Below, piece by piece: positions 1-64,000 of a stretch of DNA of 64,000 bases; positions within the stretch are counted from its first letter, which is position 1, and each line of letters starts with the position of its first letter. This DNA comes from Hexactinellida sp. DTS-2022. Lineage: Eukaryota; Porifera; Hexactinellida. Both the position numbers and the translations under genes were made by a program. Location: NCBI GenBank assembly GCA_028753945.1, contig JAPNXP010000018.1, positions 2,171,643 to 2,235,642 of the forward strand, in the 5' to 3' direction. The notes beneath the pieces are model-generated. The model had not been told where the DNA came from, ran no database searches, and was given only the letters and a program-made list of their open reading frames with translations.

Positions 1-10
1 AGAGAAGAGA

Positions 11-3000
11 ATGTCCGCTAAGGAAGATTCTCAAAGAGACGAGTCTACTGCTACCTACGACACTCTCAATCTTTCCCAGCTCTCCTTCTCTCACAGTTCT
101 CAGCTGATGGTCAACAAGCGATGCGAGCTGCCCGAAGGCTCTTATAGACAATCAAAGAAGGGGTATGAGGAGGTACACGTGCCGGGGGTTAAGAAGGCTG
201 TTAATCCAGGCGAGTCACTGGTGGCGATTTCTTCTCTCCCTTCCTGGGCACAGCCGGCTTTCTCTGTAGTGGGATACAAGTCTCTGAATAGAATTCAGAG
301 CAGAATGGCAGATATTTCTATGAATAGCGATGAGAATATCCTGTTGTGTGCGCCTACAGGAGCTGGTAAGACTAACGTGGCACTCTTGTGTATACTCAGA
401 GAAATTAGCAAACACTTGAGTGGGTCAGAACCCGCTAACTTCGATACTATGAAGATAATATATATCGCGCCTATGAAATCTCTTGTTCAAGAAGTTGTGC
501 TTAATTTTCGAAATCGTTTAGGCCACTACGGTCTTATTGTTGACGAGATGACAGGTGACAGCCAACTTAGTAAGGATCAAGCCAGAGAGACCCATATAAT
601 TGTGTGTACTCCAGAAAAGTGGGATATTATAACAAGAAAAGGCAATGAAAAGTCTTTTACTCAGTTCGTGCGTCTGCTCATCATCGATGAGGTCCACCTG
701 TTACACGATGAGCGAGGTCCTGTCCTGGAGTCGATTGTGGCTCGCACAAACATACAGATAGACTCTACGCAAGAACACGTGAGGATTGTGGGTCTGTCTG
801 CTACGCTTCCAAACTTCGAGGATATAGCTATCTTCCTTAAGGTAGACCCGAAGAAGGGTCTGTTCCACTTCAACAACTCGTACCGACCTGTTCCGCTGGA
901 GCAGCATTACATCGGAATAACGGAAAAGAAGGGCCTGAAGCGGTACCAGCTGATGAATGACGTTGTTTATGACAAAGTGTTGGATTTTGCTGGTAGACAT
1001 CAAGTGCTGGTATTCGTTCACTCACGAAAAGAAACCTGGAAGACTGCAAGAACCATCCTTGACATGTCTCTTGAGAAGGACACAATTGGTAAGTTTTTAA
1101 AGGAGGATTCCGCTAGCACGGAAGTGCTTCGTTCTGAGGCTGAACAGGTATCAGACTCTAAGCTAAAAGATTTGTTGCCTTACGGGTTCGCTATTCATCA
1201 CGCTGGGCTCTCTAAGTTAGACAGAACTCTTGTTGAAGACCTGTTTGAGGATAGACATATCCAAGTGCTGTTCTCAACCGCTACTTTGGCATGGGGCGTG
1301 AACCTCCCAGCACACGCGGTTATCATCAAGGGCACTCAGATCTATTCTCCTGAAAAGGGCCGTTGGGTTGAACTGGGTTTATTAAATTGTTTGCAGATGC
1401 TGGGTAGGGCTGGTAGGCCACAACACGACAAGAAGGGACACGGAATCTTGATTACAAACCATGGAGAACTCCAATACTACCTCTCACTAATGAATCAACA
1501 GCTGCCCATAGAGAGTCATTTCATCAAGAGTCTGGTGGATAATTTAAACGCTGAGATAGTATTGAATAATGTCTCATCCATTCAGGAAGGAGTTCACTGG
1601 TTAAGCTACACTTATTTATTTATCAGAATGCTCCGTAATCCTTCTCTATACAACATCTCCTTGGAAACTATAGAAAAAGATCATCTTCTGGAACAACATA
1701 GGTCTAGCCTCATTCACACTGCAGCTCTGCAGCTAGAGAAGAACAATCTCATTCGATATGAGAAGAAATCTGGTACCCTATCCCCAACAGAATATGGGAG
1801 AATAGCCAGTTACTTCTACCTTACTAACGAGACGGCTGCAATCTATAATAAGATGCTCAAATCGAATCTGACTGAGATAGAGCTATTCCGGATTTTCTCG
1901 CTATCTACCGAATTTCGTTATGTGGCAGTGCGAGACGAGGAGAAAGTTGAAGTTAAGAAGCTTACAGAAGTAGTACCTATTCCTATCAAGGAGGGATACG
2001 AGGAGCCAACTGCTAAGATTAATGTACTCCTACAAGTATATATTTCTCAAATACAGCTGGATGGATTCGCTCTGATGTCTGACATGGTGTATGTTACTCA
2101 GTCCGCTGGTAGGCTATTGCGCGCTCTTTTTGAGATTGCTTTGTATAAGGGATGGGCTCTTCTGGCGGAGCGTTGTTTGACACTTTGCAAATTAGTGGAA
2201 AGACGTATGTGGAAATCTATGACTCCATTTCGTCAATTTTCTAAACTTGCTCCTGATGTAATCAGAAAGATAGAATCAAAAGATTTCTCTTGGGATCGTC
2301 TGCAAGACCTGTCTCATCATGAAATTGGAGAGTTAATCAGAAATCCTAGAATGGGTAAGTCATTGCACAAACTTATCCACAAATTTCCCAAACTTGAACT
2401 GTCAACTCAAATCCAACCCGTGACTAGGTCATCCTTGCACGTCGAGCTTATCATTATTCCTGACTTCCAATGGGATGAGAAATTCCACGGGGAATCTCAA
2501 GGGTTTTGGATTTTGGTTGAAGATGTCGATGGAGAGTTATTGCTCCATTATGAGTACTTCCTTCTGAAGAAACACTTTTTCCAACAGGACCATCACATCA
2601 GCTTCTTCGTTAACATAATTGAGCCAATCCCTCCTCAGTATTTTATTCGTGTAATCTCAGATAAGTGGATAGGATCAGAGACACTTCTTCCAATCTCTTT
2701 CAGACACCTCATTCTGCCAGTCAAATCTCTCCCCGCCACTACCTTATTAGACTTGCAGCCTCTCCCAATCTCTGCTCTCAGAAACTCTGAGTTTGAGAGT
2801 GTTTATTCAAATCAGTTCTCAACGTTCAACTCAATACAAACTCAATCATTCAATCATCTCTACAACACTGACGAAAGTATCTTCATAGGGGCCCCCTCGG
2901 GGAGTGGTAAAACTGTATGCGCTGAGTTAGCTATATTCCGTTTGTTTACTCAGGATAGTAAAGCCAGATGTCTTTTTGTGACACCCAATGACCACTTAGC

Positions 3001-5233
3001 TGATATAACGTATGATCAATGGCTCCCCAGATTCACCAAACTATTGAGTATCAGCATAGTACGACTTACTGGAGACACTAATGTAGACCTTAAGTTGATA
3101 CGTGAAGGTAACTTGATAATCAGTACACCCTATCAGTGGGATATTCTGTCCCGGAGGTGGAGACAAAGGAAACATGTACAGAATATAGCTTTGTTTATCA
3201 TTGACCATCTCAATTTAATTGATAATGAGAATGGCCCCATTATCGAGGTAATTGCTTCTCGGATTAGGTTTATGGCCAACCAATTAGCGAAAGAAATTCG
3301 CATAGTAGCTTTGAGTGCTTCCGTTTCTAATGCTAAGGATCTTGCTCAGTGGCTGGGTATTTCCAATAGAGGCACTTTTGCTTTTGCTAATTCAGTAAGA
3401 CCGATCCCACTTGAACTCAACTTTGAAACTTTTAATTACAATCACGCCCCATCTCGTCTGTTGGCCATCACAAAGCCGTTGTATCATTGCATTTCATCTC
3501 AACCCAAAGGTTCGTCCGTACTCATATTTGTACCTTCTAAGAAGCAAGCCAAGTTAACAGCTATCGACATTCTATCCTTTCTCGCGGCAGAAAATAATCC
3601 TCTCCAGTTTCTCGTGGGCAGTGAGAAAGATATAATTACGTCGGCACAGGGCCTGGGAGATACTACGCTTATACAGACACTGGAGCATGGAGTTGGTTAT
3701 ATTCACGAGGGAATGTCCAAGACAGAGAGAAACATTGTAGAGAGCTTGTTCCTTATCGGAAAGATAAAGCTTCTCATAGCTTCTTTTTCGTTCTGTTACT
3801 ACGTCAAGTCTTATGCCAATCTTGTTATACTCGTCGACACAGTGTATTACGACGGGATTACTCACAGCTACATTGACTTGCCAATCACACGCATATTGCA
3901 CATGATAGGGAGGGCTAACCTCCCATACATACAGAATGTATCTAAATCTATTATATTTTGTCAAAGCAGTAAGAAGAAGTATTTACAGAAATTCTTATCT
4001 GAGCCTCTGGTAGTAGAATCCCGCCTAGTGCAGTCACTAAACGACCATTTGAATGCCGAGATTGTTACCAAAAATATTGAGAACAAACAGGACGCAGTAG
4101 ACTATATTACATGGACATTTCTCTACCGCAGACTAACTCTCAATCCGAATTATTACGGTCTGCAAGGGACGAGTCACCACCACTTGTGCGATTTCTTATC
4201 CGAGATGATAGAGACCTCTCTCTCACACTTGCAACAATGCAATTGTTTAACAATCGAGAATGAAACCAATATTAACCCTACTAATATGGGAATAATCGGC
4301 GCTTACTTCTATGTGAGCTGCACTTCATTAGAAATGTTTGCCAATTCTCTAAAGCAGAATGCAAAGATCAAAGGCTTAATAGAAATTGTAGCTTCCGCTA
4401 GTGAATTTTCGAACCTACCGGTGAGACACAATGAAGACAAATACTTGGGCCAACTCTCTGCTCGCGTGCCTCTAAAGTTGGCCGAGAACACCTCTTATTC
4501 AGATCCTCATATCAAGGCCAACCTGTTGTTACAGGCCCACATAAGTCGGGTAAATCTTCCTCTCGAGCTGCAGCAAGACTGTGAAGAGGCTATTCAGACA
4601 GCCGTCCGTCTCATATACTCTAGCGTTGATGTGCTCAGCAGTTTTGGCTGGCTATCTCCTGTCCTCAATGCTATGGAGTTAACTCAGATGATAACACAAG
4701 CTCAATGGAACAAAGAGAGTCTGCTGAAACAACTACCATTCTTCACCCCCAGTCTCATTCAGAGCTGTAAGGCCGCCGGGGTGGAAACTATTTACGACCT
4801 GATAGAACTAGAGGAGGATCAGAGGTTAAAACTACTGCAGATGGATCAGAACCATCTCACAGAGGTGGCAATGTTTTGCAACCACTATCCCAACATAGAA
4901 TTGCAGTTTACTATCTCCAATCCATCTGAGATTTTCGCTGGAGATGTTATCCAATTGCAGGTTAACTTGGAGAGGGCGGAGTTTCTTGGATTGGAAGTAA
5001 TAGCCCCATTTTTCCCTAAAAAACGAGAAGAAGGTTGGTGGTTGGTGATAGGAGACATTCCTAATAATGTTATTAAGGTAATTAAAAGAGTCAACTTGAC
5101 CTCGAAATCGCGGATTAAATTAGAGTTTGAATCCCCTTCCGAATCTGGAACATATCCCTTCACCCTCTACCTCATGTCAGACTCTTATTTGGGAACAGAT
5201 CAGGAATATGAATTTTCTCTTACAATCAAATAA
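11..5233 (+). CDS. SNRNP200: U5 snRNP helicase SNRNP200/Brr2, N-terminally partial
   Basis: Brr2 is the Ski2-like RNA helicase that unwinds U4/U6 snRNA during spliceosome activation. The 1,740-residue ORF has two helicase-Sec63 cassettes. Cassette 1 is complete by eye: motif I APTGAGKT at 114-121, DEVH at 226-229, SATLP and QMLGRAGRP. Cassette 2 keeps APSGSGKT (961-968) but has DHLN (1065-1068) where a DExH box would be. Each cassette is followed by a Sec63-like helical and Ig-like region. ASCC3 is the main alternative, but the stretches around each motif and the C-terminal EEGWWLVIGD read as Brr2. Family members are about 2,100-2,200 aa, so roughly 400 N-terminal residues are absent. The frame is open leftward to base 2, so the first ATG is probably internal and the gene continues outside the window. 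There are no introns in this 5.2 kb. Confidence 0.96.
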   Translation: MSAKEDSQRDESTATYDTLNLSQLSFSHSSQLMVNKRCELPEGSYRQSKKGYEEVHVPGVKKAVNPGESLVAISSLPSWAQPAFSVVGYKSLNRIQSRMADISMNSDENILLCAPTGAGKTNVALLCILREISKHLSGSEPANFDTMKIIYIAPMKSLVQEVVLNFRNRLGHYGLIVDEMTGDSQLSKDQARETHIIVCTPEKWDIITRKGNEKSFTQFVRLLIIDEVHLLHDERGPVLESIVARTNIQIDSTQEHVRIVGLSATLPNFEDIAIFLKVDPKKGLFHFNNSYRPVPLEQHYIGITEKKGLKRYQLMNDVVYDKVLDFAGRHQVLVFVHSRKETWKTARTILDMSLEKDTIGKFLKEDSASTEVLRSEAEQVSDSKLKDLLPYGFAIHHAGLSKLDRTLVEDLFEDRHIQVLFSTATLAWGVNLPAHAVIIKGTQIYSPEKGRWVELGLLNCLQMLGRAGRPQHDKKGHGILITNHGELQYYLSLMNQQLPIESHFIKSLVDNLNAEIVLNNVSSIQEGVHWLSYTYLFIRMLRNPSLYNISLETIEKDHLLEQHRSSLIHTAALQLEKNNLIRYEKKSGTLSPTEYGRIASYFYLTNETAAIYNKMLKSNLTEIELFRIFSLSTEFRYVAVRDEEKVEVKKLTEVVPIPIKEGYEEPTAKINVLLQVYISQIQLDGFALMSDMVYVTQSAGRLLRALFEIALYKGWALLAERCLTLCKLVERRMWKSMTPFRQFSKLAPDVIRKIESKDFSWDRLQDLSHHEIGELIRNPRMGKSLHKLIHKFPKLELSTQIQPVTRSSLHVELIIIPDFQWDEKFHGESQGFWILVEDVDGELLLHYEYFLLKKHFFQQDHHISFFVNIIEPIPPQYFIRVISDKWIGSETLLPISFRHLILPVKSLPATTLLDLQPLPISALRNSEFESVYSNQFSTFNSIQTQSFNHLYNTDESIFIGAPSGSGKTVCAELAIFRLFTQDSKARCLFVTPNDHLADITYDQWLPRFTKLLSISIVRLTGDTNVDLKLIREGNLIISTPYQWDILSRRWRQRKHVQNIALFIIDHLNLIDNENGPIIEVIASRIRFMANQLAKEIRIVALSASVSNAKDLAQWLGISNRGTFAFANSVRPIPLELNFETFNYNHAPSRLLAITKPLYHCISSQPKGSSVLIFVPSKKQAKLTAIDILSFLAAENNPLQFLVGSEKDIITSAQGLGDTTLIQTLEHGVGYIHEGMSKTERNIVESLFLIGKIKLLIASFSFCYYVKSYANLVILVDTVYYDGITHSYIDLPITRILHMIGRANLPYIQNVSKSIIFCQSSKKKYLQKFLSEPLVVESRLVQSLNDHLNAEIVTKNIENKQDAVDYITWTFLYRRLTLNPNYYGLQGTSHHHLCDFLSEMIETSLSHLQQCNCLTIENETNINPTNMGIIGAYFYVSCTSLEMFANSLKQNAKIKGLIEIVASASEFSNLPVRHNEDKYLGQLSARVPLKLAENTSYSDPHIKANLLLQAHISRVNLPLELQQDCEEAIQTAVRLIYSSVDVLSSFGWLSPVLNAMELTQMITQAQWNKESLLKQLPFFTPSLIQSCKAAGVETIYDLIELEEDQRLKLLQMDQNHLTEVAMFCNHYPNIELQFTISNPSEIFAGDVIQLQVNLERAEFLGLEVIAPFFPKKREEGWWLVIGDIPNNVIKVIKRVNLTSKSRIKLEFESPSESGTYPFTLYLMSDSYLGTDQEYEFSLTIK

Positions 5234-5361
5234 CAAGTAAGAATGCAATTTCATATGTGGTCTTTCATTGATTCTGTACTTACTATAGAAAATTGTTTCA
5301 ACAATACTTGTAGAACTTACAGTACTCCTAGATATTATATTATAGATTGCTTCTGTTAACT

Positions 5362-5367
5362 AATAAA
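5362..5367 (+). promoter_or_regulatory. Poly(A) signal AATAAA of SNRNP200
   Basis: A canonical AATAAA lies 129 bases after the SNRNP200 stop codon, in an AT-rich 3' UTR. Confidence 0.55.
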
Positions 5368-5373
5368 TTTAAT

Positions 5374-6127
5374 CTTATTTTGTTCTTATTTACCTATCTG
5401 TTTCGCATAGAGCAGTTGTCTCGTACATCTTCCATTATTGGAAACTTTGTTTCTCAATTTGTAGCTTAGGGAACAATAATCTCTCAGGGCCGTAGACCCC
5501 CAAAATTTTAAATATGTTTGTTTTTTTTGCTTTGGTAACAGGGCCGGATTAGCCTATACGCTGATTACGGCTGGGCGTAGAACCCCGTATAGTTGGGGAC
5601 CATGGGCGTAGAATTTATCTTAAAATCGCAAAAATCTGGGGGGGGGGGGGGGCGAGATAAGATGTTCTAATAAGGATTTCCATTAATTTCATATCTAAAA
5701 AAAAGCTGAGATACCTAGTGTTTATGCAGTACAACCTCGATTATCCGAACTCGTTGGGACCGGTTAAAAATGTTCGGATAATATACAATTCATAAAGAAC
5801 CAGTTAGGTTTTTACCAAAACACTTTCGTTCAAAAGGTTTCAACATAATTGGGTTATTTTTAATGGGTTGGCATCAATTACTTTTTTGATTATTTTAGTT
5901 TCCTTCAAAAACTGAGGATTTATGTTAATATTTTACTACACATTATAGAGAAAAGAACCAAATAGTGGGGGGCAGTAGTATGGACCGCCCTCCCCCAGCT
6001 TAAAAATCTAAGGGGGGGGGGGGGGGGCGCCCCCCCCCCGAATTCTACGCCTATGCTTGGGGTCCATAAATATTTATATTCCACCATTCAGTCAACCCCA
6101 AAGAATTGTGATCGCATCGTACATTCT
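5374..6127. other. Intergenic repeats and homopolymer G/C runs
   Basis: No ORF is supported. The stretch contains a hAT-like terminus CAGGGCCGGATT at 5539, a pogo-like end (CAGTACAACCTCG, about 5729) without a visible partner, and long G and C runs near 5639-5653 and 6012-6040. The runs may have assembly length errors. Confidence 0.5.
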
Positions 6128-6466
6128 AGGGGGCCCTGCAGTTGTCATTTGTCAGAATTTTCATCACTGGCATTTGTCAGAATGATTTTTATCGAGTTCT
6201 GACTTTGTCAGAATAGTTTTTATCGAGTTCTGACTTTGTTAGACTAGTTTTTAACGTGTTCTGACTTTGTCAGAATTTCTAGGTGATTGATGCTATTTTC
6301 ATGCTTGTTATGAATTATTAAATTGACACAAGAATAATGTCAAAAAGAAAATGAACAGTTTTCCATTACAAACCTTAAAAAACCATTCTGACAAAGTCAA
6401 AACTTGATAAAAACTATTCTGACTAACGCCAGTGATAAAAAATTTGACAAGTGCAGCGCCCCCTCC
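6128..6466. mobile_element. Fold-back MITE upstream of spartin, 7 bp target duplication
   Basis: The ends are inverted repeats: the left arm (AGGGGGCCCTGCAGTTGTCA) matches the reverse complement of the right arm with few differences. Both arms continue into ATCACTGGC and TTTTTATC motifs. The left arm holds about three to four direct copies of a unit with GTCAGAAT and TTTTTATCGAGTTCTGAC. The element is flanked by ACATTCT on both sides (6121-6127 and 6467-6473). It ends about 135 bases before the spartin ATG, so it may overlap that promoter. No coding capacity. Confidence 0.7.
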
Positions 6467-6602
6467 ACATTCTAACATACGTTAGTGATCTTATCCATGG
6501 TGTATGTGATTCAAGCATACAACGGTTTACTATACAGACGTATATTACAATAATTTATTACTAAATATTTATTAAGTTAATAGTTATTATTCTACCTCTT
6601 AT

Positions 6603-8051
6603 ATGACCTCGGTTATTCAACTTCGCGTGTCTCCCGTATCTGACACTTCCTCGCAAGCAAAGGAGTGCTATAGGGAGGCGTATCGTATAGTCAGAGAGGC
6701 TCTGTCTTGCGACGAGAAGAGAGACCTCCCTCAGGCTCAGCAGCTGTACCTCAGAGCTAAGCAGCTGCTCAAGAAGGCCGCCTCCCTCTCCACTGGCAGA
6801 GACCTCGTAGCTAAGATAAGCGCGCTCCTCGACAAAGTAAACACGCGTCTCAGAGATTTCGAGTCCAAGCCTCCAGGAGCGGCAATCTCTGCTAATTACT
6901 CGCAGAGTCCGCCCTCCTACGAAGACATTTCTAAGGACAAAGTTATGGCGGCTTCTGCTCCCATCGCTGCCCCCAACTCCGCTAACATAATCCTATCTCT
7001 GGACAGGGTCACCATCTACCATGTGCTGGAGAGCGGTGAAATAAAGTCTCAGAACCCCAGCACCCTATACTTGTGTGAGTTCAACCAAAGGTCAAAAGGA
7101 CAGCCTCCAGCCTTCCTGGGATGTGGTACCTGGGTCACACCCGTTGTACCCGGAAAAACCGTCGTATATCGGCCAACTACGTACCTCTACATGTGGCCTG
7201 ACCCCAGGACCTACTACCCAGATTGTGACGTCAGTCAGACCTTCACAGGACTGGTTCTGGACTCTACCGTCTCGGAGAAGGACCGAAAGCAGTTCCACTT
7301 CGCCATCGAGTCCCTCTGTGCTGTCAGGGAAGGTATCCTGCACAGCCCAGATCCCCCTAGTAACTCAGACAGCCAGATGGAATGTGATACCCAGCCAGAC
7401 AGCCATCAGGGCTGGGGCGACTGGCTCTCTGAGAAGGTGACCAGCGGTTCCTCCTACATCTCCGGGATGATTGGAAAGGGAGGGGACAAGGGGGACCAGC
7501 TGATCGAGAGTGGAGGTGAGAAGATCCGAAATTCTATCCAACCTGCCTCAGAAGAAGCCAGCATCCACCCAGCCGTGGAGAGCGGGCTGTTCGTTGGAAA
7601 GAAGGTGACGGGCACGGCTGTCACGGTGGGGGACTTTGCGCTTTCGAGTCTCGCTAAGCTTACGTGGACAGCCGGGGAGCAGGTGCACAGCTACGTGTCC
7701 AGCACAGACGCAGCCAAGAACTGCACTGACAACCACCACGCGCAGCAGACCTTGTCTCTCTGCAAGTCCTCCGCTCGGTCGGGCGGAGTTCTCTACCTCA
7801 GCGCTAGCGACGCAGCTAAGAAGCTGCTGGGCCGGACCAGCAAGGAGGTTGTCAGCAGCGTGGAGCACAGGTACGGCGGGGCAGCGGGAAATGCTACAGA
7901 TAAGTCTATTGGGATTGGCGTAGACGCTGTGGATCTCGTCACCTACTTCAACTGGAAGACTCTTGCCGTCAAGTTCGGGGCAAAAGCTATGAGTGAAGGG
8001 GCCAGGAGACACGGAGAGGAGCAGCAGGACACGGCTCCGGCCCACAAGTAG
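6603..8051 (+). CDS. SPART: Spartin (MIT and senescence domains)
   Basis: Spartin acts at lipid droplets, endosomes and mitochondria in vertebrates, and its loss causes Troyer syndrome (SPG20). The 482-residue ORF begins with an alpha-helical MIT-like domain (about residues 17-90: tyrosine- and lysine-rich helices with the AQQLYLRAKQLLKKA pattern). A low-complexity linker with a PPSYEDI motif follows, a possible WW-ligand like the PPxY of spartin. Next comes the senescence-associated region: a beta-rich part at about 125-245 and a glycine/alanine-rich helical part at about 265-470. Human spartin is about 666 aa; here the linker is shorter. The gene is intronless in the window and coding GC is higher than in its surroundings. 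The ATG at 6603 is the first in frame and immediately precedes the MIT domain. Confidence 0.9.
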   Translation: MTSVIQLRVSPVSDTSSQAKECYREAYRIVREALSCDEKRDLPQAQQLYLRAKQLLKKAASLSTGRDLVAKISALLDKVNTRLRDFESKPPGAAISANYSQSPPSYEDISKDKVMAASAPIAAPNSANIILSLDRVTIYHVLESGEIKSQNPSTLYLCEFNQRSKGQPPAFLGCGTWVTPVVPGKTVVYRPTTYLYMWPDPRTYYPDCDVSQTFTGLVLDSTVSEKDRKQFHFAIESLCAVREGILHSPDPPSNSDSQMECDTQPDSHQGWGDWLSEKVTSGSSYISGMIGKGGDKGDQLIESGGEKIRNSIQPASEEASIHPAVESGLFVGKKVTGTAVTVGDFALSSLAKLTWTAGEQVHSYVSSTDAAKNCTDNHHAQQTLSLCKSSARSGGVLYLSASDAAKKLLGRTSKEVVSSVEHRYGGAAGNATDKSIGIGVDAVDLVTYFNWKTLAVKFGAKAMSEGARRHGEEQQDTAPAHK

Positions 8052-8274
8052 CTGCTACCACTGGTGTTGATATAAAATCCTATTATTATTATTGCTATGA
8101 GATTTGTTATATTACTTGCTTTCTATGAATTGTTGTTTATTTATTAACTGTTCAGCTTACATTATAAGAGATAATTATACCAAACGTGTTGCCTTTCATC
8201 TTATTGGTACATGAAGAATCACCATTTGTGAGTATAGACTACTTTATTTGTTCTGTTTAGATTCCGTGTTGCGA

Positions 8275-9324
8275 ATGGCAGCTAGCCTGCTAGAGCACAG
8301 AGTGCGAGGGCTGTACACCGGCAGAGGTGTTGTGGTGCCCAATATTGAGGACTGGGATTTGTTATACACTGCGAGTAGTTATGGGAAGGGAACATTTTCC
8401 CGGGGGAAACCCGCTTACGGGGCTGTAATTCAGAGTACTTCATTGAACACTAAAGAGTTCCTATCTCTGCTAAAGCTCAGCTCGGACTCCTGGTACTACA
8501 GAAGGAAACAGAGACAGGTCATGAGAGCTGATGGTTTGAGAATGGAGATACTTAGCAACGAAGCGCTCACAGAAGAATGTCGAGAAAGGAGTGAGTCAAT
8601 CGCTATCGATTTAAAATCGTCAAAAACTGAGCACCCTTCAAAAGAACGCTTACGCTTGCCTATGCCTGTAGTCAGCCGAGCTCCTAGATTGCAGGAGCAT
8701 CTGCCAACTATGAATAAGTCTACGATAATTAATGCCGCATGCCTGCTCGCCGACAGCGTTGTTGAGCACCGCACGGCCGCAGAGCAGGAGTTTGAGCTGA
8801 GAGAGGTGCTGCACCTCTCAAGCGAAGAGGCGTTCTATCTGGCGTTTGAGGAGCGGCGCATTATCGTACATGATGAACGCTTGGAGGAGATAAGCGTAGG
8901 GGAACTCTGGAGTGCATTTAGTTCTCAAAGGGATAACTTCCTATTCTATTACGGTTGTTACGTATACTTCAAGAGTAAGGGATGGATACCTAAATGCGGA
9001 CACAAATTCGGTGTGGATTTTCTCCTCTACAAGGGAGGCCCTGATTCTTCACACTCGGAGTACGGAATTGTGCTGAAAATAGAAAAAAAAGATACCAGCA
9101 CTGATTCTGTTGCATTTGACTGGTTGGATTTCGCAAGAACTAACCGTGTATTGGAGTCCGTTGTCAAAAGCACTCTCCTCTGCTATGTAAGTCCGGCGGT
9201 AGGTCCGGAGTGTGGAGAAGAGCCCGTGTACTGGCGGGTACTGGAGAAGCTCCAGTTCTCAGAGTTCGTGCTTAATAGGTGGAAGTTAGATCCACAAAGA
9301 GGGGTAGATTCTGATGCGTGTTGA
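8275..9324 (+). CDS. TSEN2: tRNA-splicing endonuclease subunit Sen2
   Basis: TSEN2 is one of the two catalytic subunits of the nuclear tRNA-splicing endonuclease and cuts the 5' splice site of intron-containing pre-tRNAs. With the ATG at 8275 the protein is 349 aa; the frame is also open upstream to a TTG at 8248. The C-terminal endonuclease fold is clear: YLAFEERR, YVYFKSKGWIPKCGHKFGVD, then the expected catalytic triad Tyr252 (in DFLLYKGG), His260 (in SSHSEYG) and Lys298 (in ESVVKST). The N-terminal part is shorter than in human TSEN2 (about 465 aa). The gene is intronless here. It begins 223 bases after spartin and ends 72 bases before the JIP1-like ORF, a very tight spacing. A GTGAGTATAG donor-like and a TGTTTAG acceptor-like sequence just upstream may mark a small 5' UTR intron. 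Confidence 0.95.
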   Translation: MAASLLEHRVRGLYTGRGVVVPNIEDWDLLYTASSYGKGTFSRGKPAYGAVIQSTSLNTKEFLSLLKLSSDSWYYRRKQRQVMRADGLRMEILSNEALTEECRERSESIAIDLKSSKTEHPSKERLRLPMPVVSRAPRLQEHLPTMNKSTIINAACLLADSVVEHRTAAEQEFELREVLHLSSEEAFYLAFEERRIIVHDERLEEISVGELWSAFSSQRDNFLFYYGCYVYFKSKGWIPKCGHKFGVDFLLYKGGPDSSHSEYGIVLKIEKKDTSTDSVAFDWLDFARTNRVLESVVKSTLLCYVSPAVGPECGEEPVYWRVLEKLQFSEFVLNRWKLDPQRGVDSDAC

Positions 9325-9396
9325 GTGGGGTAGTGTGTACACTCGTACTTATAACTAACAGCATGTAATATGCAGTATGTATAATTTTATAATAGC

Positions 9397-12300
9397 ATGG
9401 CTATTCAGGATAATGTCTTCTACTCCGAACTGCCTAACCTCCGTGCCAAACCGGAGGATGCGCTGTCCCAATTGGAGAGAGACTTCTTTGGTGACATCTC
9501 TATCCCTCAGCTCATCAGCAACTATTCAAAAGTAGATCCCCTCCCCTCTCCCCTCCCAGACTCCGCAGGCCCCGCAGTCTCTCTGCTGCTGGAGGAGCGG
9601 CCGCGCGTCCCAGCCAGAGACAAGAGAAAGCAGCTGGAGGAGATAGGCACCTACTCCACTCTGGAACGCACCTCCGTAGGAGCTCACTACGAGATGCAGG
9701 AACTGCTTAGTGATAAGGAGGAAGATAGGTATGCGCAGCTTAGCCAGCTGACTAGGCAGGAGCCCCCCGAGAGTCATTACGAGACTCCTGTCAGTTCAGG
9801 CGACAGGGGCAACGCTATTAGACTCCTTAAGATCTCTCCCCTCCCCCCTGTCCCTCCCACTGATGCTGACGCGCTCTACCGTGCTATTCACAGGTAACTA
9901 GATTTCCCGCTAGGTTCCTAGCTGTAGCGGAGTTATTTCTCAGAACCTAGCTTAATATCTCCTAGGTATATCTGGACTGACTAGCGTATCCCAAATCTTA
10001 TTTTGCTATTCGTGAGGCAAGAGGTTGTTTTGCAGAAAAGGTCCCCTCTTAAATTGGTCTGGGGGGACCAATTTCTGCAAATTCTTTCGAAAATTGCCCC
10101 CAATCATTTTTCTCAACACCTCTCGGCTTTGGCTTGCATACTTATTTCAGTAAATAGTGTTTATTGACTGTTTCATTTATGATACTATGGGGTAATACAA
10201 GCATAATCATTGTAACCCCAGAGGACTAACCGTTATTACTTGGTGCCACCTGGTTTTCACCTGGGTGTATTTTGTAGTACAGAACTATACTCCTAAAGCT
10301 GTGGCAAACCCAGAAGGGGAAGGGCCGACCATCGAATTTATAACGCCATGTTTCCATATTTCCAACTTAATGGTTCGGAATTATATGCAAGTATACTTGA
10401 AATTACATTTGTATCCCCTGATTTCAAGCAAAAATGCAAAACATTTTTGTATTTTGCTTAAGCCCAGGGGATACAATGAAAGCAACAAACACGTCATAAA
10501 ATTTCAATTTCTGCAAAGGGTGCAAATATCTACAATAAAATTCAAATTTCAGTAATTGGCTCCCCCGTACCGATTTATATGCATTAAAATAATTATGCTC
10601 AGGGGTGGAAACAGCTCGGCTGTTAACTGCAAAAACAAAATATGCTTTTAACAGCAATTCTACCACCCCTGTGTACGCTTTGTATAAAAAAAAGGCATTT
10701 AAATTAGAACTGGTCGACACATACGTAGTATTCGGCACAGTAAAGTGTAATTCACAAAGTTTTCTTTGGGGAATTGGCGATTAAAATTAATTAGCGGCGG
10801 GCGCTTGACCGTAATATTCGGGAGGAATACGTTACACGGCTCTGATCTGATGAACTTATGGCGTCTGTCCCAGCGTATAGAGAATAATAGTATGCAAGCT
10901 GCTCGTCCGAGCTACGCGCGTTCTTGTATTACATAATTTACATTAACTGAAATTATAACTTTGAAGAGGTATAATTGTGGTTACATGCAATAAGGAAGAG
11001 GTCCTCTTCCATATTGTACTATGTGTCTACAATTGGTCAGGTTTTTAGCATCCATCGTACAAATGTATTGACACTCCAACAGTTGATCAAGTTGAAACCG
11101 ACCAATCGTACCGTTTGCTACGGCCATGTGTCAGCTCTAACTCGGAAGGTGGATTCGTGTGAGGCCGGCCGTTACGCCACCGGGCCTACTTATACTGGTA
11201 ATATGTAAATAAAAGTCCACTTGTCTATAAAGTAAACTGCTAGAAAGGATAAGCTATCTGAATTTGATATTCTTGTGTGTATATCAATATCAATTGAACT
11301 TTTTTGTCATCTTGGAAACAATTTGCTTCTTGTCTGATCTATTTTACAAAACTCGTTTACTTTGTGCTTTTGTCCTTATTGTATATGCCGATAGGGCACG
11401 AGCTGGCATTTGAAATTGAGATAGAGTTTGCTTCCAATTGTAAGAATTCCGTACTTACAGCTATGTACATATTTCAAAATAATAATATTTATTGTTATTT
11501 ACAATTAAGCACTTAAATTTTAAGAAGTGAAAATGATCCCTAGGGCGCCGGCGGCACGGGTGCACCCGTTGCTCCGGTCAATTTTGAAGGGGGGTGCAGG
11601 GGCTTTGCCCCCCCCCCCCGGTTTTGGTTTATCATTTCTACTCAGGATCCGTTATATTTTATTAGCTATTGAGGTTCAAACTCTCCTAGATCTCAAAATG
11701 TGTTATTTTGAAGCTTATTAGGTACGCAGTATTAGGTAACAGCTAGCAGGTAACATACTTAGTGCATAAATAGGTGATTGTCTTGTTGGTGACCAAATTG
11801 ACCCATACAATCGATTCAACTTCAATGGAACAAGTTCTTTTACGGCGGGTTGTCCAAATTAACCGAAAAATACCATATTTGGCCTCATGGTCCTGTCCCG
11901 ATTAACCGGCGTCAAATCTAAGCGGAGTAATTTCTCTCTCTTGGAGTTTGCCCTGATCTCATATTTTCTAGATTCATTCAAAAATCAAAATCTGATGTTT
12001 TTAACGGGTTGTGGATAGTTTCAGATATGTATTTGTTATATCATTTTGTCATTAAACTCCATTATTGGTTTGAGGGAGGTGCCCGAATATACGAGGTCCG
12101 GATTTCTGAGGTTTGAGTGTATATTTACACGTATTATATCAATTTACTCTAATCTCAAGCATTCCTTTATAGTTTATACACATGAATGATTCTAGGCAGT
12201 AAAGTTGTAAACTTTATCAATCTTTAACAAGTCTGATTGAACTGAGCTCATTTCAGACTTATTAAATCAAGCATTCTAAGAAGCTCAACTGACTTCTTAG

Positions 12301-12855
12301 AACGCTTGTTTTATTCATTTACGGCACCCTCTCTGTACTTGAATGGTTCAGTTGTAGTTTACGGATTCAATATGTACTTCTGTCAAAAGTAAAACAACTT
12401 CTGAAAGCCTAAAGTGAGATAGCTTAGGATTCGCTATAGGGTCAGGTCCTCGAATTTGATCAACTGTTGAAAGATATTTCGAACTATTTAGGAACGCCCA
12501 GCTTAAATTGACTTCATATCCATTGACTTTATAGCATATCTTGCATTAGAGTTAATAAACCTTTCTTTCCTTCAACTTCTTAAAGTATTTGACTGACTTG
12601 ATTAATTTAATTCCTCGAATAGTTTAAGTTAATGGTTCCCAAACTGGGATCCATGGACGGCAGTAGGTGGGAGACAAGATCTCAAATTTTTTGTATTTAA
12701 ACAATTTTTGTATATCCACAGAATGTCTAATATTTGCTATAGGGGGTTCACAGTTGAAGAAGGTTGGGCCGGGCCAATTGGGAATTGCTGGTTTAAATTA
12801 ACAAGCAACTTGACTTCTACAAACACAATGCACTTTAGTTGATTTTATTATTACA

Positions 12856-12898
<43 letters not shown>

Positions 12899-13915
12899 CT
12901 TTAAGTGTATCAGTATTAGTGAGCACTGAGCACTAAACTAATTGATATGCTCTGAGGTTCTTATGTTGCGTTTAGATTCGTTCCAAGGCACCTAGACGAG
13001 ATCGAGCTGGTGGTAGGAGACCAGCTGGTGCTGAAGCGACTGCACCCTGACCTTTGGGCTGAGTGTAAGAATACGCGAACTGGCGAGACAGGAGTTGTGC
13101 CCAACCATTACATAGTATATTCTGATGGAGATAACCCTGAGATAAAACCTGCGTTCCTTAAAGAGACTTTCAGGTGGAAACTCTCGATAATTACTCACTC
13201 CTATTACGTACTATACCTATACCAGCATATAGAGTGCTATTCTATCGCCAAATATACGTATGTATTTATCAACAGAGTACATAAGACCCATGTAGTTAGT
13301 ACAACTCAAATATTGCTAATTCCTATTACTTATCAAGTTATTTCGTTTTTTTCAGTACCCAGGGGTCGTATATAGACATTGTTCCAAGCGAAATATCAAT
13401 AGAATGACTTATTCTTTCGTTACTTCTTGTTTTGTATTCACTAATTTATTGAGAGTTGGTTTTAGTTATCAACTTAGAATGTCCATTGTTTTAGTGCTAA
13501 CTTCATCGGATCAGTGTCAGTCCGGAAAAGTTCAGGCCGCGAGGTGGCCAAGGAAGCTATGACGCGTATCCTCTCGGAGCGCCGCAGGATGCATGTAACA
13601 TCCGTTCAGCCGGTCACGGTAGAGGTTACAGGGTCAGGAGTAACTACTCACGTGATGGACTCTTCGGGGAATTCTGTTCCCAGGATCCCACCCATCCACT
13701 TTTCTATCAATCAGGTCACCTACAGTGCAATCCAGGGCTCCAAGAGCTTGGCCTATATAGCGCGAGACGCGCACCAACAGGATAAGTTTACCTGCTACGT
13801 ATACGAGACAGAAGAATCAGTCGAACTTGTCCTGGAAATATTTCAACGAGCATTTGATACCTACAAGAGATCTAAATCTGCACTCAGCAAATCCAAGTAC
13901 CAATCTACTGCCTGA
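9397..13915 (+). CDS. MAPK8IP1: JIP1-like JNK scaffold (SH3-PTB), three exons
   Basis: JIP1/JIP2 scaffold the MLK-MKK7-JNK cascade and link cargo to kinesin-1. I join exons 9397-9893, 12976-13173 and 13495-13915; all junctions are GT-AG and in phase (codons split AG|N), giving 371 aa. Residues 1-160 are disordered and proline-rich. The SH3 domain spans about 160-215; it starts ALYRAIHRFVPRHLDEIEL, the JIP1-specific SH3 entry, and ends GVVPNHYIVYS. The PTB domain spans about 233-355 and starts SANFIGSVSV. Vertebrate JIP1 is about 710 aa, so the N-terminus is much shorter. The C-terminus SKSKYQSTA lacks the acidic-tyrosine tail that binds kinesin light chain in vertebrate JIP1. Exon 3 uses the TTTTAG acceptor at 13494; an alternative at 13514 would lose the conserved PTB start. 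JIP2 is an equally good family name. Confidence 0.92.
10411..10474. repeat. Imperfect 64 bp palindrome in JIP1 intron 1
   Basis: GTATCCCCTG at the left end is the exact reverse complement of CAGGGGATAC at the right end. The inner arms AAGCAAAA and TTTTGCTT also pair, giving a cruciform-capable hairpin. Confidence 0.65.
12856..12896. repeat. ATT trinucleotide microsatellite
   Basis: About 13 uninterrupted ATT units lie 80 bases before exon 2 of the JIP1-like gene. Confidence 0.9.
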
Positions 13916-14997
13916 GGAAAGTAATTATTTTATTTTATCTTAGATTGCGTGGCAATAATATTTTATTAGATGTAATCATTTTATATTTTGTGTGCATTTT
14001 ATTATGGATTGCTGGCTTGTTAATAAGACTCTATAATGAGATATTGTGAGTAACCGACGCTCGTTATTCTTCGATTATTCTATTTGTACGAATTACTCTA
14101 TTAGCAATGACTTTTTAACCTAAAGACAACCTAATGCATACAGACACAGTCAACAGAAGTATTTGACAATTCAATTATATTTACAATCGTTTGTGATAAA
14201 TCTCGCACTTCATGCAATAATTTTTGCAAATCTCTACATCTCTGGTTTGGGGGATTTTAAAGTTTCAATTTCAGTTCTTATAATGATATGTCATTTTCAG
14301 ATAATTTCCCTCATCATATCGATAATCAGGAAAATTATTACCAGTAATGTAAAATCATAAAATGTTCATTTTTCGATTGGTGTATGCCAAACTTGTTTTC
14401 AGAGACTTGGAACATTTGAAGTACATAAATGTACTGGTAACACAGGTTATATGGCCAATGGAAGGTAATAAAATTGTTGTGGTCGAATACTTTTGTCCGT
14501 CTGACTGTAGGTTGCAGGGTTGCTGGGGTGTTGGAATTCCCACAAGATTCCCATACAGGTGGGAATGGGAAAAGTTCTACTCTGGGAATTCCCATACAGG
14601 TGGGAATCTCGGAATGCAATAGAACAATTTAATTCAAATTTGATGAATTCGTTACTACGTTGTATTCTACTACTTAATTATAATTCTCTACATTTGAAAT
14701 TTGAGCTCATTTAGTTCGGTAATTTTGGTAATTTCCAGCGGGAATCTCATGGGAATCACACAGAAAACTTGTGGGAATGGGATGGGAATATGAATGAAAA
14801 TTCCGTTCCCACGGCAATCCTGAAATTTATTATTAGGTTGTGCAGTATTGGGACTTGTATTAGTAAATTTATATTTCTTTACTCACATGTATAGTAAATG
14901 TTAACGAAGTATTTTGTGAACGTGTTACTTAAATTCCTTCATTTCAAGTGCTTTAATCTGAATCATGGGATGTTCTGTACCTTAAACCTTTAGAATA

Positions 14998-15182
14998 ACA
15001 CTGTAGAACCTCGTTAGTACGAACACCAAGGGGACCCTCAAATTGGTGTTCACCTTATCGGGAGTTCGTATTAACTAATATATTTTTATTGGAAAAGCTT
15101 TCAAGGGGACTGAAATAGTGTTCGTACTAATCGAAATTTCGTATTAACCGTGTTCGGATCGTACTAAGGAGGTTTTACTGTA
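14998..15182. mobile_element. pogo-like MITE
   Basis: The ends are inverted: CTGTAGAACCTCGTTAGTACG on the left against the reverse complement of CGTACTAAGGAGGTTTTACTG on the right. The CAGTNRAACCTCGTTA-type end is typical of pogo/Tigger elements, which insert at TA. It encodes nothing. Confidence 0.6.
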
Positions 15183-16336
15183 GTTACTTTTTTCATTTAG
15201 GTATTGATACTCTCAGGTTTTGTATTAACTGGGCTTTTAGTGTGGGACATGTAATATTGTTTAGATAAATTATACAGCATATTTTACTTGTAGCATTTCG
15301 CCAGAGGATGTGCCTGACCCCTAAATCCACCAAATCTGAACTATGTGTATGACTCCTATATTTGTAATTATATTGTGCTTACTAACGTAATCTGGGGCAA
15401 CAGCCCCATGGGGTTAACTTAGGTCCAAGTGTTACTAAATTCAAGAAATTATTGAAATCAATCATATGCCGAAAATAAATACGTCCGAAATGAATTGATA
15501 ATATGTTAAAATCACTATATTGTTACTTCTGTGGACATGTTTTGAATACATTAGATAAGCTTGGCCAAAGCAACCTTATGGGCCTAATTTGTCCCAGTTC
15601 ACGGTATAATGTCTTAACTTTTCCTTCTAATATTTACCAAATTATTGACTAGATTCGTGAGTTGTTTGTTCTACCTAATCACTTGTACATGTTTTGCTAT
15701 AAAATAACTACCAAGGAGCTAGAAAGAAGAAATGAACTCAATTATGGATTCAGATAATTGAAAATCTTCTAGGTGGTATTCAAAACCTGTCCCTTTCACA
15801 ATTATTGCAGCTGTATTCTATTGATAGTATGTTATATTATAATAACTCTACCATCTCTTCAACGCGCCTTATTCATTCTCTCTTTCCATTAGCAAGTATG
15901 CCCAACCGAGCGAGCTCTAGCATCAATCACTAACTATACAATCTCAAATCTTGAGACAACCGATATATCTTAGATTGGAAGAGCCATATGTTTGCTTGAG
16001 ATAATATACTTAAACAACGGAAATGTGTAATTGTAAAGAAAACCAGATGGCATTCCTGTCAAATAATTTACTCCTACCGTGTTTATTTGTTGCTGAAGTC
16101 GTTTCGAATTATGAAGAGCACGGTTGGATACGGCATTTCTACTTGGGTTTCATACAGGGTGGGTGGGGGTGGGGGGGGCGGATGTAATCGGTTTGTGGTG
16201 AATGAAACTTGTTTAATCGCAAGCGATTACTCTAAATGAGGATGATATAGGGGAAAATCCAAGGCCTACCCTCTATGAAACCTTGTCTGTTTCAAACTGT
16301 ATAATTTAATGGATCCTCTATAATTGAAACTCAATT

Positions 16337-16674
16337 TTAGGGCAGAAACGAATATTGAAAAAATTCGAAATGATTGAACGAATAATTATTCGTTTCCAAA
16401 CTAGTATTTGTTTACTACAACTTGATTTGGTATAGATTGGAGAGATCGAAATTATAAATACCTACCTAAACTATCTAGTAATAACTAACTTGTGTCTAAT
16501 ACACTTTGTAAATATGATTAAATTATTGTAACATTAACAAAAAGCTATTTTCCACTGTATTTTGAGACTTGAATTTAATTTATTGCTTAGTCATCAGAAC
16601 GAACGAATATTCTAATATTCGTTCGTTTTGAAAATGGTTCGTTCGTTACATTTCAAATATTTATTTCAGCCCTA
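16337..16674. mobile_element. hAT-like non-autonomous element, copy 1 of 3
   Basis: The left end AGGGCAGAAACGAATATT resembles the reverse complement of the right end (AGGGCTGAAATAAATATT). The body contains TTGGAGAGATCG, ATAACTAACTTGTGTCTAAT and ATTGCTTAGTCATCA. It also has a near-perfect AACGAACGAATATT palindrome at 16597-16628. Two more copies lie at 28370-28795 and 61728-62015. Confidence 0.55.
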
Positions 16675-17234
16675 CTCAATTTCCCCAAATACCATACAAA
16701 CCAGTTAATTACGCGCCGCTAGCTGCGTGCTGCGCAGGCTGGATGAAACCCTGAAAGTAGATCTATTTATGTTGCAGTGGTTTGTTGATATGTAGTTCTG
16801 CCTTATCTAGTGTGGACTCCGGGCTAATATGCCTTTTGTATTAGGAATCATGGATTCCTATTGCAATATTATTGGATTAAATTTGTAATTACCTCTTATT
16901 TGGGGATCTCCTTAGGTTTCTCTAAATTCACCCTTTTTAAACTCTTGGCCTGTTAATTTATTGTTAATTAATTGTACAGTGGTGTTCGCCTAATAACAAT
17001 TGCTCTATTAGCAAGGAAATTTCGTTTCAAAATGCGACTTATATTACACAAACACCACCGTACACTCCTTTTACCATATATTAACTCCTTTCCTTAGTAC
17101 TTTTACAAATAGCTTCCTATATATATGCAACTCACAACACTTATATTTCACAATTTGCACCCCTTTATTGCACTTTATATAGTCAGTTGTGAATCGTTTA
17201 CTTATTTTTTCTTCCATATTTCTTAAAGGGAATG

Positions 17235-17400
17235 CTTATATAAGAGCTGAGTTTTGTAGAGTTCAGATTTTTTCCCATACTAAAAGCCCAGGCTTACTTT
17301 CTAAAGGTCAATTTCAAACTCTGGAAAAAAACTGACCTTTCTCAGTGCATGAATACACATAGTGAAAAACTGAACTCTACAAAGCTCAGCTCTATATAAG
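17235..17400. mobile_element. Short MITE with CTTATATA-GAGCT ends, copy 1
   Basis: Terminal inverted repeats of about 30 bp start with CTTATATA and contain GAGCTGAG and GAGTTCAG. The interior has GGTCAATTTCAAACTCTGG. The same element occurs in reverse orientation at 33636-33800, in an intron of the RIN gene. Confidence 0.7.
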
Positions 17401-17457
17401 TAATTTCTTTCTTAAAATAAATAAATACATTCTTAAATATTATTTATAAACCATATA

Positions 17458-17558
17458 CAGTATACTCAGCTTAATAGAGCCGCCGGTTAATAAATTTCTC
17501 CACTTAATGGGTCAAACTACCCTGGAACACAACTGACCCTATTAAGCGGAGTCACCTG
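17458..17558. mobile_element. TA-flanked palindromic MITE (AATAGAGCC family)
   Basis: The short element begins CAGTATACTCAGCTTAATAG and ends CTATTAAGCGGAGTCACCTG, with TA on both sides. It belongs to the same family as 18484-18568 and 58564-58672. Confidence 0.6.
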
Positions 17559-17607
17559 TATACTATATACGTGATTATACATTGAAGTTCCTCTTATCCC
17601 TGGGTTT

Positions 17608-17689
17608 GTTACAAATAGGAATTCCCCTCAATAATGGTTATGTCCTGAGTTACAAATAGGAATTCCCCTCAATAATGGTTATGTCCTGA
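17608..17689. repeat. Two tandem 41 bp units
   Basis: A 41 bp unit containing ACAAATAGGAATTCCCCTCA and GGTTATGTCCTGA is present twice in a row with no differences that I can see, which suggests a recent duplication. Confidence 0.85.
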
Positions 17690-17848
17690 GTTACACGGAA
17701 TAAATTTTGACAAAGCAAACGGCGACGATCACCTTTCCACGAAACAATTATGTGGGGGAAGGGAGGGGGGTTTCCCCCTCCCTAGAAACTGCTCTGCTAC
17801 CAATGTTTCTAATGCGAACTAATCCTTGACTACTTTATATCTGTGATA

Positions 17849-18034
17849 CAGTCGAAACCGGTTTATTCTAACTCGGGTTATTCTAACTTATCGGTTTATT
17901 CTAACTATTAGTAATGCAATCTCTTGTAAGAAATTCCAACTATACTGTATTTCTCATCGGTTTTTTCTAACTATCGGTTTTTTCTTACTATCTTTATCTG
18001 AAAATAAATGGTTAGAAAAAACCGGTTTGAACTG
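17849..18034. mobile_element. pogo-like MITE (CCGGTTTATTCTAAC family)
   Basis: It starts TA-CAGTCGAAACCGGTTT and ends AACCGGTTTGAACTG-TA (last part approximate), with internal CGGTTTATTCTAAC repeats. The same family is found at 41882-42692, where another element has inserted into it. Confidence 0.65.
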
Positions 18035-18319
18035 TATTTGAAATTTATTGAATATTAATATGATTAATAAAATTAGATGAATTTTTTCTCAGCTTTTAAT
18101 CCGCTTTAATTGGTAGAATTTTGGAGAACTGTTAATCGAAACAAATTTCAGGAACTAATAAAGGATTGCCTGTAATTCTTTATTTATTAAAGTTACAATA
18201 GATGCAATAGAGAGACACTGTACTAGGGTCTACTCTTACTGTTGTATTAATTATAATAATGGAATAATATATTTTATTTCCTTTTGTTTTTTCTCTCAGG
18301 AATTTATCAAAACCACAAA

Positions 18320-18758
18320 ATGTTTCAGAATTCTAATTATACACAGGTAAGAAACTATTTGTTCAGTCTAGTGTGTTTATAAACGAAAAAAGTAGACATA
18401 ATTGTATAATTACATTCCTTTTGGCCTTATCGTTTCCATAATTGCAATTAATGCTTGAAAATATCACTGTAGTGTCACATATACAGTCAACTCCGTTTAA
18501 TAGAGCCACCGATTAATCGGGTCAAAACAACCTGGTCCCGAGGTGGCTCTATTAAGCGGAGTCGACTGTATATATATCCCCAAACCGTACAGTTTATTTT
18601 AATGAATTAATGGAAATAGTTAATGTTTGGAACTTTATTTTTATTCGTATCCCAAGTCTATTTCTGACCTCCGATAGGATCTCAAGCTAAAGATTAACAA
18701 GCTCTATGAAGACCCAAACTTATTCTCTAACTTTCTCAATGCCAACGATGACAATTAG
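18320..18758 (+). CDS. Possible tiny two-exon ORF, or fragment of an unseen gene
   Basis: Two short segments have good splice signals. An ATG at 18320 opens nine codons ending CAG|GTAAGA (exon to 18346). A second segment, 18678-18758, begins after a CCGATAG acceptor and reads DLKLKINKLYEDPNLFSNFL in phase, then stops at TAG. Together they would make 35 residues. The same TAG overlaps a strong GTAAGA donor at 18758, so the second segment might continue to exons I cannot find before the opposite-strand TBCE gene. A MITE lies between the segments. I do not recognise the product and this may be chance. Confidence 0.25.
18484..18568. mobile_element. 85 bp TA-flanked palindromic MITE
   Basis: It starts TA-CAGTCAACTCCGTTTAATAG and ends CTATTAAGCGGAGTCGACTG-TA. 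Almost the whole sequence is one inverted repeat. Other copies: 17458-17558, 58564-58672, and a fragment near 36987. Confidence 0.7.
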
Positions 18759-19837
18759 TAAGATTTTATTTAATTATTTATTTATACAACCAGTTTAGTA
18801 AATACTATTTATATTACTAAGAATGGGATGCCAATTATGAACTCCTAAATGTCACTTTTATAGTCACATCCTAATTACATGTACCATTTACCAATTGAGG
18901 AATTGATATTAACTTGAATTACAAATACTGAGTGTTCAAAACACGTTAGTTATTTATTTATTTATTTTAATTCTAAATCTAATTCCTGACTACCAGTGGG
19001 AGGGAGTAATTTAATAGTTATATTTCAATATTAAGTCATACATTTATATTACTATTTCTTATTGTCTGAGGGCTTAAATTAAATTCATTATTTGAATGAG
19101 CTAATACAATCCTGCATAGGCGTAAACTTTTATATTTAAAGTAAAAGTGTGTGGGGTCTTCAACTCCTGTATAAACTGGGTCTCTCCTTGACCATAAAAT
19201 GTCTTCGAAGCGTTTGTCCTCTCCGGATTATTGACTGCACTCCCTTCAGAATTTCTGTATGCGGATTGGCTACCTACAGAATGAAACTTCATTTTCAATA
19301 GGATTCCTTAATATATGGCCAATCTCATTGGATACAAATTTCAGATTCCCATTCAAATGGGAATATCCGATATTCCTTAGAGCAAGCCAACCCTCCTATT
19401 ACGTAATTACCCAATATGTCGAGAGACTATAATAGTTGAATTGTAAAGTAATAGTATAATAATAGTATATGGTTTCCTACATTATTTTGGTTAAAATAAT
19501 ACACTTGCAATACTACTATAAAACTAATTAAGATTTTTTAAGAATAAAGTAAATTGATGAAAGTGTCTGGGGGTCTACTGCAATGCAATGTAATATATAT
19601 ATATAGGAACCACCAAGCTCATCAGGGTGGGAACTTTGAAGTGAGCGCGCCTATTGTCCTGAAATCGTCTATTAACTATGCCCAATATTTAAATTATCCA
19701 CCATGTATGGGTCTCTTAGAGCCTAACGAAACCATGGGATCAACAGACTATTTTAATTTAACTATTCCTATCACTCCAATTATTTATCAATTAGTTTGTA
19801 AACATAACAACCGAACCGGTTCCGCTATCGTCTGCTT
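18759..19837. other. Intergenic, downstream of TBCE
   Basis: AT-rich sequence between the doubtful small ORF and the TBCE stop codon. I see no supported gene and no complete repeat. A plus-strand ORF at 19554 overlaps the end of TBCE and is not convincing. Confidence 0.5.
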
Positions 19838-21427
19838 CTACTTTCTTCTTACAAGTATGGTGTAGCCTGACTGTACGCCGTAGTAGGAAAGAGGTCTTAG
19901 ATTATCCTCCATCTCTATTTCAGGACATTCCAATTCATCTCTCACGTAGCTCAACATTTGATCAGACGGATCTATCTTGTATAACCTATGCAGAACCCCT
20001 TTTAGTTTTTGAATGGTTAGTGTGAGCGGCAGCTTCTTCTTTAGCGCCCTCAACTCTGGGTTATTCGGAGCAGTTATAGTGACGTCATAGAACCGGTTTG
20101 CCTTTAGCACGTCTCCCTTAGCGTCTGCAGGCGGCCCTATCTCCTGCACTAGGAGCAGGTAGCGAGGGTGCTCCCTCCTGAAAGCGTGAGTAGACGGTAC
20201 GCTCCCGCTCTCGTCGCAAGCCTGCACCCACTGTCTCGAGAAGGTCGACAGGTAGTAGCGCTCCGAGTCATTGCGCTCTGCGGCTGGTACTGGGCTGTTG
20301 TTGAGCAAAGTTAGTGTCGCTACTCGGGCTATGATGAATTGGCGGGCTTGTTGAGGGGAGACAGAGCTGACTACCGGGTTATTCTTGATCCTCAGTTCCT
20401 CTAGTTGGAAATGTGAGTTAAGGAAGTCAATTGTGTGCCATCTTTCTATCATATTGTCTCTGAGTGAGAGAGAGTAGAGAGAAGGGAAGTGGCGAGATTC
20501 TTCTACGAATGGGGCTTGTGAAATATCTGGGAGCTGGTTATTGTTAAGGATGAGAGTGGTTAGCTTTGGATAATTTCGGATAGAGAATACCTCCTCCCAA
20601 ACACTGAGGCTATTTTCTTCCAAGTTCAGCAACTCTAAGCTAGCCCAACAGTTCAGCGGACCAGAGAGTGAGCTGATGTTATTGAAACAAAGATGCAGCT
20701 GACTCAACAGTGGCACCATGTGCGAAACCTCACACATTTGGTCCCAGGATATGCCAGCTGAGCACAAGTAAAGTTCTTTGAGGTGAGAGAGGCGTGGAGC
20801 CAAGAGGATGGGGTTAGATGGCAGTGCTAGAAAGATATTACTTATATCCAGAGATTCCAGGAAGTGCAATTGTTCTGTAATTTGAGAAATCGTATTCCAG
20901 TCTGCCAGCAACTTGTTACTTACCAATTCCAGTCTGGTTATATTAGGCGCAATCTGAGCTAACTCACCAGGGAGCCCTGCACTCGAGACCTGCATGTCAG
21001 TGAGAGAGACGAGTGTTAGCTCGTTTAGCTTCGATTTCTCTTCGAATACAGTTTCCATTCCCACCAACTCCACCTTCACTGCCCCACCCTTATTACCTAT
21101 TATCAGCTTGTCGCTCTCTTCTATGTAACCCTCAGGGTCTGCATTTGTGTAGCGGGACAACAACGCTTGTGGTAGACTCATTCCTAGCGACAGCCTTTTA
21201 GGTCTCAGAAATGAAGCACAGTCCCCTTCTTTCTCACATACAAAATACTGCTTTCCTTTCAAAGTCCCATTGTGTTTCCCCCTCTCAACCTTGTCCCACT
21301 CTATACCCACCCATTGCCCGGTTGAGTCATCAACTTCTCCAACGAACCGTATAATCCCATAGTCCTCTCCATAACAGCATCTCGTCCCGATCTTGGATTC
21401 TGACAATGTTTCTGTAATGTCATTCAT
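19838..21427 (-). CDS. TBCE: Tubulin-specific chaperone E
   Basis: TBCE binds alpha-tubulin and, with TBCC and TBCD, assembles the tubulin heterodimer. Using the ATG at 21427 gives 529 aa (human about 527). The frame is open four codons further up, but without an ATG. Three parts are visible in the family order. The CAP-Gly domain (about 10-80) carries GKHNG at 50-54, the motif that contacts the EEY tail of tubulin. Leucine-rich repeats at about 140-370 show LxxLxLxxN patterns such as LTTLILNNNQLPDI. A ubiquitin-like C-terminal domain spans about 440-529. The gene is intronless and stands alone on the minus strand between repeat-rich regions. Confidence 0.95.
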   Translation of the reverse strand: MNDITETLSESKIGTRCCYGEDYGIIRFVGEVDDSTGQWVGIEWDKVERGKHNGTLKGKQYFVCEKEGDCASFLRPKRLSLGMSLPQALLSRYTNADPEGYIEESDKLIIGNKGGAVKVELVGMETVFEEKSKLNELTLVSLTDMQVSSAGLPGELAQIAPNITRLELVSNKLLADWNTISQITEQLHFLESLDISNIFLALPSNPILLAPRLSHLKELYLCSAGISWDQMCEVSHMVPLLSQLHLCFNNISSLSGPLNCWASLELLNLEENSLSVWEEVFSIRNYPKLTTLILNNNQLPDISQAPFVEESRHFPSLYSLSLRDNMIERWHTIDFLNSHFQLEELRIKNNPVVSSVSPQQARQFIIARVATLTLLNNSPVPAAERNDSERYYLSTFSRQWVQACDESGSVPSTHAFRREHPRYLLLVQEIGPPADAKGDVLKANRFYDVTITAPNNPELRALKKKLPLTLTIQKLKGVLHRLYKIDPSDQMLSYVRDELECPEIEMEDNLRPLSYYGVQSGYTILVRRK

Positions 21428-23043
21428 AGTAAGGCTCAATATTCTAGAAATATTATATTTTCACTATTTTCTAGAAAACAATTACATATGAATTTATCGT
21501 ATTATCTGTTACTACAGTGGAACTCGCTTAGTACGTACTCGGCTGAAATTTTGTATATAGGTGTACTTCGGCATAGCGACAAGAGTATTGGTTTTCTAAG
21601 CGACTAATCACTTAGCGACACATTTTAACACGACTTGAATGTTTATCTGGTCGATAATCCAAAATTTTTAATGGTGACCTACATGGGCCTAAACTTCGTC
21701 AAAACACCCAAGGTGCGACGACACTTTCTTCATCCCCTAGTTATATATTTTTCTGAATAAATATTTTATTTTGTGTTATTGTGTCTTAATTTTTTGTTAA
21801 GAAAAAGTTATTTAGCTCGGTATCTGCTAAATTTTATTTGGGGTTGTTTCGGTTTGGAGATGCCAAGGTGCCAGACACCTTTGGCACCTTGGCATCACAA
21901 CCGCCAGGGTAGCAGGCACCGGCCTACACCCCAAGTTTACGCCCCTGGTGAGTGGTGACCTATTAGAATCATATGCAATTATGCATTTAATGTAACCAAA
22001 ATTATACACCTGATGGTTGTTTACGTTTTCCATTCCTCTTGGTGGTTAACTTAAAACCTGTGAATTACTTGGGTCAAAGGTTTAAATAGAAAAACCACAT
22101 TTATTCACATTCTATTGTAATTCATTTAGCTTTCAGTTTCAGTTTCACATTCCTCGGCAACCGCGGGTAAAATTAATTAATTGATAATTAAATTAAGCTG
22201 TCGAGTTAAAACGTCCTGAGTTAGTATTTACTTTGATTGATAGATAACATACATTGGCTTCCAAATACCAACAACCCGAATTGAGTTAACGTTGATTACG
22301 TATAATTTACTTGTAAAAATACTCATCAAGCGCATCACGTCTTTCGAATGTGGAATGTGGTCCGGCAACGCTGAACCAGTTATTCGTATATGGTCCGACG
22401 ATCATTAAATCATTAGTTGAATAGATTATCAATGAATCTCGAACAGATAGAGGTGGTACAGCAAAGCTGGCCATCCTGAAAAGTGGTACGGCACAAGCCG
22501 TACCGGGTATGCCGTCCCTGACATTGTGTTACAACCACAAGTGTAGCCTTTGTAAAAATTGAGTAGATATGTGAATTTATTGAAAAGTTGAATAGATTTG
22601 GAATCTATTGTCTAAAACTTGACCAGAATTGGAATTATTTTCTAAAACTTTAGTAGATTCTGAAAGGTCTCGTTTTATATTTGAGTGTCAGTAAAATGTT
22701 GAGAAGATTTAGAATTTTTTTGAAAACTTTAGTATTTTTGGAATTTTCACAATTTACTTGTCAGTCACCGCTTTAACTTAGTTTCTATGAGTGGTTTTGA
22801 GGAGAGTAAAGTTTCGCAGCGGCCGTTTATTGCGTTGCGTAGTGTCCAACACGAACGAACAAAGGTCGCAAAGCGAGCTTTTTCAGAAAGTGATCCGTCG
22901 CAAACCCACCGAGACTGAAGAGCTCGTACATTAAATTAGGATTCTAATTAATAATCTCAAAGGTTGTAAACCTAGTAGTAAATATGTAAAACGAGTTTTA
23001 AAATGTAGAATATGAGGGTACATGATAACTAGTGGTACAGTTA
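21428..23043. other. Intergenic repeats upstream of TBCE
   Basis: No gene is supported. Contents: an AT-rich TBCE 5' flank, a pogo-like end (CAGTGGAACTCGCTTAGTAC, about 21514), a 15 bp-stem hairpin at 21859-21896, and a region around 22540-22750 rich in GAGTAGAT and AAAACTT words that resembles repeats at 27980, 51340 and 52440. Confidence 0.5.
21859..21896. repeat. Perfect 15 bp hairpin
   Basis: GATGCCAAGGTGCCA and its exact reverse complement are separated by 8 bases. GC-rich in an AT-rich setting; probably the tip of a MITE. Confidence 0.75.
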
Positions 23044-23421
23044 CAGAGACGGAACCGGTTGGGATTTTCATGACCCGACCGGGCCGACCGGTGCAGTTTG
23101 AAATTTGACCCGACCCGACCGGCCGGTCGACCGGTCAATCATAGCTAGCAATAATTTATAAATAATAGGATAAGAATCTACTGTAGTATCATGTCATATG
23201 ATTTAGGAATAAATATTATGGCCATAGACCATTTAAGGAAGCCTCCTTTAAGACTACTAAGCTCTCAGGGGCTATTGGAGTCAGATTCAATCAAAACAAA
23301 TTATGACATTATGATATCGAATAGATCATATAGACATCTCGACCGGCCGGTCAGGTTCGGCCAGCCGGTCAAGGTTCCGACCGGTACTCAACCCGACCCG
23401 ACCCGACCGGTTCCGTCTCTG
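23044..23421. mobile_element. hAT-like MITE with CCGG-rich ends, copy 1
   Basis: Inverted ends CAGAGACGGAACCGG fit the hAT consensus (CAGRG). Clusters of GACCCGACCGG flank a unique core. A nearly identical copy in reverse orientation lies at 32219-32601. The 8 bp flanks of this copy are similar but not identical (TACAGTTA and TACTACAG). ORFs within it (SYDLGINIMAIDHLRKPPLR) are incidental. Confidence 0.75.
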
Positions 23422-23820
23422 TACTACAGTACACCCTCGCTAATCCGAACAGAGGTGTTCCGATTCAAAAATCTTCTGTTCCGATTAGTGAATTCGTTCG
23501 GATTAGTGAAGTAATGCATTTTCTATGCGCATCTATAAATGAGAATCTCGATAATCCGAACCAAACTTGTACAAACCTTGTTAATCCGCACTAAACATCT
23601 AATGTACTCCTTAAATACATGCCTGAGACTTATTTTTTATACTTCCATTGCAATTTACGATTTTTTCCCACATTTATTAGAAGAATATTTTGGTTTCTCC
23701 TGTTAGAAACCTCTGAAAATAGTAATAGTAAATAATGGACCGCTAATTTAGTTTGCTTTAATTTCATCAACCTTTAAAATTCCTTTGGGCATCTTTGTAT
23801 GTTCTATAGTACAATAAGTA

Positions 23821-24339
23821 TATGTTATGTCGATTTTGTCAAATAGTCGATTTTACAAAATCAACATCCAAAATGTCGATTTTGTAAAATCAACATACAA
23901 ACTTAAGTTTAATTTGTAAAATAGTTGATTTTATAAAATCGACATTTTTAATTAGTTGATTTTGTAAAATCGACATTTCAGAAAGTCGATTTTATAAAAT
24001 CAACATTATTAATTAGTTGATTTGTAAAATCGACATTTCAGAATGTTGATTTTACAAAATCAACATTTTTAATTAGTTGATTTTGTAAAATCGACATATT
24101 TTATTCGTTGATTTTGCAAAATCACCCTGGAATATTTTTTCATTCTAGTAAAAAAAATTCATTTGGTAAAAATTTTCTACATACAAGTCGGTATATACTT
24201 GGATGAAGCGAATTCTGAACAAAACGCAATAAAACCTAGGCCTATCCGAGTAATATAGCCAAAGTCGAACACTTGTTTTAGTTCCGTTGATTCATGTTGA
24301 TTTTGTAAAATCAACATTTGACAAAATCGACATAACATA
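23821..24339. repeat. Palindromic TCGATTTTGTAAAATCGA array, copy 1
   Basis: The element begins ATGTTATGTCGATTTTGTCA and ends with its reverse complement TGACAAAATCGACATAACAT. Between the ends are about ten palindromic words of the type TGATTTTGTAAAATCAACAT, irregularly spaced 15-45 bases apart, plus about 170 bases of unique sequence. A second element with the same ends but different unique sequence lies at 39533-40013. Confidence 0.75.
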
Positions 24340-24749
24340 TATACTAACTACTTAGTATATAAGATTTTTTCGAATTTTAACATACTAAATTGAAAATATT
24401 TAGTTTCACAACATAATCGTAACCGCAGGCATGATTTATTTTCGACACTTGGCTGTCAGGATGTCACTGAAGGGGATTGATCGTAAATACGGATTTGGCA
24501 CAGCTACCCGATCAAGGAATTAATATATTTGCTTGAACAAATATAGTACAGGTTGGCCGTTGTTTTAAGAGAGGATTATGAAAGGAGATTGGTAATTTTT
24601 AATTCGATCAATTGAAACGACATACCAATTGAGTCTAGCGCCTATATCGGTAATATTGCTTATTCAGCTGCTGGATTTCTTGTTTCTATTAAGCATATAG
24701 TCCTACTAATAGCTTCAGTCAATCCTTCCGTACTGTATCATAAGGTATA

Positions 24750-25412
24750 ATGTCACTCAAGCTTGTAAATATAAACCTCAGCTTCTCTTCGCAAGAAGAC
24801 TCCACTTCACAACAATTAATCTACAAGTTACATCTACCTTCTCAGCTCAACAGTCAAGCTGACAAATATTCTCTAACAACAAACAATTCCCATGAGCATG
24901 GATTAATGAGATGCTCTCTGGCAGAGAAAAACCAACATGTTAATCCTGTTCCAATATTAAGAAGCAACTCTAAAAATAGAAAAATCAAATTCCTGAAACC
25001 TGTTTTGTCTTTATTAAAGATTACAAAGCCCTTAGCTCCCGCTTCTCAGCTGGGTCTATTTGACTTCCCTATTAGCGGGACTATTGATGACGAGAGAGCT
25101 CAAACTGAGGAATACACTAGGGATTCTCTTAAGCCAAATCGATCCGGTAACCATTCCACTCTCTCATTTTACAATCGATCGACTAGAAGTCTCTACCAGG
25201 CTGAGAGAATGCCTCTAGCACAGAACAATATCAACAAAGAAGTTCTTAGGAACATCAGACGACTGATGAAAGAAATTAAGTTTGTGAAGAAAAAGTACTA
25301 TAAGAAAAATGTATTTAGTGGAGAAGCGAAGTGTAGTGTAGCAGATCTGAGCAGCGAGGCTGATCTGCAGTTACCTGCCTATTTCTCTTCTCGATTTCAC
25401 CGAGAGCTATAA
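24750..25412 (+). CDS. Orphan 220-residue ORF of unknown function
   Basis: I do not recognise this protein. The ORF runs from ATG to TAA without interruption in a region where stops are otherwise frequent. The predicted protein is basic and rich in serine, asparagine and lysine. It has no signal peptide or membrane segment. There is a basic patch NSKNRKIKFLKP near residue 72 and a lysine-rich helix IRRLMKEIKFVKKKYYKK near residue 170. It ends in a mixed acidic-hydrophobic tail. It could be a lineage-specific gene, an exon of a longer gene, or chance. The nearest neighbours are TBCE (minus, 3.3 kb left) and the RIN gene (plus, 3.9 kb right). Confidence 0.45.
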   Translation: MSLKLVNINLSFSSQEDSTSQQLIYKLHLPSQLNSQADKYSLTTNNSHEHGLMRCSLAEKNQHVNPVPILRSNSKNRKIKFLKPVLSLLKITKPLAPASQLGLFDFPISGTIDDERAQTEEYTRDSLKPNRSGNHSTLSFYNRSTRSLYQAERMPLAQNNINKEVLRNIRRLMKEIKFVKKKYYKKNVFSGEAKCSVADLSSEADLQLPAYFSSRFHREL

Positions 25413-27009
25413 TTAACTTTTTACAAAAATTATCTAGTGATAATTTTATTATTATGACTAGATCGAAAAGCGATTGAGTTCGTATTCTAATGAACTTCAT
25501 AAGATTACTATATTCTTACTGGTTGTATTTATCCGTATCGATGAAACGATTGATTATATATGCAAAATTGCAAATACCATATAAATACAGTGTGATATCA
25601 GGGGACTAATGATTAACTTTGGCGTTTTACCAGAACTTTTTCCGGCCGTTTTATACACTAAGCCACCAAAGTATTTGAACAACAGGGATTTTATTCCAGA
25701 CACAATATACTACTTCATGTAGTGTATTAACGGCTGCTTAAACCACTCAAAAATGTCTATAAATATCTTGTTATACTTGTAAATATCACAACATTATGAT
25801 TTTAGTCATTTTTATCCAATAACCATGAAGTGGCACAAGTTTCCATGCCACATGACACTTGTGGCACAATTGGCACAAAAGGAAATGCAACTGTATGTCA
25901 GTGGAAAGTAATCGTAATGATTAGAAATTCTGCACCTAGAGCATGGAGTTTCAACTTGGGGCGCGCGAAGGCTTTATAGGGGGGTCGCGTAAAGTTCCGA
26001 GAAATTTATATAAAATCGTTAATTCAAATCTACCGAGATATTAGTCAGAACTTATTTAAATTATTTACATTGAAATGCGTATATTGTGTGGACATTGGCA
26101 TGTACTTAAAAGTGCAGTGCGCATGTGTAATGTACACGCAATAATTACGCAATGAGTTTCGGGGCATTCGCGATTATTTTTAATTATACGTATAGCATTA
26201 TAGTTATTTCATAATTGTCAGAATATGCTTGAAACGTGAGGTGCATCGATTTAATTAACAATAGGAATACTTATTACACATGAATAAAAACTTTCACTTT
26301 ATCATTGTGGGGGGTCGCGAGTATTTCCACATCTGTAAATGGGGTCGCATGGTAAAAAGGTTGAAAACCCCTGACCTAGAGTATTTTGACCATGTAGTAT
26401 TCAAATCTGAAATCAGAATTCATATATTGAATTGCTTCAAACTGTTCAGAAATTAGATATTTTAATTAGCTTATTAAATAGTTAATGAGTTTAACACCTT
26501 CATAAATATGTAAATTCAAAGATAATTATATTCAATTTTTGTTAACATATTGTTTCATCTATAAATGTTATTATGCTGCTAGAAAGTAGAATTTATGAAT
26601 ACAAATTATTGTTGTTCAAACACTTTGGCCGATTAGTGTATCCTGTCAATAATATGTTAACTTATTATTAACTCTATTAAATTATTAAGTGTCAGAATAA
26701 TTTAATTTCATTAATAGTATTAAGTAGTATGCTTTCCCCCGTAACTTTCATTAACATACGTACTTGTATGTTGAGCATTAAGGGAATTTATATCATACGG
26801 ATTTATTATACTAACAAAATCCAATTCTTTATAGCCATATTTCCTATTACAAAAATGACTACACTGTGTCACTAATCACTACCCAAAGTACTAATTAAGT
26901 TACATACGTAGATGTATTATTTTCATGCATGCCATATTAATATTTTATAGGCCTAGGTGTTCTTAAATTTTACGACAGTCACAACTGCCTTCTAATTATT
27001 TGTTTATAT
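25413..27009. other. AT-rich intergenic sequence
   Basis: No gene or complete repeat is supported. GGGGGTCGCG words at 25980 and 26310 mark the ends of a possible repeat (about 25960-26345). Confidence 0.4.
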
Positions 27010-27905
27010 TAATATAACGAGCCCTTCGGTCTCGGTCGCTTTGCGACAGATCGGTGCTACGCACCTCAAGTTAACGACCGCTATGCGGCCTTACTCCCCA
27101 CCGTTGCTACCATGGAAAATGTTAGAGGAAGTTATGTACAACTCTTTCTTCCATTTCCATAGTTTTAACTTGTTTACGAATAATTCCCGTCGGAAGCAAA
27201 CTTCTAGAATGATTTTGAATTTTTCGTTAATTTGTTTACATATTTTTGGTAAACAACATAACAACAACAAATATTCATATTAGAAATTAAAAAATGCGAA
27301 ATTCGTGTTCAGCACACTTGTTTACCTATAATACCCTTTGAAAGCAAACTTCTAGGTTGATTTCGAATTTCATTAATTTGTTTACCTATTTTGTGTAAAC
27401 AACAACAACAACAAATATTCATATTATAAATTTATAAACGCGAAATTCGTGTTCAGCACACTTGTTTACCAATAATACCCGTTGAAAGCTAACTTCTTGG
27501 AAGATTTTGAATTTCGTTAATTTGTTTACCTATTTTGTGTAAACAACAACAATAAATATTCATATTATAAATTTATAGACTCGAAATTCGTGTTCAGCAT
27601 ACTTGTTTACCTATAATCCCGTTGAAAGCTAACTTCTAGGTTGATTTTGAATTTTCATTAATTTGTTTACCTATTTTGTGTAAACAACAACAACAAATAT
27701 TAATATGAGAAATTTATAAACGCGAAATTCGTGTTCAACATACTTGTTTACCTTAATAACATTTGTTTACCTATTATAACATTTGAAAGTTAGTTTATAT
27801 TCCAATATTAATGCGGTTTCTATTCCCCCAATCACTTTAATACAATCCGGACAAACAAACACACACACACACACCCACAAACAAACAACAATCGAGATTT
27901 AATAA
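27010..27905. repeat. Interspersed element with an internal 145 bp tandem array
   Basis: The left end GAGCCCTTCGGTCTCGGTCG and a right end rich in GGACAAACAAACAC enclose four to five degenerate units of about 140-150 bp. Each unit contains CGAAATTCGTGTTCAGCA, CTTGTTTACC, GAAAGCNAACTTCTAGG and AACAACAACAAC. A shorter relative with about one to two units and the same two ends lies in the dynein intron at 61215-61700. The family is not assigned. Confidence 0.7.
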
Positions 27906-29276
27906 TATAGATATAGGAACGTGGAATCGGACTTTGCTGTTGAGTAACTTGAGTTTATAAAGGGAAATTCCAAATCTACTCAACTATTCAATAAATTCAC
28001 AGATCTACTCAAGTTATAGAAAGGCTATATTTGGTCTATTTTAATAAATATTTGTGGTTGGAACATCATGCTAGTTTTCAATAATCCGATAAAAAATTGA
28101 GTAATTTGAAATCATCAGAATATTGATGTGCTTAGAAATATAAAAATTAGACATAGCAACAAGTAGCTTTGTTATTCTGTTACTCTTCTGCTACTGTGAC
28201 AGTATATTTAGACATTTAAAAATTGTGTGATGAGTCAATGGGTCACTCGATGTGTGATGTGTCATTGGGTCAAGTGAGCCATGGGTCACCGATATTGACC
28301 CATGGTCCACTCTGATTTACATTATATTATATTTTGCGTATTCACTAAGAACTCAAGCTAGAACTTAGTGCTTAAACGGATATTCGTTTACTACTTTCGA
28401 CAACAACATGACTTTGATTTAGATTGGAGAGATCGTAAATATACATTCCAACCAAAACTAACTGATTAATAACTAACTTGTATATAATACATTATTATTT
28501 TATTATGAACATTCGAGGGACCAAAAATTGTGTTTATAATAGAGAGACTTCATTATATCTTATTAATAAGCGAACTCAACTTAATACAAACCCTATGTAA
28601 GTTGTTAAATTGGGACCATAGGGCTTGTTCATAATAAAAATCTTCACATTAAGCAGACGAAATCTTGTTCATAATAAGCAGACCTGACTGTACTTGTAAC
28701 TGTGATTAAACTATTGAACATTTGCAAAAATATATTTTCCACTGTTTAGAGTCTTGAATTTGATTTAATGCTTAGTCATACTATTATTCATTTGACCTTA
28801 TTATTGGAAAACAATAAATTAAATGTATTACATTAATTATAGCCGAGATTGAACGAAGGTTTCATTCTTACCTTGTCGAATTCGTATTTATTTAGCTATT
28901 CTTTTAAGACAAAGTAGATCAACCAGCCATATTCTGGCATCGCTACTTCCCATAGATTCTCAGTTATATCTTTTAGTTGTTGTTTAATGCAGTCCACTGG
29001 AGAAACCTTGTATTTCTAGCGTTCTTTATTCTAATAGCTAGTTCATCACACTTTAACTCACAATTATGCATTGAATTGGTATCCTACACTCTTTTCCCCC
29101 AATGCACATTAATGCAGCATAACGTATATAATACGTTGTTTATGGTTGTTATATAGTCAAGTTGGAAACAATTATTTGTAGTTAAGATTTCAACCTTCCT
29201 TTGGTTAATATTTAATGAATTTTCTAGTTCAATCAAGAATTTAAGACAATATACACATATTTTTGACTCAGTTGAC
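27906..29276. other. Intergenic sequence upstream of the RIN gene
   Basis: No gene is supported. It includes CTACTCAA-type repeats at 27975-28100, a run of GGGTCA words at 28230-28310, a hAT-like copy (28370-28795) and the presumed RIN promoter region. I cannot point to a TATA box. Confidence 0.4.
28370..28795. mobile_element. hAT-like element, copy 2, interrupted
   Basis: It shares ACGGATATTCGTTTACTAC, TTGGAGAGATCG and ATAACTAACTTGTATATAAT with the other copies, and ends ATGCTTAGTCATAC. Roughly 28505-28690 is absent from the other two copies and ends CAGACCTGACTGTAC, so a second element has probably inserted here. Confidence 0.5.
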
Positions 29277-32200
29277 ATGGATTCAGGTACTGTGATATTA
29301 ATTTAATTTATTGTATCCTTATTTTATGTCCATTAATACCAGTCTATTTAGATGAAGATGACATATATGAAGTCCTGGTGAGCGATTTATTATACAATAG
29401 TTTTGTAGTTAATTATGGAGTTACTTATAAATCGGCCAACACCTTTTCTAATTTCATGCACTGACAAGATAATTTTAGACAGAAAAATTCCGTGTTTATA
29501 TTGAAAAGGTTTGGCTGATATATAAGTAAGCCCATAGCATTCTATACTCTAAGGCAATGCCTCGGTTGAATGGACTTGGAGCATGGATTAACTAGTATAG
29601 TCAACTAAATATATGCAATGCATTATTCTTCGAAATAAGAAATCCAGGGTGCTTCTACTTATGTAATGATTTTATATAAAGGTGGTCATGTACAAGACGC
29701 ATATTTTTGAGGTACCACTTGGTCGAAATGACGTCACCGTATTGTCTAATAGGCAAAATATGCCAAAACTTTGAACGCATATAAAATGTTCAATTTCGCT
29801 TTTTCAAACAAATTGCTGTGACTAACCCATCTAGGAGTTATTTTACATAAAATATCTCAGAATCAATTATGGAATGTTACCACATTCCTCTGTTGCCTTG
29901 GAAACGTGAATTCAATGATTGAGGTAATATCTCGAGTAGGAATATAGTTACAACTTAGTCAATGGATCCAATCGATAGCCCGTCCTTAACTTCCTATTCA
30001 ATGATAATACATTGAATAGGAAGTTAAGGACGATAATACATTCACGTTTCCAAGGCAACAGAGGAATGTGGTAACATTCCATAATTGATTCTGAGATATT
30101 TTATGTAAAATAACTCCTAGATGGGTTAGTCACAGCAATTTGTTTGAAAAAGCGAAATTGAACATTTACATGCGTTCAAAGTTTTGGCATATTTTGCCTA
30201 TTAGACAATACGGTGACGTCATTTCGACCAAGTGGTACCTCAAAAATATGCGTCTTGTACATGACCACCTTTATATAAATAATTACATAAGTAGAAGCAC
30301 CCTGGATTTCTTATTTCGAAGAATAATGCATTGCATATATTTAGTTGACTATACTAGTTCATCCATGGTCCAAGTCCATTCAACCGCGGCATTGCCTTAG
30401 AGTATAGAATGCTATGGTAAGCCCTTTAATTATTTATGTGTATTTACTCTCACTCTACCACATAGGAGAGTGAGATGACTCATATAGAAAATGAGGAAGA
30501 AATTAAAAGATACCTCACACTTAACCCTACAATCTGGATGAAGGAAGGTGCTAATAGGGATGACGGTTAGATGAATTTTCACAATTTATTGTATAATAGT
30601 AAAGTTTAGTTTATTTATTTGTTAATTGTTTTTATTTTCTAGCCTGTGAAATTCTGAACAATAGACAAGTTGGGGTGAGTTTAAGTCGCAAGGTTTTTTG
30701 TTCTTAATCTGTTATATATAATTACACAATTACACTGCTAATATTTAACAGACGGGTTAACCAACTTATCACACGCTTCCTAAATTTACCTCCTAATTAG
30801 CAAGTCAGGAAGTAGTCGGGCGAAACCTGTAACTGCTGAATCGGTGTAGACACATCACACATGATACTAAATTAGCATGGCAGTATGCCAATAAATTTAA
30901 GTAAAAATATGGTTGACTAAAGACAGATCTCGCACCTACTCTTATATTATCTAATAGTCCACTTTAGGCCAATTGCCCACTGGTGGACTATTAGAGAGAA
31001 CAGTGTGTATAGATAAATACAGTTCTATAGATAGAGTTTATATAAAACAAATTGTCAGTTTATAGACTACGGATCCGATCCGATTTCGCCAAGGTTAACG
31101 GTTAAGCGCCCATGCAATAAATAAGATTATAGAGCTTATCAAGCTATTGAATAAAACTCAGTTTCATAACTCATTACCCCATAAGTCCACAAACCGATAC
31201 ATTTCGTTTTCGTACTTTGTAACTGAAATTGAATTACGTAGTGATGGAAAATGGAGTTAGAATTATCATAATCTAAAAAAATGTAAGATAAAAGTACAGT
31301 AACATATGAAGTTATGAACCAATAAGCTTGGACTATTACAGATATATTATAATAAATAGTTGATTTGGACAAGTAAATAAGTGGACTATTAGAGAGAACA
31401 GACTGTACTATTAAAACACAAACCTGTATGTGTGTATTTATAGTATATTTGTTTGTATGTTCCGAGTTGATTGAAGAAAGTGGACGGTTTCCAAATGTGA
31501 TTTTTGGCATATAGGTGTAACTTTTGGCACTCGCCAACAAGTTGAGGTTTCCACTCGAAATTTATCACACCTCGACAAATTATGACGTCATTGTCACATT
31601 TCGAGAAGCATGAAAATTCACTTAATCACACATAATTCCCGCCCTCTAAGAGATTAAAATCTGAAAATTTAATAGAACATTTACATTAATGATGCTGACA
31701 CGTTGGCCACACCAAACTCCCGATCCTTCTTTAATATCAGCAATTTTACAAATTATTTCAATTAAACTAAACATAGTTAATATAACTACACGTAGTAATT
31801 ACATACCAAATATATTTAATGATTTAGTAATAGATTATATAAACATTTATAGCGTACTCATTTATTCACATTTCTATATACATATATAGCAATTCATAGT
31901 ACGGAAATCCAGTCAAGACAACACATTTGCTCTGTCAATACGAGTCCCTGACAATCTCTCCAAGCCAGTTAATCACTACCTCTTGCTCAAATCTGATTTA
32001 GGTAAATTATCACGATTATCTAGCACAGGGTTTTTTAAGGCCGATCTTGGTGTAAAATTTGCACAAAGCTTTTTGAAGTTACACCACAATTCGGGTCTGC
32101 CGAGGCCGCTGCAGTGTTCAGTTACACCAAGGCCGCGATGAGTTACACCAAGGTCCCAACCTTAATAAATCTGAGATTATAGCATGAGATTTCTTTGTTA

Positions 32201-35200
32201 TTTCATACCGCTACAGATCAGAGACGGAACCGGTCGGGTCTGATCTTCACCGGTCGGCCGGTCGGGTCGGGTCGGGTATCGGTCGGAACCCTGGCCGGCC
32301 GGTCGAGATCTCTATATAATTTATTCGATATCATAATATCATAATTTGTTTTGATTGAATCTGACTCCAATAGCCCCTGAGAGCTTAGTAGTCTTAAAGG
32401 AGGCTTCCTTAAATGGTCTATGGCCATAATATTTATTCCTAAATCATATGACATGATACTACAGTAGATTCTTATCCTATTATTTATAAATTATTGCTAG
32501 CTATGATTGACCGGTCGACCGGCCGGTCGGGTCGGGTCAAATTTCAAACTGCACCGGTCGGGTCCGTCGGGTCATGAAAATCCCGACCGGTTCCATCTCT
32601 GCTACAGATATTCTCTACTATAAGGCTATTTTCCTGAAGGCTACACCAGTAAAGAAAATAACTAACTATCCTACTTAATATCGATTAAACAATTAGAATT
32701 TAACAACTATTTCGCGCATCCCATTTTTATACAACCCTGGGGTAATTACATAGGCGCAAACTTTTGACCTGTAGCCAAAAGTGCCAGTGGTGCACCTCAA
32801 TACAAAGTACAGGTGGACCTAGCACCACCTTGCACCACCAGCACTTCTATCGCTGAGTGCCGGTGGTGCACTTGCACCACCTGCACCACCGTACTTTGCA
32901 CCTATGGGTAATTATACTCTGCTCAGGGTGACCGAAATATAATAACGGTTTGTGGGTTGAATACTGTTGCCATCCTGCAATTTTGACGGGACATTCTTTT
33001 TCCTGAGTATAACTTATAAGTGTTTCTATCAAGGAAGGTTTGGCTTTGGGGAAAACATAACCAACTTGTTAATTATTAAAATGCATAATACAGTAGAACT
33101 TCGTTAATACGAACACCAGGGGACCGTCAAATATGTTCGCCAAATTCGTATTAACCAATATCAATTTGTATTGAAAAGGCTTTGAAGGGAACTGAAATAC
33201 TGTTTTCTAACTGGCCCTGCACTTATTGAGGGTAGTATGAGTTAATTTAATTAATCAAAAGTTCAAAACCGAATCTATTATGATTAGTAATATTACTAAT
33301 TTGCATCTGATTATATAAATTGGTAATTCATAACTAACTTTAAGAATGTTTACAGGTTTTGAGGCTCAAGGCTCCAATCTCTACTTTCCCACTCTCGCTT
33401 CACTACTAGCTCACTTTTGCACATACCAGAGGTTAATTAATGCTGATTTAAAATCAACACAATAAATTCAGAATAACAATATTACTATATAATGTTATGC
33501 ACTTTGTTATTTAGTGGTGGTATGCCTTGCTTATTGCGGCCTCCTAGACAGAAAAAGACAGATAAAGTCAAAGGTATGTTGAAACTATAGACTATAGAAT
33601 ATCCCTAAGTGAATAACATTTAAAATAACAAATAACTTATATAGAGCTCAGCTCTAGTAGAGTTCAGTTTTTCAGTATGTGTATTCAGGCACTGAGAAAG
33701 GTCAGTTTTCCCCAGGGTTTGAAATTGACCTTTAGAAAGTAAGCCTGGGGTTTTAGTATGGGAAAAATCTGAACTCTACTAGAGCTCAGCTCTATATAAG
33801 CATTCTCTTAAAATATTACTTTAGCTAATTCTTAAGCTAAGCAATAACTGAATATTGTTTATTTTATAATTCGTTTATCCGATTAACTCTACTTAGCATG
33901 CTCACCGTACCCTGGCTCAGGAGAGGAAGGAGAGAGCGAGAGGTCATTAAACTCTCGAGAATTTGGGTTCCATAGAGACGAAAGAGGAGTCGCACCAATT
34001 CTGAGACAGACTCACTCTGTTCCTGTTCAAGTAAATAAAAACTCTAAGATCTCAAGAAATCTCCCTCCTCCTCCTCCTCCCTCTGAGACTTTGGTACCCA
34101 AGCTCGCTTCTCAAGCACCAGTTTCGACAGTGCTCTCTATTTCGCCCCCATTTCGTGACAACGCACACCAACACCAGCCGATACAGAATTTTTCTCAGAA
34201 CGGCTTGAAACAGAGACCTTACATGGAGCCATGCCACCGTTTATCCAGAACTCCTGAACTGGATGAATCTCCAAAAGACTACGCTAGTATTGAGTATGAC
34301 ACCCCCCCTGACTCTGTTGCTCGTCATCATGCTCCAGAACTTCCGCCTCGCACCTATCTCAACCAGACAGAAGTTGAATACTCAGACCCAATCCTTTCGC
34401 CGGAGATGAATGAGTATGATGAGCCCGGAGACCTCCGTCACAATTCTATCCCCATACAAAGATTTAGGACCAATGAAGAGAGTCATACTAACCATGCACA
34501 CCGTTTTCTACCCCCTCCAATACCTCCAAAGACTGCATCCATGCTCTTTGAGGCTCAGAGAACCACTCCAGCTATAAAAGACGAGGATTCAGGAGAATCC
34601 TCACAAGAAGTCACCAGCGGAATTCTTCACAACAGTATTCGACCGAAAGAAATCCAGTCTCTTTGCAAACCCTCCTCTCCGACCCAAAGCGACAGGTTAT
34701 CAGACGTATACCAGGACATGGACCCGAGAGAGATAAGTTCCGAGGTGGAGAAAGACATAGAACTTCAGGTGCGCCATACTCTCAAGCACCAGAAGGGATC
34801 TAGCCAAGAGGAATCCCCTCCTGCTTATGTGAATGTACTGTTCAATACATTAGCCACGATGAAAGGCATTAGACAGATCGAGGAGCCTTTCGAAGTTGGG
34901 TTCAAAAATAGCCCCTTGAGCGCGCTTCCTCCCAAGCCTCTCACCTCAGTGCACAAGTCTAATGGAAAGCGATCCAACTTTAGACCCAAAGAACACCACT
35001 ATAATAAATTCACACCCATAAACGTATACCCCGATATGCCACCCATCCCACCCATTCCACCTACTACTCCTCTCTCTCCTCTTCAGTCAAATGTAGATAG
35101 CATTAAATCTCGGAGAGTTGCGTTCGGCGAGAGGATGATGTCCAGGCCTTCTCATAATGAGTTACTTAACAGACCGTTGCCTTCACTACGAAAATCTATC

Positions 35201-38200
35201 GATAACAATAGTGTGCTTACGATAAGACGGTCCAGCTCTGCTGACCTGCTAGAAACACCTCCCAGAAAAACGGATAAACCACCGTTGTTGCCCAAACCCA
35301 AATTAACACCAGGAAACATCTCAGGGAAACACCGACGTTCCTCAAGTTCTCATGATTGCTATAATGTCGATCGCGGCCGGTCAGATCATTCCTTCAAAGA
35401 GTCGCTAAGCAGAAAGAGTTCCGCTCCCTCACCTATTGACCAGCTGCATCCTAAGCCAATCCTGCGGGGCCACCAGCACTCACCTGAGCAATTCAATGAG
35501 AGGGAAAGAGACACCAGAAAGGTAAACTTCTCTGGATCAACAGAAGTCCGAGAATTAACCCGACAGCTGGACCAAAAGTTTAATGGAATGGATCAACGAG
35601 CGAGCCGTAGCAGATCTCCTGTCGCCCCAAACAGACCTGTTCATCCGCCGCCTCCCCCTCCCCCTCCCCCCGCTCGGCGTCACTCTGTCAACTTCTCGGG
35701 CAACAATCAACAACACATTCCTGAACTGGCGAACACCCAGACTGAGATTAGAATCACACAAGGCAATTGGAGCACAAACAATATAAATTCTTCCCACAAG
35801 GGGATGACATATCCCTCTACCTATATGCAGCCATCATTGAACGGACAGAACACTATGATACCGGGACAGGTACAAACACTTAATAGGTGTTCGTTATATA
35901 CAAATGACGAAGGACGTAAGAATAGGAAGTTAAGAGCAGTGGCGAGTGGCGATGAGATTATTCGGGGCCTCAAAGAGCCATTGAGACAGAATTACCACAA
36001 TTCCACTGCAGTCACTCAAGACAGAAGCTCAAAGCTAAACTTTAAGCCTCAGAGGTGGGTGAATGTAGTTTGATATAAGAAGCTAAATTCGAAGATGCAC
36101 TAATTTAGCAATATACTAATTGCATTTATTTTCTTGTATACTGCAATATGTATTTCGTACTATTCAGCTATTTAATGTTACTAAAGATCATGCGTTGAGC
36201 AAAAGGTAGTCTGCTGAACTAAATTACTCATTGTTGTCAATAAAATTTGTTGAACAAAATACAATAGCGAGAAAGCTTTGGTGCAAATCGTCTGGGCAGA
36301 GATACGAATAACGTTGCTAGCAGAACTTCCACAAATTTGATAATGATATAGTCTCTACTATTATCTTGAATCTATCCTCTAAAATATTAAGCTTAATGGG
36401 AGAAATAGTTCCATTCTAGGCGCAGAAAAAGTACACTTCCAAAGAAACAAAAAAATTTTTATTGTAGAAATTCAGATTAAGGATTTTAAGTGTGTCACTT
36501 CCTGGAAGAAACTTTGTGGGAAACATTATACAGTAGAGCCTCTGAACAACGGACACCTCGGGACCGGAACCGTTGTCCGTTATTTAGAGGTTGTCCACTA
36601 TTTAGAGGTTGTTTTCTATTAGACATATGCTAAATAAATAAATCCGTGCCACGAGGGTTGTCCGTTATTTAGAGGTTGTCCGCTATTTGGAGTGTCCGTT
36701 ATGGGAGGCTTCACTGTATAGTTTATCCTTGTAGTTATCTATAATGCTACTCGAATTTATTACACATTTAATGGCAAATTTATTATTTGTAATCTCTCGT
36801 ACTGTGCAATTTGTAGAGTACCTATAGGAGATCAAAAAGTGTGAATATGATTTCCTCTATACCAAAGTGGCTGCTGGCATTTAATCTCAAATTAGCATTA
36901 CAGACAGTCCTTAACCAACCCATTAATAAATTAATATAGCACCAAAATTACAAGCTAAGACATAAGACTCGGTTTATATATATATAGTCAACTCCGCTTA
37001 ATCGGGGCAAAATCCGGTTAATGATCAGAGGGGTAGGTAGGTTGACCCGATTAAACGAATAAATCAAGTAATCGAAAATTTGTTATTTTCAAAGTTGTAT
37101 AATTCATGAATTATCTCTCGCGTATATAGTAGAATATCTATTAACATATTATACGTACGTATTAATAAATTAATTACACATCGAACCTCAGAGAAAATTA
37201 AGCTATTGATAAGTTAATGTATCTTAACGCACAATGGGGGAAAGAGACTATTTATAACTGTAATTACTTTAACTTTTAGAATAAATCGATTAATGTACGT
37301 ACTTATTTTCCCCATAAATATAAGGTTGTGTATATTTCCTGTAAATATGAACAACTTTTGTATAATTCGAGACACGTACGCGTATTATGCAACTTAGGTT
37401 AGGTTATTTTAGGGTATAATCGTTTAATACCTAGTAGAATATGAACTATACTCTAAAACCGTGTTCCAAATTCATTTGCATTCTTACTTTGACACAATTA
37501 AGCAGTTTACAGTAATTTAACTTAATAAGAAATGTCCTGTAAAATCTATCTCATATGTGTCCGTTGAGCGATACACCTATTAATTGTGCCTGATTTTCCT
37601 CTACCTTGTTCAGCCAAATCTTTTCTCAATACATGCGTCTGTTATATATATATCATGTTTTCTCTTATTAATTAAATTTATTTCTTGTAGTGAGTTAACC
37701 AACAATAACACAACTGAAGACTCTAATAATAAACTGTTCAAAGATGAGTTTGATGCAGAAAATTCCATTTTAAAAAGTTTGTCGTAATTGCATTTAATTT
37801 GTTATTTAAATAATAAAACTTAAAAATATTAGTTCAGAATTATTCTTGTAGAGAGCAAATACAAGAAATTGAGAACCCCCACACAAAGAGTAGTGATGTA
37901 CATTTGCAGGTAAATTATACAGTTGAATTTATATAATTCACTAACTCAATTCCTTGTCCCTCGCCAACAGTCCACATACATGAACAAATGCTTTGGGATA
38001 GTATAAAGGCAATACACTATATATTGTATTATTTCTTGATATACTTAAGCCCACCATACACGATGCAACATTGTTCCATGCAACTGTTGCACGCAACAAA
38101 GTTGCATGCAACAAGGTAACATACACGGTGCAACAATGTTGCAAGCAAAATGTTGCATGCGACACAATTTTCGTGCGACAAGTTGCATGCAACATTTATT

Positions 38201-41200
38201 TTCGTGCAACATTGTTGCATGGAAATTACTCTATTACACGTGGTAAAAATATTATTTTAAATCAGTACCTACTATACGTATAATCCCAATGGATTTGTTA
38301 TTTCCCAATTCATTATTGTGGATAAAACACACGTTGTCGTTTCCACATTCCAAATTATTATACTTCGCCGGAGGAAATAGCATTGACCAGTCAACGCAAA
38401 TTGAGATCTCATGGGTTAAGGCTTGGATCAAAATCGCGAGACGCAAAGTGCATTTCATCTATTGATGAAATAAATTTTTTAGTTGACACATCAAGTTATA
38501 GAAATTTCGTAAGGATGGATCGTCTATCCAGTGTTAAAATTAATTAATTAATTAATAATTATCATAAGGTATAGCCATTTTTGGTATTCTTAGTTACAAC
38601 TGGATATCTATACATTCATCCAAACCTCCTTTATTTGGGCACTGTCGTCCGTAGGCTGCCCATAACTAGAATTTACCCGGATCTTAGATATATAATGGTT
38701 AGTACATGTGCAATCCCAAAGTGTCTAATCCATATTTTCTAGATTTATTTAAAAATCGAAAACGTCGTTAACGGGTCGTGGATAATTTAAGATGTGTACT
38801 ATTTCTAGGAAAAGAATATGCAGCAATACGATCAGTGTTTTTAAAACCGTGCTCAAAATTCTAATATATACATTTGTGTTCGCATCATAGGTGGCTTGAT
38901 TACTGAGAAAGTAAGTAGTAAATTAAATAGGTACACTAGAAAGAACATGTGAATTTTTCAATTGTTTTGAGTAGGTGAAAAAATGCAAACGAGAATAATC
39001 TGAAAAATATGTACTGAATTTCCATACCTACGTGTAACAATGTTGCAAGAAAATTGAACATGTCCAATTTCCATGCAACAATATTGCGTGCAACAGTCAA
39101 CATACACGGTGCAACTAAGTTGCATGCAACTTTGTTGCATGGAAAATTTAACATACACGATGAAACAAAGTTGCATGCAACTTTGTTGCATCGTGTATGT
39201 TGGGCTTTATACATTCGATATTTAAAATTTTGAGAAAGTATCTGTCTTGGCTAGATTTTGCAGTTAAATATATGATATCTCGTTTATTTAACCGTAAATT
39301 ATTATTCAACATTTATTTGATTAATTCCATGTTTTCCTTAGGTTAAACGGTCGAGCTCACCCTATGGGTAGTAAGATTCACAGTTTTAACAAAGCTATTC
39401 TCAAACGTCAACAAGGAGATGGTCATGTTAACATCGAGAAGACTTTAGAACAGGTATTTGTATTTGTATTGGATTACTTGTACTTATTATAATATAGTTT
39501 TTTTATATAAATAAGCATGTAGTATATCTGATATATGTTATGTCGATTTTGTCAAATGTTGATTTTACAAAATCAACATGAATCAGCATTCTCTGTCAAG
39601 GTGTGGAATGAGGGTAAAAGCCATGATTAATAGAGTAAGCATGTAGCACATAACAAGATAAAATAAGTTCCAGGCTTTAAACAAAGTATCTTGTATGGTT
39701 ATTTGAAACGCTCGGCCCATTTTAAGTGTGTGTTTTACAAAATCAACGAATAAAATATGTCGATTTTATAAAACCACATATTTTATTAGATGATTTGTAA
39801 AATCGACATTCTGAAATGTCGATTATACAAAATCAACATTTCAGATTGTCGATTTTACAAAACCAACTAATAAAATATGTTCATTTTATAAAATCGACAT
39901 ATTTTATTCGTTGATTTTGTAAAATCGACTTTTCAGTATGTTGATTTTACAAAATTGACGTTTTGGATGTTGATTTTGTAAAATCAACATTTGACAAAAT
40001 CGACATAACATATATCTCAATTGCCCTATTTACTACATGGTTGTATAGGAGCCTGAAATTATATTGTATATCTAATCCTCTTAACTCTACTGTATATACA
40101 AACAGACTATTTTAAGTACAGTGGATACCGCGCGCCGGATATATGAACATCGTCGGGAACTGCATATATCATTCTTATAACCGACATGTTCTTATAACCG
40201 GTATAAATTAACAAGGTATATGGAAACCATTTTCCAATAGACTGTTCTTATATCCGGTATCTACTGTAGCTAATAGTTATTTATAGTGCTTCAATTCTCA
40301 TGATTTTTTAAATTCTATTTTTAGCTTCCATAAACATTAATCCTTACGTCTACACTAGACCCTACATCTTTTACAATTTTTTTTATGTTAATAGATTTAT
40401 TCTAATACTATCATCTAAACGTTCCTGCGATAAATTTTGTCTTTGTTGTATGATAAGCTTATCAACGATTTTCAAAGTACAACAGCACAGAGTAGAGTTA
40501 CATAACACCAATCTGGAATCCGATATAAGACCCAAAACGTATAGAAAATGAAGTGGAAATGTCTCGTAAAAAATTAGCAATAATACAAAATGTTGGATTT
40601 ATATGCAGGTGTATTTTGTCATACCGACAGGGATATATTGCTACTCTAGGCTAAATATTTGTAGGTATTATGCCATAACATATTCCTAGATAACTCGATT
40701 TGTACAATAGTTCCAAATATGCACCAAACAGGCGACACTTTATAGTTTATACCGTTATTGGACTTCATCACACAATAGCTAATAAGCTACTCTCACCAGC
40801 AGTTTCAAATATTGTAGAAAATGACTGTTTTGTATATTACAAATTTCTTAATTAGTTTAGTAAGTTGTGTAACTCGAAGCAAGAACAAACAAGGGTCGTG
40901 AAGCTTTGCAAGCTCCCGATACAAAATTGCTTAATGACTAATTTAATTAGAAATTGATATGAATTGAAAGGATTCCATTCTAACAACTATTTAAATAATT
41001 TAGAATCATCTCTAGAAAATGTGCTTGATTCTAGGTACGTAGGTTTATTGATGGAGTCAAAAAACATCTGTTGACAGATAAAGTAGATGCAATGACACGC
41101 AAGTATAGAGGTCAGCTTGTGGAGAATACTAACGGGGAATCCATAAATATAGTAAGTCTTGTATACTCTAGCCTTCGGTTTATTTATAATTTGGATTGTT

Positions 41201-44200
41201 ATTGCGGCTGTGCGGTACAAACTTATCTACTCAGTTTACTATTTCTCTTTATTCTTAATTTATTAATTCCAAAATATCAGTCAGAGGATGATCTAAGTGA
41301 GAGACTTGACGCAATATGTGAAAATTCACTCTACAATATTATCTTGAGACCTCTTTATGAGCATTTGATAAAGCAGATTAGATACTATCTAATCAAGTGA
41401 GTTGGATAAACTAGATTCAATAGGAAGTACTTTATTAGTTCCACATCTGTTGCTCATGTATCACTATTTTAATAATGTTAATAGCAATATGATTTAGTTG
41501 TAAATAGTAATTATAATATTCACAGGAAGGAAGATCTCCAAAAAATTTCAGTCAACATTGACAAAGGAATTAACAAGTCTCCAGTATATCTTGGAATTAG
41601 AGTGAGTTAAAATATTATTTGGAATTACTTATATGTCGGTCGCCTACAAATTCGGCTATCGCCGACAAATAGGAATTTATAGTGTACAGAGTATAAAAAA
41701 TAAAAAAAATTGTGCATTTTATGGTACAAACATAAAATTTCCACATTGATTATATAGGCCATGAAGTTCATTTTGAGATCGGGATCCATCTTGAAGGTCA
41801 TCTGTATTGACCTTCGCGCCTATTTTTGTCCCTCACCTTTCCATAAATGGTAATGTTGTTAATAACTTGTATTTGGTTATACAGTAGAAACCGTTTTTTT
41901 CTAACCATTTCTTTTAAAGTAAGAATAGTTAGAATACACCAATTGTTAGAATAAACCGATACTTAGCATATCTACCAACCATACAGGGATTTAACTATTT
42001 TGGCTATTCTGTACAGGTATCAGGATGTATTACATTCGGACAAAGATTTTTAATCGGGACAAAATTACTGATTGTGAGTCTAAATTGGAGAACCGTACAG
42101 GGATTTGACTGAATTAAGTTGGCAGGTATCAGTTAGAATAAACCGATAGTTTGAAAAATAATAGAAAATACATAATAGTAATACTAATCAAGTTAGAATT
42201 TATTAGATCAAAATAGTTAGAATAAACCGTTAAGTTAGAATAACCCGAGTTAGAAAAAACCGATAGAAATTGAGTATACCTTATTATAGGAAATTAACGC
42301 GCCATGAAATTAACGCGAATTGGAGCTGAACATTTTCAAATACATGAAATTAACGCGAATATATTTTATAAAAAAAATTTCATGATTATTAATCTCCTGA
42401 TTGAATACTATTATTGTGCCCAAATAGGCTTCCAATCTACTTGATAGACATGGTATATCCTATCAAACTAGTTGCACATCTGAAAATATGTAGCTCGGAA
42501 GTTTGTCATCCATTATACTTTTGCTAAATACGTAGCAGGAAATTAAGGTCATGGAAATTAACGCGAAGGAAATTAACGCGATTTGGATAAATTCGCGTTA
42601 ATTTCATCGCGCGTTAATTTGCTATAATAAGGTAATAACGAATTCAATAATAGGTGCAGTAAAAATTCGTTAGAAAAACCCGGTTTGAACAGTAGTTAGG
42701 CATGAAAAATGTACTATTGTCTACTGGGAAGTGATATATGGGGAGTCGATTGTTTCTATTAAATTATTAAATTATTTATAGTTTTATCTTTTTCGGTTTC
42801 ACACATTCCCATGGTAATCTTATTAAAAACTCGTATTTAGTTATACTTGGACAACATGTCTTGTCTCTTGTATATTTCGATGAGTTGAGTAGTGTATTTC
42901 AGAGAACCCTTCTTCTTCCTATCAATCCAAGCAGGGCCGGCGAGAGGGGGGGGGGGGGTTGCTTGGGGTAAAACCGGGGGCCCCGGATCGGCATCTGAAT
43001 GTTTCTTTAGGACTTTATAATATTGAGTCTGCAAAATAGTTATTGTGCCTTATGATACATCTTTCACCACAATATGAATTCCTTCGTTACACTAATAATT
43101 GTTATCATCAATATACAGTATATCACAAAGGATCCAATGTGTCACTAATAAATTGTTACTAATCGTATTTCATTGGTTGAAACTTGAAACCATATTATTA
43201 GTTTTTGCTAAGCTTGACTCATTGAGAAATCCAATATTTTTTCTAACAAAAATTTCATTTACTTGACCAATTATATTATTTTACAATTATATTATCTTTG
43301 TTCTATCTTAACTGAAATTTTCGTCTAATTGGGAATTTGTTTCGATTTGCAATTTATTTTTGTCCAATGTTTCGGGAATTATAAAAATTCAATCATGGTT
43401 GGAGGATGTGGAGGGGCCCGGCCAGAAATCTTACCAGGGGGCCCATAATTTCTGTCGCCGGCCCTGCAATCAAGTCATAGCAGCCCAAGGCAATTGCATC
43501 CGCAAACTGGGAATTGTGTGCATTGTGCTCTTCAGTGTCTCAGAAGAAAAACAAAGCGTCTTGTTCATGTACGGGCGCGCACCAATAGGCGCTGGCCACG
43601 TTTAATGAAGTGAAATACCTCGAGCCCTTAGCTTGTCCCTTGCACTTGTGTTCGATTCCCAACCCGGGGGATAACTATGAGGTCCTACTTATATGGGGGC
43701 TGCTTCACCAGTATAAATGTAGTGTTTCTCCTCTCCGATGAGTTCTGGATTAATATTTGGGTTGGTTGCAAACTGGTTTGAAAAATTCCTGCAAAGCAAC
43801 TCCAGATCTCTGCGACCTGCCTAAGAGTAGATTGGGTTCATTGGTTTCCAGCACTTCTAGTTTGAGGTTCTCCCTGTCCTATCTGAATGGGCATCACGAT
43901 GTGGCTCTCACCTGTACCGGTGCCTTGCATACTCCATAAATCTGCTCGGTTCTCCTATGATGTCCTCTCAAGGCCTAGTCTTTTAACCCCCCCAGGGCAA
44001 CTACTGAAGGTTTGGCATCGGTATCCAAAACGCGGCTACTTTCTGACTTGTTACTGAGTCTCCCACTCTGAAACTGAATTATTTTCCAGTACAGGGTATA
44101 ACTTGTCGTAATCGTTTGGCCTTTCTGGTGTCAGTCTGTGTTCTGAATCTCCGCTGGGGACGTTCGACTCTTCATATATCACTTCCCACAAGACAATAGT

Positions 44201-47200
44201 ACATTTTTAATGTCTAACTACGTATAACCAAATACGAGATATTAACAACATTACCATATATGGAAAGGTGAGAAACCAAAATAGGCGCCAAGGTCATTAC
44301 AGGTGACCTTCAAGATGGGTTCCCATCTTAAAATGAATTTCTTAGATAATCATTGTGGAAAATTTTATGCTTGTACCATAAAATGCACAATACCTTGTAT
44401 ATTTTGTGTCTATTCAGCTGTACTATTCCTCCATAATAGTTTATTTATTTCCAATCTTCCAGGGACTTCCTCTAATATTCGATTATATTAACTTTAAATG
44501 TTCAGGTTTTTAGTCTCCTTAACTGTTTAGGTACTAATTTACTTCAAAATATAGATCAGCCATGCTATCATTTGCGAATTTTTATGCATCTATACATAAA
44601 TTCGAGGCTATTTATAGAATTTTTAATGAATTCCTTATGTCGGCGAGATTTGCCTATATGTCGGGTCATTATCGGCTAGCCGAAATTTTTGGCGGCCGAC
44701 ATATAAGTAAGCCGATTTTATATTAAATATTATAATATTTATAACAGGGTTCCGCAAAATAGGTTTTTCAGGCCGCATGCGGCCTGAAACAACCTTATGT
44801 GTGGCATGAGAGACTTTTCTAATTTTCATCTGGCCTGTACACATATACACACTGATTATTACCTTTTGACTGGAGTCTTTTATGTACTTTTTGCTTTTCT
44901 ACATAAGTATCATTATACTATCATATTATAAATTAGTTATATGTTCTTGATACATTCTAGTGCACAATTATTTAAGATCAAATAATTGACAAATGCAGCT
45001 GTTCCGACAGTCATGTCACGGTTTGTGTGCAACTTTAAAGATGTTGAATAATATACTTTTAACAACCCATTTGAGTTGTTCCCCTATATTCAAATATCAC
45101 TATTAAAATGGAACAAAATTAACCACATTAATGGAAAGGCAAAGTCAATAAGATTCCTAGTTGTTTAATACGTCTTTTATTGGGTACGTATTACGTATAA
45201 TACGTATAATGTAATACGTATTATACGTATACTTTACTTTTAATATCACGCTCATGTAATTTTCTTTGAACAACTTTCGGTTTAATCGTTCTTCTTTTAT
45301 TATTAATCGACTCATAGTATTTGTCTATATAGTACAAATTTGATTATTTGCTAGCATCTTGTATTTACAATAAGTTTAAAAAATATACATGTCACGAGTG
45401 TAATTATTGGAAGATAAAATGGGAAAAATTCCCAACGTGGATGACCATATATGCTCACTATTTTTGACCATGTGGAATACGAATTTGATGTTCTTCAATC
45501 TATGTGACGTCCAAAAAAACTTTTATCAGCAAAATTAGTCCGCCTGTCCCAAAAAAATTTACAGAAATATTTTTCAAAATATAAATTTGGTTTTTTTTGG
45601 ATTAGTAAAAATTTCAATTCACATTTATAGCACACTATTTTGGTGCTAATTTTTTCTTCGTTCTTCGTGATATTTTACATGAATTCACATATTTGTTGGC
45701 ATTTTGACGAATTTATTGATCATAATGTTTACATATGATATATCAACATTTTGGTCTAAGATTTAATTATACTTTACTCAATAGTATACTTCATAATAAG
45801 GCGCGGCCTTCGAATTTACTAAACAAATGTAATGTTACACGTAGGAAATTTCTTACTATTCTCATTCTAGCGAAAAATTAATTGCAATAAAGTTTTATTG
45901 ATTATCTACGTATATTGGTAGTAAATGCAACCATAATTCATTTTCAAAATCGGACAAAAATACAGACAAACAGACTGATAGCAATAAATTATTGATATAG
46001 ATATACCCTAACCTAGAATTTCCTTATTTGAGTTATTTTCCAAGCCATTTGATTAAGTATACTATCTACTATATTATAATTAACAAGATTAGTAATCAAT
46101 ATCACAAGATTCTTCATCTGTGTCCCAATTATGGAGCTCTACCCTTTCAATATTGTCATAACTCTCCTCATCATGACAGTCTCTACATTCATCAGAAAAT
46201 ATATTCCCCTGTTCTTTAGATAGCCTTTCTGCATCATCCCAACGTAAATTATAATTATACGTCACCATACAATCAACCAATCGCTGTGGGTATAACTCGT
46301 GCTCTACATTAGTCTTAAATCTAAGTTCCCAAAGAGTTTGCATTCTGGAATGCAACATCTCTCCGCTCTGCTCTGAACTTATTGCTGCCCCTGCTGTTGA
46401 TTGAGGTTCGTAAAGGAGGAAGTAATCCGTATAATGGTCGGAAAGTATGTGTGACTTTAATGACCAAGGTAAGCCGGTTGCATTCCATGACTCCCTGAAT
46501 AGACAAATACTCTCTTCCCAACCAGGCATTCTAAAAAGACCCATACACCTGTCTTTTACCATCTTTAACGATTTCAATGCATTTATCAGGGAGGTATAAT
46601 GGGTAGGGAATGGTATAATATCTAAATTATCCAAAAGTCGAGAACAAGAATTTCCTTCTAAAGCGCCATCCCAGTACTCAGATCGATATACTTTGCATCT
46701 TTGTAAAGCTTGACAGTGTTGTTTATATAGTAAACGGTCATATCGGTTAGTCGCATTCTGGGATGACCTAGCCACACCATACAACCGATTTACGAGACCT
46801 AGAAGTATATGGAGAGGAGCAAGAGCAAGTATTTCCATAGTTGAATCTGACCACCGGATAATTGGTTCATGGGAAACGCTATAGTTTTTTGAATGAAGGT
46901 CTTTAATTAATTCCTTATATATTCTTGCACGAGAAGGTGTTCCAGTACATTTTGTGTTCTTCCGCCATGTACAGAATGGGCAGGGGTACTTGCTGGATGC
47001 CTGCTGAATTCCAACGAGCATTGCAGCCACTTTAAAATCACAAGCAATTTGGATAGGGATACCTAAGTTAAATATGTTTCGAATTGATGTGAAATTTAGC
47101 ATTGACCGCAGATTTTCTGAATTTTCAGACGCGTGACCCATCGCAATTATAAAATTTGAAAGAACGCTATTAGGACTTGGTAGATACAGACTATTCGGAA

Positions 47201-50200
47201 GCATTGAAACGATATTGACAGACAGTTTGAGGAATTGTTTGCCGCCATCAAGCTGTACTTTAAGTCTAGAGATTCTATTCGACTGTTCATGCGTGATAAT
47301 ATTCAATAATCTTTCAACATCAGTACAAATTCCAATTGGAATTAGTTAAAAGTTTTCTGTTGCTGAACGCTTGATCTTGATGGATACTGAAGTGAATATA
47401 TCTCCAAATATAGACCATTTTTCGTCCCATGTTCCTTTTATTCCCCCATAGGAAAACAAATCCCTTCTTTGCGAAGAATTCTTCCAAGTTCAAAATAAGA
47501 CTTTTTACCCAAGCCAAGATGTCCTAACCTCTGCATAGCTCGAACTTCCTCTCTGCTCAAAACATGTTTACTAATGTTGTTGTATTTTGCACTCTTATAC
47601 GGAATTGTAGTTACAGCTAATTGATTATTCGAATCGAAAGGGTGATGTAATGATAGAGTATTTAATGGAGTAATAAGGCTACTGTCACTAACTGAACCTT
47701 CGAGGGTATTTACCAGGAAGTTAGCAGTGAGATATTTAGTGTATCCACGAGATTCCACCCTTTCTGCGAAAAGTTTTCCAGCTTGCTGAGAAACTTGTGG
47801 GCGTTTCATAACTCGTTTGCAAAAGTCGATATCATGAATATCATCACTCACTCCACACTTGCTGCACATTAGCCTAACAGGGGACTGTTCTATAGGCCTA
47901 CCAGGATTAGGACCTTGACTCTTGAGTTTTGAATGATAATTATTTATGGAGGACGAGTATATTTTGCATATATAACATCGATCTGTATGGGTACAGAGAA
48001 TCGCCTTACGAGTAACGTTATAAGGAATTTCGACATTTTGGTTGGATTCGATATTTGATCTATCAAAATGCCATTTTTGTCTATTAAGTTTACCACTTTC
48101 TAAGTCTGATAACCGTGACCTACAACTACTACAAAATATCTTTGGCTTATAAAGGCCCACTATTTCAGCGCGAAGATCTATGTTATAAAACTTATAAGCT
48201 CTGTCAATCACCAGTTTAGTAGGAGTCAGTCGCAAATTCTTCTTTGGCAAATCTTTTGGCGATAGCCGCATATAACAGAATCGGCATACTTTGTAGAGTG
48301 AATCTACGTGATACTCATCCCAAATGTTTAAAAGATTATCTGGTATTACTAATGAACAAGACATGTAGCTGAAAACTGAATGAAGAATTAACTTTTTGTG
48401 CCTCTTATATATAAATAGTATGGATATGGTTAACACATAATAACAATAGATTACCAGGGCTCGACAAATGCGGTGGTTTGATGGTTAACGCCACCATAAA
48501 ATTCATACCTAGCCACCAAAAAATTACGAAATAAACATACATAAGCTACATGGTGGTAATTAATTAATATATCAACAGAAATTCTATACGTCAAGCACCG
48601 TCGATTACCACATAGCGTGTTATGATGAAGTCTTATATCCACACTAACATTTAAATGTGAGGTGAAATATTTGTTTCACCTCACATTTAAATATAATTTC
48701 ATGGTTTTGGCATTTTAGATGTAATTCACACTATACAAGTATGGTGTAGGCCAACTTTAGAGGTGTTGAATATATTCGGCAAAATATCAATAAATGTATT
48801 TTGAGTCAGAAAGCATGTAAATATCACGAACGAAGAAAAAATTAGCACAAAATAGTGTGCTATAAATGTGAATTGAAATTTTTACTAATCCCAAATTTTT
48901 TTTTTTTTTTGAAAAATATTTCTGTAAATCTTTTTGGGACAGGCGGACTAATTTTGTTGATAAAAGTTTTTTTGGACGTCACATAGATTGAAGAACATCA
49001 AATTCGTATTCCACATGGTCAAAAATAGTTAGCATATATGGGCATCCACGTTGGGAATTTTTCCCATTAGATCTTCCAATAATTACACCCGTGATGTACC
49101 ACTAAATTTACTTCGAAAACATCCCTGGTTGCCGGTTGATCACATATATTTTACATAACAGTCAAGCTAAATGGTTAGATTTACGTAGTAATATTTTCAT
49201 TATTTCTTGAAGAATTCATATAAATTTTATGGATTTGACTCTCTATGTCCGGACATAGTCAAATTAATTGAAATATGAGTAGATGGAGTTATAATTTTAA
49301 CTAGCGCGCTTCGCTTGCTAGGTCGCTTCACGGCAGAACACAACCACACACCAACCGCTTCGCGGTTGGTGTGTGGTTTTTATACTCCTAATATTGATTA
49401 TAAAGCGTAAATAGGCCTAAATACTCAAATTTAACAATGTGAAATTTTAGTGATTACGTCATCATGCGATAATGAGTAAGCATATTGGTGATCTGGTGTG
49501 ACCAATGTGTCCGCATCATTAATGTACATGTTCTATTAAATTTTCAGATTTTTATCTCTTAGAGGGCTCGAATTATGTGCGATTAATAAGTGAATTTTCA
49601 GGGAATTTTGAGTGGAAACCTCAACTTGTTGGCGGGTGCCAAAAGTTACCCCTATATGCCAAAAATAACATTTGGAAACCGTCCACTTTCTTCAATCAAC
49701 TCGTAACATACAAACAAATATATATATACACCCACCCAGTTTTTAATAGTATAGAATAGAGCTAGCAATAGCTGTTTCCATGGTTATAATCCTACCATAT
49801 CTAATAGTAATAATAGCTGCTTGCATACATACTATATTAGTTTCTAAAAATACACATTTATCAATTTCTCAGTCCTAAAATTCACCGATTTGACTAATGA
49901 GTCTTTGTGAGATTTTCTTATTGGCTCTTGTTGCTCCCATCATTATCTTGATTAGAAACATAATTTTAATGTTTCACAAGAGTTTTCAAATTCTTCTTTT
50001 GGCCTTTTCATGGCAGATTATAGATGGAATATTTTTGATATTTCCTTCTCTCCTATCATTTACTCTTCTTTCAGAATTCGTTAATGAAGTTGTAATTATT
50101 GGAATAGTGGCAATTGTAATAACATTTACAATAAAAAATTCATACAACCCACAAACTTTTAAGATATTTGTGAATCTTCCTCTCTATTCTGGTTCCAAAA

Positions 50201-53200
50201 AGCAGTTCCTAACGAATTTTCGCTCTTCTGTGAATATCCTAGCTTGTATTACTATCCTTGCTGTTGATTTTTCAATATTTCCTACCCGCTTCCAAAAGAG
50301 TGAGCTGCTGGGTGTTGGCCTAATGGATATAGGTGTAGGGAGCTACATTGGTATAAGCGCTTTAGTGTCTAGATGTGTCACAAGGCCAGCACAATTAGTA
50401 AAGATTTCTTTCTGTCAACGACTAGTTTCCACCCTCGGTTCTTGTTCTCTCATATCACTGATTGGAGTGGGAAGAATGGCACTCTTATATCTCTTCTCAT
50501 ATCACCAACCTGTCAGAGAATATGGAGTACATTGGAATTTCTTCCTAACGATAGCAGTAGTACGGTTAGTAGCTTTTGCGGTCACGTCTCTCTCCCCCCG
50601 CTCCATTATGCATTTAATGTTCCTCTGGTCGATACCAATGCTTCTTATATATCAGTGGGCTCTGAACAATGGACTCACTCACTATTTACAATACGGAAGG
50701 TTTGAGGAATGCTCCAACTGCTCTGACCTCAGAGAAGGATTTTTTAACTCAAACAGAGAGGGTATACTTTCAACTATTGGATTTTCTTGGATATACCTCG
50801 CCAGCTTATCAATTGGCTTATTTCTCCAATATAAGATGTCCTCTGTGTATCAAGCTGTTAATAAATTATTGCAATTAACCCTGATGGCTGTAATCCTATG
50901 GGTAGCAACCTGTTTCAGTCAGGTTTACATACAACCTATTTCTAGGTGTGCAGCTAACTTAGCTTATTGCTTGTGGACTATCGCTATGCAACTCTCATTT
51001 CTGGCTATATTCCTCCTAGTTGATTTAATAACTGCATTCCTCTTAAACTCAAAGAAGCAACAGCAAGAGTTATATCAAAGTGATCAAAAAATTAGAAAAA
51101 ATTGTGAGAATATGCTAAATACTAAGATGTTGCAGTCTTCGTTGCTTGAGGCAGTGAACAGCTACCAGCTCTATTACTTCCTAATGGCTAACATACTGAC
51201 AGGCCTGGTTAATGTTGTGATTAGAGATCAACCAGTCTGGAAAAGCATCGCCTTTCTAATTTTAGCCGGATATCAATTAATACTCATTATATTTGTTATT
51301 TCATTATAATTTGCATGAAGCATTCAAATATGGGAAAATTCCCAAAATACTCAAGTTTTTTCAAAATTCCCAAATATACTCAACCGTGACCTTCGTTATA
51401 TAAGGCCTTACTACTGAGTAGATTTTGTTGGACCATGGATTACTTAAAGGCCATTGATTTTTAGGTTATTTATAATTATCTCCATAACTAGTAATGATAT
51501 ACGTCATAATGTACTACTATAACTATATAGGAACTTGGTATCAAGGTATACATAGCATCCTTCAGAATTGTGCTATTTCACCATATGATGACGTAATCAC
51601 TATTTTGTGTGCGAAATATCGTGTTTTAATAACCTGCTTTTACCATAGTTAAACGCGTTATAAATGTTCAAGATTGGAACATGATGATGCCCAGGACTAG
51701 TTAAAAGAAATATATTGAAATTATAAATGGAATGTTGACACATTCCTCGGTTGCCAGGGAAATGTAAATTTCCTAAAATGAACCATAACTCAAAGACTAT
51801 CAATTTTATGTCAACTGGACGAGTTCTGATCTATCCGGAATAGGTAACTTCCTATTCATTGATAATACATCATTTATGCTTAACTTCATTAACTTTTCTG
51901 ATAATGAGATAATTAGCAAATAATTTTTCTAAGCTAATTATCTCATAAGCATAAATGATGTATTATTAATGAATAGGAAGTTACCTATTCCGGATAGATC
52001 AGAACTCGCCCAGTTGACATAAAATTGATAGTCTTTGAGTTATGGTTCATTTTAGGAAATTTACATTTCCCTGGCAACCGAGGAATGTGTCAACATTCCA
52101 TTTATAATTTCAATATATTTCTTTTAACTAGTCCTGGGCATCATCATGTTCCAATCTTGAACATTTATAACGCGTTTAACTATGGTAAAAGCAGGTTATT
52201 AAAACACGATATTTCGCACACAAAATAGTGATTACGTCATCATATGGTGAAATAGCACAATTCTGAAGGATGCTATGTATACCTTGATACCAAGTTCCTA
52301 TATAGTTATAGTACATTTATGACGTATATCATTACTAGTTATTGAGATAAAGATAAGTCCCCTATTTATCAATGGACTTTAAGTAATCCATGGTTCGGAG
52401 TAGTAGTAAGGCCTTATATAACGAAGGTCACGACTCAACAATACTCAAATAGTTTGTAAATATACTCAAGTTTTTCCAAATATACTCAAGTTTTATTGGA
52501 TTATTCCAAATATACTCAAGTTTTATTGGATTATTGAAACTAGTATGGTGTTCCAACCACAAATATTTATTAGTCAAGCTGCTCGTCTGCTCTACGCGCG
52601 TCCTTACAACTTGTACTCGGGCCTGCGGCCCTTGCTTGTATTTCAAGCATGTTCCTTTTCAAATTAAATGTCGTTCTTGATGAGTGGCCCCTAGCTGTCT
52701 ATTTATATCCTGGATCCTAGCTACAGGTTTATATAGAGTAAATAATTTGGATATTTATGCTAATTTGAACAGATTATTTTCTAGATATTAAAGCTTGTCC
52801 GTGTATAATAATATACCAACTCCAAATGTAAAAATAAATATCACTAAGAAACTGTACCAGTGGACCCCTAACTTTGGGATGTGGAGAAGTTATTGAATTG
52901 ATTGATAATAATTTGATATCAAATAACACAGGGGCGCCCGCAGGTTAAAAATTAATGTACGCACAATATGTTTTTTCAGGAAGTTTCTGTATCCAATTTC
53001 CAAACTCATGAGTCTTGTGACTAATTTCAAAAAATCTTAGCACAAAAGAGTGTTAAAATTAATTAACAGATAAAATTTACTATACGCACGTGCGTATAGT
53101 GCGTATGCCTGCGGGCGCCCCTGAAATAACACATTGGATTGTTAGAAATGTATGGCTAGACAGACAGAACACAAATAACTGATTAGATTCATGAACTTCC

Positions 53201-56200
53201 TCTCGACCGATTAGATTACAGTCTCAGTATTCTATAATGCACACTTAAACAAATTTAAGTTTAGACGAAGATAAATTACCTTAAAACGATTATACAAGTA
53301 TAGTATATTGGAAACCCGACTATATTTAATTACCTGTCCAATATATTTCATTAAATCAAATCATTAATAAAAAATCTCAACAAATTTCAAATACATACTA
53401 TATTTGGTAAACTAAAATTACCAACCAGCAAAATCTTCTTGTAGATACGAATTAATTATCGGATTATGAACTTTCCAAAATTTTGAGTGGAATGAAACAA
53501 TTAAAATATAATACTATTAGATAGTACTGTTTTTAGTGCGACCTCGATAATCCGAACTCTTCTATCATGGTCCCAATGTTCTGTAATATAGTTCAGCCAA
53601 AAATTATCCGAACTGTAGAATATGTGAACTTGTTTAATAATTAACAGGCCGCAACGAGTTCGGATAATCAAGGTTACACTGTAATAGGAATTTGAAAGCG
53701 CTATAATTTAGGAAAACTTGCTTCCTCCGGATGAAGATGCCAGACGGGAAGTTACTGAAAATTTCAGAAAGCTGACAGAGGTGTACTCTCCTTTACGCAA
53801 ATTAGAACTACTCTTGGACGCAGTTAAACTGGTATACAAATCGGTAGGTATATTCAGTCGTATGAATTCATTGTATTAAACAAAAGAACTCTTCCGATTA
53901 AATATAAAACATCCAATGTACATATTTTAAATTAATAATGTGTCTAACTGCTGTTTAAGAACCCAAACAGGGGGGGGGGGCGATTTAAAACTGTAATGTA
54001 TTCAGAGCATTAAGTTATGCAGCCTTCCCAGCCGCCCTCTTAGTCTTTGCATTCTCGTTTTAATTTGCCTTCATTTTTGAGAACTTTTTTTTCGAGAACT
54101 TAATATAAGTCAACCCTCAAACCAATTATTTTGGTTAAGAGTACTAAAAATCTTCTTTAGCACAAAAATGTACTCATTTAACTCGATTGATAATACAGGT
54201 ATTGGAACACCGTTGATTTGTGCTTAATGAATCGAAATATTCTACCGTTTGTCGATCATTTCAAACTTGATTCACAAAATAGTTGTAATTTTGGTTGTAA
54301 ACTGACGAGTGAATTTATTAATGTGGCACAACATGCAACCAGAGTTAAAATGGCATTATAAAAACTGCTATCAATTGAAGAATTTCCTGCATTCGATGCA
54401 TATAAATTTTCGACAGGTCATCTTACTTTATTTATTGTAATAAGTATGTATGACAAATTTTAAATTAATTATACTTAACAACAATTGTGTATTTTTAATA
54501 TTAAAAGTATTTCAGTGCGTCATAAAAGAAGTGTTTGATGCAGTGGCCTAACGCCAAAGCTCCGGGCCCTCACATTGCAATTATAAGTGCTGGAATGTAT
54601 TACACCAGTGGTTCCCAACGGCCAACCTGGGTCTACAAATGGCTGTAAGGGTTCCACAAGAAGTATTACGGTCAATGGTAGTGGTCCACGGTTGAAAAAG
54701 GTTGAATATACGGGTATTACGTATACCTCTTGAAGAGGTATAATTGTTGATACAAACACCTAATACCGCATTTACTCGAATAGTAGTCTATGCGGTTATT
54801 ATTTTAGCGGCCCTCTGGGGCAGGGTTGATAAAAATCATGATTTTCTTTTAAAATAAAAAAATCCGATTTTTTTAATTAAATCAGAATTTTGATTTTGAT
54901 AGTTTTTTTTTGCAATCTATATCACACTGGCGTATATTTTTTGGCTAATAGATTAATTACATTGCTAATGACTCATTATCAATGTATTTCTTTTCTTTTC
55001 GCAAAAAACAATAAACATAAATAATCTGATTAAAATCAATAAATCTGATTTAGGCCGTATAAAATAAATAACTTGTTTATCATCCCCGCCCGCCCCAATT
55101 TTTACTATCCGTCCGGATCTATTTTATTATTATCTTATGAACATAATCGTACAAAATATAAGCAATAAACTTGTGTAAAGTACCTACTATGCATAAATTT
55201 TTAATAAGTCCTATATTTTAGAGCATTACTTTAATTATTTGGGCATTGTCATGTTATTTTCTAATTAAATAAAATATTTATATTTATTTTTGGCATAGGA
55301 TGATGCGTGACCACGGATGATGTTATTTGCATATTAATGGGAATAAAAAATAAAAATAAAATCCCGTCCGCCGTCCCAATTTTCTCGAAAAATATGGATG
55401 ATAAACAAGTAATTTATTTTATGTGGCCTAATAAATAAATAAAAATCGGATATTTTTTATTAAAATCATGATTTTATAAACAAAAATCATTAATTTAAAT
55501 CAAACAACCCTGCTCAGGGGACAAATAATGTGAGTTGAGCTATTCTTTTATATTCTCTATTATTCGAATAAATACGGTTTACGTAAATTATATCTACACC
55601 CTCTAAATGTTATTACAACGATGTATTTTTATTTTGTCACTTCACTTCCCAAGTCTAGAATAATTCCTAAGCTATTTTATAGCAACAAAATACTACGTAC
55701 TACTATTAGTATTCTTATGTCTAACCCATAGGCATAGAAGTTATGCCAAACCCCAGAAAGTTTGCCTTGGCAGGGGTCTGTACAACAAACTAGTATACTA
55801 AAGAACGTTCTTTAGTTAGAAGCATGTTCTAGAACATGCTTCTAGTACGAAGATATCTTACAGTGCATCCAATGTTATTTAATTATTTAGGGAAGGCAGT
55901 ATATTGTGCAATATAGGTGTCCCAAATAATGTGATATTCCTATAACTGGACAATTTCAGAGCAAATACAATTTTTGTAAGAGAAAATGACTCTTGTTAAA
56001 TACCCGCCCGAGAGGAGGTTAGATTGTCCGAGTGCCTCCTGAATCCTTCCGGGCTATTTCTACGCCTACGGTCTGTCTGGACACAACAGACAAACAGTCA
56101 ATACATTAGATTTATTTATGTAATAAGGTTGATAGAAATACAAGAAATAATATTGCATTTACTTATGCCTACGTCCTAATTGATATGTAGTTTCAAAGAG

Positions 56201-59200
56201 ATTAACCTCTGCACCTCTACAAGTTCTTTAGCAGTCAAATCTTTAATTAGAATAGATACTGCTTTGAAAGCATTGGATTCTTCTAATTGTTCATCTGCTT
56301 TTATCTGCACCAGATACGACTCAATTGGCTGTCCATCTAAAAACTTAAGCCTTGGGAGTATTCCTTGTATCCTTTCTGCATAAAATAAAGTTGCCATTGA
56401 GGTGCAAGGATTCTCTGATATCCAGAGACTACGGAGGTTCTCAAGTTGATCTAGCTTGTGCAATTCCTGTAAATCTTCTATCTTGTTATTCCTTAGATAT
56501 AATTCTCTCAATTTAGGACACTGGCTAACAGGATATAGTTTGGATATACTGTTGGTAGTCAGTATTAGCACTCGCAGTGCGGGTAGTTCTTCTAGGATCG
56601 TAATATCTGTCAGGTTACAGCCCCAGCAGTTGAGAATTTTCAAACTCTCCAGTCGACTGCAACGGCTACGTGTTTGTATGAGATTAGCCGTGAGCTTATG
56701 AACCGACTCTACTTCTGATGAATTTGGCATTGCTAATTTTGCTAATAAGATTGGGCATTATTAATAATTTTGTTTAGCTCCTTCCTCCAGATAAAGGAAT
56801 TCATATTTTTGATTAATGACTAAGGTTTTAGTTACTTAAAACAAGCGTTGCATGTGGACCAAATTAAGCTGACACAAGCTAGTTTCTAATAGCTAATTGA
56901 AATTTGTCATTGAGTAACTTTACATATTCCCATTCTGATGTGGGCGTCTAATCTTTGCGTATTACTTACAGTATTCATTTATCTATGCATGTATTATTCA
57001 ATAGATTCGTGACAAGAATCACCCCAACAAGACGAACCTCTCTCTCGGAGCAGATGGTAAGCTGAATATTATAATTATTTACATATGTATAAATAATTAG
57101 CAATATACAGTCAAAACTCTAAAGGTAAAATAAATTTTATCGAATTAGCGAATGCTCGATTTACCGAGTATTCGAACTAATGAATGTTAATTGTACGCAG
57201 GGTTTCATTTAGGGGGGGGCGGGGCATTTCCCCCCCCCCCCCTCCTTGGATCCTATGTGCCCCCCCTTGGGATTTGAAAAATACATTTATCAAAGCTGAA
57301 GCCGCCGCCCCTCACATTCCCAAAACTCTACTTTGCCCCCCCTTGCCTAAATGTCTGGATGAAATACTGTGTACGTATATCAATTATTTAAGGTTCTCAT
57401 TCTCATTAGTCAAAATAACATTAGTGCCATACTAAAATTTGTTCCAATCTTTTTAGATTTTCTTCCAATCTTTATCTACACTTTGATTCACACCGGAATG
57501 AAAGAGATTGAAGTAGATTTCCTCTACACCTGGAACCTTATCGACCAGAATCTGCTGTCTGGAGAAGGGGGCTATTACCTTACCACACTATGCACAGCTA
57601 GTACGTAATAACATTGATAGATCCACACATCTACTTATTTACAAATGCCTCTGTATAGTATTATTTCTCTTATAAATTAACCGGTATTTTAAAAATATGA
57701 AGGCGAGTGATCATAGGGACAGTGGCGGCGCTACGGGGGGGCAAGGGGGGCTCGAGCCCCCACACTTTTCGGGTGAGCCCCCCCTCGGAGCTGCAAAAGA
57801 ATATCATCCTCAAAAGGATATTACAACCTCTGTACGAGGTTGTATTATAGAAATTACATTCATATTGTCCCGGTACCTTTGAATTAGAATGAATATTTGA
57901 AAATGAAAGCATATAGTACATAGTAATTGGAATTCATTTGTTTTCATTTCGTAATCGCTAATTCACTATCTAAGATTCTAAGTTATATAATTTATTAAAA
58001 AATGGCAAACAATTTTTTTTTTATTCTAATTAAGAAATTTTTAAGTATTCCTAAATGCCTTCACCGCTATACCAATCGACAATTCCCTTTTCTGCTGTAG
58101 CTCCTTTATTATTATAAATTTGATGGTTTCTTAAACTTTATACTATAGTCTTGTAATGGAGCATTAAAAATATTCATTAATTGTGCCCCCCACCCCCCCC
58201 CTGAAATCTCCCTGCCCCCCCTGATTACTAATCCTGGCGCCGCCACTGCATAGGGACCATTTAAGGTATTTAGCATTCAATTTAATTTCTTAAACCCTCA
58301 GGCCTTATTCTCTAACATTCTTACAAACTTAACTCAGACTAATTTTTAAGTGTAACGACCATGCGTAGGTAAATATAATTTTTCCTCGCAACTACAAAGA
58401 TATTTGCTTGATCGTATACATTATTTTCCCTAAATGAAAATTGTTTTGTAACGAAATATCAAACATATTACACATAACCCCAAAATTAGGATATAGTACA
58501 GTACACAGGTACAGTAGTATTTGTATACTACAAAGAATGTGAGGTATAATAAATAAATAATTACATTCGACTCCGCTTAATAGAGCCACCGGTTAAGTGA
58601 TTTCTCCGCTTAATCGGGTCAAAGCAACCTGGGTCCTGGTCCCGAGGTGACTCTATTAAGCGGAGTCGACTGTATTTTAATTGTCAAATACAAGCATACC
58701 CAAGTGAAACTTAGTGTTGCTTCGTGAATATCGACTTAATTTCAGACTTAGTTTAAATTAAGCACAAACTAAGTTTAAGACGTTTAGTGAATAAGGCCCC
58801 AGGGCTTGAATATGAAATGACACAATACTTATCAGAATATGCGGGCAAATTTAGGACAGAAGAAATAATACAAGGCATTTAAATAAACAGGAATACAGAT
58901 GGAACGAATCAGCATTCATGACCAAACCCGACCGGTCGAATCTGGTATAGATTAGAATATTGCGCTTTACTAGTCTTTTAGGATTTTTATGGGCTAACTT
59001 AAACCAAATTTCAGATTGGAAGTGGGGCCATGGCCAAAAGCACCTGAAATTATTACTAAATTATTTTTTTAAGATTATTTCTCTATAAATGTATAACCTA
59101 ATGAAAATTGTATAGAAATATTATGTCTTATAAATTTAAATTCTCTTCCACGATTCCACAGTACCCTTGTCAAACATTCTAAATTTTAGTATTTACTAAT

Positions 59201-59290
59201 TTTTTTTCTTTTTCGTTATACTTAATAATTATTATTTATTTAGTTGAGGTGCTCAAGCAAGCTGATTTTAACTCAGGATCAAAATATTGA
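29277..59290 (+). CDS. RIN: RIN-family Rab5 exchange factor (SH2, proline-rich, RH, VPS9), 18 exons
   Basis: RIN proteins (fly Sprint) bind active Ras and tyrosine kinases and activate Rab5 through a VPS9 domain on early endosomes. Exons: 29277-29286, 29343-29377, 30466-30565, 30643-30674, 31890-32001, 33356-33431, 33515-33573, 33921-36054, 37691-37776, 37852-37909, 39342-39453, 41035-41151, 41281-41396, 41526-41601, 53712-53843, 57005-57056, 57457-57600, 59244-59290. All introns are GT-AG and phases agree, giving 3,498 nt and 1,165 aa. SH2 is at about 31-140, with the phosphotyrosine-binding Arg64 in GQFIVRKSS. A proline-rich region follows at 142-850, then RH at about 860-975 and VPS9 at about 978-1151. 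The protein ends just after VPS9, so no Ras-association domain follows. The least certain points are the first two tiny exons and the donor at 37777. Confidence 0.9.
29533..30416. mobile_element. Long fold-back element in RIN intron 2, 7 bp target duplication
   Basis: An 884 bp element consisting almost entirely of two inverted arms of more than 400 bp, starting CATAGCATTCTATACTC and ending with the reverse complement. GTAAGCC flanks it on both sides (29526-29532 and 30417-30423). Near the centre is AACTTCCTATTCAATG, also found at the centre of the related element at 51385. It fills most of the intron between RIN exons 2 and 3. The transcript would form a very long hairpin. No coding. Confidence 0.88.
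31425..31720 (-). repeat. Dispersed repeat, copy 1 (RIN intron 4)
   Basis: About 260-300 bases match 49490-49745 in reverse complement, including AAGTGGACGGTTTCCAAATG, AACAAGTTGAGGTTTCCACT and CCCTCTAAGAGAT. The family is unknown and no inverted ends are clear. Confidence 0.6.
32219..32601. mobile_element. hAT-like MITE with CCGG-rich ends, copy 2
   Basis: This 383 bp element has CAGAGACGGAACCGG inverted ends and a perfect 8 bp target duplication CTACAGAT (32211-32218 and 32602-32609). It is in reverse orientation relative to the copy at 23044-23421. It lies in RIN intron 5. Eight-base duplications and CAGAG ends are hAT hallmarks. Confidence 0.88.
33636..33800. mobile_element. Short MITE with CTTATATA-GAGCT ends, copy 2
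   Basis: Reverse-orientation copy of the element at 17235-17400, with better-preserved ends (TATATAGAGCTCAGCTCTA). It occupies half of the 347 bp RIN intron 7. Confidence 0.75.
33921..36054 (+). other. Large proline-rich exon of the RIN gene
   Basis: A 2,134 bp exon encodes residues 142-852, a disordered linker rich in Pro, Ser, Arg and Asn. It contains many PxxP-type SH3 ligands: LPPPIPPK, MPPIPPIPPTTPLSP, KPPLLPKPKL and a polyproline tract (35646-35670). Short tyrosine motifs such as EYDTPPDS, YDEPGD and YQDMD could be phosphotyrosine sites. An in-frame acceptor at 33920 and donor GTGGGT at 36055 fit the neighbouring phases. The function is inferred from RIN proteins, where this region binds BIN1-like SH3 domains. 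Confidence 0.85.
36055..37690 (+). other. RIN intron 8
   Basis: This 1.6 kb intron holds one pogo-like MITE and a fragment of the AATAGAGCC family near 36987. No gene. Confidence 0.6.
36531..36716. mobile_element. pogo-like MITE, 186 bp, TA duplication
   Basis: It begins CAGTAGAGCCTCTGAACAAC and ends GGGAGGCTTCACTG, flanked by TA on both sides, with repeated TTGTCCGTTATTTAGAGG inside. Confidence 0.75.
38048..39206. mobile_element. PIF/Harbinger-like non-autonomous element built of GCAAC words
   Basis: The 1,159 bp element starts AGCCCACCATACACGATGCA and ends with nearly the reverse complement, flanked by TTA on both sides (38045-38047 and 39207-39209). That is a PIF/Harbinger-type 3 bp duplication. 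About 180 bp at each end consist of repeated TTGCATGCAAC and CATACACGRTGCAAC words. The middle (about 38226-39029) is unique AT-rich sequence. It occupies most of RIN intron 10. ORFs reading CNKVACN are products of the repeat. Confidence 0.72.
39533..40013. repeat. Palindromic TCGATTTTGTAAAATCGA array, copy 2
   Basis: It has the same inverted ends as copy 1 (ATGTTATGTCGATTTTGTCA and its complement) and about ten internal palindromic words. Its roughly 140 bp of unique sequence (39588-39728) has no counterpart in copy 1. It lies in RIN intron 11. Confidence 0.75.
40119..40266. mobile_element. pogo-like MITE, TA duplication
   Basis: It begins TA-CAGTGGATACCGCG and ends CCGGTATCTACTG-TA, with internal CTTATAACCGG repeats. 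It lies in RIN intron 11. Confidence 0.65.
41882..42692. mobile_element. pogo-like element inside the composite transposon
   Basis: It runs from TA-CAGTAGAAACCG to CCCGGTTTGAACAG-TA, the same family as 17849-18034, with internal GTTAGAATAAACCG words. The other arm of the host element (about 44210-44225) shows the unoccupied site. Confidence 0.65.
42279..42632. mobile_element. TA-flanked MITE (AAATTAACGCG family), nested third level
   Basis: Inverted ends CCTTATTATAGGAAATTAAC and GCGTTAATTTGCTATAATAAGG (shortened here) are flanked by TA at both sides. It contains several ATGAAATTAACGCGAA units. It sits inside the pogo-like element, itself inside the composite element. Confidence 0.75.
42932..43466. 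mobile_element. hAT-like MITE inside the composite transposon
   Basis: The ends are CAGGGCCGGCG and CGCCGGCCCTG, a common hAT terminus. Flanks AATCCAAG and CAATCAAG look like an 8 bp duplication that has since changed. It contains a G run at about 42947-42958. Confidence 0.65.
46089..47306 (-). pseudogene. Transposase-like protein, C-terminal part (frame broken)
   Basis: A 405-residue frame carries what looks like an RNase H-type nuclease core. Asp20 is in QLDGGKQFLKLSV and Asp90 in IACDFKVAAMLVGI. A CPFC zinc-like motif lies at 109-112, ALAPLHILLGLVN at about 161-173, a His pair at 286/291, and Glu312/Glu316 in ISSEQSGEML. From memory, similar proteins occur in cnidarian and arthropod genomes, annotated only as uncharacterised. 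The open frame extends upstream of the listed start as PIGICTDVERLL with no ATG. It lies in a different frame from the N-terminal ORF, separated by 131 bases with one in-frame stop and at least one shift. So the copy is either dead or has an intron there, and I favour dead. Confidence 0.68.
47438..48364 (-). pseudogene. Transposase-like protein, N-terminal zinc-binding part
   Basis: From ATG 48364 this frame gives 308 residues (it is open 24 codons further up). It contains several CxxC pairs typical of zinc-binding N-terminal regions of transposases: CRFC and CSSC, then CYIC and MCSKC. It ends ELGRILRKEGICFPMGE at a TAA. The continuation in the same frame past the stop still looks coding-like. 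It is transcribed toward the C-terminal half at 46089-47306, and the two halves together lie between the inverted repeats of the 45388-49096 element. Confidence 0.65.
48659..48692. repeat. Palindrome upstream of the transposase
   Basis: GAGGTGAAATATT is followed after a short gap by TTTCACCTCACATTTAAAT; with the ATTTAAATGTGAGGTGAAA before it this forms a strong hairpin about 300 bases upstream of the transposase start. Confidence 0.6.
49490..49745 (+). repeat. Dispersed repeat, copy 2
   Basis: Reverse-complement counterpart of 31425-31720, ending about 150 bases before the PIGW start codon. A CTAGCGCGCTTCGCTTGCTA hairpin-rich segment with CCAACCGCTTCGCGGTTGG precedes it at 49301-49378. Confidence 0.6.
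49897..51309 (+). CDS. PIGW: GPI inositol acyltransferase PIG-W (Gwt1), nested in the RIN intron
   Basis: PIG-W acylates the inositol ring of glucosaminyl-phosphatidylinositol in the ER, an early step of GPI-anchor synthesis. The ORF is a 470-residue multi-pass membrane protein (human about 504 aa) with about 12 hydrophobic segments. The diagnostic luminal motif is present at about residues 124-150: DFSIFPTRFQKSELLGVG followed by LMDIGVGSY. This matches the family pattern FPRRxAKTExxGxxxMDxGVG. A second conserved stretch, YGVHWNFFLT, is at about residue 209. The gene is intronless and on the same strand as its host RIN gene. It could be spliced out with the RIN intron or use its own promoter, just downstream of a repeat. 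Confidence 0.93.
   Translation: MSLCEIFLLALVAPIIILIRNIILMFHKSFQILLLAFSWQIIDGIFLIFPSLLSFTLLSEFVNEVVIIGIVAIVITFTIKNSYNPQTFKIFVNLPLYSGSKKQFLTNFRSSVNILACITILAVDFSIFPTRFQKSELLGVGLMDIGVGSYIGISALVSRCVTRPAQLVKISFCQRLVSTLGSCSLISLIGVGRMALLYLFSYHQPVREYGVHWNFFLTIAVVRLVAFAVTSLSPRSIMHLMFLWSIPMLLIYQWALNNGLTHYLQYGRFEECSNCSDLREGFFNSNREGILSTIGFSWIYLASLSIGLFLQYKMSSVYQAVNKLLQLTLMAVILWVATCFSQVYIQPISRCAANLAYCLWTIAMQLSFLAIFLLVDLITAFLLNSKKQQQELYQSDQKIRKNCENMLNTKMLQSSLLEAVNSYQLYYFLMANILTGLVNVVIRDQPVWKSIAFLILAGYQLILIIFVISL
51385..52432. mobile_element. Long fold-back element, 1,048 bp, 7 bp target duplication
   Basis: Two inverted arms of more than 450 bp start CGTGACCTTCGTTATATAAG and end with the reverse complement. 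ACTCAAC flanks both sides (51378-51384 and 52433-52439). The arms are nearly identical: a 67-codon ORF is conserved without change in both (51600-51803 minus, 52025-52228 plus), which is a by-product. The centre includes AACTTCCTATTCATTGATAA, shared with the 29533-30416 element. It inserted into an older CTACTCAA-type repeat. Confidence 0.9.
53530..53683. mobile_element. pogo-like MITE next to RIN exon 15
   Basis: It begins TGCGACCTCGATAATCCGAA and ends TCGGATAATCAAGGTTACACTG-TA (shortened here). It lies about 28 bases before the exon 15 acceptor. Confidence 0.55.
54822..55514. mobile_element. Probable hAT-like element bounded by CAGGGTTG and CAACCCTG
   Basis: The left end GGCAGGGTTGATAAAAATCATG and the right end AAAAATCATTAATTTAAATC..CAACCCTG are inverted copies. 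AATCGGAT and GATGATAAACAAGT words recur in opposite orientation inside. Flanks are CTCTGGGG and CTCAGGGG, an 8 bp duplication with one mismatch. Confidence 0.6.
56111..56116 (-). promoter_or_regulatory. Poly(A) signal for CFAP410
   Basis: AATAAA on the minus strand, about 60 bases beyond the CFAP410 stop. Confidence 0.5.
56176..56730 (-). CDS. CFAP410: Cilia- and flagella-associated protein 410 (LRR protein), nested antisense
   Basis: CFAP410 (C21orf2) works at the ciliary base, binds NEK1 and is needed for ciliogenesis; mutations cause skeletal and retinal disease. The 184-residue ORF has the family signature LKILNCWGCNLTDITILEEL, then leucine-rich repeats: LRVLILTTNSISKL, LRELYLRNNKIEDL and LRSLWISENPC. 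An LRR cap, LPRLKFLDGQPI, follows. A helical C-terminus (about 140-184) matches the short helical tail that oligomerises in the family. Human CFAP410 is about 256 aa; the disordered middle is shorter here. The gene is intronless, opposite in strand to its RIN host, and lies only 274 bases before RIN exon 16. Confidence 0.9.
   Translation of the reverse strand: MPNSSEVESVHKLTANLIQTRSRCSRLESLKILNCWGCNLTDITILEELPALRVLILTTNSISKLYPVSQCPKLRELYLRNNKIEDLQELHKLDQLENLRSLWISENPCTSMATLFYAERIQGILPRLKFLDGQPIESYLVQIKADEQLEESNAFKAVSILIKDLTAKELVEVQRLISLKLHIN
57720..58248. mobile_element. hAT-like MITE in RIN intron 17, perfect 8 bp duplication
   Basis: A 529 bp element with ends CAGTGGCGGCGCTACG and GGCGCCGCCACTG, flanked by CATAGGGA on both sides (57712-57719 and 58249-58256). 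G and C runs sit just inside both ends. Non-coding. Confidence 0.88.
58564..58672. mobile_element. TA-flanked palindromic MITE (AATAGAGCC family)
   Basis: It begins CATTCGACTCCGCTTAATAG and ends CTATTAAGCGGAGTCGACTG, flanked by TA. Same family as 18484-18568. Confidence 0.7.
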
Positions 59291-59696
59291 AATCTGATAG
59301 TTATATTATAACCAGCAGGTTAGTAATAAATAATAATTTTCTGTGAATATAGAATTGTTTCATAAAGTAGCTAAATTAATATTGACCATAACACTGGACT
59401 TATATAATTTGAACTACAGTAGAACACGAATATTATGTACCCTTCTATTTTGTTAATCTCAACCTCGTCCAAGACAAGTTAGAATGCCTGTAGAGGTTTT
59501 GTGTCTTAGGACTATAATAAACAAGGGTGGATTGGTTATGGTTAACCGCATCTCCTACTTAACACATATAAACTGTAGAACATTTTTACCAGTTGGTCAC
59601 CAGTTGGATTTTTAATGATGTTATATTTGTTTTTTAGAACTGGAGTTCCAATAGCTGACTGGGACAACAAAATGAGCAAGATATGGGATATTTGTA

Positions 59697-59729
<33 letters not shown>

Positions 59730-60008
59730 GTATACATAGTGTGTATATGTAAATATATATACATCAAGAGTATATATTCCCTGGATTAAACAGTCAATGT
59801 GTATACATTTTAAGCTTTCACATATGTAAATGTTGTCAGCAAGGCTTTATTTAATATTTGTTGTTCTATTTTCTTGAGAGTACAATTAATAATGAAGTTT
59901 AAATTTAATTGCTTTTAAGTTAATTTATAGTACGTATATATCAATGAATTAGGTCGGCTTATATAATGCAAATGTGGCAATTCGAAGATTTATGTACTAT
60001 TATTATTA
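59291..60008. other. Region between the converging RIN and dynein genes
   Basis: RIN and the dynein gene end toward each other 718 bases apart. AATAAA at 59325-59330 is 35 bases after the RIN stop. TTTATT at 59846-59851 is a possible signal for the dynein gene. A TG repeat (59696-59720) followed by TATATA lies between. A stretch after TTTTTTAG at 59639 reads TGVPIADWDNKMSKIWDI and might be an alternative last exon; I cannot support it further. Confidence 0.55.
59696..59720. repeat. TG dinucleotide microsatellite
   Basis: About 12 TG units followed by a short TA run. Confidence 0.9.
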
Positions 60009-63000
60009 TTATTGCTGTAAGAGTAGAATGTGTTCTCCAAGAGATATGTGAACACTTTCACTGTTGTCTATAAGAGGGAGATACAGTTCACAGCAGTACA
60101 GAGGTCTTTGTGTTATGTCAAAAGAGTAGAGCGACCCAGCTTGGTACTTGTCGTCTGGTTTGACTGGTACAGAGTAGATAACTACCTTCTGGTCAGATAG
60201 ACTGTGAGCAGGTGAGAGGGAGTAGCTTTGAACTTTTGGATGCCATACCACTCCGTTTAAAGACACGCTGTGCAATTCTGCTATTAGTTGTTCACCTTCC
60301 TTCACACTCTCTGTTATGATCTGTAAAGAATAGTGTAGGAACTTTCAAGAAAAAAGTAATTATATAAATTATTTCTCAAAGCTCTCAGGTATTATTGTTC
60401 GATTTTTTAAATCTGACTCTAATGATGTTAAATTGGTCTTTTGAATTCGTGGTTAGGCTTGGGAATTGTCAAAAATTCAAATGCTCCATTCCTTACTAAT
60501 TCAATGTTAAAAGTCATTGAAATTACTTACATAGGTACTTTTTGGATCTAACAAAGTTAAACATCAATTAAATAATTACAGCTAACTTATAGTTTAATAA
60601 ATCTATATACAGGGCCGTACGAGCCTTTTTATACCTGCCCAGGTCAAACCTAACTAGAGTAAGCATCATTGCTACCCATTGTCAAATTTTTTAAATATTA
60701 TTAACTTCTTAAACTGTTAATATGATGGTTTCCTTTATTTGAGTTTTCGCTAGAAAATTATACTAATCAAACTTTAAACATATTATTATTTGTTTTGAAA
60801 CTCAGCAAGTTAGTGAGAACCTGGTTAAATGACCAGGTCAACCTGGTCAGAACCTGGTCTGGAAAAATTATGCCTAGGTTTGACCTGGTTAGTTTATATT
60901 AGTGACACGGCCTATGACTATATAAGAATTAATCTAACGCAATACTTAGTGAACCATTGTTACAAATTAGGGTTGGTGTTACTTAGTTATTTGTTCGTTA
61001 TCTACTTCAATGAAACAGATAAACTTTCTTCTTTTGCTTTAGTTTACTTTACCAAAGTAAGACTAAATAACTCCTTCATATTTAGACTTAATATTTAGGT
61101 AAAGAAAAGTTATAGCTAGTACGTATACTATTTAAAACAATTTACTTCAAATGCATTCGAGCTTGGGCTGCAATTAATATATTTATGTATATAGATTACT
61201 GTGGGTTCCACTTCATAATATAAGAGCTCTTCGGTCTCGCTTTTTTCAAAAACAAAAAAATTTACATTAAAAGTTTGAAAAATTGAATTCGTAATCAGCA
61301 TACTTGTTTACCTTATCTTACATTTAGAAGTTAGTCTCTAGGTTCATTTTGAATATTAATAGAAGTTATTATCTCTTTTTGTCAACAACAACAACAAATG
61401 TTCGCATCACAAATTTGTAGACTTAAATTCGTTATCAGCATACTTAAAAAAAAAAATGGGAATTCGTGAACTGCTATCAGGTGTAGAAATTTAGTGTACG
61501 TCTAATGCTTTGAATTTTCTACAGATCGGAGCAAAATTGGGAAGTTAGTACAAAATATCTGTTTTTCGCAACTGTGACGTCATAATCCCGTTATTTTGTT
61601 TCAAACAAAATTACCCCTGTATACAAATTTTCAGCTTTCTGGGACTCGTTGTCTTTCCAATTAATTCTGGACAAACACACAAACAGACAACAATTCCGCT
61701 TTTAATATATAAATAGATAGATATATGTACGGCTGAAACGAATATACTGACTATTCGTTCGTTTCCAAACGAATATTGGTTTGAAACGGATATTCGTTTA
61801 TTACTTTTGGACAACAACAACATGACTTTATTTAGATTAGAGAAATCGTAAAAATTTTCCTACCTAATAACTAACTTGTGTCTAATACACTTTGTAACTA
61901 TATGATTAAACGATTGTAACATTAACAAAAAACTATATCCCACTGTATTTTGAGTCTTGAATTTGATCTAATGCTTAGTCATCAAAACGAACGAATATTT
62001 GAATATTTGAAAATAATTACTTACCTTAGCAACTGGTTTACACTTGTTTAAATGATGGGAAGCTTTTTTTGCCTGGTGACAAATAGAGGCAGTTATCCAG
62101 GCTAGTGGGTTTTGGTGATACCTTAGCACCAGTGGGCAAGGCCCCAAAATATGACATCGAAAATAATTTAGCGCCTCTTTGTACCAAATTAAACATGTAG
62201 AGATTGATATTCTATTTTCTTTATCTCCCTCGTCCACTTCCGGCATGTACCCAGATGAAACTTGTTGTAGTGTGAGTAGGTTGTTTGGTTGTAGAGAATT
62301 ATATGGAGAGCACCTAGTCGCCTTGAGTAATAGCAAATACGCCTGAAGTTTGTGCTTTATACTTCTCAGCTCCTGCTTCAACACTGCTTGTAGGCTTCCT
62401 GTTTGATAAGATCGGAGGATAGTTTCGAATAATGAATCGTCAATATTTAATAAAGTGATCATATCAGCAATCAGAATGTCTATCATCTCAAGCAAAGGTT
62501 CTAATTTTATTTCTCTAGACGCCATTATTTCCTTTCCCTTGCTCCAGAATTGTTTCACTAACTGTATACTTTCATTACTAGCTGCCATCTCTATCTGTAG
62601 CGGACTTACATTTGATAATCCACGTGGTGCCTCTAATAGAGTACAAGAAAAGAGCCGATTGAAGACAGGAGTCTCTCTTAATACTTCCTCTCTGCCTGTA
62701 TATAGTAAAGACGAGCCTGAGAAGATTGAAGCTAAGAAATGGCCATTTTTAGTAATATAGCTAGAACAGGAGAAAAACTCCTCCAAAAAATAAATTACTG
62801 ATTTCAGGAAACTCGTATGCCACGTAAGCTTGGTTTGATTGTCTATAATAGCATACTTATGCACTGAGTTAATAATTGCATTTATCTGAATTATCTGGAT
62901 ACACTCATCCGAGTAAATACGAGAGTTGTTATTTACAATTTGTAAGTACATTTCTAAGCGTTCTCCAGGTGTAAAATATTTGTGGTTGTATGCTAGTTTA

Positions 63001-64000
63001 TTTGGAGATGACCTGATGCTGAGAGGGAGTTTGTTGAGTGCAGAGCTCAGAGTAACCACAATTAGTTTGTTGGTCTTAATCTTGGATTCGTCCACAAATC
63101 CACACAAGAAAGAAACATTTAGAAATCTGATCAAATTTTGTGGCCAGGATGATACATTCTCACAATTAACCAGTACTATCCATTGTTGTTTCCCATCTTT
63201 TAGAGAACTAACCGCAAATTCTAGCGAGGAAAGAGAACAACTGGATGATAGGTCGATTACATGATACTCCTCTGCCATCTTGCTCAATTGAGAACCTACA
63301 AAATTTAGGCAATCTCCTACAGATTCCTTACTATCTGTATATAATAAGAGAGGAGCTGAAGTAAGTAAAAATGCATCAAGTAAGGAGAAAGTTCTTAGTT
63401 TCTTGAAATCAATTCCCATTCGGTGAACAAAGAGCTCCCTCACAACTTTCATAAAATCTCTAGGGTATATTTCTCTCCATAATAAGAGTCTATTTTCAGG
63501 GTCCAGTGGAAGACATGATGGTAATTTATCTAGGAGTTTGTATAAATTAAATCTGAAGTATTCCTCCCATTCTATTGAATGTGAAGAGAGATCCTCAAAA
63601 ACATAGTTCAGTTTATTGGTTAAAGATTGCTGCGCAATATGTGCCCAGGCCTCCGTGGGGAGGAACGACGGTTTGTTGCTAGCAAACTCAGAGAAGAGAG
63701 AATTGAGGATATCAGTGCAATTGTTAATAGAGAATGTAGGAGTGAAAAATGAATCCCAATCCTGTTGAGTAAGATTACCTTGGGACAACTGAATAGAAAA
63801 TATGTAAAATAAGAGAAAAAGAACCTTGTCGCATTCAACTAACTGAGAAAGGTAAATAGAAAAGATTTCTCTTAGCATCACACTGTTTAGATGGTGGATA
63901 CGCCCCTCTATTGCACCATCATCTGGTCTGAAAGTATCAGCGGATGACTGGTTTGCTATTCTTAGGAACGCTTCGAAAAAGCCTGACAAGGTGAAATTAT
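60009..64000 (-). CDS. Divergent dynein heavy chain, C-terminal part (two exons)
   Basis: Exons on the minus strand: 64000-62025 (frame open to the window edge) and 60320-60009. The donor AAG|GTAAGT and acceptor TTTACAG|ATC join in phase 0, giving roughly 760 residues. The order fits the dynein motor C-terminus: VLFLLFYIFSIQLSQGNLT (end of AAA4/AAA5 linker helices), REIYPRDFMKVVRELFVHRM, then the AAA6 core LLTSAPLLLYTDSKESVGD and QQWIVLVNCENVSSWPQNLI. A helical region follows, then the beta-barrel end (HSVSLNGVVWHP, ISLGEHILLLQQ). Key words are looser than in axonemal or cytoplasmic dyneins (NCENVSSW where NCHLA.SW is usual), so I cannot assign a class. It might be DYNC2H1-like, an outlying axonemal type or a degenerate paralogue. 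The upstream motor is outside the window. Confidence 0.8.
61215..61700. repeat. Short relative of the 27 kb tandem-array element
   Basis: The left end GAGCTCTTCGGTCTCGCTTT and right end GACAAACACACAAACAGACA match those of 27010-27905. The inside holds only about one to two units (CATACTTGTTTACC, AAGTTAGTCTCTAGG, CAACAACAACAACAAAT). Confidence 0.6.
61728..62015. mobile_element. hAT-like element, copy 3, beside the dynein splice donor
   Basis: It starts CGGCTGAAACGAATATACTG and shares ATAACTAACTTGTGTCTAAT and ATGCTTAGTCATCAAAACGA with copies 1 and 2. Its right end lies about 10 bases from the dynein exon donor. Confidence 0.55.

Follow-up and report, generated by a model that had tools for sequence, protein, structure and literature searches.

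The hallmarks of Chapaev DNA transposons, as printed in the accessible part of the source, are a 3-4 bp target-site duplication, CAC...GTG ends, a DDE triad, and the motifs C(2)C, LH, and H(4)H (PMC4079192). Chapaev3 elements, according to the same text, make 3-bp TWA duplications (PMC4079192). The zinc-binding Chapa domain is described in available excerpts as common to Chapaev and RAG1, and a RING domain is reported for two Chapaev subgroups (PMC4411706). The CMCT clade was defined in a study whose accessible text also presents the zinc motifs as common to the wider clade (PMC12730594), and the Transib duplication is given as 5 bp in the portion of the source at hand (PMC8355894).

We assign an element in a 64,000-nucleotide stretch of DNA (the window) to the Chapaev superfamily, in the CMC/CMCT clade of Transib and RAG1 relatives, with a probability of about nine in ten. 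The whole element spans 45393-49093 (3701 bp), keeps both ends, and has long inverted ends of approximately 325 bp. The assignment rests on the hallmarks as printed and on a predicted fold, not on a tree. Because the residues, the CAC...GTG ends, and the 4-bp duplication are those printed for Chapaev, we regard the element as a new family within this superfamily. The undescribed family suspected in the sequence-only reading stands as a family, whereas the superfamily already has a name. This placement removes a candidate "new superfamily," and the near-identical, long-ended copies and the open-frame sister families offer material for studying distant relatives of the RAG recombinase.

Transposase and its relatives in the host genome

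From the sequence alone, the element had been credited with a naturally two-part protein, comprising a Cys-rich N-terminal part followed by a core in which QLDGG, IACDFK, YPCPFC, two His, and ISSEQSGEML were recognized. All of these features are present on the minus strand, the two His being paired, and the protein is a single one. In the window, an N-terminal frame of 308 aa plus stop, counted from the first Met (47438-48364, minus strand), covers a Chapa/RAG1-NTD-like domain and the beginning of the core; a C-terminal frame of 418 aa plus stop (46089-47345, minus strand) carries the core with its predicted RAG1/Transib fold. The intervening stretch (47346-47437), where the frame of the window copy is broken, is open in L010, another copy of the same family with an uninterrupted 773-aa frame spanning both window frames, and in L016, a member of sister family 2 with a 768-aa frame. 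Since L010 and L016 read across both, the two window frames represent one transposase of approximately 760 aa. A member of family 3 (L028) has a frame of 760 aa, and in the remaining copies read of the window element's family the frame is broken in one or more places.

Five full-length proteins were aligned; with the first as reference, the other four have identities of 57, 56, 26, and 22%. In the N-terminal part, C27, C30, C78, C81, C130, C133, C167, C170, and C182 are invariant; in the window, the CxxC pairs lie at 48275-48286, 48122-48133, 47966-47977, and 47855-47866, and a further Cys at 47819-47821 (all minus strand, as are the core residues). The core has invariant D373, D443, C462, C465, H519, H639, H644, E665, Q666, and E669. 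Among these, the printed Chapaev motifs C(2)C (C462 and C465; 46971-46982), LH (H519; 46809-46811), and H(4)H (H639 and H644; 46434-46451) are represented by residues invariant in 5/5, the L before H519 being present in four proteins and replaced by V in L050. The DDE triad printed for Chapaev would be formed, within a predicted RNase H fold, by D373 (47247-47249), D443 (47037-47039), and either E665 (46371-46373) or E669 (46359-46361), both candidates for the catalytic Glu. An RNase H-fold nuclease with two Asp, one Glu, and a zinc site had been proposed; the predicted fold and both Asp agree with that proposal. A larger alignment of 19 rows, many of them fragments, had no invariant column.

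Between families 2 and 3, dS is 1.83 and dN is 0.23; between either of these and the window element's family, pS is saturated at 0.81, with a pN of 0.28-0.30. These substitution values indicate that the frame is kept by purifying selection.

In the host genome, the C-terminal part as query gave at least 90 matches (100 of 112 candidates scored) and the N-terminal part gave 45. Other, distantly related proteins sharing these core motifs are encoded at L049 683-2710, L051 777-2480, L054 350-1456, L050 415-2541, and L052 128-1573, the last carrying a SEEQGERFHQD block. L050 has a sub-threshold match to DUF1280 (E 1.6e-4); this match raises the possibility that DUF1280 represents part of a distant Chapaev-motif transposase.

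The strongest competing explanation, which we nevertheless consider improbable, is that the element represents an as yet unnamed, deeply branching sister group to Chapaev within the CMCT clade, a group that would owe its CAC ends, 4-bp duplications, and Chapa-like domain to shared descent. The group is indeed deep, because proteins of the same genome at only 22-26% identity retain the same motifs; moreover, the inverted ends reach from 325 to about 545 bp, and a Pfam search found no family at its cut-off. However, Pfam may hold no Chapaev model, so its silence is no argument, and every Chapaev hallmark tested, as printed in the accessible text, was found here.

Predicted fold and N-terminal zinc domain

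Profile and fold searches had been proposed as checks. Pfam, as noted, named nothing for the Chapaev-type transposase, whereas its predicted fold (whole-protein model, mean pLDDT 63.6) gave 917 Foldseek matches, and all 36 at E≤0.001 were RAG1, BbRAGL, or HzTransib. The model thus predicts a RAG1/Transib core fold, in line with the hint of such a relationship taken from the order of motifs, with 12-13% identity over the aligned core to the RAG1, ProtoRAG, and Transib matches. By sequence, the similarity of the core to RAG1 is near background (hhalign 22.1, reached by 5/150 shuffles; probability about 1%, with the first D region misplaced), and a whole-protein profile search of PDB sequences did not find RAG1 and named nothing.

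Seven N-termini of the transposase were combined into a profile, which was searched against 177,635 PDB sequences. Three matches were obtained at E≤10: 7pok, the ZAD of Drosophila Pita (0.018); RAG1 21wb (0.03); and penicillinase repressor (0.83). E values near 0.02 need support, because a chance-looking match reached E 0.022 in the whole-protein profile search. In direct comparison, the N-terminal domain scored 35.5 (hhalign) against the RAG1 NTD, a value reached by none of 200 shuffles (maximum 23.6) and none of 100 in which the Cys were fixed (maximum 22.1). Against ZAD, it scored 30.5, with 0/100 shuffles as good (maximum 22.4) and likewise 0/100 with fixed Cys (maximum 19.9). When compared directly with each other, the RAG1 NTD and ZAD scored 13.3, and 10/100 shuffles were as good. 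A model of the N-terminal domain (pLDDT 59.5) had no Foldseek match at E≤0.001, and ZAD appeared among low-scoring matches only.

By its similarity to the RAG1 NTD, the domain can provisionally be identified with Chapa. More tentatively, and at somewhat below even odds, it may be a bridge that shares ancestry with both the RAG1 NTD and the insect ZAD. If so, a single transposon-borne zinc domain would be present both in the V(D)J recombinase, as one of its parts, and in a large class of insect regulators. Given the N-terminal match, structures could be used to test where the N-terminal region of RAG1 came from; a connection with ZAD is also suggested. In the open-licence literature searched (subscription journals lay outside the scope), "RAG1" and "ZAD" did not occur together as whole words in any paper.

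The fold matches to RAG1, BbRAGL, and HzTransib, together with the RAG1-like N-terminal domain, would also suit a Transib or RAG-like (ProtoRAG) transposon, yet this reading is very unlikely. The fold is not decisive, because the zinc motifs are common to the wider CMCT clade in the accessible text (PMC12730594), and core sequence similarity to RAG1 lies near background. Duplications of 4 bp were found in 9/10 two-ended copies examined across three sister families, against the 5 bp given for Transib in the part of the source available (PMC8355894); one copy (C3) alone can be read either way. Furthermore, because no frame above 74 aa is listed in the region besides the transposase, it holds no RAG2-like gene in one piece.

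Boundaries, copies, and insertion sites

The boundaries of the Chapaev element were set from junctions common to five two-ended copies. It starts with CACGAGTG at 45393 and ends with CACCCGTG at 49093, flanked on the left (45389-45392) and right (49094-49097) by the target-site duplication ATGT. The ends had earlier been placed at 45388 and 49096 with TA as the target; comparing the ends and flanks of other copies, as had been suggested, displaced both ends and fixed a 4-bp duplication in place of TA. The long, well-matched inverted ends were correctly recognized from the outset: each is 325 bp (left, 45393-45717, plus strand; right, 48769-49093, minus strand), and the two are identical at 294/316 aligned positions (93.0%). 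Inside the element, upstream of the gene, lies a perfect inverted repeat whose 19-bp arms are separated by 6 bp (48649-48692).

The host genome (112.4 Mb, 18 contigs) was searched with 45388-46388 as query, giving 17 matches: six to left ends with gene sequence, six to the matching right ends, three to gene pieces of sister families, one to an end-only fragment of the family at C11:5695409, and one of 82 bases at 76% identity. Six copies with gene sequence are present, including that in the window; the sixth (C1) has lost the first bases of its left end. The two-ended copies have five different duplications with no common target sequence, namely ATGT (window), GTAG (C11), GGGT (C5), CCGA (C16), and CCTG (C3). 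A 4-bp duplication, within the 3-4 bp printed for Chapaev, is thus present in 5/5, always as a perfect repeat positioned identically relative to the same end (chance 9e-13 if bases are uniform). Termini of the form CACGRGTG...CACCCGTG, with the CAC...GTG printed for Chapaev, occur in 4/5; in the C3 copy, CAT replaces CAC at one end and a 5-bp repeat can be read. A TA-targeting element of a new type, suggested by TA pairs near both ends of the window copy, has a negligible probability given that the other four two-ended copies are flanked by GTAG, GGGT, CCGA, and CCTG.

Among the sister families of this Chapaev element, family 2 (L015, L016, L017) carries CACGGGTGTAAT termini and inverted repeats of 405-430 bp; all three copies examined show 4-bp duplications, and in one of them an end base is altered. 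In family 3, the inverted repeats are about 540-545 bp long; AACT occurs twice in one of the two copies inspected (C4), and the other (C1) has no matching 4-bp repeat.

Insertion sites were compared with related sequences. The C3 site lies inside a repeat with at least 41 matches, two being its own flanks; these counts are lower bounds because only 40 of 224 candidates were scored. All six related stretches fetched cross the site without the insert; in three of them CCTG occurs exactly once, and the other three have a version that differs by one base. The window copy was likewise inserted into a member of an older repeat family, with at least 40 matches (40 of 213 candidates scored), two being its own flanks and 38 crossing the joined site; these stretches show the interruption and not its exact base, because the eight fetched differ in length there. 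The C5 copy (in L010, C5:1199500-1206000) lies within an open frame, at least 270 aa long and with hydrophobic stretches, that is continuous once the flanks are joined. The window copy, whose own transposase gene is broken, is 99.8% identical to the C11 copy over 3383 bp, which suggests that it is probably a recent insertion.

Several other features were observed. Outside the right end, a perfect 17-bp inverted repeat with a 3-bp spacing lies at 49342-49378. To the left of the element, 45188-45233 holds two head-to-tail 23-bp copies (87% alike) of a ATACGTAT-rich palindromic unit. At 54599-54610 on the minus strand, CACTGGTGTAAT is one mismatch from the element end and has no evident partner end. 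About 450 bp from the end-only fragment, L014 2190-4133 is a 648-aa frame with GGGAGVGKST and DEISM, which we take to be putative helicase motifs.

Proposed mechanism and comparison with known systems

The ends, 4-bp duplications, empty sites, predicted fold, motifs, and purifying selection provide the basis for a mechanism. The approximately 760-aa transposase would do all the work through its Chapa-like N-terminal zinc-binding domain and an RNase H core resembling that of RAG1/Transib, in which D, D, and E are accompanied by a C(2)C/LH/H(4)H site. By analogy with RAG1 and Transib, a dimer would bind and pair the CACGRGTGTAAT ends and cut where the CAC...GTG termini meet the flanking DNA, probably by the RAG1/Transib route of a nick there and hairpins on the flanks. 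The free 3' ends would then be joined to target DNA at points staggered by 4 bp, with little target selectivity.

Among known systems, the ZAD of insect zinc-finger proteins (Pita, M1BP, CG2712) matches the N-terminal domain marginally, and ZAD proteins are not known to be transposases. Tc1/mariner is rejected, as there is no TA duplication and 4-bp duplications are found instead. RAG1, ProtoRAG, and Transib differ by a 5-bp duplication, given for Transib in the accessible source (PMC8355894), and no RAG2-like frame was seen here. Chapaev3 (Merrow, Garfield, Conan) is alike in core motifs and is set apart, in the available text (PMC4079192), by a 3-bp TWA duplication; the five duplications listed above are 4 bp long, share no common sequence, and are not TWA. 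No RING was seen after the Chapa-like domain, and in the excerpts at hand RING is limited to two Chapaev subgroups (PMC4411706). The inverted ends of the window element and its sister families are 325 to about 545 bp long. With Chapaev as printed, the element has in common the CAC...GTG ends, 4-bp duplication, DDE core, C(2)C, LH, and H(4)H motifs, and a Chapa-like N-terminal domain (PMC4079192; PMC4411706).
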